Of a stretch of 49,897 nucleotides of DNA, positions 1-49,897 are shown in pieces (position 1 is the first letter of the stretch; each line of letters opens with the position of its first letter). The translations under genes and the position numbers were made by a program. The notes under the pieces are model-generated. The model did not search any database. It was not told the DNA's origin and saw only the letters and a list, made by a program, of their open reading frames with translations. Source of the DNA: Halorubrum coriense DSM 10284 (GTDB lineage: Archaea; Halobacteriota; Halobacteria; Halobacteriales; Haloferacaceae); NCBI RefSeq assembly GCF_000337035.1, contig NZ_AOJL01000058.1:1-49897 (forward strand). The letters run 5' to 3'.

Positions 1-624
1 GTGACGCTCTACCGGCAGACCGACGCGGGCGAGTGGGAGGAGAAGCCCGCGGAGGTCGTCGACAAGGACGTCGTCGAGATCCTCGACTTTCCCGAGGACC
101 GCGTCCACTTCCGTGCGACGACGACCGTGTTCTCGACGTTTGCGATCGCAACGCGCGAACCCCGATTTGACGTCGGAACGGTGACGATCTCTTCGGAGGC
201 AGTCGACCCCGGCGAGCGCGCCACGGTCCGGGCGACTCTGCGGAACGGCGGTGGCACGGCAGGCTCGCGCACGGTGACGCTCACTGCCAACGGCGAGCCC
301 GTCGCGACCCAGCGGGTCGATCTTGATCTCAATGAGCGCGCCACCGTCGCCTTCGAACCGACGTTCGACGAGCCCGGGACGTACGACCTCGCGGTCGACG
401 GCGCGCCCGCGGGAACGCTGGTCGTCGGCGATCTGGGCGGCGACGGCGACTCGGGCGACGGCGACGCGAACGACGTCGGCCCGGCGGAGCCCGACGGTCC
501 CGCGGCCGACTCGCCAACCGAGGAGCCGAGCGGGATCGATCCGCCGAACATTGCCGGGCTCGGCGTCCTCCTCCTCATCGTCCTCGCGAGCGCTGCGCTC
601 GTCCGCCGCATGCCAAAATCGTGA
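1..624 (+). CDS. C-terminal part of a cell-surface protein with one membrane anchor (5' end outside window)
   Basis: The reading frame is open at the window edge, so the GTG at base 1 is probably internal and this is a 207-residue C-terminal fragment. The first ~50 residues (ending in a TVFSTFAIA stretch) resemble the end of the PGF-pre-PGF-type domain of haloarchaeal surface proteins. Residues ~55-145 look like one CARDB/Ig-like beta-sandwich with alternating beta strands. An acidic Gly/Asp/Pro linker follows, then a hydrophobic helix at about 183-201 and a short Arg/Lys tail (RRMPKS). I infer an extracellular beta-rich protein with a C-terminal membrane anchor. No classic PGF motif precedes the helix (PPNIAG instead), so archaeosortase processing is not supported. 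The next gene lies 149 bp downstream on the same strand. Confidence 0.7.
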   Translation: MTLYRQTDAGEWEEKPAEVVDKDVVEILDFPEDRVHFRATTTVFSTFAIATREPRFDVGTVTISSEAVDPGERATVRATLRNGGGTAGSRTVTLTANGEPVATQRVDLDLNERATVAFEPTFDEPGTYDLAVDGAPAGTLVVGDLGGDGDSGDGDANDVGPAEPDGPAADSPTEEPSGIDPPNIAGLGVLLLIVLASAALVRRMPKS

Positions 625-773
625 CGCCCGCCCGCGCGAACCGACGACGCAGCCGCGGCCGAGACAACGGGAGGGCACCCCGACGATCGGCCCAGCACGC
701 AGACTGCGTCGAGCGTTATCACCGCTGGAAGCCGGACCACAGTCGTTAACTCACCGTCGGGGCACGAACAGTC

Positions 774-1709
774 GTGAGCGACCTCTCGTCGGAGTCGGAC
801 CGCTCGATCTCGGGGCCAGACGCGAGCGACGGCCCCGTCCGCGACCGGAGCGCGCGCGACCGGACGGGGTACGCGGCGTTCTTCGCCGAGCTGTCCGCCC
901 GCGCTCGCCCCCGCGACCTCGTCGCGCTCTGTGCCCCCCCGGTCGCGCTCGTCGCCGTGTTCGCGCTGCCAGAGGCGACCCGACGATCGCTCGCGTTCGC
1001 GTACTTGGAGCCGACGGTGCTGTCGGCATTCGCCGCGCACTACGTCCACCTCGGGACCGACCATCTCCTCGGCAACCTCGTCGGGTACGGACTCCTCGCC
1101 GGCGTCGGCTACGCGCTCGCGGTCCTCGGCGGACGCCGGCGCCTCTTCTTCACCGCTCTGGTCACGTACCTCCTCGCCTTCCCGTTCGCGCTGTCCGCGT
1201 TGAACCTCGCCGTCCCACGGAACGCGATCGGTTTCGGTTTCTCCGGGATCAACATGGCGCTCGCCGGACTGCTCCCGATCCTGTGGTACTGTTACGCTCG
1301 CCAGTGGTTCGCGCCCGCGGCCTCGATACGCGCACTGCCGGCGGTCTTCTTCGCGCTCGTCGGGTGGATCGCGCTCCTTGCGCTACCCGTCTCGACTGAG
1401 GGAATCGGGATCGCGGGGCTGGCGATCGGCGTCGCGGGCGCGCTCCTCGCGGTGCTGTACGTGGCCAGCAGCGAGGTCCGGTTCCCGCCGGCGATTCGGA
1501 CGCACGCGACCGCCGTCGCGTCGCGTCCCGGCTACGGGGAGCTGCTGGTCGTCGGCGCGGTGGTGGCCGTCGGCTACCCCGTCGTCGGCTTCCCCGCTGA
1601 CCCCGCCGGCGGCGGCAGCGTCGTCAACCTCTACGTCCACCTTCTGGGGTTCTGTCTCGGCTTCATCGGCCCGTTCGCGCTGCTCGCGGGGGGTGCCTTC
1701 GACGAGTAG
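774..1709 (+). CDS. Rhomboid-family intramembrane serine protease
   Basis: A 311-residue polytopic membrane protein from a GTG start. Residues 1-47 are a hydrophilic acidic N-terminus. The rhomboid signatures are visible: the H-x4-H-x3-N element (His92, His97, Asn101), the GFSG nucleophile motif with Ser157, and a histidine in the last core helix (His289 in LYVHLLGF), which would complete the Ser-His dyad. Rhomboids cleave type I membrane substrates within or next to their transmembrane helix. The distance between Ser157 and His289 is longer than in minimal six-helix rhomboids, consistent with extra helices. The neighbours (surface protein upstream, signal peptidase downstream) fit a role in processing envelope proteins, but the substrate is unknown. 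GTG is the only start that keeps the whole N-terminus; a later start would remove only the hydrophilic leader. Confidence 0.8.
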   Translation: MSDLSSESDRSISGPDASDGPVRDRSARDRTGYAAFFAELSARARPRDLVALCAPPVALVAVFALPEATRRSLAFAYLEPTVLSAFAAHYVHLGTDHLLGNLVGYGLLAGVGYALAVLGGRRRLFFTALVTYLLAFPFALSALNLAVPRNAIGFGFSGINMALAGLLPILWYCYARQWFAPAASIRALPAVFFALVGWIALLALPVSTEGIGIAGLAIGVAGALLAVLYVASSEVRFPPAIRTHATAVASRPGYGELLVVGAVVAVGYPVVGFPADPAGGGSVVNLYVHLLGFCLGFIGPFALLAGGAFDE

Positions 1710-1861
1710 CGACGCCCGTTCCCCGGCGAACTCGCCTCCACCCACGAACTTATTAGCACACGCCGCCGTTCAGCGATCGACGGCTACCTGACGCTTGCGC
1801 GACAGAAATATCGGTGCGGCGGCAGCCGCTTCAACCCCGTCTCCGAGCCGAGTCTGATACC

Positions 1862-3025
1862 ATGTCGATCAAACGAACGCTGTCCGTGGCCCTACAGGTG
1901 GCCGCGGTGTTGGTCGTTCTCTCGCTCGTCGTCGGGCAGTTCCTCGGCCAGCCGGTCCTCCTCAGCTACGTCGAGACCGGCAGCATGCAGCCGACGCTCG
2001 ACCCGGGCGACGGGTTCATCGCGATCCCGGCCCAGATCGCGGGCGGGATCGGGCCCGGAGACATCGTGACGTTCGACGCACAGGAGATCCAGGGCGGCGG
2101 GCTGACGACTCACCGGGTCGTCGAGGAGACCGAACGCGGCTATATCACCCGCGGCGACAACAACCCGTTCACCGACCAAGACGGCGGCGAGCCGGTCGTT
2201 CAGGACGCGGACGTCGTCGCGAAGGCACTCCAAGTGGGCGGCGGCGTCGTTGTGATCCCCCACCTCGGGACCGCCGCCATGGGGTTCCAGTCCGCGTTAC
2301 AGTCTGTCCAGACGCAGTTAGCGGTGACGTTCGGCGTCCGGTCGCTCCAGGGGACGCAGGGGCTCGCGTACATCATCTTCGGGCTGTCGGCGGTCGCGTA
2401 CGCGGTCGACTGGTACCTCACCGCCGGCGGCCGGGACCGGGAGACGCGCGACCGGTCCCGCGACGATGGGACCTCCGTGCTGGCGATCCTCGGCACGCTG
2501 GCGCTGGTGCTGATGGCGACGGCGACGGCGGCGATGATCGTGCCGGCTGGAACGCAGGAGTACGGCGTCGTGAGCGCCGAGTTTGAGTCGGAGAACCCGA
2601 CCGTCATCGAGAGCGGCACGAGCCATGAGCTCGAGTACGTCGTCCCCAACGCCGGGATCGTCCCGGTGTACGCCTACGTCACGCCCGCGAGCCCGGGCGT
2701 CAACGTCGACCCGCAGCGGCTCTCGGTGGGGAGCCGCGGAGAGGCGTCGACGACAGTGACGTTGTCGGCACCGGACGAGACGGGGTATTACCGCCTGTTC
2801 GTCGTCGAACACCGCTACCTCGCTGTGTTGCCTCCTGGGATCGTCGACGAACTGTACGGCGTTCACCCCTGGGTCCCGCTCGTCGCGATAAACGGGCTGC
2901 TCGGCGGCGGCGTCGTCGCGATCGGACTGCTGCTCCTGCGCGGCGAACCCGCTCGGATCCGGTCGCGGGACTCCCGCGAGCGTCCCCCGCTCCACCGGCG
3001 ACTCCTCCGCGAGCTGTATAAGTAA
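1862..3025 (+). CDS. Signal peptidase I (archaeal/ER type) with long C-terminal extension
   Basis: I place the start at the ATG at 1862 because the frame upstream is Arg-rich and non-coding in appearance; this gives 387 residues. A hydrophobic helix (~9-28) is followed by the S26B core: Ser41 in TGSMQP, His84 in TTHRV, and acidic residues around 99-107 (RGDNNPFTDQD). This is the Ser/His/Asp arrangement of archaeal and ER signal peptidases. Unlike ordinary archaeal enzymes, which end soon after the core, this one continues with at least three more hydrophobic segments and a beta-rich, probably extracellular domain (~235-345). The final helix (~350-370) is followed by a basic tail. The gene is 5 bp upstream of the DUF5305 gene, so the two are probably co-transcribed. 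I infer a specialised peptidase for a subset of exported proteins; the extension may bind substrate. Confidence 0.88.
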   Translation: MSIKRTLSVALQVAAVLVVLSLVVGQFLGQPVLLSYVETGSMQPTLDPGDGFIAIPAQIAGGIGPGDIVTFDAQEIQGGGLTTHRVVEETERGYITRGDNNPFTDQDGGEPVVQDADVVAKALQVGGGVVVIPHLGTAAMGFQSALQSVQTQLAVTFGVRSLQGTQGLAYIIFGLSAVAYAVDWYLTAGGRDRETRDRSRDDGTSVLAILGTLALVLMATATAAMIVPAGTQEYGVVSAEFESENPTVIESGTSHELEYVVPNAGIVPVYAYVTPASPGVNVDPQRLSVGSRGEASTTVTLSAPDETGYYRLFVVEHRYLAVLPPGIVDELYGVHPWVPLVAINGLLGGGVVAIGLLLLRGEPARIRSRDSRERPPLHRRLLRELYK

Positions 3026-3030
3026 CACGC

Positions 3031-4371
3031 ATGTCTTCAGATCCCAACGAACGCCGACTCCGACTCCGCGCCGTCCTGAACGCACAGTCCACCGCAATTC
3101 TCGTCGCTTGTCTCGTTCTCACCGCGGTCGGGGCGGGGCTCGTGTACACGACGCATGTCGACCCCGGCACGGAGACGGAGAGCCGGACGGTCTCCTCGCT
3201 CACCGTCGAAAGCGAGTACCGCCACAGCGCGACGGTGACGGAGCCGAACGCGGTCTTCGAGACCGGCGCGGTGCTCGACGGCCGGAACACGTACTTCACG
3301 CGGATCGCCCCGGAGCTCGACGTGGACGTGGCGATGAGCTACGCCGCGTCGAGCGCCGAAAACGTGACCGTCGAGCTCGACTCCGTGCTCGTGATCCGGA
3401 ATGTCGGCGAGGGTGACACGGTCTACTGGCGTGAGACAGAGCCGCTCGCGTCGGAGACCGTCTCGGGGGTCGGGCCCGGCGAGACCGTCAACACCACGTT
3501 CACGCTCAACAGCACCGCCATCGACGGGCGCGTGGCGTCGATTGAAGAGCAACTCGGCGCGTCGCCCGGCGAGACGGAGACGTTTGTCACGACGGAAGTC
3601 GCCGTCGACGGGTCGATCGGCGGGGTCCCAACGGCGTCGACACAGACACTCGACATGACGGTCGCGCACAGCGGCGACACGTACTCGGTCGACGAGCCCG
3701 GCGTCCAATCGGACACTACGTCGCGGAGCGAACCGGTCACCGTTGAGCGGGAGTACGGCGTGCTCCGATCGCTGGGCGGCCCGCTCCTCCTGCTCGTCGG
3801 CCTCGTTGGGGCCGCCGGAATGAGGTACGCGGCCCGGGAGTTCGACCTCGCGCTCACGCCCGCGGAGCGGAACTACCTCTCGTATCGCGACGACCGCTCG
3901 GAGTTCGCGGAGTGGATCACGACGTTCCGGCTCCCCACTTCGGTCCACGAGCGCCCGACCGCAGAGGCAGGGTCGCTGCGTGACCTCGTCGACTTCGCGA
4001 TAGACAACGACACCGGCGTCGTGGAGGACCCCGAGACGGGTGCGTTTCACGCCGTCTCCGGGGATTTCGTCTACACGTACCGCCCGCCGGCACCGACGGA
4101 CTCAGGCGGGGGATCCGGTGACCAACCCGACGGCGACGCGATCGACCCGGAGAGTGGCCCCGGCGACCGCGACGCAGCCGAGCGGGACGGTGAACTCGCT
4201 GACCCAGAATCCACCGACGGCGACGAGTCGATGATGAATTGGGTCCGCGGGGCGGTCTCATTCGAATCTGCGGATCCGGACGCTGCGGCCGCGCCCAACA
4301 GCGGTGAGGAGACCGCCCGCGACGCAGAACCCAGCAACGACGACGAGAACGTGACGGACGACACGGTCTGA
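3031..4371 (+). CDS. DUF5305-type membrane protein
   Basis: A 446-residue protein starting 5 bp after the extended signal peptidase. It has an N-terminal hydrophobic helix (~21-40), an ectodomain-like beta-rich region (~45-245) with many Thr/Val strands and several N-x-S/T sequons, and a second hydrophobic helix (~249-266). A cytoplasmic-looking region follows (~270-350, including YLSYRDDRSEFAEWIT), then a low-complexity acidic Gly/Ser/Asp tail. This layout matches the haloarchaeal DUF5305 family, which is commonly found beside signal peptidases. Its function is not known. The tight pairing suggests it works with the peptidase, perhaps as an accessory or substrate-presenting subunit, but that is inference. 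Confidence 0.78.
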   Translation: MSSDPNERRLRLRAVLNAQSTAILVACLVLTAVGAGLVYTTHVDPGTETESRTVSSLTVESEYRHSATVTEPNAVFETGAVLDGRNTYFTRIAPELDVDVAMSYAASSAENVTVELDSVLVIRNVGEGDTVYWRETEPLASETVSGVGPGETVNTTFTLNSTAIDGRVASIEEQLGASPGETETFVTTEVAVDGSIGGVPTASTQTLDMTVAHSGDTYSVDEPGVQSDTTSRSEPVTVEREYGVLRSLGGPLLLLVGLVGAAGMRYAAREFDLALTPAERNYLSYRDDRSEFAEWITTFRLPTSVHERPTAEAGSLRDLVDFAIDNDTGVVEDPETGAFHAVSGDFVYTYRPPAPTDSGGGSGDQPDGDAIDPESGPGDRDAAERDGELADPESTDGDESMMNWVRGAVSFESADPDAAAAPNSGEETARDAEPSNDDENVTDDTV

Positions 4372-4423
4372 GACGACCACGGACGGCCCGCCTCGGATCA
4401 AGCCTCTTGGTTGTCGTTGATCG

Positions 4424-4651
4424 CTAGATTGTGTCGGATCCGTCAACCTCGTCTGGGTTCTCCTCGTTGTACCACGAGCGTTCTGGCCCCCATCCGAGTA
4501 GCCGCTCAGCCTTCGAGCAGTCGGATTCGATTCCTTCGGTGTTGTGCTTTTCAACAGTACCCCGACTCGGATCACCGTCATTAGAAAGAGCAAGGAGAAT
4601 ACCCATAGCTTTAGCCACATTTTGACGTCGTCCTCCGCAGGCGCAAAGTGG
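4424..4651 (-). pseudogene. C-terminal scrap of an NAD-dependent epimerase/dehydratase
   Basis: The minus-strand frame is open from a stop at 4652-4654 to a stop at 4424-4426 (about 75 residues). Near its end is SKAERLLGWGPERSW, the recognisable C-terminal signature of sugar-nucleotide epimerases/dehydratases (usual form SKA-x-x-LGW-x-P). The preceding part (VAKAMGILLALS) may be the end of the helix that lines up with A-x-A-x-x-LAL in those enzymes. The Rossmann fold and the catalytic YxxxK region are absent, so this is a remnant of a gene of roughly 300 codons. A possible GTG start at 4618 exists, but expression of a 64-residue piece seems unlikely. It marks the left edge of the low-GC island; another epimerase remnant marks the right edge. 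Confidence 0.6.
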
Positions 4652-4843
4652 TTATGATAGCCCCCCTCATCTCATAATCCCATCTGGGCCAACCTACCGC
4701 CCGCCACTGCGTGGGTTCGCCGACGTCGCTTTGGTTTTGTTTCTGTTCCTATTAATCGCGAACTCTCGGCTGCAACTTGCGACGTCTGAATAGCCAACGC
4801 AGACCAAGGAGATGGCAGATTCCTGTGCGTGGACCCTGCCGAC

Positions 4844-5300
4844 TCATTCTGGCTCGGATGCGCTAGAAACTGCGATCCCAGTGCTTTCATGCGGGGCAAC
4901 AAGCGTAGTGACTTCTGGGAGTGTTCCCTCATGGATGCTCTCGCCACCGGTGAGGTACCATGCGAGCCGTACCGAGAATGTTTCACCATAATCCAGCCGA
5001 ACGATCGTATCCGGTGGCACTGTCTTGAGGATACTGTCGAGTTTGTCGGCCGAGAACACTGATCGTGCGGAGCCAGCATTCGCTGGACCCGGAAGATTGG
5101 CTTGTTCGCGGCGATATCGTGTGGGTGGTGGCGTTGATGTAGCGTCAGTTGTGGCCGGTTTCATATCGAACGTGTAGTTCTCCTCGGTGTCGACGTTGTC
5201 GCTCTCCCACCAGATACGTAGAACCCTCGGATGTTTGCACCCTCAGCGAACTCTGTGGCCACCCAGACCATACCTGTGTGAAAAAGTTCTGGACACATTT
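4844..5300 (-). pseudogene. Truncated, frameshifted sliding-clamp (PCNA-like) remnant
   Basis: On the minus strand, the last ~60 residues line up with the C-terminal domain of haloarchaeal PCNA: GSARSVFSADKLDSILKTVP corresponds to the family's GSAHSLFS-x-x-YL-x-x-M-x-KAIP, followed by a strand (VRLDYGETFSVRLAW for x-L-G-E-E-F-P-V-K-x-x-F) and a TTLVAP end (family YMLAP). Upstream, EFAEGANIRGFYVSG resembles the region before the inter-domain strands, but it lies in another frame. The switch falls near 5206-5210, after which SDNVDTEENYTFD continues in the new frame. The N-terminal domain is missing because the sequence runs into the end of the DUF7344-like gene at 5315. It is therefore 5'-truncated and frameshifted. 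PCNA assignment rests on my reading of the motif; a distant clamp-like viral or plasmid protein is possible. Confidence 0.6.
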
Positions 5301-5314
5301 GAACGCGTGCTCCG

Positions 5315-5848
5315 TCAGTCAAACATTGCATTAAGATACACCCAGCGGGACATCCACAGTTGGTATCCAATTGAGACGCTGAAAACGACAAGAAACACGC
5401 TCACGAACAAGACCGGATCGATCATGGAGATGACGGGGACCTCAACGAGCGCTGCGAAGACGATGAGCAACGAGAGCGTGCCAAGCATGCTGTAATATTC
5501 GCTCCACGTGATCCCGTATGGAGTGACGACTTCCATGTACACGTCGACAGAGCGGGCGTTCTCGGTGAGTCGGATTGTCTTCCTGTTGGACTCGTACTCT
5601 ACGATTCCGCTGTTGTCGAGTTTCGGGAGATGCGTCTGGTGGAGCGAGTTGTAGACGCTGTTGCGGATATTCTTTGGCGGCGGCGACTCACCGGTCTCGC
5701 GTTCGGCGATGCTTTCTGCAAGGTCTCGGAGAGTCGTCTTGCCAACTGTACCTTGTAGTTGCTTGATCACTTGACGCCTGCGCTCGTTGCGAAGCAGATC
5801 GTGGATGTCCGTTTCAGGAATCTCTTGGGATCGACTTCTGATGGCCAT
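5315..5848 (-). CDS. DUF7344-like winged-helix protein with two C-terminal membrane helices
   Basis: I use the ATG at 5848 (177 residues); an in-frame start at 5899 would add a Cys/Arg-rich leader that looks non-coding. Residues ~10-95 form a winged-helix-like domain: a helix with LLRNERRRQVIKQL, a second helix around LRDLAESIAERE, and the HLPKLDNSGIVEYES stretch typical of haloarchaeal DUF7344/MarR-like regulators. Residues ~115-170 hold two hydrophobic segments. This one-component, membrane-anchored regulator type is common in haloarchaea. It points away from the secreted-protein cluster that begins ~950 bp away and is the only regulator in the island, so it is a candidate controller of that cluster (inference). 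Third-codon positions are less GC-biased than in outside genes, as in the rest of the island. Confidence 0.8.
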   Translation of the reverse strand: MAIRSRSQEIPETDIHDLLRNERRRQVIKQLQGTVGKTTLRDLAESIAERETGESPPPKNIRNSVYNSLHQTHLPKLDNSGIVEYESNRKTIRLTENARSVDVYMEVVTPYGITWSEYYSMLGTLSLLIVFAALVEVPVISMIDPVLFVSVFLVVFSVSIGYQLWMSRWVYLNAMFD

Positions 5849-6341
5849 ATCTTGAGTTCTCCTTCTGGTCTCTCCAGCCGAACACCAAGACACACACAAT
5901 AGTGTTTCAAAGGTAATTGTGTCCTAATAGACATCAGTCCGTTTCAGGTGGTCCCTTCGGTCGCAAACTAGGGGTGTTCTCGGAAGACGATGCTTTCAGG
6001 TCAAAGTCAGTAGTTTCCGACCGTATTCTGTTCCCCATGCGCATTGAGCTATTAGTACTTTTTCTCGGAGTAGTTTGCTCCTAACAGGCCAAATACCGGC
6101 GTATAAGCCGGTTTCGTTTATACAGACAGGCCATCGCAGGTTCGTTTTGGCCGTCCACTGGTTCGAGAAGATACCGAAGGTCACGCTCTGATTGTAGCCT
6201 CCTAAACCGCTCATTGGCTCCTCAAATCCCCGGTTCAGAGATCCAAACTAGCTATTATGTCAGAAATTAAGTGATTAGCTAAGGGGATGGGCGTTTTGGC
6301 GTCTGGTACGCCCGGCGGGGACACGCGTCGGGACGATCACG
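5849..6341. other. Non-coding, relatively AT-rich gap inside the island
   Basis: I see no convincing gene here on either strand. It holds the upstream region of the DUF7344-like gene (minus strand, immediately left) and several AT-rich stretches. A short perfect inverted repeat, ACCGGC-GTATAA-GCCGGT at 6095-6112, is the only clear structure. A 72-residue frame at 5996-6214 on the minus strand has no haloarchaeal codon bias or recognisable motif. Confidence 0.5.
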
Positions 6342-6812
6342 ATGCCAACCGAGAGCTTCGAACCGCCACGGTGGAACGCGCTACCCGGCCTCAGTACCAG
6401 TAGCGTCACCTCCGTCGAAGTCGGTACGAGGACAACTGCGAACGTCAGCGAGGAAGAGTCAGCTCGGGTCCTCGCGGACAGGTTGTGCCTGTACGTCGAG
6501 CATTTTGGGGTGGTCACACAGAGCGAGCGTGGTTTCGAGATCGGAGTCACCGCGCCTGGCGACAGCAGGACGACGACCCCCCTCCACCACGGAGTGCCAG
6601 CCACACTCTCAGACGAGCATCTGGACCACGTTCCGCACGCGGGTGCGGCGTCAGTCGTTGGGCAGAGTAGAACGCGCAACACGAATAATAGCCTGATCGG
6701 CGTTTCGGGGTTCGACTCCTCGGCAGGCCGTCCGCCTCGCTGCCCGGAGGTTTCGGGACCGGGGAGGCTGGCTCACGGACTACCGTTGGAGGTCAACGAT
6801 GTCAGAAGATAA
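6342..6812 (+). CDS. Possible small gene or gene remnant of unknown function
   Basis: A 156-residue frame from ATG 6342. The first ~105 codons show haloarchaea-like usage (frequent GTC, GAC, GAG, ACC, CTC) and a plausible helix-then-strand section (ESARVLADRLCLYVEHFGVV, then a Gly/Val-rich part). After ~residue 105 the codon bias disappears. The end overlaps the start of the secreted-protein gene at 6799 and includes the T-arm-like hairpin at 6706-6722. It could be a short gene whose real end was lost, or chance. I recognise no family. Confidence 0.3.
   Translation: MPTESFEPPRWNALPGLSTSSVTSVEVGTRTTANVSEEESARVLADRLCLYVEHFGVVTQSERGFEIGVTAPGDSRTTTPLHHGVPATLSDEHLDHVPHAGAASVVGQSRTRNTNNSLIGVSGFDSSAGRPPRCPEVSGPGRLAHGLPLEVNDVRR
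6706..6722 (+). promoter_or_regulatory. T-arm-like hairpin A upstream of the first SipW-type gene
   Basis: A five-pair stem (one G-T pair) closes the seven-base loop TTCGACT, which matches the tRNA T-loop consensus TTCRANY. It lies at -93 to -77 relative to the ATG at 6799. Equivalent hairpins occur before the other two secreted-protein genes. No other tRNA parts surround it. Confidence 0.5.
6775..6793 (+). promoter_or_regulatory. ACGG-ACTA-CCGT hairpin followed by a Shine-Dalgarno site
   Basis: The perfect 12-base element ACGGACTACCGT (6775-6786) is a four-pair stem with an ACTA loop. GGAGGT at 6788-6793 follows directly and sits 5 bases before ATG 6799, which supports that start. The same 12-mer recurs at 9696-9707 before the third secreted-protein gene. 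If folded in RNA it would lie next to the ribosome binding site. Confidence 0.55.
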
Positions 6813-7908
6813 TAGCGGCAAGGTCAACTTGTCACGGCGGAAGGCCCTCGCAGGCATTGGCGCAGCCGGTGCTGCGGTAGGGCTCGGAGGTATCGGTACT
6901 GTTGCACAACTGAGCGACACTGAATCGAACGCGGTCACGTTCACGGCCGGTGGACTTGACGGAGAGATCAGCTGGTCGGGCTCTTACAACGGGAAGCCTG
7001 TTAGCGAGTCTTCGCTAATCAGCATGGATACGTCCGGCACGACCGCTGACAACGGTGGGCTGTACGGGGACACTTCCATCCCCATCGACGTTTCGTTCAC
7101 CGACGTAAAGCCGGGAGACTTCGGCTGTGTCAACTTCAGTATCGAAGTACAGAGCAACGCTGCGTGGGTTGCGTCAGGTCTCAACGTTGTAGAGAACATC
7201 GATTACAAGAACTACGAGCCCGAACTCGGCGCAGACCCGAACGTCACGTCTGCGAACGCAGGTCCCGAAGCGGACTCAGAGTTTACTGCGACCAGCTACG
7301 ATGACCTCGAAGGGGAACAGCTCACACAGGGAGAACTCGCACAAAACATCTACGCGCTGCCGTACTACGATAGTGACGGCTCGTGTAAGTTCTTCGATGC
7401 CGGCTCGGACCAGTTCGACGCTACCAATTACGACGGTTCTGGCCCGAGTGCATTCTGGTCGAACTCCCAGAGTGGCGATGAACTCGTCAACGGAGAGCCC
7501 TTCATCGGTCCAGACGGGACTGAAGAGTACTACTTAGCTCCGCGCGACCTTGTGGACATCTCCCAGAATGTCAATGCCGTGGATACCGCTCACTGGACGT
7601 CAGGTGACGGCAGTCTCGGCTACCAGACGGCTTCAGGTGGGAGTGCGTCTGTCGCAACTGGCAGTGTGATGCTCGACGGCTCTGCCGCCACTGACGGGAC
7701 GACGGGGAACAACACCCAGGGCGTCTCGCCGCTCCAGCCCAGTGAGACACTGAACTTCGGCTACGACTTCCACATCCCCTTCGGCACTGGGAACGAGATC
7801 CAGGGCGACAGAGCGTCTATCGTGCTGGACTTTGCGTTCCTCCAGAGCAGACATACCGAAGCACCGAACTTCAACGAGTTCGCCCCCGGCAACAACACGC
7901 CCGAGTAA
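6799..7908 (+). CDS. Secreted protein with SipW-type signal peptide (TasA/camelysin-like), copy 1
   Basis: A 369-residue exported protein; the start is fixed by GGAGGT 5 bases upstream. The N-terminus has SRRKALAGIG, a hydrophobic Gly/Ala stretch and then AQLSDTES at ~36-43, the RR-hydrophobic-A-x-x-SDTE pattern of SipW-dependent signal peptides found in TasA and camelysin. The mature part is beta-rich and acidic. It shares KPGDxGC (105-110) and GNEIQGD near the C-terminus with the protein at 8509, so the two are paralogues. DSDGSCKFFD at 191-200 resembles a calcium-binding loop. The signal peptidase gene starts 3 bp after the stop and is the likely processing enzyme. Bacterial TasA and archaeal AbpA polymerise into donor-strand fibres; whether this protein does is inference. 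It could also be a non-polymeric surface protein. Confidence 0.8.
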   Translation: MSEDNSGKVNLSRRKALAGIGAAGAAVGLGGIGTVAQLSDTESNAVTFTAGGLDGEISWSGSYNGKPVSESSLISMDTSGTTADNGGLYGDTSIPIDVSFTDVKPGDFGCVNFSIEVQSNAAWVASGLNVVENIDYKNYEPELGADPNVTSANAGPEADSEFTATSYDDLEGEQLTQGELAQNIYALPYYDSDGSCKFFDAGSDQFDATNYDGSGPSAFWSNSQSGDELVNGEPFIGPDGTEEYYLAPRDLVDISQNVNAVDTAHWTSGDGSLGYQTASGGSASVATGSVMLDGSAATDGTTGNNTQGVSPLQPSETLNFGYDFHIPFGTGNEIQGDRASIVLDFAFLQSRHTEAPNFNEFAPGNNTPE

Positions 7909-7911
7909 CGC

Positions 7912-8445
7912 GTGAACTACCTGAGAATCATCAAGATTCTCGGGTTCACCGCACTGGTGACCGCAGTAGCTCTGTCGGCCATCAACGCCTTTCCGGGGTT
8001 GGTGGGAGCAGACTACTCGTTCATCGTCCAATCAGGCAGCATGGAACCAGCAATCTCAACCGGCTCGGTGGTGTTCGTGGAGGCCATACCTCCGGACCAA
8101 GCAGACGAACGTATTGAGGAAGGTGACGTAATTACGTTCAGTAAGTCTGGGAGCATTAGCCAGACCACAACGCATCGGGTGGTTGAGAAGCAAACCGGCG
8201 ACATCACCGATAGCGTCGCCTTCGTCACAAAAGGCGACGCGAACGAAAACCGAGATGGGGAACCGGTCCTCCGAAATGAGATTGTTGGGAAGGTGATGCT
8301 TGATGTCCCACTGATGGGATACGTAGCTCGGTTCGCTGGGACCAGTACCGGGTTGGCCGTACTGGTTATCCTTCCAATGACGCTGCTGTTTATGGACGGC
8401 CTCTGGCAGGTCTACCTCGCGTACGAGCCCGAGAAGGACGGATAG
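7912..8445 (+). CDS. Signal peptidase I dedicated to the SipW-type cluster
   Basis: A 177-residue protein from a GTG start 3 bp after the preceding stop. An N-terminal hydrophobic helix (~8-28) is followed by the S26B core: Ser43 in SGSMEP, His88 in TTHRV, and Asp109/Asp115 in KGDANENRDG. A second hydrophobic segment lies at ~148-168. It is the usual size of archaeal SipW-like peptidases and lacks the long extension of the enzyme at 1862. The active site faces the outside of the membrane. Its position between two SipW-type substrates argues that it cleaves their signal peptides, as SipW does for TasA in Bacillus. Codon bias is weaker than in genes outside the island. Confidence 0.9.
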   Translation: MNYLRIIKILGFTALVTAVALSAINAFPGLVGADYSFIVQSGSMEPAISTGSVVFVEAIPPDQADERIEEGDVITFSKSGSISQTTTHRVVEKQTGDITDSVAFVTKGDANENRDGEPVLRNEIVGKVMLDVPLMGYVARFAGTSTGLAVLVILPMTLLFMDGLWQVYLAYEPEKDG

Positions 8446-8476
8446 CAATCAACCAATCAATACCATATTGGCATAA

Positions 8477-8495
8477 CTGAGGTTCGATTCCTCAG
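8477..8495 (+). promoter_or_regulatory. T-arm-like hairpin A upstream of the second SipW-type gene
   Basis: A six-pair stem, CTGAGG/CCTCAG, closes the loop TTCGATT, again matching the tRNA T-loop consensus. It ends 13 bases before ATG 8509 and 32 bases after the stop of the signal peptidase gene. It could be an RNA leader element or part of a terminator. No T-run follows it. Confidence 0.5.
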
Positions 8496-8508
8496 ATGGG
8501 CATCAAAC

Positions 8509-9627
8509 ATGACTAAAATACCCAGACGCAGCGTGCTCGGTGGGCTCGGACTCATCGGGTTCGGGAGCGTGGCGGGAGGTGTCGGGACGAGGGCGCTCCT
8601 CAGCGACACAGAGGAAGTCGCAGTCATCGCAACTGCTGGTGAGTTAGATATTCAGTTGGATTGGAAGGCGTTCCACAACGGGACTCAGATCGCTATGCAG
8701 GCTCCAGCGGATACGAGCGGTCAGGTAGCGGCCCACTTCACAGACATCAAGCCTGGGGATGCTGGTTGTTTCAGTCTCAGTATCCACAACGAGACGAATC
8801 CTGCGTACGTGTGGCTCGCGATGGATATCGAACATGAGACAGATGGTGGAGACCAGCCGCAAGATGATCCCCACGAAAGCGAATGTCCACCGGTAGAGTA
8901 TCCGTGGGTGTGTGGGCAGACTACAACAGACGGGAGCGTTACGATCGCTAACGATGGGGGTACCCTCATCGTAGAAATCGAGTCTGCTTCTGGCCAGTCA
9001 CTCGGAGAGACGCATCTCCACATAACCGACTCTATCGAGAGTATCCCTGGTGGTCCGTCTCCGGGTCAGTTCGATTACAGTCATGAGAATATCGATGCGA
9101 CTACGGACACGTATGAGATTCCATTCGAGAACTCGAACTACAGTCTCTCATGTGGAGACACCCCTGTCATCGCAGTTCACGCGGAAGAGCTTGACGGGGA
9201 AGAGACCTGTTGGGCTGGTGCCACGGAAGTGAACTCGGGTCAGGGAGGAAGTTGGGCGTTAGCAATCGACCACACAATCGACTGTTGCTCGCCGACGGAG
9301 TTGGCGCAGCCGGCCGAAGAATATTCGCTCGCTGATAGGATTCTCCTTGATGCGTTCTGGGATACCAACGGGGACTGTAAGATCGACAGCGATGATACGG
9401 TGTTGTTCAGAGACATCACGCTCAGAAACTTGGCCAATAACATCGCTCCATCGACGGGTGGGATAATGCCAGAATGGGACATTGATGGGACACAGAATTT
9501 CTCACTCTTGTGGCGCATTCCGAAAGCGGTTGGAAACGAGATTCAGGGCGATGAATTGACGATTAGCTTCCACGCGTACGCGGAACAGCGGAGGCACAAC
9601 GTTGACCCAACTAATCCCTGGGTCTGA
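8509..9627 (+). CDS. Secreted protein with SipW-type signal peptide (TasA/camelysin-like), copy 2
   Basis: A 372-residue protein. The signal has PRRSVLGGLG, a Gly/Val-rich core and ALLSDTEE at ~29-36. It shares KPGDxGC (81-87), an N-P-A-Y-V-W stretch soon after, and GNEIQGD (342-348) followed by a Q-x-RH ending with the protein at 6799, so the two are paralogues. DTNGDCKIDSDD at 285-296 is a good EF-hand/dockerin-type calcium loop. It contains about ten cysteines, including CC at 259-260, which is unusual for a haloarchaeal secreted protein and suggests disulfides. Its translation start lies 63 bp after the signal peptidase stop, behind a T-arm-like hairpin. I infer surface export and possibly fibre formation; the function is unproven. 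Confidence 0.78.
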   Translation: MTKIPRRSVLGGLGLIGFGSVAGGVGTRALLSDTEEVAVIATAGELDIQLDWKAFHNGTQIAMQAPADTSGQVAAHFTDIKPGDAGCFSLSIHNETNPAYVWLAMDIEHETDGGDQPQDDPHESECPPVEYPWVCGQTTTDGSVTIANDGGTLIVEIESASGQSLGETHLHITDSIESIPGGPSPGQFDYSHENIDATTDTYEIPFENSNYSLSCGDTPVIAVHAEELDGEETCWAGATEVNSGQGGSWALAIDHTIDCCSPTELAQPAEEYSLADRILLDAFWDTNGDCKIDSDDTVLFRDITLRNLANNIAPSTGGIMPEWDIDGTQNFSLLWRIPKAVGNEIQGDELTISFHAYAEQRRHNVDPTNPWV

Positions 9628-9646
9628 TCGCACCCTCTCGGAGCGA

Positions 9647-9707
9647 CTCAGGTTCGACTCCTGAGGAGGGCTTTGCACCAATACGGTGCTGGTTGACGGA
9701 CTACCGT
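9647..9707 (+). promoter_or_regulatory. Three-hairpin leader before the third SipW-type gene
   Basis: Three consecutive perfect hairpins lie between the stop of the preceding gene and ATG 9717. Hairpin A, CTCAGG-TTCGACT-CCTGAG (9647-9665), has a T-loop-like loop. Hairpin B is GCACC-AATAC-GGTGC (9675-9689). Hairpin C is ACGG-ACTA-CCGT (9696-9707), identical to 6775-6786. No Shine-Dalgarno sequence is visible here, unlike at 6788. Confidence 0.55.
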
Positions 9708-9716
9708 AACACAACA

Positions 9717-10328
9717 ATGACAGATGACGATGGAATAAGCAGACGAAAAGCACTCGGGGGTATCGCGCTGACGGGTATAGCAGCAGGTGGAGGCGGCGCA
9801 GGGACATTCGCGTACCTCACAGACTCAGATTCAGTTGACTCCACATTCAAAATTGGGAGTCTCGTTCTGGAGACCACTCCCAGCGACGGAGCATTGAAAT
9901 TCGAGAGTCTGGCAGAAGGCGAACAGAACTCGTCAACCATAGACGTGTGTAACGGCGGCTCGCTCCCGATCAGGAACGTCATCCTCGCCGGGCTTACGAT
10001 AGATGGCAACACCGAGGTTGCGAAAGCCATCAAGATCCGTGAGGTGAGATACGGCGGCGATACCGTGGCCGATCCGTCGGATATCACAGACGCCAACAGC
10101 AATGGCATCACTGATCTCGACGACCTCAATACTTGGCTGGGGGACAGGAGCCTCAGCCTCACTGACTCGACGGGCCAAGGCACGCTCAACGGGACTGATG
10201 CCGGTGGCAGCGAGTGTGCGTTGCTCGTCATCAAAACGGAGATGGATTACAGCGTGCTGTCCGATGTTCCTGATAATGCGAGTGTCAATGCGTCGGTGGA
10301 CCTCATTGGCAAACAAGAGCCTCTCTGA
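9717..10328 (+). CDS. Secreted protein with SipW-type signal peptide, copy 3 (shorter)
   Basis: I choose ATG 9717 (203 residues); the in-frame TTG at 9693 would run translation through hairpin C. The signal has SRRKALGGIA, a Gly/Ala core and AYLTDSDS, again the SipW-type pattern. The mature part is a single beta-rich domain of about 165 residues with a Cys pair (~72 and ~156). DANSNGITDLDD in the middle resembles a dockerin/EF-hand loop. It lacks the KPGDxGC and GNEIQGD blocks of the two larger proteins, so it is a different subtype, similar in size to bacterial TasA/camelysin. It may be a minor or capping component of the same structure; that is inference. Confidence 0.78.
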   Translation: MTDDDGISRRKALGGIALTGIAAGGGGAGTFAYLTDSDSVDSTFKIGSLVLETTPSDGALKFESLAEGEQNSSTIDVCNGGSLPIRNVILAGLTIDGNTEVAKAIKIREVRYGGDTVADPSDITDANSNGITDLDDLNTWLGDRSLSLTDSTGQGTLNGTDAGGSECALLVIKTEMDYSVLSDVPDNASVNASVDLIGKQEPL

Positions 10329-10500
10329 TCCGATCAATTTTTATCCAAACCGCAGACAGAACCCGTGTTCCAGATTCTTCTGGGAGAACGACACAGGTCT
10401 GTGTCCGGGTGGATAACTGAGCACGGTGTAGTAGGGAGCCGATCAAACGGGGAAATTTCGAGTTTTCAGAGCTAGATCAATTCATCTGCGTGGATACTGA

Positions 10501-10902
10501 TCACTGATACGAGTCACAGACCCGGGCGACACCCTCTTCGAAGCCGATCTGGGGTTCTCAACCCGTGGCTTCGTGGAGCTTTGAGTGGTCAGCCATTGTA
10601 TCGTGGACGTACACCGCAAGCGGATTCTCGGTGTACTTCGGCGCAACGTTAGTGCCGAGTTCGTCGTTGATCAGCGCGACCATCTCGTTGAACGCGTGAC
10701 TTTCGGCGGTACCGACGTTGTAGATGCCCTGAAGTTCGTGATCGGCCGCGAGCTCGCAGGCGCGGACCACGTCGTCGTGGCGGTCCTCGGTCGGTGGCGT
10801 CCTCCGGTCGTCGGCGACCACCTCGCGGCCCGCATCGGCGAGCGCGTCGACCATCCACGCGCCGACGCCGCCGCTCGATCCCGTGAGCAGTACCGTGCCC
10901 AT
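10501..10902 (-). pseudogene. NAD-dependent epimerase pseudogene with internal deletion and in-frame stop
   Basis: The N-terminus (MGTVLLTGSSGGVGAWMVDA) is a clear Rossmann nucleotide-binding motif, but after ~37 residues it jumps to the C-terminal third of an epimerase (VVRACELAADHELQGIYNVG, then a substrate-domain section). The middle with the catalytic Ser/Tyr-x3-Lys is gone. The frame reaches TGA at 10558-10560 exactly where GW-x-P is expected (EATG-stop-EPQIGFEEGV), so TGG has become TGA. Reading through gives 19 more sensible residues to a second TGA at 10501-10503. The gene is therefore both deleted and nonsense-mutated. Healthy members are about 300 residues. It forms the right edge of the low-GC island. 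Confidence 0.85.
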
Positions 10903-10976
10903 GTCTCAGCGAGCGCGATTGGAACAAAAAGGAGCGCGATCCGGGTGCGTGCGACGCTCGTCGCGGTCGTCGACCT

Positions 10977-11171
10977 CTACGCCGACGCCTCGTAGCCGGC
11001 GTCCTCGATGGCGGCCACGACGGCGTCTACGTCGATGTCGCCCTCGACGGTCGCGGTGCCCGCCTCGTGGTCCGCGCTCGCGGACTCGACGCCCGGCAAC
11101 TCGCCGAGCGCGTCGGTCACGTTGTCCTCACAGCCCGTACACGACATGCCGTCGACCTCTATCGTCGTCAT
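10977..11171 (-). CDS. CopZ-like heavy-metal-associated (HMA) chaperone
   Basis: A 64-residue single HMA domain from ATG 11171; an upstream in-frame ATG at 11198 would add a non-coding-looking basic leader. The metal site is GMSCTGC (8-14), with Cys11 and Cys14 binding Cu(I) in this family, and the fold pattern beta-alpha-beta-beta-alpha-beta is complete (ending DAGYEASA). It shuttles cytoplasmic copper, normally to a P1B-type ATPase. It is divergent from an Lrp-TRASH regulator whose start is only 117 bp away, so the shared promoter region probably responds to copper. No CopA ATPase is present nearby. Confidence 0.9.
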   Translation of the reverse strand: MTTIEVDGMSCTGCEDNVTDALGELPGVESASADHEAGTATVEGDIDVDAVVAAIEDAGYEASA

Positions 11172-11288
11172 ACGTGACTGTTGACGCCGCCGACACAACT
11201 GCCTTTCTGTCGCCCCCGATGCCGACCGTTTTCCGCGACCGTCTGACCTCCCGGACGGCTTTTGCCCGCGTCGGCCGAACGCCCGGCC

Positions 11289-11879
11289 ATGCGCACGCTC
11301 GACGAGACGGACCGAGAGATCATCAGGCTGCTGCTGGCCGACGCCAGACGGCCGTACAGCGACATCGCCGACCGCGTAGACCTGTCCGCGCCCGCGGTGT
11401 CGGACCGGGTCGACCGCCTCCGCGAGGTGGGCGTCATCCAGGGCTTCACGCTCCGGATCGACGGGGACGCTCTCTCCGACGGGTTACGGGTGCTCGTGAC
11501 CCTCGCCGTCCCGCCCGCGGAGGCCGAGCGCGTCCACGGAGCGGTCGCGGGCCACGAGCGCGTCGAGCACGCGTTCCTTACCGCCGACGGCGAGGTGACG
11601 CTCGTCGCGCGCGCCGAGGTGGGGACGGCCCGCGACCTCGTCGACGACGCGGTCGGACTGGACGCCGTGCGCGACCTGTCGGTGCGGCCGCTCGACGCCC
11701 ACGACTGGTCGCCCGCGGTCGGCGACGCCGACCTCGCGGTTGAGTGCGTTGAGTGCGGTAACACCGTCACCGCCGAGGGGGAGTCGGCGCGGATCGATGG
11801 GACGCTGTACCACTTCTGTTGCGGCTCCTGTCGGGAGAACTTTGAGGAGCGGTTCGACCGGATCGAAGAGGGGGCGTAG
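11289..11879 (+). CDS. Lrp/AsnC-type regulator with C-terminal TRASH metal-sensing domain
   Basis: The start is ATG 11289 (196 residues), matching the usual beginning of Lrp/AsnC proteins (MRTLDETDREII). Residues ~3-60 are the helix-turn-helix (YSDIADRVDLSAPAVSDRV). Residues ~65-135 are the RAM-like ligand domain. Residues ~150-190 form a TRASH zinc-ribbon-like domain with C153-x2-C156 and H175-F-C-C-x2-C181. In archaea this fusion senses copper or other soft metals and controls copper efflux genes. The divergent copper chaperone supports that role. The gene ends 69 bp before a tRNA on the same strand. Confidence 0.88.
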   Translation: MRTLDETDREIIRLLLADARRPYSDIADRVDLSAPAVSDRVDRLREVGVIQGFTLRIDGDALSDGLRVLVTLAVPPAEAERVHGAVAGHERVEHAFLTADGEVTLVARAEVGTARDLVDDAVGLDAVRDLSVRPLDAHDWSPAVGDADLAVECVECGNTVTAEGESARIDGTLYHFCCGSCRENFEERFDRIEEGA

Positions 11880-11948
11880 CCGGGGGACGGAACCGGTCTC
11901 GTCGCGGAGAGTAACCTACTTGAGTGCCCGCCGGTTAGTCGGATATGA

Positions 11949-12098
11949 AGTCCCGTGGTGTAGTGGCCAATCATAATGGCCTTTGGAGGGAATTCGACCG
12001 CGACGCGCGTTCAAAGCGGCACATTGCCGCTCTCGCCAAGAGCTCGGTCGGGTGCCCGAAGTCAGCCATTGACGGCGGTTCGAATCCGCCCGGGACTA
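11949..12098 (+). tRNA. tRNA-Gln (anticodon TTG) with a 77-nt intron
   Basis: Acceptor strands AGTCCCG and CGGGACT pair perfectly. The anticodon stem ATGGC (11976-11980) pairs with GCCAT (12065-12069), and the loop CTTTGG...A gives anticodon TTG (11983-11985). The T-arm is GGCGG-TTCGAAT-CCGCC (12074-12090), discriminator A at 12098; CCA is not encoded. The intron is 11987-12063, in the canonical site after position 37. The junction is a textbook bulge-helix-bulge: GGG/CCC helix, 5' bulge GGA, central helix CTTT/GAAG, 3' bulge TCA, then the anticodon stem. Inside the intron CGACCG pairs with CGGTCG and AGCGGC with GCCGCT. Splicing would be by the archaeal tRNA endonuclease. Confidence 0.93.
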
Positions 12099-12216
12099 TT
12101 CTCCGAACAGAGTGAGGCGAACAGTCCCGCCTCCGGATTCGAAGCGAGGAACGGAGCGAAGGGAGAGAGTACCTCTACCGCGAACGATCTCGTGGAACTA
12201 TCGCCGCCCGAATCGA

Positions 12217-12642
12217 CTACTCCTCCGCGAAGAACTCGTCGAAGAGGCCAATCACGCGGCCCTCGATCTCGTCGCGGATGTCCCGGACGCGCTCGACGTC
12301 CTGCCCGTGCGGGTCGTCGAGGGCCCAGTCGCGCCCCTCGACGCCGTCGGCGAGAGTGAGCGTCGAACACCCCATCGTGGCGACGACGTCGCAGCCGTCG
12401 AGCTCGTCGGTCGAGACCTCCTGGGGAACGCGGTCGCCGATGTCGATGTCGACCTCTCGCATGACTTCGACGACCTCCGGGTGGACCTCGTCGGCCGGGT
12501 GCGTCCCGCCGGTGACGACCTCAACGCGGTCGTCGAGGCCACGATCGCGGCGCTCACGCTCGGCGAACGCCGCCGACATCTGGCTGCGACCGGCGTTCTG
12601 GACGCAGACGAACCCGAACGTCACGACATCGTCGTCGCTCAT
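12217..12642 (-). CDS. Low-molecular-weight phosphatase / arsenate reductase-like protein
   Basis: A 141-residue protein with the LMW-PTP phosphate loop C13-x5-R19-S20 (CVQNAGRS) close to the N-terminus and the general-acid element D110-P111 in ALDDPHGQD. This pattern is shared by ArsC of the thioredoxin-linked class and by LMW tyrosine phosphatases. VCVQNAGRSQMS is typical of the haloarchaeal branch annotated as arsenate reductase. Cys91 in MGCST could serve as a second redox cysteine as in ArsC, but the third cysteine is not obvious, so the arsenate role is uncertain. It lies tail-to-tail with the tRNA-Gln gene and no other ars gene is nearby. Confidence 0.8.
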   Translation of the reverse strand: MSDDDVVTFGFVCVQNAGRSQMSAAFAERERRDRGLDDRVEVVTGGTHPADEVHPEVVEVMREVDIDIGDRVPQEVSTDELDGCDVVATMGCSTLTLADGVEGRDWALDDPHGQDVERVRDIRDEIEGRVIGLFDEFFAEE

Positions 12643-12731
12643 ACTCGGAGACCTCGCCGTGCCGGATTAACGGTTGCTAAGAGCGATATGGAGTGATATA
12701 TATCCGGCAGCGAGACCGCCATCCGAGCGCT

Positions 12732-12806
12732 CTCGTCTCGGCCGTTCTCGTCTCGATCGTCCTCGTATCGGCCGCTCCCATGTCGGCTGTTCCTCCGTCG
12801 GCCGCC
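12732..12806. repeat. Five tandem 15-bp repeats
   Basis: Five consecutive 15-bp units share the core TCGGCCGYT: CTCGTCTCGGCCGTT, CTCGTCTCGATCGTC, CTCGTATCGGCCGCT, CCCATGTCGGCTGTT and CCTCCGTCGGCCGCC. They lie in the divergent intergenic region between the LMW phosphatase (minus) and the gene at 12877 (plus). The 15-bp period keeps every frame open, but no start or RBS suggests translation. Confidence 0.7.
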
Positions 12807-12876
12807 GCGCTGCGGGGACGCCTCAGGTCTCCCGACCATGTATGTCATTTTTTACCATGGGCGTCGTGGACGGGGT

Positions 12877-13365
12877 ATGGAGATGACCCAGTACCGCGAG
12901 GCGGTCGCGGCGAACCGGCGCGAACACGGCTTCGAGGCGGTTGACGAGTGGACGGACGAGTTCGAACACCTGTGGATCGCTCGGCAGACGGACGAGTCGC
13001 TCGGCGCGGTCGTAGCGCTGGCGACGCTCGTCGACGCCGAGGGGTTCGACGCGCCGGCGCTCCGCGACACCGCGGCGGCGTTCCGCGACGTTCTCGCCGG
13101 CAGCGTCGACGCCGAACCCGGGCGCGCCGACGGCGGCGCGTCCCCGACGCTGATCGGGTACGTGACGTTCGCGGCTCCGGACCCCGACGCGTCGCTGATC
13201 GAGGCGATGTCCGGCTTCACGGTCGCGGAGCGCCGGACGAACGTGTTCCCACTCGTGTACGACACCGCGGCGGAGCAGCTCCACCGACACGAGGTGCCGC
13301 GGCTGAAGGGGCGCGGTATCTACCGCCGGCAGGCCGAGGACGCCGAGCGGCTCTTCGACGTATAA
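12877..13365 (+). CDS. Conserved haloarchaeal protein of unknown function
   Basis: I place the start at ATG 12877 (162 residues); ATG 12883 is an alternative. The protein is acidic, mixed alpha/beta, without signal peptide or membrane segments. It contains a plausible helix (TQYREAVAANRREHG), then strands (EHLWIAR, GAVVALATLV, TLIGYVTFAA) and a C-terminal basic stretch (EVPRLKGRGIYRRQAEDAER). The strong codon bias shows it is a real gene. I recognise no family or active site. It stands alone; the neighbours on both sides are convergent or divergent. Confidence 0.7.
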   Translation: MEMTQYREAVAANRREHGFEAVDEWTDEFEHLWIARQTDESLGAVVALATLVDAEGFDAPALRDTAAAFRDVLAGSVDAEPGRADGGASPTLIGYVTFAAPDPDASLIEAMSGFTVAERRTNVFPLVYDTAAEQLHRHEVPRLKGRGIYRRQAEDAERLFDV

Positions 13366-13567
13366 CCGACCGCGGATCGACGGCGAACACCGCCAAAGTC
13401 CCAACCCCTCGACAATACGTGGTCCACTAGAAATCAGGCGTGAACGACTCCGTAGCCCCAGTCGCGAGGCGGCCCCGCAGGCACGCGCCACCGACCATAC
13501 TCGGTCTCGCGTGACGCGCCGCTGCGGGGCTCGAAAAAATCGAGAAACCGCTCCGCTCGCTCGTCGC

Positions 13568-14620
13568 TCAGACCAGTCGCGCCGCGATCCGCGCCGCGCC
13601 GTCTGCGGCCGCGACTGCGGGCTCCTCGGGCGAGACAATCTCGATGTCGCGGTCGAGCTCCTCGCTGAGGCGCTTCTCGAACTCCTCGGTGAGCCCGGGA
13701 ATACACGCCATACCGCCGGTGGCGGCGATGGGGCGGCCGAGCGCCAGCTGGTAGGGCTTCATGTGGTCGTTTGCGAGCTCGGGGAGGAACTCGTTGGCGA
13801 CCGTGTCGACCGCCTCGTCGATGTACCGGTCGATCGGCTCCTGAACGCCGCGGTCGACGGTGAACTCGTGGCTTCCGCCGCCCGGCTGCTGGACCACGTC
13901 GGTGAACGGCTCGAAGTCGTACACGTCGCCGTGCTGCTCTTTGTACTCCCGGGCGGTCGTCCGGTCGATGTGGACCCGTCCCTGCGTTTCCTCCTCGACG
14001 GCGGCGACGATCCGGCGGTCGACCTCGTTGCCCGTCACAGAGCCGGTCGAGAACGGCGAGAGCTGCTCGCCGCGCCGGTAGGCGCACGCCTCCATCGTCG
14101 TCGAGCCGAGGTTCACCGAGACGAACACCTCGTCGATCGCGTCGAGCCCGTCGCCGTAGGCGGGGATCGCCCCGCACAGCGACTCGGGGTAGCTCCGCGT
14201 CTCGACCTGACCGATGGAGGAGCCCTCGATCACCGACTTGAGGTTCTCGACGCCCGCCTCGTTGTCGATGGTCGGCACCGCGTAGACGACCGCGCTGTCC
14301 TCGGGCACGTCGTGCGCGTCGACGACCGCCTCGAAGAAGCGCTCCGCGTCGGCGACGCTGTCGTCGTCCTCGGGGAGTCCCGAGCGCAGCATGAAGCGCA
14401 CGCGGTCGGGGTACTCGACCGCGGCCTCCTCGCCGAACAGCACCTTCTCCTCGCCGGTGATGGCGTCCTCGTAGGTCGCCAGGCAGGTCAGCACTGAGTG
14501 GCGCTCGCGGCCTCCCCGTCCGTCGGGGATGTCGAGCACCGTTCGGGTGCTGCCCAGTTTCACGCCGACCGCTGCCGATTCGTCCGATTCGTTGATGTCC
14601 GTGGATTCGTCGTCGCTCAT
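13568..14620 (-). CDS. Actin-like protein of the haloarchaeal salactin/volactin group
   Basis: A 350-residue protein with the actin/Hsp70 fold signatures in order: phosphate-1-like GVKLGSTRT (~19-27), a connect-1-like region, phosphate-2-like VSVNLGSTTMEA (~168-179), and the adenosine motif ATGGMACIPGL near the C-terminus. Length and motif order fit archaeal actin homologues, of which salactin (Halobacterium) and volactin (Haloferax) are the characterised cases. The usual Asp of phosphate-1 (D-x-G) is a Lys and that of phosphate-2 an Asn, so nucleotide hydrolysis may differ from eukaryotic actin. The start overlaps the stop of the upstream ArlD/E-domain gene by four bases (ATGA), so the two are translationally coupled. 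Assignment to the salactin group is from motif memory, not alignment. Confidence 0.8.
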   Translation of the reverse strand: MSDDESTDINESDESAAVGVKLGSTRTVLDIPDGRGGRERHSVLTCLATYEDAITGEEKVLFGEEAAVEYPDRVRFMLRSGLPEDDDSVADAERFFEAVVDAHDVPEDSAVVYAVPTIDNEAGVENLKSVIEGSSIGQVETRSYPESLCGAIPAYGDGLDAIDEVFVSVNLGSTTMEACAYRRGEQLSPFSTGSVTGNEVDRRIVAAVEEETQGRVHIDRTTAREYKEQHGDVYDFEPFTDVVQQPGGGSHEFTVDRGVQEPIDRYIDEAVDTVANEFLPELANDHMKPYQLALGRPIAATGGMACIPGLTEEFEKRLSEELDRDIEIVSPEEPAVAAADGAARIAARLV

Positions 14621-15102
14621 TGGTCACTCGCACACGAAGCGATCCGGACGATGGAGACGAGGCTGATCCGGTGGTCCGCGGGGGTGAACGGCCGGTCCCG
14701 CGTCGGGGCGTCGAACCCCTCCAGGCGGCGCGTCAGCGCCGCGACTGCGTCGTCGCCGACCCAGTCGACCTCGCCGTAATAGGACAGCGCGTCCCGGCTC
14801 CGCACGCGGCCGCCGACGTCGACGAGGTAGCCGAGCCACTTGCCGATCTCGCGTTCCGCCGCGGGCGAAGCGGGAATCGCCGTCAGGTACGGTCGATCTG
14901 CCGGGTCTTCGCCGTCGTGCCGCGCACCACGCTGACGCTGGAGCAGTTCCGTGAACGCGGCCGAGCGCGCCGCCTGCTCGGCCCGGTTCCGGTTCGGCCG
15001 CCGGAGCGCCCGCTCCCGAGGCGCTCCGTCCGCACCGTCTCGCGGGGCGTCCGCGATCCGGCGCAGCTCTCGTACGTCGTATCGTCGTGGATTCAGACTC
15101 AT
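14617..15102 (-). CDS. ArlD/ArlE (FlaD/E) domain protein coupled to the actin-like gene
   Basis: A 161-residue protein. Residues 1-65 are basic, Arg/Ala-rich and probably disordered or helical. Residues ~69-131 match the archaeal flagella accessory D/E domain: RPYLTAIP, then KWLGYLVDVGG, DALSYYGEVDWVGDD and LTRRLEGF, which correspond to the family's P-Y-L-T-x-I-P, W-L-x-x-L-V-x-x-x-G, Y-Y-x-x-x-x-W-I-x-x-x-V and L-x-x-x-L-x-G-F. In archaella this domain docks the motor to the chemotaxis machinery and polar cap. No other arl gene is present. It is the first gene of a two-gene operon with the actin homologue, which suggests an adaptor between the cytoskeletal filament and a membrane or polar complex (inference). 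Confidence 0.78.
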   Translation of the reverse strand: MSLNPRRYDVRELRRIADAPRDGADGAPRERALRRPNRNRAEQAARSAAFTELLQRQRGARHDGEDPADRPYLTAIPASPAAEREIGKWLGYLVDVGGRVRSRDALSYYGEVDWVGDDAVAALTRRLEGFDAPTRDRPFTPADHRISLVSIVRIASCASDQ

Positions 15103-15234
15103 GGTTCCGTCCGTCGTTCGCGTCCGTACCTCGACACTCGCGGCGGGGTCATATCATAGTTAGCCCTCAGTTATCACCGATGAGAAACTACCGGACTGCT
15201 CGACTTGACCGTAGTGGAGCGATTCGGCCGCCGC

Positions 15235-16071
15235 TCAGCCGACGATCCGGTCCGCGGCCGCGACGCTGCCCGCGGCCAGCAGGGCCCCCGCGACGACGTC
15301 CGTCACCCAGTGGATCCCGAGGAACACCGTCGCTACGACGATGCTCCCCGCGAGGAACGCGGCCACCGGAGTCCACCGCGGGAACTCCCCGTGAGTCGTC
15401 ACCGCCGCGAACGCCACCGTCACCGACAGCGCGGTGTGGAGCGAGGGGAAGACGTTCGTCGCGGCGTTCACCTGCGAGGTGAGCGCCGTCACCCCGCCGA
15501 ACCAGTCCAAGAGCAGCGGCTCGACGCTCGCCGCGCTCGGGTCCGCGCCCGCGACATTCGGGTAGTTCCGCGGCCCGTACGCGACGACCCCGGCGTAACA
15601 GCCGATCGCGACCGCGTAGTTCACCGCGTACGCAGCGATCAGCCGCTTCAGGGGCCGCAGCCGCTCGGCAAACGCGTACGCCGCGACCGGGAACGCGAGC
15701 AACACGACGTAGCCGACGACGTAGGCCGGGCCGAAGTAGTATACCGCCCACCGCGGGATCGCGTCCTGGACCGCGGCCACGAGGTCGCCCTCGACCGCGT
15801 AGATAGCCGTCGTCGCACGGTAGCCGTACTCGAAGGAGAACGCCTCGATGCGCCGGATGAACCCCTTGTTGACGGCGAGCACGAGCGCGAGCCCCCCGAC
15901 GTACGGGGCCGCCCCGACCGCGCGGTCGCGGAGCAGGTCCTGGTCCCCGAGGACGCTCCGGATCCGCGCTCGGCCGACGCACGCGGGCAGGAGCACCGCG
16001 AACGCGGCGAGGACAGCCCCGCCGACGACGGCGACGAGCCCGATGAGCCCGGTCGGTGCCCCGCCGGTCAT
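15235..16071 (-). CDS. PAP2-family membrane phosphatase / phosphotransferase
   Basis: A 278-residue polytopic protein with about six to seven hydrophobic helices. The PAP2 catalytic residues are visible: PSLHTA (209-214), equivalent to PSGH, and G-I-H254-W-x-x-D258, equivalent to the SR-x5-H-x3-D element (the Ser/Arg are not conserved). Enzymes with this pattern include inositol-phosphorylceramide synthase-like phosphotransferases and lipid pyrophosphate phosphatases. The active site would face the outer side of the membrane. The substrate in haloarchaea is unknown; polyprenyl or archaeol phospholipids are candidates. It is a single gene, separated from the ArlD/E gene by about 130 bp. Confidence 0.82.
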   Translation of the reverse strand: MTGGAPTGLIGLVAVVGGAVLAAFAVLLPACVGRARIRSVLGDQDLLRDRAVGAAPYVGGLALVLAVNKGFIRRIEAFSFEYGYRATTAIYAVEGDLVAAVQDAIPRWAVYYFGPAYVVGYVVLLAFPVAAYAFAERLRPLKRLIAAYAVNYAVAIGCYAGVVAYGPRNYPNVAGADPSAASVEPLLLDWFGGVTALTSQVNAATNVFPSLHTALSVTVAFAAVTTHGEFPRWTPVAAFLAGSIVVATVFLGIHWVTDVVAGALLAAGSVAAADRIVG

Positions 16072-16166
16072 CGGCGGTCACCCGTCACTGCGTCACCCGT
16101 CATCTGTCGATCGGCACGCGGGACGGCCGAGCAATCAGTCTCCCGATACCGGTCGAGTTGTCCGCG

Positions 16167-16679
16167 TTACCGGCCGTCGGGCTCCGCCCACGGGAGTGGC
16201 TCGGTACACCAGTGACAGAAGTCGAGGTCGGCGTCGGTCTCCCGACCGCAGTTGGGGCAGGTCACGTCGAGGCTCTCCCCCGCATCGCCCGCCGCGGACG
16301 GCGGGGATGGGCCGGTCCCCGGCCCCTCGTTGCCGTCCGCGCTCGCGGTGCGACGCCGCATCGCCTCCGCGGCGGCGTCGACCCGCTCGCGCTCCGCGAC
16401 GTCCGCCCGTCCGACGAGGTACGCGTCGACTGCCGACAGCACGGTCAACACCACGATCGGCAGCGCCACGTCGCTGGGGACCGCGGCCGATACTGCCGCG
16501 GGGTCGGCGAGGGGGTTGACCGGCTCGACGTCGTACAGCGCGAACAGCGCGATCCCCCCGCCGACGACGGTCAGGTGCCACAGCAGCGCCCGACCCCACC
16601 GGCGCAGCGTGAGGTGCCCGAGCCCCGGAAAGACCAACGCGAGCACGGCGGCGAGGACGGGGCGCAGCTGGCTTCGCAT
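16167..16679 (-). CDS. Membrane protein with C-terminal zinc ribbon
   Basis: I use ATG 16679 (170 residues), since the frame upstream looks non-coding. Residues ~1-75 hold two hydrophobic helices (RPVLAAVLALVFPGLGH region and ALLWHLTVVGGGIALFAL), and ~85-105 a third. A variable linker follows, and residues ~140-160 form a zinc ribbon (CPNCGRETDADLDFCHWC). The same layout occurs in many haloarchaeal small membrane proteins of unknown role. The ribbon would be cytoplasmic and may mediate protein contacts. The gene is divergent from pantoate kinase, with a 119-bp promoter region between them. Confidence 0.72.
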   Translation of the reverse strand: MRSQLRPVLAAVLALVFPGLGHLTLRRWGRALLWHLTVVGGGIALFALYDVEPVNPLADPAAVSAAVPSDVALPIVVLTVLSAVDAYLVGRADVAERERVDAAAEAMRRRTASADGNEGPGTGPSPPSAAGDAGESLDVTCPNCGRETDADLDFCHWCTEPLPWAEPDGR

Positions 16680-16798
16680 ACGGCCCGAGTTCGCCCGGCC
16701 GGTACTTATGCCTGCGGTGTCGATGTCGTCGCGCGCCGATTGGGGCCGCTTCGGCCCGGATAACAACCGTTAATCGCGGCCCGCTCGTCGGCGGCCAC

Positions 16799-17707
16799 AT
16801 GAGCAGCCAGCGGGCGACCGCGTTCGTCCCGGGTCACGTCACCGCCCTCTTCAGCGCGCACCCCGACGACGATCCGGCGGTCGCCGGGTCGCGCGGCGCG
16901 GGCGTGACGCTCACCGACGGGGTGGCCGTCCGGGTGTTGGCCGTCGACGCCGGTGAGACCGCGGCCGGCGACGGAGGGTCGGCGACGAGTGGCACAGAGG
17001 CGGCGACGGCGGACGCCGACGCCGGGGTGACGACCATCGACGGCGAGCCGGGGTCGATCGGCGCGGTCGACGACGTGCTCGCCGAACTGGGCGTCGCCGC
17101 CGACGTCGCGGTCGAGACCGACCTCCCGATCGGGGCCGGCTTCGGCGTCTCCGGCGCGGCCGCGCTTGGGACCGCGCTCGCCGCGAACGACGCGTTCGGC
17201 CGGGGGCGCTCCGAGAACGAGCTCGTCCGGATCGCGCACGCCGCGGAGGTCGGCCGCGGGACCGGCCTCGGCGACGTGGTCGCGCAGGCGCGCGGTGGGA
17301 TTCCAATCCGGCTCGAACCCGGCGCGCCGGGCGTCGGCGAACTCGACGGCGTGCCGGCGACCGCGCGCGTCGAGTACGTCACGTTCGGCGAGCTGTCGAC
17401 GGAGCGCGTCCTCGGCGGCGACACGGCGACCCTCTCCGCCGCCGGCGAGGACGCCCTCGACCGGCTCCGCGCGGACCCGCGGCTCCCGACGCTGATGAAC
17501 GCGGCCCGGACGTTCGCCTGCGAGGCGGACCTCCTCGTCCCCGAGGTCGCGGAGGCGATCGCCGCCGTCGAGGCCGCCGGCGGCGAGGCCGCGATGGCGA
17601 TGCTCGGTCGCACGGCGTTCGCGCTCGACACCGGCCTCTCCGACGCGGGCTACGACCCGGAGGTCTGTCGGGTTGACGCCGCGGGCGCGCGGCTCGTCGA
17701 CGACTGA
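16799..17707 (+). CDS. Pantoate kinase (GHMP family)
   Basis: A 302-residue cytosolic protein. The GHMP signature motif LPIGAGFGVSGAAALG at ~109-124 (family PxGxGLGSSAA) and the overall length match archaeal pantoate kinase. It phosphorylates pantoate, the first of the two steps (with phosphopantothenate synthetase) that replace bacterial pantothenate synthetase/kinase in CoA synthesis. An acidic insert (~55-80) is typical of salt adaptation. Start ATG 16799 matches the conserved N-terminus ATAFVPGHV-x-x-LF. The gene is immediately upstream of SRP54 on the same strand (77 bp). Confidence 0.9.
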   Translation: MSSQRATAFVPGHVTALFSAHPDDDPAVAGSRGAGVTLTDGVAVRVLAVDAGETAAGDGGSATSGTEAATADADAGVTTIDGEPGSIGAVDDVLAELGVAADVAVETDLPIGAGFGVSGAAALGTALAANDAFGRGRSENELVRIAHAAEVGRGTGLGDVVAQARGGIPIRLEPGAPGVGELDGVPATARVEYVTFGELSTERVLGGDTATLSAAGEDALDRLRADPRLPTLMNAARTFACEADLLVPEVAEAIAAVEAAGGEAAMAMLGRTAFALDTGLSDAGYDPEVCRVDAAGARLVDD

Positions 17708-17784
17708 GCCCGTCCGGTCCGGGACGCGTCGCCGTGCCCGCCGACGAACAAAGCTTTAGCCCGTCGCCCGCCTAGCTCCGGCAA

Positions 17785-19176
17785 ATGGTACTCGACGACC
17801 TCGGCACGTCCCTGCGGAGCAGCCTCGACAAGCTCCAGGGGAAGTCCCGACTCTCCGAGAGCGACGTCGAGGAGATCGTCAAGGAGATCCAGCGCTCCCT
17901 GCTGTCCGCCGACGTCGACGTCTCCCTCGTCATGGAGCTGTCGGACTCGATCAAGTCCCGCGCGCTCGAAGAGGAGCCGCCGGGCGGCACCACGGCGAAG
18001 GACCACGTCCTCAAGATCGTCTACGAGGAGATGGTCGAGCTGGTCGGCGACTCGACCCGGCTCCCCCTCGAGAACCAGACGATCCTCCTCGCCGGCCTCC
18101 AGGGGTCGGGGAAGACGACCTCCGCGGCGAAGATGGCGTGGTGGTTCTCGAAGAAGGGGCTCCGCCCCGCGGTCGTTCAGACCGACACCTTCCGCCCCGG
18201 CGCGTACGATCAGGCGAAGCAGATGTGCGAGCGCGCGGAGGTCGACTTCTACGGGAACCCGGACAACGACGACCCGGTCGACATCGCGCGGACGGGGCTC
18301 GAAGAGACGGCCGACGCCGACGTCCACATCGTCGACACGGCTGGCCGGCACGCGCTCGAAGACGACCTCATCGCGGAGATCGAGGAGATCGAGGGCGTCG
18401 TCGACCCCGACCGCTCGCTGCTCGTCCTCGACGCGGCGATCGGGCAGGGCGCGAAGGAACAGGCCCGCCAGTTCGAGGAGTCGATCGGCATCGAGGGCGT
18501 CGTCATCACCAAGCTCGACGGGACCGCGAAAGGCGGGGGCGCGCTGACCGCGGTCAACGAGACCGACTCCTCGATCGCCTTCCTCGGCACCGGCGAGACC
18601 GTCCAAGACATCGAGCGGTTCGAGCCGTCGGGGTTCATCTCCCGGCTGCTCGGGATGGGCGACCTGAAGCAGCTCTCCGAGCGCGTCGAGCGCGCGATGC
18701 AGGAGACCCAGGAGGAGGACGAGGACTGGGACCCCGAGGACATGCTTCAGGGCGACTTCACCCTGAATGACATGAAACGGCAGATGGACGCGATGAACAA
18801 GATGGGACCGCTCGACCAGGTGATGGACATGATCCCCGGGCTCGGCGGCGGGATGATGGACGAGCTCCCGGACGACGCGATGGACGTCACCCAAGACCGG
18901 ATGCGCCGGTTCGAGCGCATCATGGACTCGATGACCGAGGAGGAGTTAGAGAACCCGCGCGTCGTCGGTCAGTCGCGCACGGAACGGATCGCCCGCGGCT
19001 CCGGCACCGACGAGGAGACGGTCCAGCAGCTGCTCGAACAGCACTCGATGATGGAGCAGACGATCAGCCAGTTCCAGGGGATGGGCGACGGCGACATGCA
19101 GCGCATGATGAAGAAGATGGGCGGCGAGGGCGGCGGCCTCGGCGACATGATGGGCGGCGGCAAGGGCCCGTTCTGA
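17785..19176 (+). CDS. srp54: Signal recognition particle GTPase SRP54
   Basis: A 463-residue protein with the complete N-G-M layout: N domain ~1-95; G domain with G1 GLQGSGKTT (104-112), the [10 protein letters not shown] element (134-143), G3 DTAGRH (184-189) and G4 [10 protein letters not shown] (242-251); then the Met-rich M domain (~300-463) that binds signal sequences and 7S RNA, ending in a Met/Gly-rich tail. It targets nascent membrane and secreted proteins to FtsY and the Sec translocon. ATG 17785 gives the expected N-terminus ([14 protein letters not shown]). Confidence 0.97.
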
Positions 19177-19278
19177 ACGGCTCGCCCCGAGACCGTCGAA
19201 TCCGGCCGCGTCGACCCGCCGACCCGACTCCTGCCGCCTTCCGCCCTTTTAATTCAGTGACTCCGCAACGACGAGTCG

Positions 19279-20496
19279 ATGAACCGCGACCGGATCGGCG
19301 AGTACGACGCCCTGGTCCTCGTCTCGCTCGTCTGGTTCCTCGGGAAATTCGTCCGCTACCTCTTCCCGCCGCTGTTCGAGTCGATCCGGGGCGCGTACGG
19401 CGTGAGCAACGCCACCGTCGGGACCGCGTTCACCGGCTTCATGATCGTCTACGCGCTGTTACAGTTCCCGAGCGGCGCGGTCGCCGACCGCGTCGGCCCG
19501 GTGCGGGTGATCGTCGCGGGCGCGCTCGTCGCCGGCGCGGGGTCGCTCGCGGTCGTCGTCGACGCCCCCTTCGCCGTTCTCGTCGCCGCGATGCTCGTCA
19601 TCGGCGCGGGCACGGGCGTCCACAAGACGGTCTCCGTGCGGCTGATCGCCCGCGTCTACCCCGCCCGAACCGGGCGGATGCTCGGCGCGCACGACACGCT
19701 CGGGGCGATGGGGGGAGTCGCCGCGCCCGCGGTCGTCGCCGCGGTCCTCTCCGCCCCGCCCGCGCTCGCGGTCGTCCTCGCCCGGCTGCCGGGCGCGGAC
19801 TGGCGAGCGCCGTTCCTGCTCACCGGCGTCCTCGCGGTCGGGCTCGCGGTCGCCACGGCGCTGCGGCTCTCCGGGTCGCCCGCGGCGACCGCCCCGACAG
19901 ACGGGGACGAGAGCCCCGGCGCGGCGGCGTACCTCCGGCTGTTCCGGAAGCCGCGGTTCACGGCGTTCGTGCTGGTGACCGTCGCCTTCTCGTTCGCGTA
20001 CAACGGGACGGTCGCGTTCCTCCCCCTGTACCTCTCGGAGGCGGCCGCGCTCCCCGTGTCGACCGCGAGCCTGCTGTACTCCGCGCTGTTCGCGGTCACG
20101 TTCGTCCAACTCGTCTCCGGGGATCTCTCCGACCGGCTCGGCCGCTTCCCGGTCATGGTCGCCGCGCTGGGACTCGCGACGGCGGCCCTCGCGGGCCTCG
20201 TCGCGCTCGCGGGGGCCGGCGCGATTCCCCTCGGCGTCCTCGTCGTTGCGCTGGGGCTCGGGTCCCACGGGTTCCGCCCGGTCCGCGGCGCGTACCTCGT
20301 CGAGGCCCTCCCCGACAGGCTCGCCGGCGGCGGCCTCGGCGTCGTCCGGACCCTCCTCATGGGCGGCGGCGCGCTCGCGCCCGCCGCGGTCGGCGTCATC
20401 GCCGACGCGGTCGGGTTCCGCCCGGCGTTCGCCCTGCTTGCCGGCTCGATGGGGGTGGCGGCGGTCGGAGCCGCCGGGCTCTGGCTGACCGAGTGA
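19279..20496 (+). CDS. Major facilitator superfamily transporter
   Basis: A 405-residue protein with about twelve hydrophobic segments in two halves separated by a hydrophilic loop near residues 198-215 (ATAPTDGDESPGAAAY). The loop between helices 2 and 3 has DRVGPVRV, and the equivalent of the second half has DRLGRFPV, both forms of the MFS motif D-R-x-G-R-R/K. The substrate cannot be told from sequence. It follows SRP54 at about 100 bp and stands convergent to the DUF2237 gene. Confidence 0.88.
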   Translation: MNRDRIGEYDALVLVSLVWFLGKFVRYLFPPLFESIRGAYGVSNATVGTAFTGFMIVYALLQFPSGAVADRVGPVRVIVAGALVAGAGSLAVVVDAPFAVLVAAMLVIGAGTGVHKTVSVRLIARVYPARTGRMLGAHDTLGAMGGVAAPAVVAAVLSAPPALAVVLARLPGADWRAPFLLTGVLAVGLAVATALRLSGSPAATAPTDGDESPGAAAYLRLFRKPRFTAFVLVTVAFSFAYNGTVAFLPLYLSEAAALPVSTASLLYSALFAVTFVQLVSGDLSDRLGRFPVMVAALGLATAALAGLVALAGAGAIPLGVLVVALGLGSHGFRPVRGAYLVEALPDRLAGGGLGVVRTLLMGGGALAPAAVGVIADAVGFRPAFALLAGSMGVAAVGAAGLWLTE

Positions 20497-20530
20497 GGCG
20501 GCGCGTCGAGCCCCGGTCCGCGCTCGGGGC

Positions 20531-20950
20531 TCAGTCCAGGCGTTCGGGGTCGAACGCCTCCGGGTCGAACTCGTGCTCGCGGAGTCGGTCGGCGTCGACG
20601 GACCGCAGCACCGACTCGTTCGTGGCTTCGAGGACGACCGGCGGGGCGACGCCCGCCTCGGCGGCCTCCAGCCACCGACCGACGCAGAGACACCAGCGGT
20701 CGCCCGGCGTCAGCCCGGGGAAGTCGAACTCGGGGCGCGGCGTGATCAGGTCGTTGCCGCGGTCGCGGCTGTATCGGAGGAACTCGGCCGTGACGACCGC
20801 ACATAGGGTATGCTCGCCGGCGTCGCCGTCGACGTCGCGGCAGCGGCCGTCGCGGAGGTAGCCGGTGGTCGGCTCGTGGCCGCAGGGGGCCAACTCGCCG
20901 CCGAGGACGTTGCGCTCGTCGCGGTCGCCGTTCGCGTCGTCGGTCGACAT
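20531..20950 (-). CDS. DUF2237 family protein
   Basis: A 139-residue acidic protein. The family pattern is plain: NVLGGELAPCGHEPTTGYLRDGRC near the N-terminus, then H-T-x-CAV-x-T-x-EFL, FPGLTPGDRWCLC and AGVAPPVVLEATNES. DUF2237 is widespread in bacteria and haloarchaea; conserved cysteines and Asp/Glu suggest a metal or redox site, but its function is unknown. It is convergent with the MFS gene and divergent from PolX. Confidence 0.9.
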   Translation of the reverse strand: MSTDDANGDRDERNVLGGELAPCGHEPTTGYLRDGRCRDVDGDAGEHTLCAVVTAEFLRYSRDRGNDLITPRPEFDFPGLTPGDRWCLCVGRWLEAAEAGVAPPVVLEATNESVLRSVDADRLREHEFDPEAFDPERLD

Positions 20951-21057
20951 GGACGCGGGTACGGTCTCCGACGGAATAAGCGGCCGGCGAGCCGCCGCGG
21001 CCCGTCGGGCGGTCGTCCGCCACGCGGTATAAGTGGGACGCCGCCGAACTGTCCCCG

Positions 21058-22869
21058 ATGAGCCGGAACGACGAGGTCGCGACGCGGCTGGAGGAGTTCG
21101 CCGACCTCCTCGAGGCGACGGGCGTCGAGTACAAGCCGACCGCCTACCGACGGGCGGCCGAGAACGTCCGCGACCACCCCGCGCCGATCGAGGGGCTCGC
21201 GGCCGAAGGCGAGGACGCGGTCGCCGAGATCGATCGCGTCGGCGACGCTATCGCCGCGAAGATCGTCGAGTACGTCGAGACCGGCGACATGGAGGAGCTG
21301 ACCGGGCTCCGCGAGGAGCTCCCGGTCGACATGGCCGGGCTAACCGCGGTCGAAGGGGTCGGCCCCAAGACGGTCGGCTCGCTGTACGACGCGCTCGGCG
21401 TCACCGACTTAGACGAGCTGGAGGCCGCCGCGGAGGCGGGCGAGATCCAGACGGTGTCCGGGTTCGGGGCCAAGACCGAGGAGAACATCTTAGACAACAT
21501 CCCGTTCGCGCGGGAGTCCCGCGAGCGGACTCGCCTCGGCGACGCCCGCCCGGTCGCGGACGACGCGCTCGCGTACCTCGCCGACCGCGACGCCGTCGAG
21601 TCCGTCGAGGTCTGCGGGTCGATCCGGCGGTGGAGGGCGACGATCGGCGATATCGACCTCCTCGTCGCCAGCGAGGCGCGCGAGCCGATCGTCGAGGCGT
21701 TCACCGACTGGCCCGCCGCGGACGCGACCATCGAGGCGGGGACCGGAAAGGCGAGCGTCCGCGCGGACGGCACGCGCGTCGACCTCCGGATCGTCGACCC
21801 CGACGAGTTCGGGGCCGCGCTCCAGTACTTCACGGGGTCGCGCGCGCACAACGTCGCCGTCCGCAATCGGGCGATCGACCGCGACCTCAAGCTGAACGAG
21901 TACGGCCTCTTCGACGTGAGAGACGTCGACGAGGAGCCCTCCGGAGACGCCGAACCCGAAGACGAGGCCGACGACGGCGAGGGCGGCGACGCCGCGGAGC
22001 CCGACTCGACCCGCGTCGGCGAGCGCGTCGCGGGCGAGAGCGAGGACGGGGTCTACCGCGCGCTCGACATGGACCCGGTCCCGCCCGAGCTGCGCGAGGA
22101 CCGCGGCGAGGTCGCGGCCGCCGCCGAGGGGCGGCTCCCGTCGCTCGTCGAGCCGGGCGACCTCCGCGGCGACCTCCACACCCACACCGACTGGTCCGAC
22201 GGCGGCTTCTCGATCGCCGAGATGGCCGCCGCGGCCGCGGAGCGCGGCTACGACTACCACGTCGTCACCGACCACGCGACGGGGCCCGGGATGGTCGGCG
22301 GGGTCGGCCTCGACGAGGCGGCCGTCGAGGAGCAGGCCGCGGCGATCGCCGAGGCGGCCGACGAGGTCGACGTCCCGATCCTCCACGGGATCGAGGCCAA
22401 CGTCGACGCCGACGGCGGCCTCTCGACCGACGACGAGACCCTCGCCGCCCTCGATCTGGTCGTCGCGTCCCCGCACGCGGCGCTCGGGCAGGACGGCGAC
22501 GCGGCCACCGAGCGGCTGGTCCGGGCGGTCGAACACCCGCACGTCGACGTCCTCGGCCACCCGACCGGTCGCCTCATCAACGGGCGACCGGGGCTCGACC
22601 CGGACGTCGAGGCGGTCGCCGAGGCGGCCGCCGCGTCCGGGACCGCGATCGAGGTGAACGCGAACCCCGCCCGACTCGACGCCGACGGGGAGTTCGTCCG
22701 GGCCGCGGTCGAGGCGGGCGCGACGATCGCGGTCAACACCGACGCGCACGCGCCCCGCGAGCTCGACAACGCCCGGTACGGGATCCACACCGCGCGGCGG
22801 GGGTGGGCCGAGACCGCGGACGTGCTCAACGCGCGCTCGCTCGACGGGCTGCGGTCGTTCCTCTCGTGA
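21058..22869 (+). CDS. polX: PolX-type DNA polymerase with PHP domain
   Basis: A 603-residue protein. Order: helix-hairpin-helix 8-kDa-like region (~1-150, with VEGVGPKTV and VSGFGAKTE), pol X palm (~150-310) with the nucleotidyltransferase motif VCGSIRRWRATIGDIDLLV (GS...DxD) and a further Asp in the next strand (VDLRI), an acidic linker (~295-330), and a C-terminal PHP domain (~370-603) starting at LHTHTDWSDG and containing the metal-binding His/Asp/Glu set (VTDHA, GIEAN, SPHA, NTDAH). It likely fills gaps in base-excision repair; PHP domains in this family give 3'-5' exonuclease or AP-endonuclease activity. The acidic linker is salt-adaptive. The stop overlaps the next gene (GTGA). Confidence 0.93.
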   Translation: MSRNDEVATRLEEFADLLEATGVEYKPTAYRRAAENVRDHPAPIEGLAAEGEDAVAEIDRVGDAIAAKIVEYVETGDMEELTGLREELPVDMAGLTAVEGVGPKTVGSLYDALGVTDLDELEAAAEAGEIQTVSGFGAKTEENILDNIPFARESRERTRLGDARPVADDALAYLADRDAVESVEVCGSIRRWRATIGDIDLLVASEAREPIVEAFTDWPAADATIEAGTGKASVRADGTRVDLRIVDPDEFGAALQYFTGSRAHNVAVRNRAIDRDLKLNEYGLFDVRDVDEEPSGDAEPEDEADDGEGGDAAEPDSTRVGERVAGESEDGVYRALDMDPVPPELREDRGEVAAAAEGRLPSLVEPGDLRGDLHTHTDWSDGGFSIAEMAAAAAERGYDYHVVTDHATGPGMVGGVGLDEAAVEEQAAAIAEAADEVDVPILHGIEANVDADGGLSTDDETLAALDLVVASPHAALGQDGDAATERLVRAVEHPHVDVLGHPTGRLINGRPGLDPDVEAVAEAAAASGTAIEVNANPARLDADGEFVRAAVEAGATIAVNTDAHAPRELDNARYGIHTARRGWAETADVLNARSLDGLRSFLS

Positions 22870-23402
22870 CGGGGGGCGAGAAGCGCGACGCCGCGGAGCC
22901 GCCGGCCGGCGACCGCCCGCCGGTCCTCCTCGACGTGATGTGCGGGAAACTCGCCACCTACCTCCGGATCTGCGGCTACGACGCCGCCTACGCGCTCGAC
23001 CGCGGGATCGAGGCCGACGACCGGCTCCGCGAGCTCGCCGCCGCCGAGGACCGCGTCCTCCTCACCCGCGACCGCGACCTCGCGGACCGGGCCCCCCGCG
23101 GCGACCCCGCGGTCGACGCCGTCCTCCTCACCGAGCGCGACGTGATCGACCAGCTCCGCGAGTTCGCCGCGGCCGGGTTCCCCGTCGAACTCGCCGCCGA
23201 GCCGACGCGGTGCGGCTCGTGTAACGGCCCCGTCGAGCGCGCCGACTCCCCCGAAGTCGGCGGCGGTCCGGCCGACCGCCCCGACTACGTCCCCGACGAC
23301 GTCGGCGCGGAGCGGCCGGGGTGGCGCTGTGCGGACTGCGGCCAGTGGTTCTGGAAGGGCGGCCACTGGGACGACGTGGCGGCGCGGATCGACGAGGTCT
23401 GA
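22866..23402 (+). CDS. Mut7-C RNase (PIN-like) domain protein with zinc ribbon
   Basis: A 178-residue protein from GTG 22866, overlapping the PolX stop by four bases. Residues ~20-110 are the Mut7-C PIN-like fold: LLDVMCGKLATYLRICGYDA, then the acidic ARDRDL-like motif LLTRDRDLADRA. Residues ~117-165 form a split zinc ribbon, C-x2-C (CGSC) and C-x2-C (CADC), with WFWKGGHW after. Proteins of this family are predicted ribonucleases. Translational coupling to PolX hints at a nucleic-acid-processing partnership, but no direct function is known. Confidence 0.88.
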   Translation: MTGGEKRDAAEPPAGDRPPVLLDVMCGKLATYLRICGYDAAYALDRGIEADDRLRELAAAEDRVLLTRDRDLADRAPRGDPAVDAVLLTERDVIDQLREFAAAGFPVELAAEPTRCGSCNGPVERADSPEVGGGPADRPDYVPDDVGAERPGWRCADCGQWFWKGGHWDDVAARIDEV

Positions 23403-23462
23403 CCGGCGCGGCGGCCCCGCCGAGCGTAACCGGTTTGCCCGCCCGCCGCGTACCCGTCGGCA

Positions 23463-24152
23463 ATGGAACGCGCACGGGCCGTCGACCGCCTGGAATCGCT
23501 CGTCGACCGCGTCGCGAGCGAGCCGATGCCGGTGCCCGTCCGCGAGGTGTGGGCGTTCGGCGACGTCGCGCTCGGGCTCGACCCGGTCGACCGGCTCGAC
23601 GTCTACCTGACGAAGGACGTGATCATGGGCGGCGACGCCGACGCGGCCGCCGAGTTCGAGGCCGAGTACGGCGTGAAAGGTGTCGGCACCACGATCGACG
23701 CGGAGTGGGCCGAGGCGCACCCTGATCGCGTGCGAACGAGTGACAACGGGTACGCGGCCCCGGAGAAGTGCCTCGCGGCCGAGCTGGTTGAGGACAGCAA
23801 GGGACGCAGTCCCTCTGGCAGCCGGACGCAGTCCGGCGACGACGAACCGATTCACCTCGAAGTGTGTAACGCGGGCTTCGAGGACAACGTGCGCCAGCGC
23901 CTGAAGGGGGCGCTCGCCCGGGACGCCTACGAGGAGGTGCTCGACCCCCGCGGGGTCTGTCTGTGGGTGGACGGCACCCGCGACGAGGAGGCGTTCGAGC
24001 GGCTCCGCGCGGCCGACCTCGCGATGCCGACGCTGCCCGCCGCGCTCGGGATGCTCGGGGCCGACGAGCGCGCCGCGAACGAGGCCGCCGACGTGCTGAA
24101 GCGGGAGCGGGCCGATCAGGAGGGCACGTCCGTCCGCGGCGACATGATCTGA
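23463..24152 (+). CDS. Conserved haloarchaeal protein (DUF7095-like) with a repeat-derived insert
   Basis: A 229-residue acidic protein of a family I associate with haloarchaea only. Conserved-looking blocks are PVPVREVWAFGDVALGLDPVDR at the N-terminus (~23-44) and LHLEVCNAGFEDNVRQRLKG in the second half. It has no signal or membrane segment. Residues 111-127 (DSKGRSPSGSRTQSGDD) are low-complexity and do not fit the rest; they are encoded by two adjacent hairpins (see 23800-23837). The function is unknown; the domain start might bind a nucleotide, but no P-loop is present. Confidence 0.75.
   Translation: MERARAVDRLESLVDRVASEPMPVPVREVWAFGDVALGLDPVDRLDVYLTKDVIMGGDADAAAEFEAEYGVKGVGTTIDAEWAEAHPDRVRTSDNGYAAPEKCLAAELVEDSKGRSPSGSRTQSGDDEPIHLEVCNAGFEDNVRQRLKGALARDAYEEVLDPRGVCLWVDGTRDEEAFERLRAADLAMPTLPAALGMLGADERAANEAADVLKRERADQEGTSVRGDMI
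23800..23837 (+). repeat. Two adjacent GCA-loop hairpins inside a coding region
   Basis: AGGGAC-GCA-GTCCCT (23800-23814) and GCCGGAC-GCA-GTCCGGC (23821-23837) are two perfect hairpins with the same GCA loop, six bases apart. They encode most of the low-complexity insert of the surrounding gene. This resembles the insertion of a small palindromic element, duplicated and kept in frame. Confidence 0.7.
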
Positions 24153-24204
24153 CGCCGCCTCGCCGGGTTCGCGTCGCCGCGTCGCTCGGTCGTCCTCCAC
24201 ACGA

Positions 24205-25293
24205 TCAGTCGCCCCCGTCGCCGATCAGGAACTCCCCGTCCCGGTAGACCGTCTCCCCGTCGAACGCGATCCGCGCGTCCGGGCTCACGTCGCGGATCAG
24301 GTCGGCGTGGACCGCGCTCTCGTTTCCCGTCCGCCCCTCGGGGACGCACTCCGAGAGGGCGTCGCCGAGCGCGACGTGGACGGTGCCCGCCGCCTTCTCG
24401 TCGAACAGGACGTTCCCGGTGACGCGGTCGACGCCCTCGTTGGTGCCGATCCCGAGCTCGCCGACGCGGCGGGCCCCCTCGTCCGTCTCGAGCAGGGAGT
24501 CGAGCGCGTCCGTGCCGCGCTCGGCCTCGGAGTCGACGACTCGCCCCTCCGCGAACGCGAGGCGGATCCCCTCGACCTCTCGACCGCCGCGCCGCAACGG
24601 GCGATCGAATCGGATCTCTCCTTCGACGCCGTCGACCGCCGGCGCGGTCGCGACCTCGCCGCCGGGCATGTTCTCCCGACCGGCGTCGTTGTACGCGTCC
24701 ATCTCCGCCACGTCGAGCCGGAGGCCCGTGTCGTCGCCCGCGACCACCCTGACCTCGTTGGCGTCCGCGAGCCGGTCGGCGACGAACGCCTGTCGCTCCC
24801 GCATCGCGGCCCAGTCGCGGTCGACGGCGTCGTACACGAGCGAGCGCCACGCGGCCGTGCTCAGGTCGGCGCGCTGCGCGTCTGCGGGCGTCGGGTGCTG
24901 CGTGATCACCCACCGCGAGTCGAGCCGCTCCCGGAGCAGCGGCTCCTTCGCGCGGCTCGCGGCCCGTCCCACCGCCGCGTCGACGTCGCTCGTCTGGGCG
25001 GCGTTGCGCGCGCCCTTTATCAGGATCACGACGTCCGTCTCCGCGAGGGCGGCGACGCGGTGTTCCTTCGGCCGGTAGTCGTCGGGGTCCATCTCGCGGG
25101 CGTACGCCCGGGTCGCGCGGGGGTTCCGCCACAGGGTCGTCGCGCGCGCACCGCGGCGGCCGAGCGCCTCGTACAGCGCCACGACGAGGTCCTCGGCGGC
25201 GGTCGGCGCGCGGATCTCCACGTCGTCCTCGGGGGCGACGTCGGTGCAGTGGTCGACGAGCACGCGGGCGTGGCGACGGATCCTGTCGTCCAT
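24205..25293 (-). CDS. M29-family aminopeptidase
   Basis: I use ATG 25293 (362 residues). The family's metal-binding elements are visible: NMPGGEVATAP with Glu (~215-225), LFDEKAAGTVHVALG (Glu and His), and ESAVHADLIRD (Glu, His, Asp) near the end, followed by the usual final strand (YRDGEFLI). These thermophilic-type metallo-aminopeptidases bind two divalent metal ions and trim N-terminal residues from peptides in the cytosol. The length is slightly below the usual ~400 residues. The gene is convergent with the one at 23463 and stands alone. Confidence 0.85.
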   Translation of the reverse strand: MDDRIRRHARVLVDHCTDVAPEDDVEIRAPTAAEDLVVALYEALGRRGARATTLWRNPRATRAYAREMDPDDYRPKEHRVAALAETDVVILIKGARNAAQTSDVDAAVGRAASRAKEPLLRERLDSRWVITQHPTPADAQRADLSTAAWRSLVYDAVDRDWAAMRERQAFVADRLADANEVRVVAGDDTGLRLDVAEMDAYNDAGRENMPGGEVATAPAVDGVEGEIRFDRPLRRGGREVEGIRLAFAEGRVVDSEAERGTDALDSLLETDEGARRVGELGIGTNEGVDRVTGNVLFDEKAAGTVHVALGDALSECVPEGRTGNESAVHADLIRDVSPDARIAFDGETVYRDGEFLIGDGGD

Positions 25294-25369
25294 ACTGTCC
25301 GGTGGGTCACCCGAAAGAAAATCGTGAGCCACGCGCCCGGGACGGAAGTGAAACTGGAACGCCGCCGCG

Positions 25370-26200
25370 TCAGTCGCCGCCGGCCACTCGGCCCACGGTC
25401 ACGTCGAACGGGACGTACTCCACGCGCTCGTACTCGCCCGCGCCGATGGCGTCGACGACCTCTCGGCCCATCTCGCGCCAGCGCCCGCGGAGGTCGTCGT
25501 ACGCGTCCTCGGAGGTCGCGGCCACCAGCTCGTCACGGTGGTCGGCCAGCCCCGCGCCGGAGGCCTTCCGCGCCGCCGACCGCAGCGCGGCCTCGGCGTA
25601 CGGCGGCTCGGTGCGCTTCTCGTGGACGTAGCGCCGGGTGCGCACGTCGACGAGTCCCGCCGCGTCGAACGCGTCGCGCACGCGGTCGCCGAGCGCCACG
25701 TCCGTCTCCACCCCCGCGACGTACGCCTCGCGGGCCTCGCGCTCCAGTCGCTCCTCGGCGTCGACGGTCGAGGCCACCCGCACGTCGGCGTTGTCCGGCT
25801 CGACCGCGGCGACGAGGTCGGAGGAGACCCGGGCGAGTTCCCGGACCGCCGCGGTCGGGTCAGGGAGGTTGATCAGCAGCGCCTGACAGACCGCCAGGTC
25901 GACCGCGCCGTCCGCCACGGGAAGGCGGGTCGCGTCGCCGGCGAGGTAGCCGATCTGCGGGCCGGCCCCCGCCCCGCGCTCCTCCCCGCGGGCGACCGAG
26001 AGGAGCTCCGAGTCGGCGTCGACCCCGATCACGGTCGCGTCCGTCTCCGCGGCTAGGACGCGAGTCAGCTCTCCGGTGCCGCAGCCGACGTCGAGGACGC
26101 GCTCGCGGCTCGGCAGGTTCAGCTCCCCGAGCGCGTCGCGGTCGTCCTCCCACATCCCGCGGCGGGTGTGTTCGAGGTACTCGGCGGAGAAGCGTCGCAC
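25370..26200 (-). CDS. Class I SAM-dependent methyltransferase
   Basis: A 276-residue protein from GTG 26200. Motif I is VLDVGCGTGELTRVLA (~34-49), motif II IGVDADSELL, and motif III/IV lies around YLAGDATRLPVADGAVDLAVCQALL, so the Rossmann-type SAM fold is complete in the first ~150 residues. The C-terminal half (EERLEREAREAYVAGVETDV and on) is a substrate cap of unknown specificity. A small-molecule methyltransferase is likely. Confidence 0.85.
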   Translation of the reverse strand: MRRFSAEYLEHTRRGMWEDDRDALGELNLPSRERVLDVGCGTGELTRVLAAETDATVIGVDADSELLSVARGEERGAGAGPQIGYLAGDATRLPVADGAVDLAVCQALLINLPDPTAAVRELARVSSDLVAAVEPDNADVRVASTVDAEERLEREAREAYVAGVETDVALGDRVRDAFDAAGLVDVRTRRYVHEKRTEPPYAEAALRSAARKASGAGLADHRDELVAATSEDAYDDLRGRWREMGREVVDAIGAGEYERVEYVPFDVTVGRVAGGD

Positions 26201-26267
26201 GCCTCCGATTCGGTGCGGGCGAAAATAAACGTCCGGAGATCGACCGCGGGCCGACCCGCGATCCGAC

Positions 26268-26759
26268 TCACTCCTCGTCGGCGTCTCCCTCGCCGCCGTC
26301 CGTCTCGTCTCCCCCGTCGCCGCCGAATCCCAGCACGTCGACGACGAGGACGGCGGTCACGCCGGCGCAGTAGCCGACGAACGCGCTGGTCTGCCCGATC
26401 GCGGCGAAACTCACCGTCACGTCGCCGAGCGCCGGATTTCCGCCGTTGACGCCGGGGACGCCGACGACCGTCCCGAGGAGGACGAACCCGCCGAGGACGA
26501 CCGCCGGCACGACGCCGACCGTCAGACAGGCCGGCCCCCCGCAGCGAGCGTACGCCCCGGCGGCGGCCAGCGGCCCGGGCGCGTAGAACACCAGCAGCGG
26601 GAGGAGCCGGTCGGTCAGCGCCGCCGCCGCCGTCGCGCCGGCCGACTCGGCGACGAACGCGGCGACGAGCGCGAGCGCCACGACCCCGGCGAACCCGACC
26701 ACCAGTCCGACCGCGCGGCCGCGGCGGCGGCCGACGAGCAGCGCTCTCGTGGTGGACAT
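26268..26759 (-). CDS. Small multi-pass membrane protein, unknown function
   Basis: A 163-residue protein with four hydrophobic helices (about 15-38, 48-66, 77-100, 114-140). It has an Arg-rich N-terminus (GRRRGRAV) and a strongly acidic tail (~143-163: Gly/Asp/Glu). It has no recognisable motif. Codon bias supports a real gene. It lies between the methyltransferase and endonuclease IV, all on the minus strand, about 70 bp from each. Confidence 0.65.
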   Translation of the reverse strand: MSTTRALLVGRRRGRAVGLVVGFAGVVALALVAAFVAESAGATAAAALTDRLLPLLVFYAPGPLAAAGAYARCGGPACLTVGVVPAVVLGGFVLLGTVVGVPGVNGGNPALGDVTVSFAAIGQTSAFVGYCAGVTAVLVVDVLGFGGDGGDETDGGEGDADEE

Positions 26760-26828
26760 GTCAGTGGATCGGCCGCGAGACGACTTAAAACCGCGTCGGA
26801 CGGGCGGCGTCGGCGCGGACGACGCCGC

Positions 26829-27665
26829 TCAGTCGCGGCGGAGCTCGCGCACTCGGTCGATGTTCCACGCGAAGCTCTTCCCGCCTTCGGTCGGCGTCTC
26901 CAAGGCGAGCGGCACGTCCGCGAGGTCGGGGTGGTTGAGGAACCGCTCCATCCCCGCCTCGCCGATGTGGCCCTCGCCGATGTGGGCGTGCTCGTCCTTG
27001 TTGGTGCCGCACTCGTGTTTCGAGTCGTTGAGGTGGACGTACTCCAGGTGTTCGAGGCCGACCACGTCGTCGAACTCCCCGACCGTCTGGTCGACTGCCT
27101 CGGGCGTCGAGAGGTCGTAGCCCGCCGCGAACGCGTGCGCGGTGTCGACGCAGACGTCGATGTCGGTGTCGGTGCGGTCGATGACCCCCGCGAGGTGCTC
27201 GAACTCCCCGCCGAGCTTCGTCCCCGCGCCCGCGTCGCTCTCGATCAGGATCGTGACGCCGTCGGGCACGTCGATGTCGTCGATCACCGACGCGGCGTTG
27301 TCGAGGCCGCCCTCGACGCCGGCCCCCGTGTGCGCGCCGAGGTGGACGTTCACGTACGGGACCCCCAGCTTCTCCGCGGCGTCGACCTCCTTCTGCATCG
27401 AGTCGAGCGACTTCTCGCGGAGCCCCTCCTTCGGCGTGCAGAGGTTCACGAGGTAGGAGGTGTGGATCACCCACGGCCCCTCCAAGTCGCGCTCGGTGCC
27501 CTCGCGGAACCGCTCGGCCTCCTCGTCGCCGATGCCCGGGTCCTGCCACACCTGCGGGGAGTGGGTGAAGATCTGTCCGCAGTTACCGCCGACCTCGATC
27601 TGGTTCGCCACGGCGTTGTCCACGCCCCCGGCGATGGAGACGTGCGCGCCGACCTTGAGACTCAT
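26829..27665 (-). CDS. nfo: Deoxyribonuclease IV (AP endonuclease)
   Basis: The start is ATG 27665 (278 residues), giving the family N-terminus [22 protein letters not shown]-barrel zinc ligands are visible in order: [38 protein letters not shown], and [22 protein letters not shown]. It cleaves DNA 5' to abasic sites and acts in base-excision repair, which fits the nearby PolX. It is transcribed alone on the minus strand. Confidence 0.93.
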
Positions 27666-27741
27666 ACCCTTCACACGGGGGCGGTCGGAAAAGCCTCTTC
27701 GGAACCGGTCGGCCGGCGGCCGCGCGCGGCCTTCCCCGCCG

Positions 27742-28599
27742 TCACGCGCCGCCGCCGGGCCGGCTCCGGATCCACTCTTCGTTCCGGTACTTCTCCGCGA
27801 CGAGCTCCTCGGCCCGCTCCAGCTCCGCGTCTGTCCACGAGCCGTCCGCGTCGACGGTCGATCCGGCGGCCGCGCCCGCCCAGTCGGCGAGCGCCGCCTC
27901 GACGGTCGCCACCGCGTCCGCGCGGTCGACGTCGACGAGGTCGTCCATCCCGACGACGCGCTCGCGGAACTCGTCGGCCGTCACCGGCGGGTCGGCGAAG
28001 ACGCCGAGATGCCGCGCCGCGTCGACCGAGAACGTCAGCGAGCCGTGCTGGATCACCGCCTCCCGCTTGCGGTACTGCGCGTTGCCGGCGATCTTCCGCG
28101 GGCCGGTCCGCTCGCCGCCGCTCGGTCCCGCCGCGACCACGTCGTGCGCCGGGTGGAGCTCGCGGAGGTAACAGGCGGGGCGGTGTAGCTCCGGCATCGG
28201 CTCGTCGACGTAGTCCGCGTCGATCCCGAGCCGGTCGAAGGCGTCGAGGACCGGCTCGCACAGCAGGTGGTAACAATCGAGCAGTTCGCCGGGGACCGTC
28301 TCCGCGGGGACCGCGATCGAGTAGGCGATGTCCCCCGCTCCGTCGTGGTAGATGCCGCCCCCGCCCGTCTGTCGGCGCGACACCTCGATCCCCTCTCGCT
28401 CGCAGAAGCCCCAGTCGACGGTCGCCGGCTCCTGATGGCGACCGAGGGTGAGACAGCTCGGCTCCCAGCGGTAGGTTCGGAGCGTGGCCGGGCCCCCCGC
28501 CGCGGCGGTCTCGGCGGCGACCTCGTCCAACGCCATCTGTTTCGGTCCGGGGCGGGCCTCCTCGCGGATCAGCCGCCAGTCGACCGCGGGCGCGCTCAT
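27742..28599 (-). CDS. Lipoate-protein ligase A family protein
   Basis: A 285-residue protein with the biotin/lipoate ligase fold. The lipoyl-binding segment is [21 protein letters not shown] (~78-98), the catalytic Lys is in [20 protein letters not shown] (~165-184). The C-terminus carries an acidic extension ending in a Gly-rich tail. It attaches or transfers lipoate/octanoate onto E2/GcvH lysines. It is divergent from RIO2 with a 145-bp intergenic region containing a TATCGCGATA palindrome. Confidence 0.88.
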
Positions 28600-28669
28600 G
28601 TCCGCCCAATCGACCGCCGCTCCGAAAGCGGTTGCGTTCGGCTCCGCGGCCTGCCCGGACGAGATTTGC

Positions 28670-28679
28670 TATCGCGATA
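28670..28679. promoter_or_regulatory. TATCGCGATA palindrome in the lplA-like/RIO2 divergent promoter region
   Basis: A perfect 10-bp palindrome lies between the divergent genes, about 66 bp before the RIO2 start and followed by the AT-rich TATACGCTATACG. A related sequence, ATCGC-ATA-GCGCGAT, is found just after the RIO2 stop (29660 onward). A regulator site is possible but unproven. Confidence 0.35.
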
Positions 28680-28744
28680 TACGCTATACGTGCGCTCCCG
28701 TCGAACGCGCGTCCCTTTTAGGAATCGCCGGAGTAGGGGCGCGT

Positions 28745-29659
28745 ATGGTGCGAAACGTCGCCGGCGACATGGCTGAGCTCGACCCCGAGGACTTCTACCT
28801 CCTCTCGGGCGTCGAGCAGGGGATGCGCTTCTCGGAGTGGGTACGCCGCGACAAGCTCCCGGACTACGCCGACCTGACGCGCGAGGAGGTCGACTACCGC
28901 ATCGACCGCTGCCTCGACCGCGAGCTGATCGAGCGGAAGACGATCCAGTACGAGGGGTACCAGCTCACCTTCGAGGGGTACGACGCCTTAGCGCTCCGGA
29001 CGTTCTCGGAGCGGGAGACCATCGACGGGGTGGGGTCCCCGCTCGGGCTCGGCAAGGAGGGCGACGTGTACGAGGCCCAGTCGTTCCGGCCGCTCGCCCT
29101 CAAGTACCACCGCGAGGGGTACACCAACTTCCGCGAGGTGAAACGGGAGCGCGAGTACACCGCCGACCGGGACCACGTCTCGTGGCTGTACACGGCGCGC
29201 AAGGCGGCCGAACGGGAGTACGAGGCGATGGAGGCGATGTACCCGGACGTCTCCGTCCCCCGGCCGGTCGACCACAACCGCCACGCCATCGTGATGGAGA
29301 AGTTCGCGGGCGTCGAACTCTCGCGCGCGAAGCTCGACCCGGAGCAGGCGGTGGGCGTCCTCGACCTGATCCTCCGCGAGCTCGCGACCGCCCACGAGCT
29401 CGGCTGGATCCACGCCGACGCCTCAGAGCACAACGTCGCGGTCGCCGAGAGCGGCGTCACCATATTCGACTGGCCGCAGGCGGTGCCCGTCGACCACGAG
29501 AACGCCCGGGAGTTCCTCGAACGCGACGTGGAGAACCTCGTCCGGTACTTCGGCCGGAAGTATCCCCACGAGGTGCCCCGAGACGCCGATATCGAAGGGA
29601 TCGCCGCCGCCATCGCCGACGACTCGTTCCAGGGCGTTCGGGCGTTCGGCGCGGAATAA
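28745..29659 (+). CDS. rio2: RIO2-type atypical serine kinase
   Basis: The start is ATG 28745 (304 residues). The N-terminal winged-helix (~1-88) is typical of RIO2. The kinase lobe follows: glycine-rich GLGKEGDVYEA (~101-111), Lys120 (ALKYH), catalytic HADASEHN (His223, Asp225) and metal-binding Asp242 (IFDWPQ). RIO kinases act in maturation of the small ribosomal subunit, cycling off pre-40S/pre-30S particles. An upstream frame exists, but it starts well inside the neighbour's promoter and lacks support. Confidence 0.92.
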   Translation: MVRNVAGDMAELDPEDFYLLSGVEQGMRFSEWVRRDKLPDYADLTREEVDYRIDRCLDRELIERKTIQYEGYQLTFEGYDALALRTFSERETIDGVGSPLGLGKEGDVYEAQSFRPLALKYHREGYTNFREVKREREYTADRDHVSWLYTARKAAEREYEAMEAMYPDVSVPRPVDHNRHAIVMEKFAGVELSRAKLDPEQAVGVLDLILRELATAHELGWIHADASEHNVAVAESGVTIFDWPQAVPVDHENAREFLERDVENLVRYFGRKYPHEVPRDADIEGIAAAIADDSFQGVRAFGAE

Positions 29660-29821
29660 ATCGCATAGCGCGATATGAAATCTGCGGGCGACGCCGATCG
29701 GCGGCCGGCTGTAACTGTCGTCTCGGGACGTCTCTGCCCGGTCGTCGCTCTCCCGCCGGTTCGCCGTCCGTTCGGTCGTCTCCGTCCTCCGAGCGCACGT
29801 GCCGCGACCGCGAGCAAAAGA

Positions 29822-29872
29822 TTAGGTGGGCCTAAGATTCGAAACCGACTTAATCCTTTAGGGTGGCCTAAA
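29822..29872 (+). promoter_or_regulatory. Two DtxR-type iron operators overlapping the promoter
   Basis: TTAGGTGGGCCTAA (29822-29835) and TTTAGGGTGGCCTAAA (29857-29872) are near-perfect palindromes of the DtxR/Idr class (TTAGG-N4-CCTAA). The second ends 4 bp before ATG 29877. Binding of an iron-loaded DtxR-family repressor would block polymerase at this leaderless or near-leaderless start. Confidence 0.75.
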
Positions 29873-29876
29873 CCGT

Positions 29877-31133
29877 ATGGACCCAGACGCGGACCGACTC
29901 GCCGGCACGCGACGCGAGGCCGTCAAGTACTGCGGGGCCGCCGCCGGCGCGGGACTGCTCGCCGGATGTAGCGGGAGGGAAGAGGCGTCGAGCGAGTCCG
30001 GTTCCGGCGGGGGAGACGGCACCGGTTCGTCGTCGGAGAGCTCCGGAACCGACTCGTCGACCGGCGGCTCGTACACGGCCGAGATGGCTCCGGCCGGCGA
30101 GGTCGAGTTCGACGCGGTGCCGGAGGACGTCATGGTGTACAGCCTGCTGTACGCCGACCTCGCGGTGGCGCTCGGCCACGGCGACGCGGTCAACTCGTTC
30201 GGCTTCGACGCCGACGCGGGCGGGAACACGCTCGACGCCTACTACGCCGACCTCGACGGCGTCTCCTTCGACCGCGAGGGACTCGCGCAGCTCAACTCCG
30301 GCTCGGGCGGCGGCATCTCCGTCGACCGCGAGCTCCTCTACGAGCTGGACTCCGACCTCCACCTCGCGGACCCCTCCCTGTTCGCCTCCTTCGACGGGTG
30401 GAGCGAGGACGACGTCGACGAGGTCCGCGACGCGATCGCGCCGTGGTTCGGGAACATCTACAGCCGCCGGCGCTCGCAGCCGCCCGAGGCGTACCGCGAG
30501 CGGTACGAGTACTACGCACTCCCGGAGATCGGCGAGCGGGTCGCGGCCGCGTTCCGAGAAGAGGAGCGCTTCGCCGCGCTCGACGCGGTCCGCGAGGAGT
30601 TGGTCGAGACGATCGAACGCGGCCTCCCGCCGACCGAGGAGCGACCGACCGTCGCGGCCCTCATCTACATGGAGGGGACCTACTACCCCTCGCGGACCGA
30701 CGTGCCGGGGTTCGCGAACGCGCACGTGCGCCCGTTCGACGTGCCGGACGCGTTCGCCGCGGAGGAGGTCACCTACGAGACCGCCTACGACCACGAGCAG
30801 CTGCTGGAGGTCGACCCCGACGTCATTCTCCACCAGTACGGGATCGCCTCCTACTACGACGTGGGCGCGGTCCGGGAGGAGCTGGCGGCCCACCCGGTCG
30901 CCGGCGACCTCTCCGCGATAGCGAATGACCGCCTCTACCCCTCGGGCGACCCGGTCCAGGGGCCGATCATGAACCTGTTCCAGCTGGAGATGACCGCGAA
31001 GCAGCTGTTCCCCGAGCGGTTCGGCGAGTGGCCGGGCTACGATCACGGCGACGACTACCCGGACGTCCCCGCGGACGAGCGCCTGTTCGACCGCGGCGAG
31101 GTCGCCTCCATCGTCGCCGGAGGGGCGGAGTGA
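29877..31133 (+). CDS. Iron-siderophore-binding lipoprotein, copy 1
   Basis: A 418-residue secreted protein. The twin-arginine signal (GTRREAVKYCG), hydrophobic core and lipobox LLAGC (~25-29) point to a Tat-exported lipoprotein. A Ser/Gly linker (~32-62) follows, typical of haloarchaeal lipoproteins. The rest is a two-lobe periplasmic-binding fold with an LYELDSDLHLADP middle and IMNLFQLEMTAKQLFPE near the C-terminus, which are also in the protein at 34333. It binds a ferric siderophore-like complex and hands it to the downstream permease. It opens the operon; the two DtxR boxes precede it. Confidence 0.85.
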   Translation: MDPDADRLAGTRREAVKYCGAAAGAGLLAGCSGREEASSESGSGGGDGTGSSSESSGTDSSTGGSYTAEMAPAGEVEFDAVPEDVMVYSLLYADLAVALGHGDAVNSFGFDADAGGNTLDAYYADLDGVSFDREGLAQLNSGSGGGISVDRELLYELDSDLHLADPSLFASFDGWSEDDVDEVRDAIAPWFGNIYSRRRSQPPEAYRERYEYYALPEIGERVAAAFREEERFAALDAVREELVETIERGLPPTEERPTVAALIYMEGTYYPSRTDVPGFANAHVRPFDVPDAFAAEEVTYETAYDHEQLLEVDPDVILHQYGIASYYDVGAVREELAAHPVAGDLSAIANDRLYPSGDPVQGPIMNLFQLEMTAKQLFPERFGEWPGYDHGDDYPDVPADERLFDRGEVASIVAGGAE

Positions 31134-32143
31134 GCGACGCCGCCGAGCGCGACGTCGCCGTGGTCGGCTGCGGGCCGGCCGGCTGCGCCGCCGCGGTGTT
31201 CGCCGCGCGCGACGGGCTCGACGTCGCCGTCTTCGACCGCGGTCGCTCGTCGCTCGCCCGCTGCGCGCACCTGGAGAACTACCCCGGATTCCCGGCCGGC
31301 GTCGACGTCGGGACGCTCTCGGATCTGTTTCGCGCGCAGGCGGAGCGGGCGGGGTGCGCGGTCGTCGACGACCTCGTCGAGTCCGTCGAGCGCGCGGCCG
31401 GCGACGACGGCGGACCCGCCGGACGTCCCGAGGCCGACGAACCGCGGTTCGTCGTCACCCCGCAGGAGGGCGAGCCGGTCACCGCCCGGCGGGTCGTCGC
31501 GGCGACGCGCTACGACGGGGAGTACCTCCGCGGCCTCGACGACGACGAGGCGATGTTCGCGGTCCGCGACCACGGCGACGAGACGCACGAACACTTCGAC
31601 CGAGAGTACGCCGACCGCGACGGGACGACCCCCGTCGACGGCCTGTACGTCGCCTCTCCCTCGGACGCGGACCGGCAGGCGATCACGGCGGCGGGCCGGG
31701 GCGCTCGGGTCGGCAAGCGGGTCGTCGCCGACGCGCGGATCGACGACGGCTGGTGGCCCGAGGCCGCGGCCGGCGTCGACTGGGTCCGCCGCGAGGCCGA
31801 ACTCGACGACGAGTGGGCCGAGCGCGACCGGTGGGTCGAGTGGTTCGACGCGGAGCACGCCGACGGCCCGGTCGACCCGGACTCGGACCGGTTCGCGCGC
31901 GTCCGCGAGGCCGCGGTCGACGACGCGCGCTCCTCGTACGTCGGCGCGGACGACGAGGCGGTCCGCGCCGCGGCCGGCCAGCGCGCGCTCGCCGAGCGCC
32001 TTGACCCCGACGCGATCGTCGACGCCCACGGGCCGGACGCGCTGCTCGACGCGATGGACGACGGGGCGATCGCGGCGCACGCGGCCGGCGACGGGTCGGG
32101 GCCGAGCGCCGGCGACCCGGCGAGCGACGGGGGAGATCGATGA
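31130..32143 (+). CDS. FAD-dependent pyridine-nucleotide oxidoreductase in the iron operon
   Basis: A 337-residue protein from GTG 31130, overlapping the previous stop (GTGA). The N-terminal FAD motif VVGCGPAGCAAAVFAARDG (~10-28) is followed by CAHLENYPGF-like and a DLFRAQAERAG stretch, as in thioredoxin-reductase-like flavoproteins. It lacks the CxxC of thioredoxin reductase. The second half is acidic and helical and is not typical of that family. Its place between the binding protein and the permease suggests ferric-siderophore reduction or iron release inside the cell (inference). It may act with ferredoxin or NADPH. Confidence 0.72.
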   Translation: MSDAAERDVAVVGCGPAGCAAAVFAARDGLDVAVFDRGRSSLARCAHLENYPGFPAGVDVGTLSDLFRAQAERAGCAVVDDLVESVERAAGDDGGPAGRPEADEPRFVVTPQEGEPVTARRVVAATRYDGEYLRGLDDDEAMFAVRDHGDETHEHFDREYADRDGTTPVDGLYVASPSDADRQAITAAGRGARVGKRVVADARIDDGWWPEAAAGVDWVRREAELDDEWAERDRWVEWFDAEHADGPVDPDSDRFARVREAAVDDARSSYVGADDEAVRAAAGQRALAERLDPDAIVDAHGPDALLDAMDDGAIAAHAAGDGSGPSAGDPASDGGDR

Positions 32144-33354
32144 GCCGCGGCGGGCCGCGGACCGACGGCGGACCGGCGACGAGCGACGAGGGCCGCGCCG
32201 TCGGCAGCGACTCGCCGATTCGACGGTCGACGGGCGGGCGGCTCGGGTGGCTGTTCGACCCGCGACTGCTGACGGTCGCCGCGGGGAGCCTCGCCGTGGT
32301 CGCCGTCGCGGGGCTCGTTCAGGTGAGCTTCGGCGCGTACTCGATGACGGTCGGGCAGGCGTGGCGGGCCGTCCTCGACCCGGCCGTCCTGCTGGACCCG
32401 CGGTGGGTCCTCAACTTCCTCCTCGGCGAGGAGCTGATGCGGGCGGTCACGGGATTCCACGGCGAGCTGCCGGCGCTCGCGCGCGAGACGCTCGTCGTCT
32501 GGAACATCCGCCTGCCGCGGGTGCTCGTCGCCGTCGTGGTCGGCACGAACCTCGCCGTCTCCGGCGCTATCTTCCAGGCGGTGACGCGAAACGAGCTCGC
32601 GAGCCCGTTCATCCTCGGCGTCTCCTCGGGTGCCGGGCTGATGATCCTCCTCACGCTCGTCGTGTTCGGCGGGCTCACGGCGTTCCTACCGGTGATCGCT
32701 GCGCTCGGCGGCTCGGTCGCGTTCCTGATCGTCTACGCCATCGCGTGGAAGAACGGGACGAGCCCCGTCCGGCTCGTGCTCGCGGGCGTCATCGTCGGGA
32801 CCGTGTTCAACAGCCTCCAGACCGGCCTGTTCTTCTTCGCCGACGACATCGGCGTCGTCCAGTCGGCGATCCAGTGGACCACCGGCTCGCTGACGGGGAC
32901 CGACTGGGAGCAGGTCCGGATGGCGCTCCCGTGGACCCTCGTGGCGGTGGTCCTGTCGCTCGCCGGCTCGCGGCAGCTGAACCTCCTCCTCCTCGGCGAG
33001 CAGACGGCGAAGTCGCTCGGGATGTCCATCGAGCGGGTGCGGTTCGCGCTCTCCGGCGTCGCCGTGCTGGCGGCCGCCGCCAGCATCGCGGTGGCGGGGA
33101 TCGTGAGCTTCGTGGGCCTCATCGTCCCCCACGTGGTCCGGAACCTCGTCGGTAGCGACTACAAGCGGGTGATCGTCGGCTGCCTGTTCGTCGGCCCGGC
33201 CCTGATGGTCGGGGCCGACGTCGGCGCGCGCCTCGGGATGAGCGTCCTCACCGGCGCGGACGCGCAGATCCCGGTGGGGATCGTCACCGGACTGGTCGGC
33301 GGGCCGTACTTCCTGTACCTGATGCGGCGACGGCAGAACATGGGTGAGATCTGA
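32140..33354 (+). CDS. FecCD-type ABC transporter permease
   Basis: A 404-residue protein whose ATG overlaps the previous gene by four bases. A 45-residue acidic N-terminus precedes about nine to ten membrane helices. Family motifs are present: RLPRVLVAVVVG, SGAIFQAVTRNELASP, GVSSGAGL, and near the end VPHVVRNLVGSDYK and GADAQIPVGIVTGLVGGPYFLYL. It forms the membrane channel for the imported ferric complex, coupled to the ATPase encoded next. Confidence 0.92.
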   Translation: MSRGGPRTDGGPATSDEGRAVGSDSPIRRSTGGRLGWLFDPRLLTVAAGSLAVVAVAGLVQVSFGAYSMTVGQAWRAVLDPAVLLDPRWVLNFLLGEELMRAVTGFHGELPALARETLVVWNIRLPRVLVAVVVGTNLAVSGAIFQAVTRNELASPFILGVSSGAGLMILLTLVVFGGLTAFLPVIAALGGSVAFLIVYAIAWKNGTSPVRLVLAGVIVGTVFNSLQTGLFFFADDIGVVQSAIQWTTGSLTGTDWEQVRMALPWTLVAVVLSLAGSRQLNLLLLGEQTAKSLGMSIERVRFALSGVAVLAAAASIAVAGIVSFVGLIVPHVVRNLVGSDYKRVIVGCLFVGPALMVGADVGARLGMSVLTGADAQIPVGIVTGLVGGPYFLYLMRRRQNMGEI

Positions 33355-34248
33355 ATGGCGACCGAACGCGCGAACGCGACGGAGTCCGGCGAATCGAGCG
33401 GCGAGACCGAGACAGGGGGTGCGAACGGCCCCCGCGGGACCGACGGCGCGGCTGACGCGAGCGACCTCGACGCCGAGGGCCTCGCGTTGGGCTACCCGAC
33501 GGCTCCGGAGCCGGTGATCGACGGCGAGTCGATCGCGGCCGCGCCGGGGGCGGTGACGGCGCTCGTCGGGCCGAACGGCTCCGGGAAGAGCACCCTCCTG
33601 AAGGGGCTCGCGAACCAGATCGAGCCCGAGGACGGCTCGGTGCTGCTCGACGGCCGCGACGTTCACTCGATGGACACGAAGGCGCTCGCGAAGCGGCTCG
33701 GCCTGCTCTCGCAGGAGCGCGCGTCGCCCGACAGCATCACCGTCGAGGACTTGGTCTACCACGGCCGCTACCCGCATCGCGGGTTCTTCGAGCGGACGAC
33801 AAGCGAGGACGCGCGAGCCGTCGAGCGCGCCATCGATCTGGCGGGCTGCGGGCACCTGCGCGACCGCGAGGTGGGGAGTCTGAGCGGCGGGCAGAAACAG
33901 CTCGCGTGGATCGCGATGGCGCTGGCGCAGGACACCGACGTGCTCCTCCTGGACGAGCCGACGACGTTCCTCGATCTGCACCACCAGATGGAGGTGATGG
34001 AGATCATCGAGACGCTCCGCGACCAGAGCGACGTGACGGTCGTCGTCGTCCTCCACGACATCGAGCAGGCCGCCCGGCTCGCCGACCGCGTGATCGCGCT
34101 CAAGGACGGCGAGGTCCGGGCGCGCGGCCCGCCCGAGGAGGTGGTCACCGAGGAACTGCTCTCCGAGGTGTTCCGCGTCGACGCCGACGTCGTCGACACC
34201 GATCGCGGGCCGCGAGTCACGCCGATCCGCGCGCGTCACGAGGAGTGA
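33355..34248 (+). CDS. ABC transporter ATP-binding protein (FecE-like)
   Basis: A 297-residue protein that starts directly after the permease stop. Walker A is GPNGSGKST (~79-87), the signature LSGGQKQL, Walker B LLLDEPTTFLD, and the H-loop LHDIEQA. An acidic N-terminus (~1-40) is extra to bacterial homologues. It energises iron-complex import through the permease. It ends 84 bp before the second binding protein. Confidence 0.93.
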   Translation: MATERANATESGESSGETETGGANGPRGTDGAADASDLDAEGLALGYPTAPEPVIDGESIAAAPGAVTALVGPNGSGKSTLLKGLANQIEPEDGSVLLDGRDVHSMDTKALAKRLGLLSQERASPDSITVEDLVYHGRYPHRGFFERTTSEDARAVERAIDLAGCGHLRDREVGSLSGGQKQLAWIAMALAQDTDVLLLDEPTTFLDLHHQMEVMEIIETLRDQSDVTVVVVLHDIEQAARLADRVIALKDGEVRARGPPEEVVTEELLSEVFRVDADVVDTDRGPRVTPIRARHEE

Positions 34249-34277
34249 CTCGGACCGGCGCGGGGGACGCCACTTTA

Positions 34278-34329
34278 TTTTAGGCTGGCCTAAAACCGGA
34301 ACGGTTACATTGGTTTAGGCCAGCCTAAA
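34278..34329 (+). promoter_or_regulatory. Two DtxR-type iron operators in opposite orientation
   Basis: TTTTAGGCTGGCCTAAAA (34278-34295) and TTTAGGCCAGCCTAAA (34314-34329) form a pair; the second is the exact reverse complement of the core of the first. The latter ends 3 bp before ATG 34333. They match the paired boxes before the first binding protein and would let iron state control the second transcription unit separately. Confidence 0.78.
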
Positions 34330-34332
34330 AGC

Positions 34333-35568
34333 ATGCGCGACGAGAAAGCTCAGAGAGAGACTCGGAGAGCGTTCGCGAAGTACGGCGGCACGGTCGCCCT
34401 CGGGGGGCTGCTCGCCGGCTGTACCGGCGGCGACGCCGAGTCCGACCCCACCGGGTCCGACGGCGACGATCCCGACTCCAGCGGCGGGCAATCGGACGGC
34501 TCCGCGACGGAGGCGAACGACGCCGGCGACGAGAGCTACTCCGCGTCCATCTCGCCGACCGGAGAGGTGACGTTCGAGTCGCCCCCCGAGACGGTGTTCA
34601 CGCGGCTCACCCACCACGCCGACATGGCGTTCGCCCTCGGGCGGAGCGACGGGCTCACGGCGATGCACGCGCCGGACTACTACGACGGGCTCTGGAACCA
34701 GTTCGTCGAGCGACTCCCCGGCGTTTCGCTCGACTGGTCGGGGCTCTACTCCTCGTGGAAGCCCGACAAGGAGAAGCTGTACGAGCTCGACAGCGACGTC
34801 CACCTCGCGGATCCCGCGTGGATCACGCAGCAGGACGCGTGGAGCCGCGAGGACGTCGACGAGATCGCCGAGCGCGTCTCCCCGTGGTTCGGCAACTCGC
34901 TCTCGGACCGCCATCAAGAGCCGACCGGCGAGTGGGCCGACGGCTACCGGTACTACGGCCTCTGGGAGCAGTTCGAACTCGTCGCCGAGGCGTTCCGGGA
35001 GCGCGAGCGCTACGAGGCGCTCGCCGCGGTCCGCGAGGAGCTCCTCGCCACGATCGAGAGCGACCTCCCGCCGGAGTCGGAGCGCCCCACCGCCATCATG
35101 GTCGCCGCCGCCGACATCGAGGAGATCTACGCGTACACGCTGAGCAACCCCGGGTTCCTCACGTCGCACACGCGCCCGCTCGGGCCGCGAGACGCTTTCG
35201 AGGGGAGCGTCGAGTCCGGCACGGTCGTCGACTTCGAGGCGATACTCGAGGCCGACCCCGACGTGATCCTCTACCTCGGCGGCTTCGAGCCCGGAACCGA
35301 CATGGCCGGGCGGCGGGCCGCCTTCGAGGACGACCCGGTCGGGTCGCAGGTCGCGGCCGTCCGGAACGACCGCGTCCACCCGCAGGGCGCTCGGTATCAG
35401 GGGCCGATACTGAATCTGTTCCAGCTGGAGATGACCGCGAAGCAGCTCTACCCCGACGCGTTCGGCGCGTGGCCCCGCTACGAGGAGGGGCCGTACCCGG
35501 AGATTCCCGAAGCCGAACGGCTGTTCGACCGGCAGCGCGTCGCGGACGTCGTCAACGGGGACCTGTAA
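34333..35568 (+). CDS. Iron-siderophore-binding lipoprotein, copy 2
   Basis: A 411-residue protein similar in layout to the one at 29877. The signal has ETRRAFAKYGG, a short hydrophobic core and lipobox LLAGC (~28-32), then a Ser/Asp/Gly linker (~34-70). The binding domain contains KLYELDSDVHLADP and the C-terminal ILNLFQLEMTAKQLYPD shared with copy 1, and the final LFDRQRVADVVNG also matches. The two are paralogues with diverged ligand pockets. It has its own iron operators. It could feed the same permease, giving two substrate specificities (inference). Confidence 0.83.
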   Translation: MRDEKAQRETRRAFAKYGGTVALGGLLAGCTGGDAESDPTGSDGDDPDSSGGQSDGSATEANDAGDESYSASISPTGEVTFESPPETVFTRLTHHADMAFALGRSDGLTAMHAPDYYDGLWNQFVERLPGVSLDWSGLYSSWKPDKEKLYELDSDVHLADPAWITQQDAWSREDVDEIAERVSPWFGNSLSDRHQEPTGEWADGYRYYGLWEQFELVAEAFRERERYEALAAVREELLATIESDLPPESERPTAIMVAAADIEEIYAYTLSNPGFLTSHTRPLGPRDAFEGSVESGTVVDFEAILEADPDVILYLGGFEPGTDMAGRRAAFEDDPVGSQVAAVRNDRVHPQGARYQGPILNLFQLEMTAKQLYPDAFGAWPRYEEGPYPEIPEAERLFDRQRVADVVNGDL

Positions 35569-35644
35569 GTGCGTCCGCGGAGCGCACCGCGACCGGCGCA
35601 CCGGAGCGTCGAGAAGTGACGGAGACCGACCCGAGGAGGACACC

Positions 35645-36685
35645 GTGATCGGAACCACGCTACTCGACATCGCGGACCACATCGAATCGCTCGCGACCGC
35701 CGACGGCGAGTTCTCGCTGGTCTGCGCGCGGTACGGCGACCGGCCCGTCCCTGCGGCGGGGCTGCGGTTCGATAGCCGCGAGACCGCTCGTGCGGCCGCC
35801 CGCGCGACGGAGCAGTACCGCGACGCGCTCCGGCGGTACGACCCCGAGCTGCCCTTTTACGACGTCGTCGTCAGACAGGAGTTCGCCGACCCGCCGCCGC
35901 GGTCGACGGACCGAGATACCGGATCTCCGCTGTTCGTCCCCGCCGCCAGCGACTCGCCGCCGGACGAACTGACGGAGCGAGTCGTCGACGACGCCGCACG
36001 TCGGTCCCGCGGCGTCGGCGACGCGGAGCGAACGGACGTCGTCGAGTCGGGCGGACGGTCGGGGCGCGGGCGACGCCGCGACCGCGTCGAGTTCTGTCAC
36101 GCGACGGCGGCGGCGACGTTCGAGGCGCTCTCCGCCGCCGGCCACGACCGCGCGGAGGCAGCGGTGATGGACGCGTACTTCTCGCACGCCGAGCGGATCG
36201 CCGACCCGGACCGGCTCTGCCTGTGCCTGCTCGAAGCGATGGCGGCGGCGCTGGACCGCCACCTCGACCCGGCAACGCAGGCGGCGGTGCTGTCGGACGC
36301 CGCCGACCGCCTCCCGGCGCCTCGCGAAGCGCCCGCCGCCGACCCGGTGACCGCCGCGTTCGACTGCCTCGCGGCGGTCGGCCTCGCCGACGGGTACGAG
36401 CGGGCTGACGAGGCCGAGGCAGAATCGGACCCCGGCGGCTCGGCGGCGGGCGACGCGGCGGTCCGCGTGCGCGGCTACGCGCTGTCGCCGACCGACGGGC
36501 GCGTCCCGACGCTCCCCGTGGCGCTGGAGCTGTGTCGTCGCGACCCGCGCGGACGGATCGCGGGCGTCGCGCTCCTCCCGGACGGCGGCGATCCCGGCGG
36601 CCCGGACTGGCGGTTCCGGATCGTCGCCGACGCCCCCGCCGCCGACGGCGGACCGGCGAGCGCGCCGATCCCGTCGGAGCGGTGA
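35645..36685 (+). CDS. Haloarchaeal protein of unknown function downstream of the iron locus
   Basis: A 346-residue acidic protein from GTG 35645. The first ~85 residues (TTLLDIADHIESLATADGEF, then VCARYGDRPVPAAGLRFDS) form a compact alpha/beta domain; residues ~85-145 are a linker rich in Arg/Asp/Ser; the C-terminal part has a helical section (VEFCHATAAATFEALSAAGH, LLEAMAAALDRH) and a strand-rich end. It resembles DUF7551/DUF7552 proteins of haloarchaea, an assignment I hold weakly. It starts 76 bp after the second binding protein and is probably co-transcribed, which suggests a role in iron or siderophore metabolism. Confidence 0.6.
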   Translation: MIGTTLLDIADHIESLATADGEFSLVCARYGDRPVPAAGLRFDSRETARAAARATEQYRDALRRYDPELPFYDVVVRQEFADPPPRSTDRDTGSPLFVPAASDSPPDELTERVVDDAARRSRGVGDAERTDVVESGGRSGRGRRRDRVEFCHATAAATFEALSAAGHDRAEAAVMDAYFSHAERIADPDRLCLCLLEAMAAALDRHLDPATQAAVLSDAADRLPAPREAPAADPVTAAFDCLAAVGLADGYERADEAEAESDPGGSAAGDAAVRVRGYALSPTDGRVPTLPVALELCRRDPRGRIAGVALLPDGGDPGGPDWRFRIVADAPAADGGPASAPIPSER

Positions 36686-36762
36686 TCGCGGCCGGTCGGC
36701 TCGGCGGCCGGTGTGGATTCTCGTCCCCTGAAACCAGAGTCGTCGCGTCGCTCGAAACCGGT

Positions 36763-37824
36763 CTACCCGTCGTCCGACTCGATCCGGACGAGGTCGGCCT
36801 CGACGTCCTCGACGAACGCGCCCTGCCCCCCGACGGTGACCTCGCCGTCGTCGGTCTCGACGACGAGCGAGTGTTCCACCGGGAACTCGTTGTTCCTCGG
36901 CTCCACCATCCCCTGTCTCGTCTCGACGACGCGGCCGACGACCTCGGCCGCCTCGCCGCTGTCGGTCCACCGGCCGCCGACGGTCACCCGCGGCGGGTCG
37001 CTGGCGCGGAGCCGCAGGGTCGCCTGGAGGACGGTGTGTCTGAAGTCGGTGTATTCGGCCGGCAGGGGAGCCGGGTCGGCGACGGCGAGCTCGGTCGCGG
37101 CGGGCCAGTAGTTCCCGAGGAAGGAGCCGACGATCACGGGCGCGAGCTGTTCCTGCGCGAAGGCGATGGCCTGCCGGTCCGTCGTCGACCGGCGGAGGAG
37201 CTCCGGCGGGGAGACGACCCCGGCCGCGGAGTCGACGGTGAGCAGCGTCGGTATCGCCTCGCTCCACGTCCGGACGACGTTCGCGACGCCGGCCAGCGCG
37301 GGGTCGTCCGCGTCGAGGTCCGCGGCCGCGTCGGAGACGACGAGCAGGACGAGGACGCCGCGGTCGACCGCGTCGGCGAGCGCCTCGCGCACCTCGGGGA
37401 GCTGTTTGGCGGTGATCGAGAGCGTCACCTCGCTTTCGGCGTCCGCCAGCAGCGACCGGACCCGCTTGATGACGGTGACCCGCGACTTGATCACCTCGAA
37501 CTGCTCGGCCTGGCGCTCCGCGCGGGAGTACCGCTCCGCCAGCCCGGGTCGCATCGCGTCCACGTCGGACCGGAGCCGGTCTATCACCTCGTCCGGCGGG
37601 TTCGCGCGGATCGTCGTCGGCACGACGTGGTCGTTCACCTCGACGAAGCCGCGCTCCGCCAGCGACTCGCTCACGCTGTAGACGTACCGCTTTGAGACCC
37701 CCGCCGCGTCGGCGACGGTGCTCGCCTTCGCCTCGCCGTGTTCGAGCAGACTGAGATAGGTGTCGACCTCCTTATCAGAGAGCCCGAAGCGACGGAGGAG
37801 GTCGGTCAGCGTCCGGTCGTCCAT
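36763..37824 (-). CDS. TrmB-family sugar-responsive transcription regulator
   Basis: I use ATG 37824 (353 residues). Residues ~1-75 are the winged-helix DNA-binding domain with LLRRFGLSDKEVDTYLSLLEHG and the AKASTVADAAGVSKRYVYSVSE recognition region. A helical linker (~85-110) leads to the C-terminal TrmB sugar-binding domain. TrmB proteins bind maltose, trehalose or glucose and control sugar transport and central metabolism. It is the first of three neighbouring glucan genes and is transcribed alongside the GH13 gene (86 bp downstream of its stop), so alpha-glucan regulation is the natural inference. I did not find the known TACT-N7-8-GAGTA TrmB site between the two hydrolase genes. Confidence 0.86.
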   Translation of the reverse strand: MDDRTLTDLLRRFGLSDKEVDTYLSLLEHGEAKASTVADAAGVSKRYVYSVSESLAERGFVEVNDHVVPTTIRANPPDEVIDRLRSDVDAMRPGLAERYSRAERQAEQFEVIKSRVTVIKRVRSLLADAESEVTLSITAKQLPEVREALADAVDRGVLVLLVVSDAAADLDADDPALAGVANVVRTWSEAIPTLLTVDSAAGVVSPPELLRRSTTDRQAIAFAQEQLAPVIVGSFLGNYWPAATELAVADPAPLPAEYTDFRHTVLQATLRLRASDPPRVTVGGRWTDSGEAAEVVGRVVETRQGMVEPRNNEFPVEHSLVVETDDGEVTVGGQGAFVEDVEADLVRIESDDG

Positions 37825-37909
37825 ACGCACGCCTCTGCCGAGCGACACTTATAAGAGCCGGTCCCGGGCGGCCTCGGCGCTCCGCGACCGACCGGCTGCG
37901 GGCGGCCGG

Positions 37910-40225
37910 TCACCGGAGCACGGCGACGGCGTCGACCGCGATCCGGACCCCGTCGTCGCCGTCGCGTTCCACCGCGCTTCCGTCTCCGAACAGGTCCGTC
38001 TCGACCCCCTCGGGGACGGCGACCGTCGCCGGCTCTGCCGCGAAGTTGACGACGACGAGCAGGGGGTCGGCCTCGCCCTCGGTCTTCCCCGCCGGCGTCC
38101 GCTCGTACGCGGTCACGCGCTCCGCGTCCCCCTCGACGACGCGCACGTCTGTCGCGCGCCCGTCGAAGGTCACGTCCCCGTCGCGGAGGAGCGGTTCGGC
38201 CCCGCGCAGCGCGGCCAGTTCGCGGTGGAACTCGGTGAGGTCGTTGTCGCCGTCGTGCCACCGGATCGGCCCGCGGTACGTCTCGTTGCCGCGCTCCTGC
38301 CCCGCGTAGATCATCGGCGCGCCCGGGAGCGTGAACGTCACCGCGGCGGCCGCGCGGAGGGCCGCTCGGCCGTACTCCGCGAGGTAGCGGTCCTCGTCGT
38401 GGTTCTCGACGTACCGCATCTGCGAGCGCCCGTCGTCGAAGCCGAGCCACTCGCCGCGCGCGAGGGCGGTCTCGACCGCGTCGGCCGGCTCCTCGCCCGC
38501 GCCGACCGCCCGGAGCGTCCCGTACAGCGAGGTGTCGTAATGGCGGTGGAACTCCCCCTCCCCGTAGAAGGGGTCGTGCGGCAGCGTCTCGTCGAGGAGC
38601 AGGGTGTCGTCCGGGACGCGGTCGGCCACCTCCTTCCAGAAGCCGTGCGGGACGCCCCACGCCACGTCGGCGCGGAAGCCGTCGACGACGCCGGCCCACT
38701 CGTCGACGACGTCGAGGAGCCACTCGCGGACCGCCGGGCTGTCGAAGTTGAGGTTCGGGATGCGCCCCCACTCGAAGTAGTAGTCGGGGGCGTCGCCCCC
38801 GTCGAGCTCGGCCCAGTCGATCCCCGTCACGTCGGCCGCGGCGTCGGTCCGGCGGTAGTGGTCCGCGTACGCGTCGACGCCGGCCGAGTGGAGCTGGAAG
38901 GCGGGGTGGTCGCGGGAGGTGTGGTTGATCACTAGGTCGAAGACGACGCGGATACCGGCGTCGTGACAGGCCGCGACGAGCGACTCGAACGACTCGCGCG
39001 AGCCGAGGTCGGCGGCGGTGTCGTAGTAGTCGGTGACGTGGTAGCCGTGGTCCGTCGGCGAGGCGAGGACGGGGGTGAGCCAGAGCGCGTCGACCCCGAG
39101 GTGGTCGAGGTACTCGATCCGGCGCTCGATCTCCGCGAACGTCGTCGGCAGCGTGTCGCCCGCGAACGACCGGACGAACACCTCGTAGATCGTCGGCAAC
39201 TCGGCCCACTCGGGCGTCGGGTTCGGGTCGGCGACCGCGACCGACGCGGCCGTCGCTTCCTCCCCCTCCCGCCCTTCGTCCTCCCGTCCTTCGCCCGCCG
39301 TCGTCTCCACCCGCACCGTCTCCGCGGCCCCGTACCGCTCCCCGTGCGGGACCGCGTGGATTCGGACCGAGTCCGGGAGGTCGTCGAGCGGGACCGAGAG
39401 CGTCCGCCCGTCGGCGCGCGACTCGATCGCCGCGACCGTCTCCGGGTCGGCGTCGCGGTCGTCGACGAGGAACGTCGCGCCGAGGGCGTCCGGGTCGCCC
39501 GCGCGCTCGACGTCGTCGACTCCGGGCGCGGGCTCGACCGCGGCCGTCAGGCGGAGCCGGTCCGACTCCGCCGGGGCGTCGGCCTCGACGACCCTCGCAT
39601 CGAGCGACAGCCGCGGCCGACCGGGGCCGGGAACCTCGCACTCGCCGTGGGACGCCGCCGAGCGGTCGCCGTCGGGGACGAAGCCGAAGCCGTGACGCCC
39701 CGGCGGGACCCGCACCGCCGCGACCCACTCGTCGCCGTCGCGCTCGGCCCGGTCGAGCGCGAGCCGGTTCTCGTTGTGGGGCCACAACAGCGAGACGCGG
39801 TCGGGCTCGCCGTCGCCGTCCGCCGGGAGGTGGGCGGCCGGGACGCGGATCTCCGTCTCCCGTCGCTCGTCCGGGAAGGCCCGGACGCGCTGTCGGTGCG
39901 TCCCGTCGGGCGCGTCGAGCGCGAGGACGTAGGTCCCGGGGGCGTCGGGTGCGAGGTGGACGACCGGGTCGTCGTCGCGGCCGGTCTCGCCGGCCCGCAG
40001 CGCCGGGCCGTCGGACGGGTCGACCGCGGCGTCGCCGCCCGTCGCGGTCGCCGAACTCGGCGGTCCGGTCGCGTTCGGGTCCGGACCGTCTCCGGCGGAG
40101 AGGTCGCTTTCGGCGGGCGCGTCGCGGACGCGCCAGCGATACGTCCCGTCGGCGTTCGGGGACCGCGCCGCCAGCTCCACCGACTCGCCGACGCTGGTCG
40201 TCCGCGGGGGGCCGGGTTCGTACAC
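37910..40225 (-). CDS. GH13 alpha-amylase-family glycoside hydrolase
   Basis: I choose GTG 40225 (771 residues), because the family begins with a (M/V)-Y/H-x-PGPPR-T-x-VGESVELA pattern; a TTG at 40270 is possible. The N-terminal ~380 residues are several beta-rich modules. The GH13 barrel follows from PTIYEVFVRSFAGD (~400). The four conserved regions are present: I DLVINHTS, II GFRADVAWG (nucleophile Asp), III LLLDETLP (acid Glu), IV YVENHDEDR (Asp). A C-terminal beta-sandwich closes it. No signal peptide is visible, so it acts in the cytosol on maltodextrin or glycogen-like glucans. It is divergent from the GH15 gene. Confidence 0.9.
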   Translation of the reverse strand: MYEPGPPRTTSVGESVELAARSPNADGTYRWRVRDAPAESDLSAGDGPDPNATGPPSSATATGGDAAVDPSDGPALRAGETGRDDDPVVHLAPDAPGTYVLALDAPDGTHRQRVRAFPDERRETEIRVPAAHLPADGDGEPDRVSLLWPHNENRLALDRAERDGDEWVAAVRVPPGRHGFGFVPDGDRSAASHGECEVPGPGRPRLSLDARVVEADAPAESDRLRLTAAVEPAPGVDDVERAGDPDALGATFLVDDRDADPETVAAIESRADGRTLSVPLDDLPDSVRIHAVPHGERYGAAETVRVETTAGEGREDEGREGEEATAASVAVADPNPTPEWAELPTIYEVFVRSFAGDTLPTTFAEIERRIEYLDHLGVDALWLTPVLASPTDHGYHVTDYYDTAADLGSRESFESLVAACHDAGIRVVFDLVINHTSRDHPAFQLHSAGVDAYADHYRRTDAAADVTGIDWAELDGGDAPDYYFEWGRIPNLNFDSPAVREWLLDVVDEWAGVVDGFRADVAWGVPHGFWKEVADRVPDDTLLLDETLPHDPFYGEGEFHRHYDTSLYGTLRAVGAGEEPADAVETALARGEWLGFDDGRSQMRYVENHDEDRYLAEYGRAALRAAAAVTFTLPGAPMIYAGQERGNETYRGPIRWHDGDNDLTEFHRELAALRGAEPLLRDGDVTFDGRATDVRVVEGDAERVTAYERTPAGKTEGEADPLLVVVNFAAEPATVAVPEGVETDLFGDGSAVERDGDDGVRIAVDAVAVLR

Positions 40226-40329
40226 GCCCCGCCTGTCGGCGCGCCGCGATTTGAGGGTTTCCGTTCGCAAAACGCGTGAATAACAATTACACCAAAAGTT
40301 AATACCGAACGGTGGCGTCTGTTCGCGTA

Positions 40330-42441
40330 ATGCAGCTTCGCGACGCGCTCGACGACTACAAGCGCCACGCCGGCGGCGGGACGCGCTTCCCCGGCGAGCG
40401 GCGCACCGTCTCCGGTCGGTTCTCGGGCGGCGACGGTCGGCTCGTCCACGTCGGCGACGACGGCGAACTCCGCGACTTCGGCTACCCGCTGACCGGCCGG
40501 ACCGGAGTCGTCCGGTCGCGGATCGGGCTCGCCGTCGGCGACGGGGTGACGTGGCTCGACGAGGCCGACACGACGCAGCGGTACGTCGGCGACACCGCGC
40601 TGGTCGAGACGGTCCACGAGACGCCGCGCGCGACGGTCACCCGCCACGACGTGACGCTCGGCGACGCGCACCTCACGCGGGCCTCGGTCGAGTTCGACGA
40701 CGCGGGCGACGCGGACGCGCCCCCCGTCGACCCGGCGGACGCCTCGCTGGTCGTCTACGCCCGCTTCGCGCCGGACGGCCGCGACGACCGCGTGGGGCAG
40801 CTCCGGTTCGACGACGCCGTCGAGGTGTACCACGCCGATGAGCACGACTTCCTCGCGAGCGCGACCGGCTTCGCCGACCTCCGCGGCCGGCTCCCGACCA
40901 CGTTCCCCGAGCTGCTCGCCGACGACCCCACGGACCTCCCGCGCGACCGCGACGGCGACGGGTACGAGGAGGAGCGCCTCTCCGGCGAGGTGATCGCCGA
41001 CGCGCCGTTCGACGACGGGGTGGCGACGGTCGCCACGCTCCTGACCGACGGGGCGGAGACCGACCGCGAGGCCGCCCGCGAGCGCCTCGACGAGCTGTTC
41101 GCGGCCCACGACGGCGTCGACGCGCTCGCGGACGCGGCCGCCGACGCGCTCCCCTCGGTGCCCGAGTCGGCCCCCGCCCGCGAGTCGGTCGTCGCGGACC
41201 TCCGCGTCCTCTCGCTGCTCTCCGCCCCCTCCGGACTCCGGATCGCGGGGCCCGACTTCGACCCCTACTACGAGCACTCCGGCGGCTACGGCTACACGTG
41301 GTTCCGCGACGACGCGGAGATATCCGGCTTCCTGCTCGGGGCCGCCGACGCGGTCGACCTCGACCTCGACGACTGGCACGCCCGGTCCGCGGCGATGTAC
41401 GTCGCCGCGCAGCGCCCCGACGGCTCGTGGCCCCACCGGGTGTGGCCCCGCGACGGCGCGCTCGCGCCCGGGTGGGCCAACGCCCGGATCGAGGACGGCC
41501 CGGACGTCGACTACCAGGCCGACCAGACCGGCAGCGTCGTCGCGTACCTCGCGCGGGCCCGGGCGGCGGGCATTGACGTCGACGGGCTCGACTCGACCCT
41601 CGTCGCCGCGCTCGCGGGCCTCGACCGCACGCTCGAACCGGACGGCCGCCCGGTCGTCTGTCAGAACGCGTGGGAGGACGCCGCCGGCCGGTTCACCCAC
41701 ACCGCGGCGACGTTCCTGGAGGCGTACAGCGAGCTCGGCCGCCGCGGCGAGGGGCTCGCCGTCGACGCGCTCGACGACCCCGACTCCGTCCCCGGCGCGG
41801 CGTCGCTGCCGGACGACCTCGCCGCGCACGCCCGCGACCGGGCCCGCGAAGTGTACGACGCGCTCGACGACCTGTGGGTGCCCGAACGCGGCTGTTACGC
41901 GGTCCGCGAGACGCTCGACGGCGGGATCGACGACCGGCTCGACTCGGCCACGCTCGCGCTCGCGGCCGCCCACCGCTCCTTCGACGCGCTCGGCGCGGTC
42001 GACGACGAGCGCTTGGACCGGCTGGTCTCGCACGTCGAGACGGTCGTCGACGGCCTCTCCCACGAGACCGACGACATCGCCGGGCTGATCCGCTACGAGG
42101 GCGACGGCTGGCGCAAGGCCGACCAGCTCTCGGAGAAGGTGTGGACCGTCTCGACCGCGTGGGGCGCGAACGCCTGCGCGGAGCTCGCCGCGCTGCTCGC
42201 GGCCCACGACGACCCGCGCGCCGCCGAGATGACGGCCCGGGCCCGCGACCTGCTCGGGCACGTCTCGCCCGGCGGGTCGCTGTGCGAGCCGACGACGTAC
42301 CTCCCCGAACAGTTCTTCGACGACGGGACGGCCGACAGCGCGACGCCGCTCGGCTGGCCGCACGCGATCCGGCTGGCGACGGTCGCGCTGCTCGACGACG
42401 AACTGTCGCAGTTCGCCGACGCCGCGCCCGCGGACGACTGA
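40330..42441 (+). CDS. GH15 glucoamylase-family glycoside hydrolase
   Basis: The start is ATG 40330 (703 residues). An N-terminal beta-sandwich (~1-270) precedes the (alpha/alpha)6 barrel (~280-690). GH15 hallmarks are YGYTWFRDDAE (~322-332), CQNAWED (with the catalytic acid Glu) near residue ~445, and the late TYLPEQFF motif with the catalytic base. It removes glucose from the ends of alpha-1,4 glucans. No signal peptide is present, which fits cytosolic work with the divergent GH13 enzyme. The 104-bp region between the two starts is AT-rich and presumably holds both promoters. Confidence 0.9.
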   Translation: MQLRDALDDYKRHAGGGTRFPGERRTVSGRFSGGDGRLVHVGDDGELRDFGYPLTGRTGVVRSRIGLAVGDGVTWLDEADTTQRYVGDTALVETVHETPRATVTRHDVTLGDAHLTRASVEFDDAGDADAPPVDPADASLVVYARFAPDGRDDRVGQLRFDDAVEVYHADEHDFLASATGFADLRGRLPTTFPELLADDPTDLPRDRDGDGYEEERLSGEVIADAPFDDGVATVATLLTDGAETDREAARERLDELFAAHDGVDALADAAADALPSVPESAPARESVVADLRVLSLLSAPSGLRIAGPDFDPYYEHSGGYGYTWFRDDAEISGFLLGAADAVDLDLDDWHARSAAMYVAAQRPDGSWPHRVWPRDGALAPGWANARIEDGPDVDYQADQTGSVVAYLARARAAGIDVDGLDSTLVAALAGLDRTLEPDGRPVVCQNAWEDAAGRFTHTAATFLEAYSELGRRGEGLAVDALDDPDSVPGAASLPDDLAAHARDRAREVYDALDDLWVPERGCYAVRETLDGGIDDRLDSATLALAAAHRSFDALGAVDDERLDRLVSHVETVVDGLSHETDDIAGLIRYEGDGWRKADQLSEKVWTVSTAWGANACAELAALLAAHDDPRAAEMTARARDLLGHVSPGGSLCEPTTYLPEQFFDDGTADSATPLGWPHAIRLATVALLDDELSQFADAAPADD

Positions 42442-42458
42442 CCGACCCGCGGGGACTA

Positions 42459-42788
42459 TTTATATATCAGATCGACGGAGCGGCGCGCGCCTCCGAGCGG
42501 CCGCCACCGGCGGCCGCGAGGTGCGCGTGCGAGGGAGTCGGGCGCGACGAGGGCGACCGGAGGGAGCCCGCAGGACGCGCCCGACAAGGCTGGGGAGGCA
42601 TGAGGTGCGGTTGCGGTGCTGTGCGGGGCGGGACTCGAAGGGGCAGCCGCGGGGCGGGCGCAGGCGACGTAAGTACCGCAGGGAGCGAACGGAGTGAGTG
42701 ACCGAGGAACGCAGCGAGCGTGCGCCCGCCCCGCGGCTGGGGCTTTGGAGGTGTTCTCGGTCGCTTCGCTCGCAACGGTTTATAAATA
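42459..42788. repeat. Structured non-coding element with three long inverted repeats and flanking TATA-like boxes
   Basis: No gene is supported in the 374 bp between the glucoamylase and the next gene. A perfect nine-pair hairpin, GCGGCCGCC-ACC-GGCGGCCGC, spans 42497-42517. GTCGGGCGCG (42537-42546) pairs with CGCGCCCGAC (42576-42585). A perfect 19-bp inverted repeat joins 42644-42662 to 42721-42739, enclosing a 58-base loop. TTTATATAT (42459-42467) at the left and TTTATAAATA (42779-42788) at the right are inward-facing TATA-like boxes. It may be a structured RNA locus, or one copy of a dispersed Halorubrum-type repeat (I recall similar elements but cannot confirm). Confidence 0.7.
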
Positions 42789-42815
42789 ACCGCCAAAACC
42801 ACGACAAACCCGATC

Positions 42816-43001
42816 TTATCGCCACTCGTCGCGGGGAACGCAGTCGGACTCGCGGACCGTGATCCACCGGGTGGTCCGCTCGTCCGGGTCGACGTCCCGC
42901 TCGAAGAACGTCACCTCGCCGCCGCCGTCGCCGTCGGTCCGTTTACAGACGAGCTCCGGCGACCCGTCGCGAACACGTGCGGATGACGTGGACGTGGACA
43001 T
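42816..43001 (-). CDS. Small haloarchaeal protein (DUF7511-like)
   Basis: A 61-residue protein from ATG 43001. The C-terminal half, with FFERDVDPDERTTRWITVRE, matches the TTxWI pattern of haloarchaeal DUF7511 small proteins; the end CVPRDEWR differs from the usual form. It has two cysteines (19, 54), few hydrophobic residues and no signal peptide. Its codon bias is haloarchaeal. The function is unknown. It lies 95 bp downstream of hisF on the same strand. Confidence 0.65.
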   Translation of the reverse strand: MSTSTSSARVRDGSPELVCKRTDGDGGGEVTFFERDVDPDERTTRWITVRESDCVPRDEWR

Positions 43002-43096
43002 ACGTCGCGATTGGTTCCCGATCGGATAATAACTGTTGGTTTCAGTCGGTGAACGATAGAAACTACAGCGGTAGTTAGCGTCACACCGTGGCGCGC

Positions 43097-43915
43097 TCAG
43101 CGCCGCACCGGGACGCCGCGCTCGTCGAGGTACGCCTTCGTCTCCTCGATCGAGTAGTCGCCGAAGTGGAAGATGGAGGCCGCGAGGCCGGCGTCGGCGT
43201 CCGCCTCGGTGAACACGTCGTACATGTCCTCGGGGCTCCCGCAGCCGGAGGAGGCGATCAGCGGCGTCGACACGGCCTCCCCGACCGCCTTCATGAGGGG
43301 GACGTCGTAGCCGTCCTTCGTGCCGTCCTTGTCGATGGAGTTGACGAACAGCTCGCCCGCGCCGCGCTCCTCGGCCTCCTTCGCCCACGAGACGGCGTCG
43401 ATGCCGGTCCCCTCGCGGCCGCCCTTCTTCGTACACTCGAACCACACCGTCTCGCCGTCCTCGTCCTCGTAGAAGTGCTCGCCGGCGTCGTCGTACCGCC
43501 GCCGCGCGTCGACGGAGATGACGATACACTGGCTGCCGAACGCGGCCGCGCCCTCGTCGATGAGCTCCGGGCGCTCCAGGGCGCCGGTGGTGATGGAGAC
43601 CTTGTCCGCGCCGGCCCGGAGCGTCTCCTTGATGTCGGCCTTGGTGCGGATACCGCCGCCGACCGTCAGGGGGATGAAACACTCGTCGGCGACCGCGTTC
43701 ACCACGTCGAGCATCGTCTCGCGGCCGTCGGCGCTGGCGGTGATGTCGAGGAAGACGAACTCGTCGGCCCCCGCGGCGTTGTACTTCTTCGCCAGTTCGA
43801 CGGGGTCGCCGGTGTACTCCAGGTTCTCGAAGTTGACGCCGGTGTACACCGCGGCGTCGCCCTCGTCGTCGAGGTCGACGTCGATACAGGGGATGATACG
43901 CTTCGTGAGTCCCAT
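43097..43915 (-). CDS. hisF: Imidazole glycerol phosphate synthase subunit HisF
   Basis: A 272-residue TIM-barrel protein. The N-terminus [19 protein letters not shown] carries the catalytic Asp; the second catalytic Asp is in [11 protein letters not shown]; phosphate-binding loops are [11 protein letters not shown] and the C-terminal [12 protein letters not shown]. With HisH it converts PRFAR and ammonia to IGP and AICAR in histidine synthesis. The rest of the his pathway is not in the window. The strong start ATG 43915 is supported by the family N-terminus ([10 protein letters not shown]). Confidence 0.96.
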
Positions 43916-43961
43916 TCGTTGTTGGTCCGTTGACCGCGCCCTCGGTTAAAATGCGCGGGGC

Positions 43962-45089
43962 TCACTCGACGTCGTCGACCGCGGCCCGGTCGCCGCCGTC
44001 CGCGCCGTCGTCCGCTCCGTCCTCTTCCGTCCCGCCGTCCGCGCCGTCGTCCGCTTCGCCGCGGTCCCGCTCCGCCCGCCGGTCGTACTTCGCGACGGCG
44101 CGGTCGGCCCGCGTCGAGATGCCGTTCGGGTTCCGTGCGGGGCTCCGGTCCCGGCGACGCGCCACCAGCCCGTCGGAGGTCCCGCCGGTGAGGCCCAAGA
44201 GCACGTCGCGTCCGGTCGCGGCCCACCGCGTGGGGGTCGACTCGCCGCGGACCACCTCCTTCGCCGCGGCGACCGCGTCGGCGAGCGCGTGCGACCCGGT
44301 CCGGAGGAGGGCCGTGGGGCGGACGCCGTAGTTCTTCAGCAGACGGTAGGCGAGCCCGCGGTACTTCCAGCCCCACTCGCTCGCGCTGCGTCCGCCGTCC
44401 GCCGCGGTCGGAGTCGGGAGCTCCTTCTCCGCGGCCAACTCCGACCGCCACGCCACCTCGATGCCCATCCGCGCGAGTCGGTGCGCGGCGTCGCGCGCGC
44501 CGCCGACCCGGAGGTACTCGTCGAAGCCGTCGAGGTCGCGGAGGGCGTCCCGCCGGAACGCGACGTTTCCGCTCTCGAAGTAGGTGACGTCTTGGCCCGC
44601 GATCCGGCTGCGCTCCGGCTCGCTCGGGTCGGCCGCGTCCGCGACGTCCGGCGTCGCCGAATCGGTCCCCGGGCCGTCCGCCTCGGCGTCCGACTCCGCG
44701 GCGCTCGCCTCGGCGTCCGACCTCGCACCGTCCGCCTCGCTCGGCGGTATCCGGGTGACCGGGCCGGAGGCCACGGGGGCGGCGTCGAGGCCGTCGTCGA
44801 CGGCGTCGCGCCACCCCGGCTCGATGCGGTTGTCGTAATCGACCAGCGCGACCGCGTCGCCCGTCGCCACCTCGATACCGGCGTTGCGGGCGACGTTCAC
44901 CGTGCGGTCGGATATCTCGACCAACACGTCGACGTCGCCGCGGTCGCGAACCATGCCGGTCGTGCCGTCGGCCGAGGGCCCGTTGACGACGATCACCTCG
45001 GCGTCGGGCGCGTTGGCCGCCAGCGCGTCGAGGCAGGCGGCCAACCGGTCCCGACCGTTGAGCGTCGGGACGACGACCGAGAGGTCCAT
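43962..45089 (-). CDS. Family 2 glycosyltransferase
   Basis: A 375-residue protein. The GT-A fold begins SVVVPTLNGRDRLAACLDAL, with a nucleotide-sugar region (AEVIVVNGPSADGTTGMV) and the DxD-like ALVDYDNRIEP (~84-94). An acidic low-complexity insert (~118-162) interrupts the fold, and the last ~60 residues are acidic, repetitive and likely disordered (Asp/Gly/Glu repeats). A hydrophobic segment is not obvious, so it may be peripheral. It probably adds sugars to lipid carriers or surface glycans; the acceptor is unknown. It lies 46 bp upstream of hisF on the same strand, perhaps an operon of convenience. Confidence 0.85.
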   Translation of the reverse strand: MDLSVVVPTLNGRDRLAACLDALAANAPDAEVIVVNGPSADGTTGMVRDRGDVDVLVEISDRTVNVARNAGIEVATGDAVALVDYDNRIEPGWRDAVDDGLDAAPVASGPVTRIPPSEADGARSDAEASAAESDAEADGPGTDSATPDVADAADPSEPERSRIAGQDVTYFESGNVAFRRDALRDLDGFDEYLRVGGARDAAHRLARMGIEVAWRSELAAEKELPTPTAADGGRSASEWGWKYRGLAYRLLKNYGVRPTALLRTGSHALADAVAAAKEVVRGESTPTRWAATGRDVLLGLTGGTSDGLVARRRDRSPARNPNGISTRADRAVAKYDRRAERDRGEADDGADGGTEEDGADDGADGGDRAAVDDVE

Positions 45090-45192
45090 ACGTGCCGTTA
45101 TCGGGGCGAGGAGGTAAAAAGGACCGCGTGTACGTTCGGTCCGAATCGGATCCGGACCGACCGCGGGCCGGGAGCGACGGCGCGCGACCCGC

Positions 45193-45465
45193 TCAGACGG
45201 TCAGGTAGTACACTTGCTTCCGCGCGTCCTTGAAGCTGTACCGCGAGTCGACGAGGCTCTCCTCTTCGAGGCGGTTGAGCGCGTAGCGGACGGTGCGGTC
45301 GGGCAGCAGCGACTCGTCGGCGAGGCCGCCCTGCGAGAGGGGAGCGTCCCCCTCCAGTACCTTCGCGACGAGCTTGGCGCTCGGGGGAAGCTCGCGCAGG
45401 CGGTCGCGGTACTCGGTCTCCGACAGGCGGTCCTGGTCAGCGCTCTCCGCGGGACTGGTACTCAT
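45193..45465 (-). CDS. Small winged-helix (MarR/ArsR-like) regulator
   Basis: A 90-residue protein. After an acidic leader (~1-20), LPPSAKLVAKVLEGDAPLSQ and LADESLLPDRTVRYALNRLEEESLV form the helix-turn-helix, with the wing at SRYSFKDARKQVYYLTV. It matches the single-domain MarR-type transcription factors common in haloarchaea. No effector domain is present. The ~150 bp before its start is AT-rich and also serves the divergent gene at 45617. Confidence 0.85.
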   Translation of the reverse strand: MSTSPAESADQDRLSETEYRDRLRELPPSAKLVAKVLEGDAPLSQGGLADESLLPDRTVRYALNRLEEESLVDSRYSFKDARKQVYYLTV

Positions 45466-45616
45466 GTCTCACACGAATTCCACGAGTAGTGGTAAAGGTT
45501 GGCTACATATAGGGGAATTCGCCTGTGATAATATAATGTGTTAATATCACTTCTCACCGAAGTATCATAGACGATCGATCAGGCGTATTTTCCGGAGGCG
45601 GCCCGTACCCCACGGC

Positions 45617-46009
45617 GTGATCCCCGAGTCCCACGTCGACGTCCTCGAGGCCGAGTCGTACGCGCACTTCGCGACCGTCGGACCGGACGGGCTCCCCCAC
45701 GTCACGCCGGTGTGGGTCGACCACGAGGACCGCGAGTACGTCCTCGTGAACACCGCCCGCGGGCGGCGCAAGGAGCGGAACGTCCGCGAGAACCCGAAGG
45801 TCGGCGTCAGCGTGCTCGACCCCGACGACCCGTACCGGTACGTCTCCGTCCGCGGCGAGGCCGAACTGACCGAGGAGGGCGCGCGCGAACACATCGACGA
45901 ACTCGCCCGCCGCTACTTCGGCGTCGACGAGTACCCCCACCACGACGAGGAGGAGGGCGCGCGCGTCATCGTCCGTATCCCCGCCGAGAACGTCGCCACG
46001 AGCGGCTAA
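45617..46009 (+). CDS. PPOX-class F420-dependent or FMN-dependent oxidoreductase
   Basis: A 130-residue split-barrel protein from GTG 45617. The pyridoxamine-phosphate-oxidase-like fold shows ESYAHFATVGPDGLPHVTPVWV and VLVNTARGRRKERNVRENPKVGVSVLDP, the flavin/F420 phosphate-binding part. Such small proteins in haloarchaea usually use F420 or FMN for reduction reactions. The substrate is unknown. Confidence 0.85.
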   Translation: MIPESHVDVLEAESYAHFATVGPDGLPHVTPVWVDHEDREYVLVNTARGRRKERNVRENPKVGVSVLDPDDPYRYVSVRGEAELTEEGAREHIDELARRYFGVDEYPHHDEEEGARVIVRIPAENVATSG

Positions 46010-46141
46010 CCCGCCGGGTCGTCGGAGCCTTCGGACCGATCGCAGCGCCCGCGATGGCGTCGAAGCCGACCGACCGCACCGGGGTCCGCGGCGGACCGCA
46101 TCCAGTACGGTTTTGTCGGTCCGGCGTCCATCACGGACAAC

Positions 46142-46861
46142 GTGAAGGGACAGGACTGGTATCAGGCCGACGAGGTCGCCGAGGAGTACGACGACCTCCG
46201 GTTCTCCGGGGGCGGACAGCTCATCGATCGACGGGAGAAAGCGGCCGTTCTCGCCGCGTTGGGACCGATCGACCCGGGGCACCGCGTGCTGGAGGTCGCC
46301 TGCGGCACCGGCCGGTTCACCACGATGCTCGCCGACCAAGGGGCGGACATCGTGGGGCTCGACGTCTCGCGCGAGATGCTCGAACAGGCCCGCGAGAAGG
46401 TGGCGGCCGCCGGCCACGCCGACACGGTCGAGTTCCTCCGCGGCGACGCCTCGCGGCTCCCGTTCCCCGACGACCACTTCGACACGGTGGTCGCGATGCG
46501 CTTCTTCCACCTGATGGACGACCCGACGCCGTTCGCGAAGGAGCTCCGCCGAGTGAGCCGCGATCAGGTGTTCTTCGACACGTTCAACAGCCGCAGCCTC
46601 CGGACGCTGTACACCTGGCTGCTCCCCATGGGCTCGCGGCTCTACTCCGAGCGACAGGTCGCCGCCATGCTCGGCGAGGCGGGGCTCACGCTCGCGAACG
46701 AGGAGCACGACTTCGTGTTGCCGTACGGCTTCTACCGCGAACTGCCGGGCCCGATCGCGAGGCCGTTCCGGGCGGCCGACGAGCTCGCGGGGGAGACGAT
46801 CCCGGGCGACTACGTCGCCTCGGTGTCGTACTGGGACGCCCGGGTGGCGGACGAGGAGTGA
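46142..46861 (+). CDS. Class I SAM-dependent methyltransferase
   Basis: A 239-residue protein from GTG 46142. The motif VLEVACGTGRFTTMLADQGAD is motif I; VGLDVSREMLEQAREK motif II; FLRGDASRLPFPDDHFDTVVAM motif III/IV. The Ubi/MenG-like layout (ending in a variable C-terminal half with two Tyr/Phe-rich stretches) makes a small-molecule or quinone methyltransferase plausible. It is about 130 bp after the PPOX gene on the same strand. Confidence 0.85.
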   Translation: MKGQDWYQADEVAEEYDDLRFSGGGQLIDRREKAAVLAALGPIDPGHRVLEVACGTGRFTTMLADQGADIVGLDVSREMLEQAREKVAAAGHADTVEFLRGDASRLPFPDDHFDTVVAMRFFHLMDDPTPFAKELRRVSRDQVFFDTFNSRSLRTLYTWLLPMGSRLYSERQVAAMLGEAGLTLANEEHDFVLPYGFYRELPGPIARPFRAADELAGETIPGDYVASVSYWDARVADEE

Positions 46862-46964
46862 GCCCGGCGCGACGCGCCGGATCCGGCCTGTCCCGCCGAC
46901 GTACTCGACTTTCCGCCTTTTCACCTATCGATCGACGCCGACGCGCCGACTGCTTCGCCGCCGA

Positions 46965-47375
46965 TCACCCGGCCTCTTCGACGACCTCGCCGACGGCGAA
47001 GTTGGACTTCACTTCGGTCACTTCGATCTTCACGCGCTCGCCGACCTCGGTGTCGGGGACGATGATCACGTACCCGCGCTCGACGCGGGCGATCCCGTCG
47101 CCCTGCTTGCCGAGGTCCTCGATCTCGACGTACCGCATCTCGCCCGGCTCGACCGGGGGTTGCGGCCCGTCGTCGCTCCGCGTCGAGGAGGCGTCGGCGT
47201 CGTCCGCCGAGGCGGCGTCCCCGTCGTGGGCGACGAGCGCGACGCGGTACGTCTCGCCCGGTTCGAGCGAGCCGGTGTCGACCTCTCGGTTGGGCACGTC
47301 GACGACGTACTCGCCGTCGTCGGTCTCGCGAACTTCCGCGCTGAACAGACAGAGGAGCTTCTCGGAGATTTCCAT
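46965..47375 (-). CDS. TRAM-domain RNA-binding protein
   Basis: I use ATG 47375 (136 residues); ATG 47387 would add four residues. Residues ~1-45 are a short N-terminal domain (MEISEKLLCLFSAEVRETDDG). An acidic linker follows. Residues ~77-136 form a TRAM fold: MRYVEIEDLGKQGDGIARVERGYVIIVPDTEVGERVKIEVTEV. TRAM proteins bind tRNA or other RNAs, and single-TRAM proteins act as RNA chaperones in haloarchaea and methanogens. It is convergent with the methyltransferase gene. Confidence 0.88.
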   Translation of the reverse strand: MEISEKLLCLFSAEVRETDDGEYVVDVPNREVDTGSLEPGETYRVALVAHDGDAASADDADASSTRSDDGPQPPVEPGEMRYVEIEDLGKQGDGIARVERGYVIIVPDTEVGERVKIEVTEVKSNFAVGEVVEEAG

Positions 47376-47512
47376 AGTAGACTCCATCGAAGGCTAGTCG
47401 CGGTCCAGTATAGTTGTACCGCCGACACAGTCAGGCGTCGCGGCGGTCCCCGCGGCTCCCCCGGGACCAGTTGACGAGTAGACATATGTGCTTCGACGGA
47501 GAACCCCCGCGC

Positions 47513-48616
47513 ATGGTCCTCTCAGACGACAGCACGCGCCGCAGAATCGCCCTCGTCCTCGCGGCGGTGGCGCTCCTCTCGCCGCTCGCGACGGGGATCG
47601 CCGCCGCCCAGTCGATACAGAGCCCGTCCGGCTCCGTCGTCGTCGCCGAGGGCGAGACGGTCGACAGCGTCGAGACCGCGGCCGCGACGATCGTCGTGCG
47701 CGGCACCGTCGAGGGGGACGTCTCCGGCGCGGCCGGGTCGATCCGGATCGCCGAGACGGGTCGCGTCGACGGGAGCCTCCGAGCCGCCGCCGGCACCGTG
47801 ACCGTCGACGGGGCGATCGGCGGCGACGCCGAGGTCGGAGCCGGCTCCTTCGAACTGACGGATACCGGACGGGTCGACGGCTCGCTCGACGTCGGCGCGG
47901 GCTCGATAACGGTCGACGGCGCGGTCGGCGGCGACGTCCGCGCGGCCGCCGACTCGGTCGTCCTCGGCCCGAACGCGGTCGTCGACGGCGAGTTCCGGTA
48001 CGACGCCGAGACGTTCACCGAGAGCCCGGACGCGTCGGTCACAGGCGGCGTCGTGGAGGATCCGAGCCTCGGCGGCGGCGGGCCCGGAATCGGCGGCGGC
48101 GGAGACCTCCTGCCCTCGTGGGTCGGCACCGCGTACGGCGTCGCCGCCGACCTCGCGCTGGGCGCGGTCCTCCTGTTCGCGTTCCCCCGGTTCTCCCGAG
48201 CGGTCGGGGACCGCGTCGGCACCGACCCGCTCGTCAGCGGCGGCGTCGGCCTCCTCGCGCTCGTGGTCACCCCGCTCGCCCTCCTCCTCGTCGCGATCAC
48301 GATCGTCGGGCTCCCGGTGGCGCTCGTCGGCTTCGCGGCCTACGGCGTCGCGATCTGGATCGGGTCGGTCTACGGGCAGTACGCCCTCGGGTCGTTGGTC
48401 CTCGACCGGCTCGACAGTCCGAACCGGTGGCTCGCCCTCCTCCTCGGCGTCGTCGCGGTCGCCCTGATCGGGCTCCTCCCGTGGGTCGGCGGGGTCGCGG
48501 AGTCGCTCGTCCTGTTGCTCGGGCTCGGCTCGCTCGCGCTCGGACTGTCCGACGAGTACCGCGGTCGCGACCGCGGAACCGCCGCCGCCGAAGCGGACGC
48601 GGTCACCGCCGACTGA
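47513..48616 (+). CDS. Exported bactofilin-like membrane protein
   Basis: I start at ATG 47513 (367 residues), which places a signal peptide at the N-terminus (RRRIALVLAAVALLSPLATGIAAAQ); ATG 47486 is an alternative. Residues ~30-190 show a repeating short-strand pattern (VRGTVEGDVSGAAGSIRI, VDGAIGGDAEVGAGSFEL, VDGAVGGDVRAAADSVVL) with a ~18-20 residue period, as in bactofilin beta-helices. A Gly-rich linker and four hydrophobic helices (~205-345) follow. The beta-helix is predicted outside or anchored at the membrane. It resembles haloarchaeal halofilin-type shape proteins, an assignment I am not certain of. Confidence 0.78.
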   Translation: MVLSDDSTRRRIALVLAAVALLSPLATGIAAAQSIQSPSGSVVVAEGETVDSVETAAATIVVRGTVEGDVSGAAGSIRIAETGRVDGSLRAAAGTVTVDGAIGGDAEVGAGSFELTDTGRVDGSLDVGAGSITVDGAVGGDVRAAADSVVLGPNAVVDGEFRYDAETFTESPDASVTGGVVEDPSLGGGGPGIGGGGDLLPSWVGTAYGVAADLALGAVLLFAFPRFSRAVGDRVGTDPLVSGGVGLLALVVTPLALLLVAITIVGLPVALVGFAAYGVAIWIGSVYGQYALGSLVLDRLDSPNRWLALLLGVVAVALIGLLPWVGGVAESLVLLLGLGSLALGLSDEYRGRDRGTAAAEADAVTAD

Positions 48617-48717
48617 CGGCGCGACTCGAGGCCACGCTCGCGACTCGGGGGCGCGCTCGCGACCGGCGACCCCTCGCGGCACCAACGCCTTTGTCGCCGC
48701 TGCGCGAAGGGCCGCCC

Positions 48718-49623
48718 ATGCCGGTCCTCGACCTCCCGCGCGCCGCCGTCTCGCCCCCGATCGTCACCCCGTTCGACGCCGACGGCGACGTCGACGCCGA
48801 CGCGCTCGCGAGCCACGTCGACGCGCTCGTCGAGGTCGGCCTCGACGGGATAGTCCCCTGCGGGACGACCGGCGAGTTCGCCAGCCTCGCCGACGACGAG
48901 CGCCGGACCGCGGTCGAGACGGTCGTCGACGCGGCCGACGGGCGGGTCCCGGTGATCGCCGGCGCGGCCGACACCGCGGTCTCCCGGGTCCGCGACCACC
49001 TGTCGGCCGCCGCGGCCGCCGGAGCCGACGCGGGGCTCGTCACCCTCCCGTACTACCACGCGTCGACCGACCCGGCGGGGCAGCGGGCGTTCCTCGACGG
49101 CGTCGTCGACGACCCGCCGCTCCCGGTCCTCCTGTACGACATCCCGGCGACGGTCGGCGAGTCGATCGACGTCGACGTCCTCGCCGACGCGGCGGGCCGC
49201 GAGTCCGTGATCGGGATGAAGGACACGACCGGCGACCTCACCGACCTCGAGGCGAAGCTCGGCGCGACGCCAGACTCCTTCGCCGTCTTCCAGGGCGTCG
49301 ACGCGCAGCTCTACCCGAGCGCGAGCCTCGGCGTCGACGGGGGAATCCACGCCCTCTCGCAGGTGATCCCGGAGGTCTTCGTCGCGCTCGGCGAGGCGAT
49401 CCGCGACGGCGACGACGAGCGGGCGCTGACGCTCCACCGCCGCGCGGTCGCGCCCCTGTTCGCCCGCTGCGCCGACCACGGCTTCGCGCCCGCGACGAAG
49501 GTCGGGGCCGCGCACCGCGGGTTCGTCCCCGACCCCCGCGTCCGGCCGCCGCTCACGCTCCCGGACGAGGCCGACCGCGAGGCGATCCGCGCGGACGTGG
49601 ACGCGGCGCTGGACGTGGTCTGA
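48718..49623 (+). CDS. DapA/NAL-family aldolase
   Basis: A 301-residue TIM-barrel protein from ATG 48718. The family's GTTGE (49-53), Tyr140 (LLYDIPATVG) and Schiff-base Lys168 (VIGMKDTTGD) are all in place. In haloarchaea this family includes dihydrodipicolinate synthase and KDG-type sugar-acid aldolases. No lysine-pathway or sugar-acid gene flanks it, so the substrate is left open. Confidence 0.88.
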   Translation: MPVLDLPRAAVSPPIVTPFDADGDVDADALASHVDALVEVGLDGIVPCGTTGEFASLADDERRTAVETVVDAADGRVPVIAGAADTAVSRVRDHLSAAAAAGADAGLVTLPYYHASTDPAGQRAFLDGVVDDPPLPVLLYDIPATVGESIDVDVLADAAGRESVIGMKDTTGDLTDLEAKLGATPDSFAVFQGVDAQLYPSASLGVDGGIHALSQVIPEVFVALGEAIRDGDDERALTLHRRAVAPLFARCADHGFAPATKVGAAHRGFVPDPRVRPPLTLPDEADREAIRADVDAALDVV

Positions 49624-49662
49624 GAACCGGAACGGCGGAACGACCCAGTCCGACCGCGCCCG

Positions 49663-49897
49663 CTACTCGCCGCCGATCGGGGTCCCGTCGGCCGCCTTCG
49701 GTCCCTCGGAGTCGAAGACGACGACGTCGCCGTCGGTCCGCTCGCCGGCGGTCGGGTCGTAGCCGTCGCGGACGCCGATCGCTTCCTCTAACTCCCGCAC
49801 CGCGCGCTCCTTCAGCGCGGCGGCCAGCTCCTCGGCGTCCCCGCGGGAGATGTCGCGGCCGAGCCCCTCGCACTCGTGAGCGCGGACGACGCCCGCC
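49663..49897 (-). CDS. C-terminal part of an unrecognised protein (5' end outside window)
   Basis: A minus-strand open frame runs in from the window edge and ends at TAG (CTA at 49663-49665), giving 78 residues. It includes a helix rich in Ala/Glu (RGDAEELAAALKERAVREL) and a hydrophilic end with VVVFDSEGPKA. Codon usage is haloarchaeal. I cannot assign a family. Confidence 0.6.
   Translation of the reverse strand, partial: AGVVRAHECEGLGRDISRGDAEELAAALKERAVRELEEAIGVRDGYDPTAGERTDGDVVVFDSEGPKAADGTPIGGE

Follow-up and report, generated by a model that had tools for sequence, protein, structure and literature searches.

The window, a stretch of 49,897 nucleotides comprising positions 1 to 49,897 of contig NZ_AOJL01000058.1 from Halorubrum coriense DSM 10284, contains a low-GC island within a haloarchaeal genome of 70% GC (Table 1). 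The DUF5305 and AsnC-TRASH genes are 6890 bp apart here, as compared to 451-1371 bp in the eight same-genus genomes in which they are still neighbours. The island encodes a DUF7344 regulator, three secreted proteins with RR/SipW-type signals (S1, S2 and S3) and a SipW-like signal peptidase. No family match was obtained for the ORFs at 6342-6812, 4672-5079 and 5187-5495, which are probably not genes. A viral origin was considered and rejected; relatives of S1 are absent from phage records, and none was confirmed among viral contigs.

Table 1. Features of the island, in window coordinates. R1 is a covariance model built from these SipW-type gene leaders, and all three t-elements belong to its training set.
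Feature	Position	Strand	Evidence or composition
Low-GC inserted island	4372..10900 (approximate)	.	55-58% GC vs ~70% GC genome
DUF7344 winged-helix protein with two C-terminal hydrophobic segments, candidate regulator	5315..5848	-	PF24035 98.9 bits (cut-off 27.8)
t-element 1, upstream of S1	6689..6730	+	R1 36.3 bits; GCCTG / ATCGG linker / T-arm TCGGGG-TTCGACT-CCTCGG / CAGGC
S1, RR/SipW-type secreted protein, 369 aa	6799..7908	+	RRKAL; KPGDFGC and GNEIQGD motifs
SipW-like archaeal (ER-type) signal peptidase, 177 aa	7912..8445	+	TIGR02228 (archaeal signal peptidase I) 101.7 bits (cut-off 51.85); alignment A4
t-element 2, upstream of S2	8460..8502	+	R1 37.7 bits; acceptor just 4 bp; CCAT / ATTGG linker / T-arm CTGAGG-TTCGATT-CCTCAG / ATGG
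S2, RR/SipW-type secreted protein, 372 aa	8509..9627	+	RRSVL; KPGDAGC and GNEIQGD motifs
t-element 3, upstream of S3	9631..9672	+	R1 43.7 bits; CCCTC / TCGG linker / T-arm CTCAGG-TTCGACT-CCTGAG / GAGGG
S3, TasA/camelysin-like secreted protein, 203 aa	9717..10328	+	RRKAL; PF12389, TIGR04088, Foldseek 8aur

Gene content and conservation of the island

The original prediction, which described a DUF7344-like regulator, three adjacent RR-signal proteins of which the first two share KPGDxGC and GNEIQGD motifs, and a 177-residue signal peptidase 3 bp after the first substrate, agrees with the reading frames and family scores in Table 1. The regulator gene is divergent to the operon and is counted here from an ATG, whereas the earlier start was the TTG at 5899; its divergent synteny suggests that it may control the operon. 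For S3, the ATG at 9717 was preferred over a TTG at 9693. The peptidase begins with a GTG codon, and its catalytic residues Ser43, His88 and Asp109/Asp115 (Ser-His-Asp, ER-type) are invariant in alignment A4. It scores 102.4 bits against the Bacillus SipW equivalog NF046067, under the cut-off of 190 bits, and thus appears by sequence to be SipW-like, outside the SipW equivalog proper. The description of the island as self-contained, with its own peptidase, holds in part: the enzyme adjoins its putative substrates, but the window holds another archaeal signal peptidase at 1814-3025, and six TIGR02228 matches occur genome-wide.

A divergent DUF7344 gene beside SipW-type substrates and a signal peptidase is a layout found in many haloarchaea, and a second copy is present in the same genome. 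A conserved haloarchaeal gene neighbourhood had been set beforehand as a test of the prediction; the layout was found in most of ~35 further loci, all from one order, and because it is repeated so widely it is beyond chance. The divergent DUF7344 gene adjoins substrate genes in most of the related loci, Salinigranum salinum has the same gene set as the island, and a Halobellus plasmid carries a three-gene version of the operon. A SipW-type signal was found in 137 of the 292 haloarchaeal genomes sampled, which would imply that roughly half of them carry operons for TasA-like fibres, and was also found in the control, Haloferax volcanii. This type of operon is already annotated by NCBI, under the names "SipW-dependent-type signal peptide-containing protein" and "TasA family protein"; a search of the accessible literature on haloarchaeal SipW operons, DUF7344, DUF1102 and entry 9P0A returned no reports.

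Relationship of the secreted proteins to TasA

S3 exceeds the cut-offs of both the TasA/camelysin family PF12389 (29.4 bits, cut-off 22.5) and the SipW-dependent signal peptide model TIGR04088 (31.3 bits, cut-off 19). S1 and S2, the former with orthologues 60-61% identical to it in Salinigranum salinum and genome G266, are under the PF12389 cut-off (16.0 and 12.0 bits, respectively) and borderline overall for TIGR04088, as they fall under its cut-off in a protein scan (15.3 and 16.3 bits) and over it in a six-frame scan (20.2 and 20.6 bits). Features of the signal and cleavage site are common to all three proteins and TasA. In addition, the KPGD sequence of S1 and S2 occupies the position of Pro62 in the TasA "proline box", as placed via the S3-TasA alignment and a published description (PMC10151520). 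S1 and S2 therefore appear, by signal and KPGD motif, to be relatives of the TasA/camelysin type, with folds that are unproven. A phmmer alignment sets S3 in register with the N-terminal region of TasA, a match that alone is not significant, and no significant sequence match between S3 and TasA was found outside that region.

The structure model of S3 has the TasA fibre (8aur) as its top Foldseek match (E 1.6e-6, rmsd 10), from a weak model with a pLDDT of 55; this is its only PDB match with E < 0.001, and the matches that follow are donor-strand pilins. The S1 model, built from four sequences, has a pLDDT of 38 and its fold matches are meaningless, so the TasA-like fold of the original prediction gains tentative support for S3 and draws none from S1. 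When profiles were compared to solved structures, the S3 pair gave no match, and the relatives of S1 and S2 did not find TasA; their only match was 9p0a, a haloarchaeal-type RR protein deposited in the PDB as "Pilin", which was weak (E 0.018) and within the signal region. With both Pfam and NCBIfam cut-offs passed and a fibre fold matched from a weak model, S3 is, as judged from these comparisons, TasA/camelysin-like.

PF12389 (M73) is titled camelysin metallo-endopeptidase, and since S3 exceeds its cut-off, S1-S3 might be taken for camelysin-type metalloproteases. The HExxH motif is absent from all three proteins, and the family also holds structural proteins, TasA among them, which makes this reading scarcely credible. 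A more serious alternative is that S1-S3 do not assemble into a fibre of the TasA type and are secreted surface proteins of another kind (adhesins, or proteins of the envelope or of vesicles), as might be expected from the large size of S1 and S2, their scores under the camelysin cut-off, their lack of a confident fold and a paralogue of 576 aa on contig C5 of the same genome in which a vWA-like insert was recognised by eye. We consider it unlikely, though deserving of attention, because the S3 model finds the TasA fibre first and donor-strand pilins next, the signals and cleavage sites of all three proteins are TasA-like, S1 and S2 share the KPGD motif, and a haloarchaeal-type RR protein, albeit weakly matched, has been deposited as a pilin. 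Given the match of S3 to the TasA fibre, we infer that these proteins could plausibly build a surface fibre; the gene set as a whole probably makes a cell-surface protein fibre of the TasA type.

The island resembles the Bacillus tapA-sipW-tasA and sipW-calY operons in that a TasA/camelysin-type substrate lies beside a dedicated ER-type signal peptidase, and in its GTxA cleavage site and proline box. Unlike these operons, it has twin-arginine signals, several large substrates, a DUF7344 gene, t-elements in the message and a peptidase of an archaeal family that scores under the SipW equivalog cut-off; no TapA was recognised in the island. An archaeal TasA-like donor-strand fibre is described for the AbpA bundling pili of Pyrobaculum calidifontis (PMC9674648, PMC10151520), a hyperthermophile, unlike the haloarchaeal host of the island. 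The haloarchaeal DUF1102-like proteins (PF06510; PDB 9p0a) are likewise exported with an RR signal, but belong to a different family from S1-S3 and are linked to them through 9p0a by the weak S1/S2-profile match in the signal region.

tRNA-like elements upstream of the substrate genes

Each of the S1-S3 genes is preceded by a tRNA-like t-element, composed of an acceptor-like stem, a GG linker and a T-arm with the loop TTCGAYT. These elements are absent from the original prediction, and we rated them the most interesting part of the locus in the follow-up analysis. They have a 6-bp T stem and short acceptor stems of 4-5 bp, which minimum-free-energy folds did not cleanly recover. The sequence GGTTCGAYTCC occurs three times in the window, as compared to 0.15 expected. 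No complete tRNA cloverleaf was found: ARAGORN gave no tRNA genes in the window and Rfam no tRNA match in 4300-11000. The leader element matches no known RNA family in Rfam. S1 carries a t-element though it is the first gene of the operon.

When 46 T-arms were picked regardless of acceptor, 35 proved to follow an acceptor strand of 5 bp or more with a GG linker, whereas shuffling of the upstream sequence gave a mean of 12.7 and a maximum of 21 (500 shuffles). In the R1 training set, which was chosen partly for pairing, 94.7% of cells are paired (31-55% in slid controls) and 10 of the 13 pairs vary on both sides. The corresponding values for a largely independent set of 74 elements, with A10 fitted to the covariance model, are 92.3% (29-58% in slid controls) and 9 of 13, and the linker is GG in 67 of these elements. 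The family shows a T-arm with a TTCRANN loop beside an acceptor-like stem, as t-elements do, and compensatory base changes.

The elements are distributed unevenly with respect to genes. Thirty-eight of 47 locus matches are followed by a SipW-type start within 100 nt, in most cases at 16-26 nt. T-arms are frequent before internal genes (32 of 62), rare before first genes (3 of 35) and absent before coupled genes (0 of 15). About half of the internal SipW-type genes, including those of the C5 operon of the same genome, lack a strict element. Sampled genomic R1 matches of at least 42 bits precede exported-protein genes in 35 of 38 cases (17 SipW/TasA-type, 11 DUF1102-like and 7 other); matches under ~40 bits are mixed and were excluded from support. 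Palindromic copies between tandem paralogous genes could also be attC-like DNA recombination sites, which would account for the tandem related genes as cassettes. This is highly improbable, as the element lies on the same strand as its downstream gene, has a conserved T-loop and a D-loop-like GG, and also precedes single genes and 5S rRNA, and the island has no visible recombinase gene.

Hoelzle et al. (2008, 2012) reportedly described a t-element upstream of haloarchaeal 5S rRNA that is cut by tRNase Z. R1, a model of leader elements, gave 21 matches over 30 haloarchaeal 5S loci, and 20 of these matches end at the 5S start or no more than 1 nt short of it; a separate T-loop search found an element before 5S rRNA in 24 of 29, and two genome-wide R1 matches, L154 and L158, stop 1 nt short of a 5S match in Rfam. 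The 5S and leader elements share an acceptor-like stem, a GG linker and a T-arm (loop TTCGANT in the former), and the 5S element immediately precedes the RNA that is released. The leader elements differ in that they occur in protein-coding messages, mostly 16-26 nt before start codons, one or several per locus, ahead of exported-protein genes. Cleavage of the Haloferax 5S element by tRNase Z is documented (PMC3296008), and t-elements flanking a crRNA also undergo processing in vivo (PMC4326828, PMC4946936).

Proposed processing of the fibre message

Since the leader elements are of the same kind as the 5S cut site, the tRNA-processing machinery, by analogy, probably cleaves surface-fibre mRNAs as well. 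The constant distance from the start codon, and the presence of t-elements before some first or single genes, which have nothing upstream to separate, would also suit a cis-regulatory RNA that is left uncut, for example a T-loop that binds a protein or ligand to set translation or stability. We regard this as rather improbable, as R1 detects a published tRNase Z substrate at the 5' end of 5S rRNA (PMC3296008), Haloferax cells cut t-elements that have been moved to a new context (PMC4326828), and the element is frequent in internal genes and rare in first genes, as processing predicts.

The reading we favour is that the island is a horizontally gained operon that builds a surface fibre or matrix of the TasA type, and that its polycistronic mRNA is cut by tRNase Z. 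The precursors, whose twin-arginine signals end in GTxA|x(L/F)(S/T)D, would be exported by the Tat pathway and cut by the adjacent SipW-like peptidase, baring an N-terminal donor strand for assembly by strand exchange; this is best supported for S3 and extended by inference to S1 and S2. The mRNA would carry three t-elements, one 5' of each substrate gene, and tRNase Z, perhaps with RNase P, would recognise them as it does the 5S element and cut immediately past the 3' end of the acceptor-like stem. The substrate genes would then each have a separate short-leader mRNA (a predicted cut at ~8503/8504 would leave S2 a leader of 5 nt), and translation and stability could, we propose, therefore be set per subunit. 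We hold this explanation as a whole to be moderately probable. Its extension to a genome-wide "tRNA punctuation" in haloarchaea, in which t-elements before exported fibre-protein genes (TasA-like and DUF1102/pilin-like) would be recognised by tRNase Z and RNase P, release internal cistrons as short-leader mRNAs and couple fibre expression to tRNA and 5S maturation, seems to us evenly balanced between right and wrong.

Mitochondria use tRNA punctuation, and the proposed mechanism would be its archaeal counterpart, in which a housekeeping tRNA-processing enzyme has dedicated mRNA targets, the surface-fibre messages, and could set how much of each fibre subunit a single operon yields. The idea is testable in Haloferax volcanii, which offers tRNase Z, the 5S t-element, gene knock-down tools and a SipW-type signal. 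The t-element could also serve as a marker for surface-fibre genes that lack sequence similarity; DUF1102-like genes, among them those on this genome's contigs C63 and C68, are often preceded by the same element.

The putative fibre operon and its products

As originally described, the window contains a divergent DUF7344 gene together with the S1, signal peptidase, S2 and S3 genes. Two of the first coordinates were altered: ATG 9717 is the most likely start of S3, and ATG 5848 that of the regulator. Related loci were sought using a hand-built signal profile, the peptidase and DUF7344 as queries. About 35 loci were found across the order, most of which combine DUF7344 genes in divergent orientation with a peptidase and between one and seven genes of SipW type; the neighbourhood is therefore conserved elsewhere in haloarchaea, as had been anticipated, and is not peculiar to the window. 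SipW-type signals occur in 137 of 292 sampled genomes of the class, and the H. volcanii control was also positive. The source genome contains a second, paralogous high-GC operon (L043) with two DUF7344 genes, four substrates, one peptidase and no strict t-elements (tRNA-like leader elements). One L043 substrate is a 576-residue protein that by eye has a vWA-like insert.

Coordinates of features in the window and elsewhere in the source genome
Feature	Location	Positions	Strand
Signal peptidase (403 aa), then DUF5305 gene	window	1814-4371	
DUF5305 gene	window	3031-4371	
DUF7344 candidate regulator	window	5315-5848	-
Apparently non-coding interval	window	5849-6688	
t-element before S1	window	6689-6730	+
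12-mer before S1	window	6775-6786	+
S1	window	6799-7908	+
SipW-like peptidase	window	7912-8445	+
t-element before S2	window	8460-8502	+
S2	window	8509-9627	+
t-element before S3	window	9631-9672	+
12-mer before S3	window	9696-9707	+
S3	window	9717-10328	+
Epimerase/SDR remnant	window	10558-10902	-
AsnC-TRASH gene	window	11262-11879	
Paralogous operon L043	C5	56000-75500	
t-element before DUF1102-like gene	L083 (C63/C68)	5101-5143	-
t-element before DUF1102-like gene	L084 (C63/C68)	4818-4906	-
t-element before DUF1102-like gene	L084 (C63/C68)	8273-8337	+

The TasA-like fold proposed for the secreted proteins is suggested for S3 by a weak model, while the S1 model was uninformative. S3 scores above the cut-offs of Pfam camelysin and TIGR04088. 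Among PDB chains, its model (pLDDT 55, from two sequences) matches only the TasA fibre 8aur with E < 0.001 (1.6e-6), the next matches being donor-strand pilins. The phmmer alignment of S3 with TasA is in register, though non-significant alone (E 0.71); so aligned, Pro62 of the described proline box (PMC10151520) lies within the TasA KPGD. S1 and S2, which fall under the Pfam camelysin cut-off, also carry KPGD, and share with TasA a signal match and a GTxA cleavage site followed by an aromatic residue or leucine and Asp. Both signal arginines are invariant among the aligned S1/S2 relatives, which suggests that proteins of this type may be exported by Tat. The peptidase carries the Ser-His-Asp residues of ER-type enzymes and is SipW-like by sequence, with a score short of the SipW equivalog cut-off. 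An identical 12-mer, ACGGACTACCGT, which contains a 4-bp hairpin, lies shortly 5' of S1 and S3 and is absent before S2.

A tRNA-like element in the leaders

The window contains three copies of GGTTCGAYTCC as compared to 0.15 expected, all in sense orientation and each lying 5' of a substrate gene. Inspection of leaders from related operons (n = 130) revealed a T-arm with the loop TTCGANT; on its 5' side are a strand that can pair with the post-T-arm sequence and a short NNNGG linker. The fairest test of this pairing used 46 T-arms picked on loop and T stem only, with the acceptor ignored, since pairing was among the grounds for choosing the later sets. Of the 46 T-arms, 35 have both a GG linker and an acceptor of 5 bp or more, as compared to a mean of 12.7 and a maximum of 21 with shuffled upstream sequence (500 trials). 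Covariation was strong in both the training alignment and a largely independent set (n = 74), while slid controls of these alignments were 29-58% paired. The linker GG, present in 67 of the 74 elements, is predicted to play the part of the D-loop GG in a tertiary contact with the T-loop. The window's own copies have acceptors of just 4-5 bp that free-energy folding did not cleanly recover, and their scores with R1, a covariance model built from leaders of related operons, are not independent evidence, as all three are in its training set.

The initial search of 40 loci gave 47 R1 matches, 38 of them no more than 100 nt before the start codon of a SipW-type gene, most at 16-26 nt. This space makes up ~1% of the sequence searched, and several of the remaining nine precede further RR-signal genes in the same operons. 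T-arms were found before 32/62 internal genes, 3/35 first genes and 0/15 coupled genes. R1 matches occur in 120 of 243 genomes, and the next gene was read for 60 sampled genome-wide (2 from training loci). For the 38 scoring at least 42 bits, it was SipW/TasA-type in 17 cases and DUF1102-like in 11, with other exported-looking genes comprising five with RR signals and two otherwise N-terminally hydrophobic; the same loose RR criterion selected 82 of 623 background genes. The source genome has two more R1 matches, each before a DUF1102-like gene, on contigs C63 and C68. At seven loci (L086, L089, L098, L111, L113, L119 and L148) the element ends a few nt 5' of the ATG of a recurrent RR-signal family, MNxDRRRLLGxLAGVAxGG..., that has no Pfam match. 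Weaker matches (37-42 bits) at L142, L144, L146 and L160 precede genes that do not look exported, and may reflect chance or a different use of the element. Taken singly, TasA-like fibres, SipW-type peptidases and t-elements are already known; no description of systematic t-element placement before surface-fibre genes was found in the literature searched. Hoelzle 2012 may overlap with this observation.

Relation to 5S rRNA and predicted cleavage

Two of the 60 sampled R1 matches end 1 nt 5' of Rfam 5S rRNA. Across 30 5S loci examined as controls, R1 gave 21 matches, of which 20 end at the 5S start or at most 1 nt short and one covers the T-arm region only; a T-loop search located the element at 24 of 29 5S loci, including the source genome's own. 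This 5S-upstream element is the t-element that is cut by H. volcanii tRNase Z, making the 5S 5' end (PMC3296008). In Haloferax cells, crRNA flanked by t-elements is processed by RNase P and tRNase Z (PMC4326828; PMC4946936). By analogy, the leader elements probably work as cleavage sites in the fibre message. The polycistronic message would be cut 3' of each acceptor-like stem, such that the S2 message, as for 5S, would start at ~8504, 5 nt 5' of its ATG, and other leaders would retain ~20 nt, often with a short C-rich/G-rich hairpin. Each subunit could thereby be translated and turned over separately, and where a gene is first or stands alone, such a cut would shorten its leader. We infer the cleavage, its effect and fibre assembly alike.

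The low-GC island

GC content is 55-58% across ~4.4-10.9 kb of the window as compared to a ~70% background, and this stretch is an inserted island. The DUF5305 and AsnC-TRASH genes are 6890 bp apart in the window, whereas their matches are separated by 451-1371 bp in eight same-genus genomes that have both as neighbours. No S1 match better than 2.6e-15, the paralogue level, was found in the 18 other same-genus genomes searched. S1 proteins that are 60-61% identical are present in G266, another haloarchaeal genome, and in Salinigranum salinum; Salinigranum and Halobellus are the named genera with the nearest S1 relatives. Salinigranum has the same gene set in the order S1, peptidase, S3, S2, and a Halobellus plasmid carries a three-gene version annotated as SipW-dependent-type protein, signal peptidase I and TasA family protein.

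The second archaeal signal peptidase gene and the DUF5305 gene that follows it are high in GC and separate from the island, and are apparently its normal chromosomal neighbour. The 114-residue epimerase/SDR remnant, in which the family's N- and C-terminal parts are joined and the middle is missing, marks the right edge of the island and has probably arisen by gene decay. At ~840 bp, the apparently non-coding interval that separates the first t-element from the regulator gene is unusually long.
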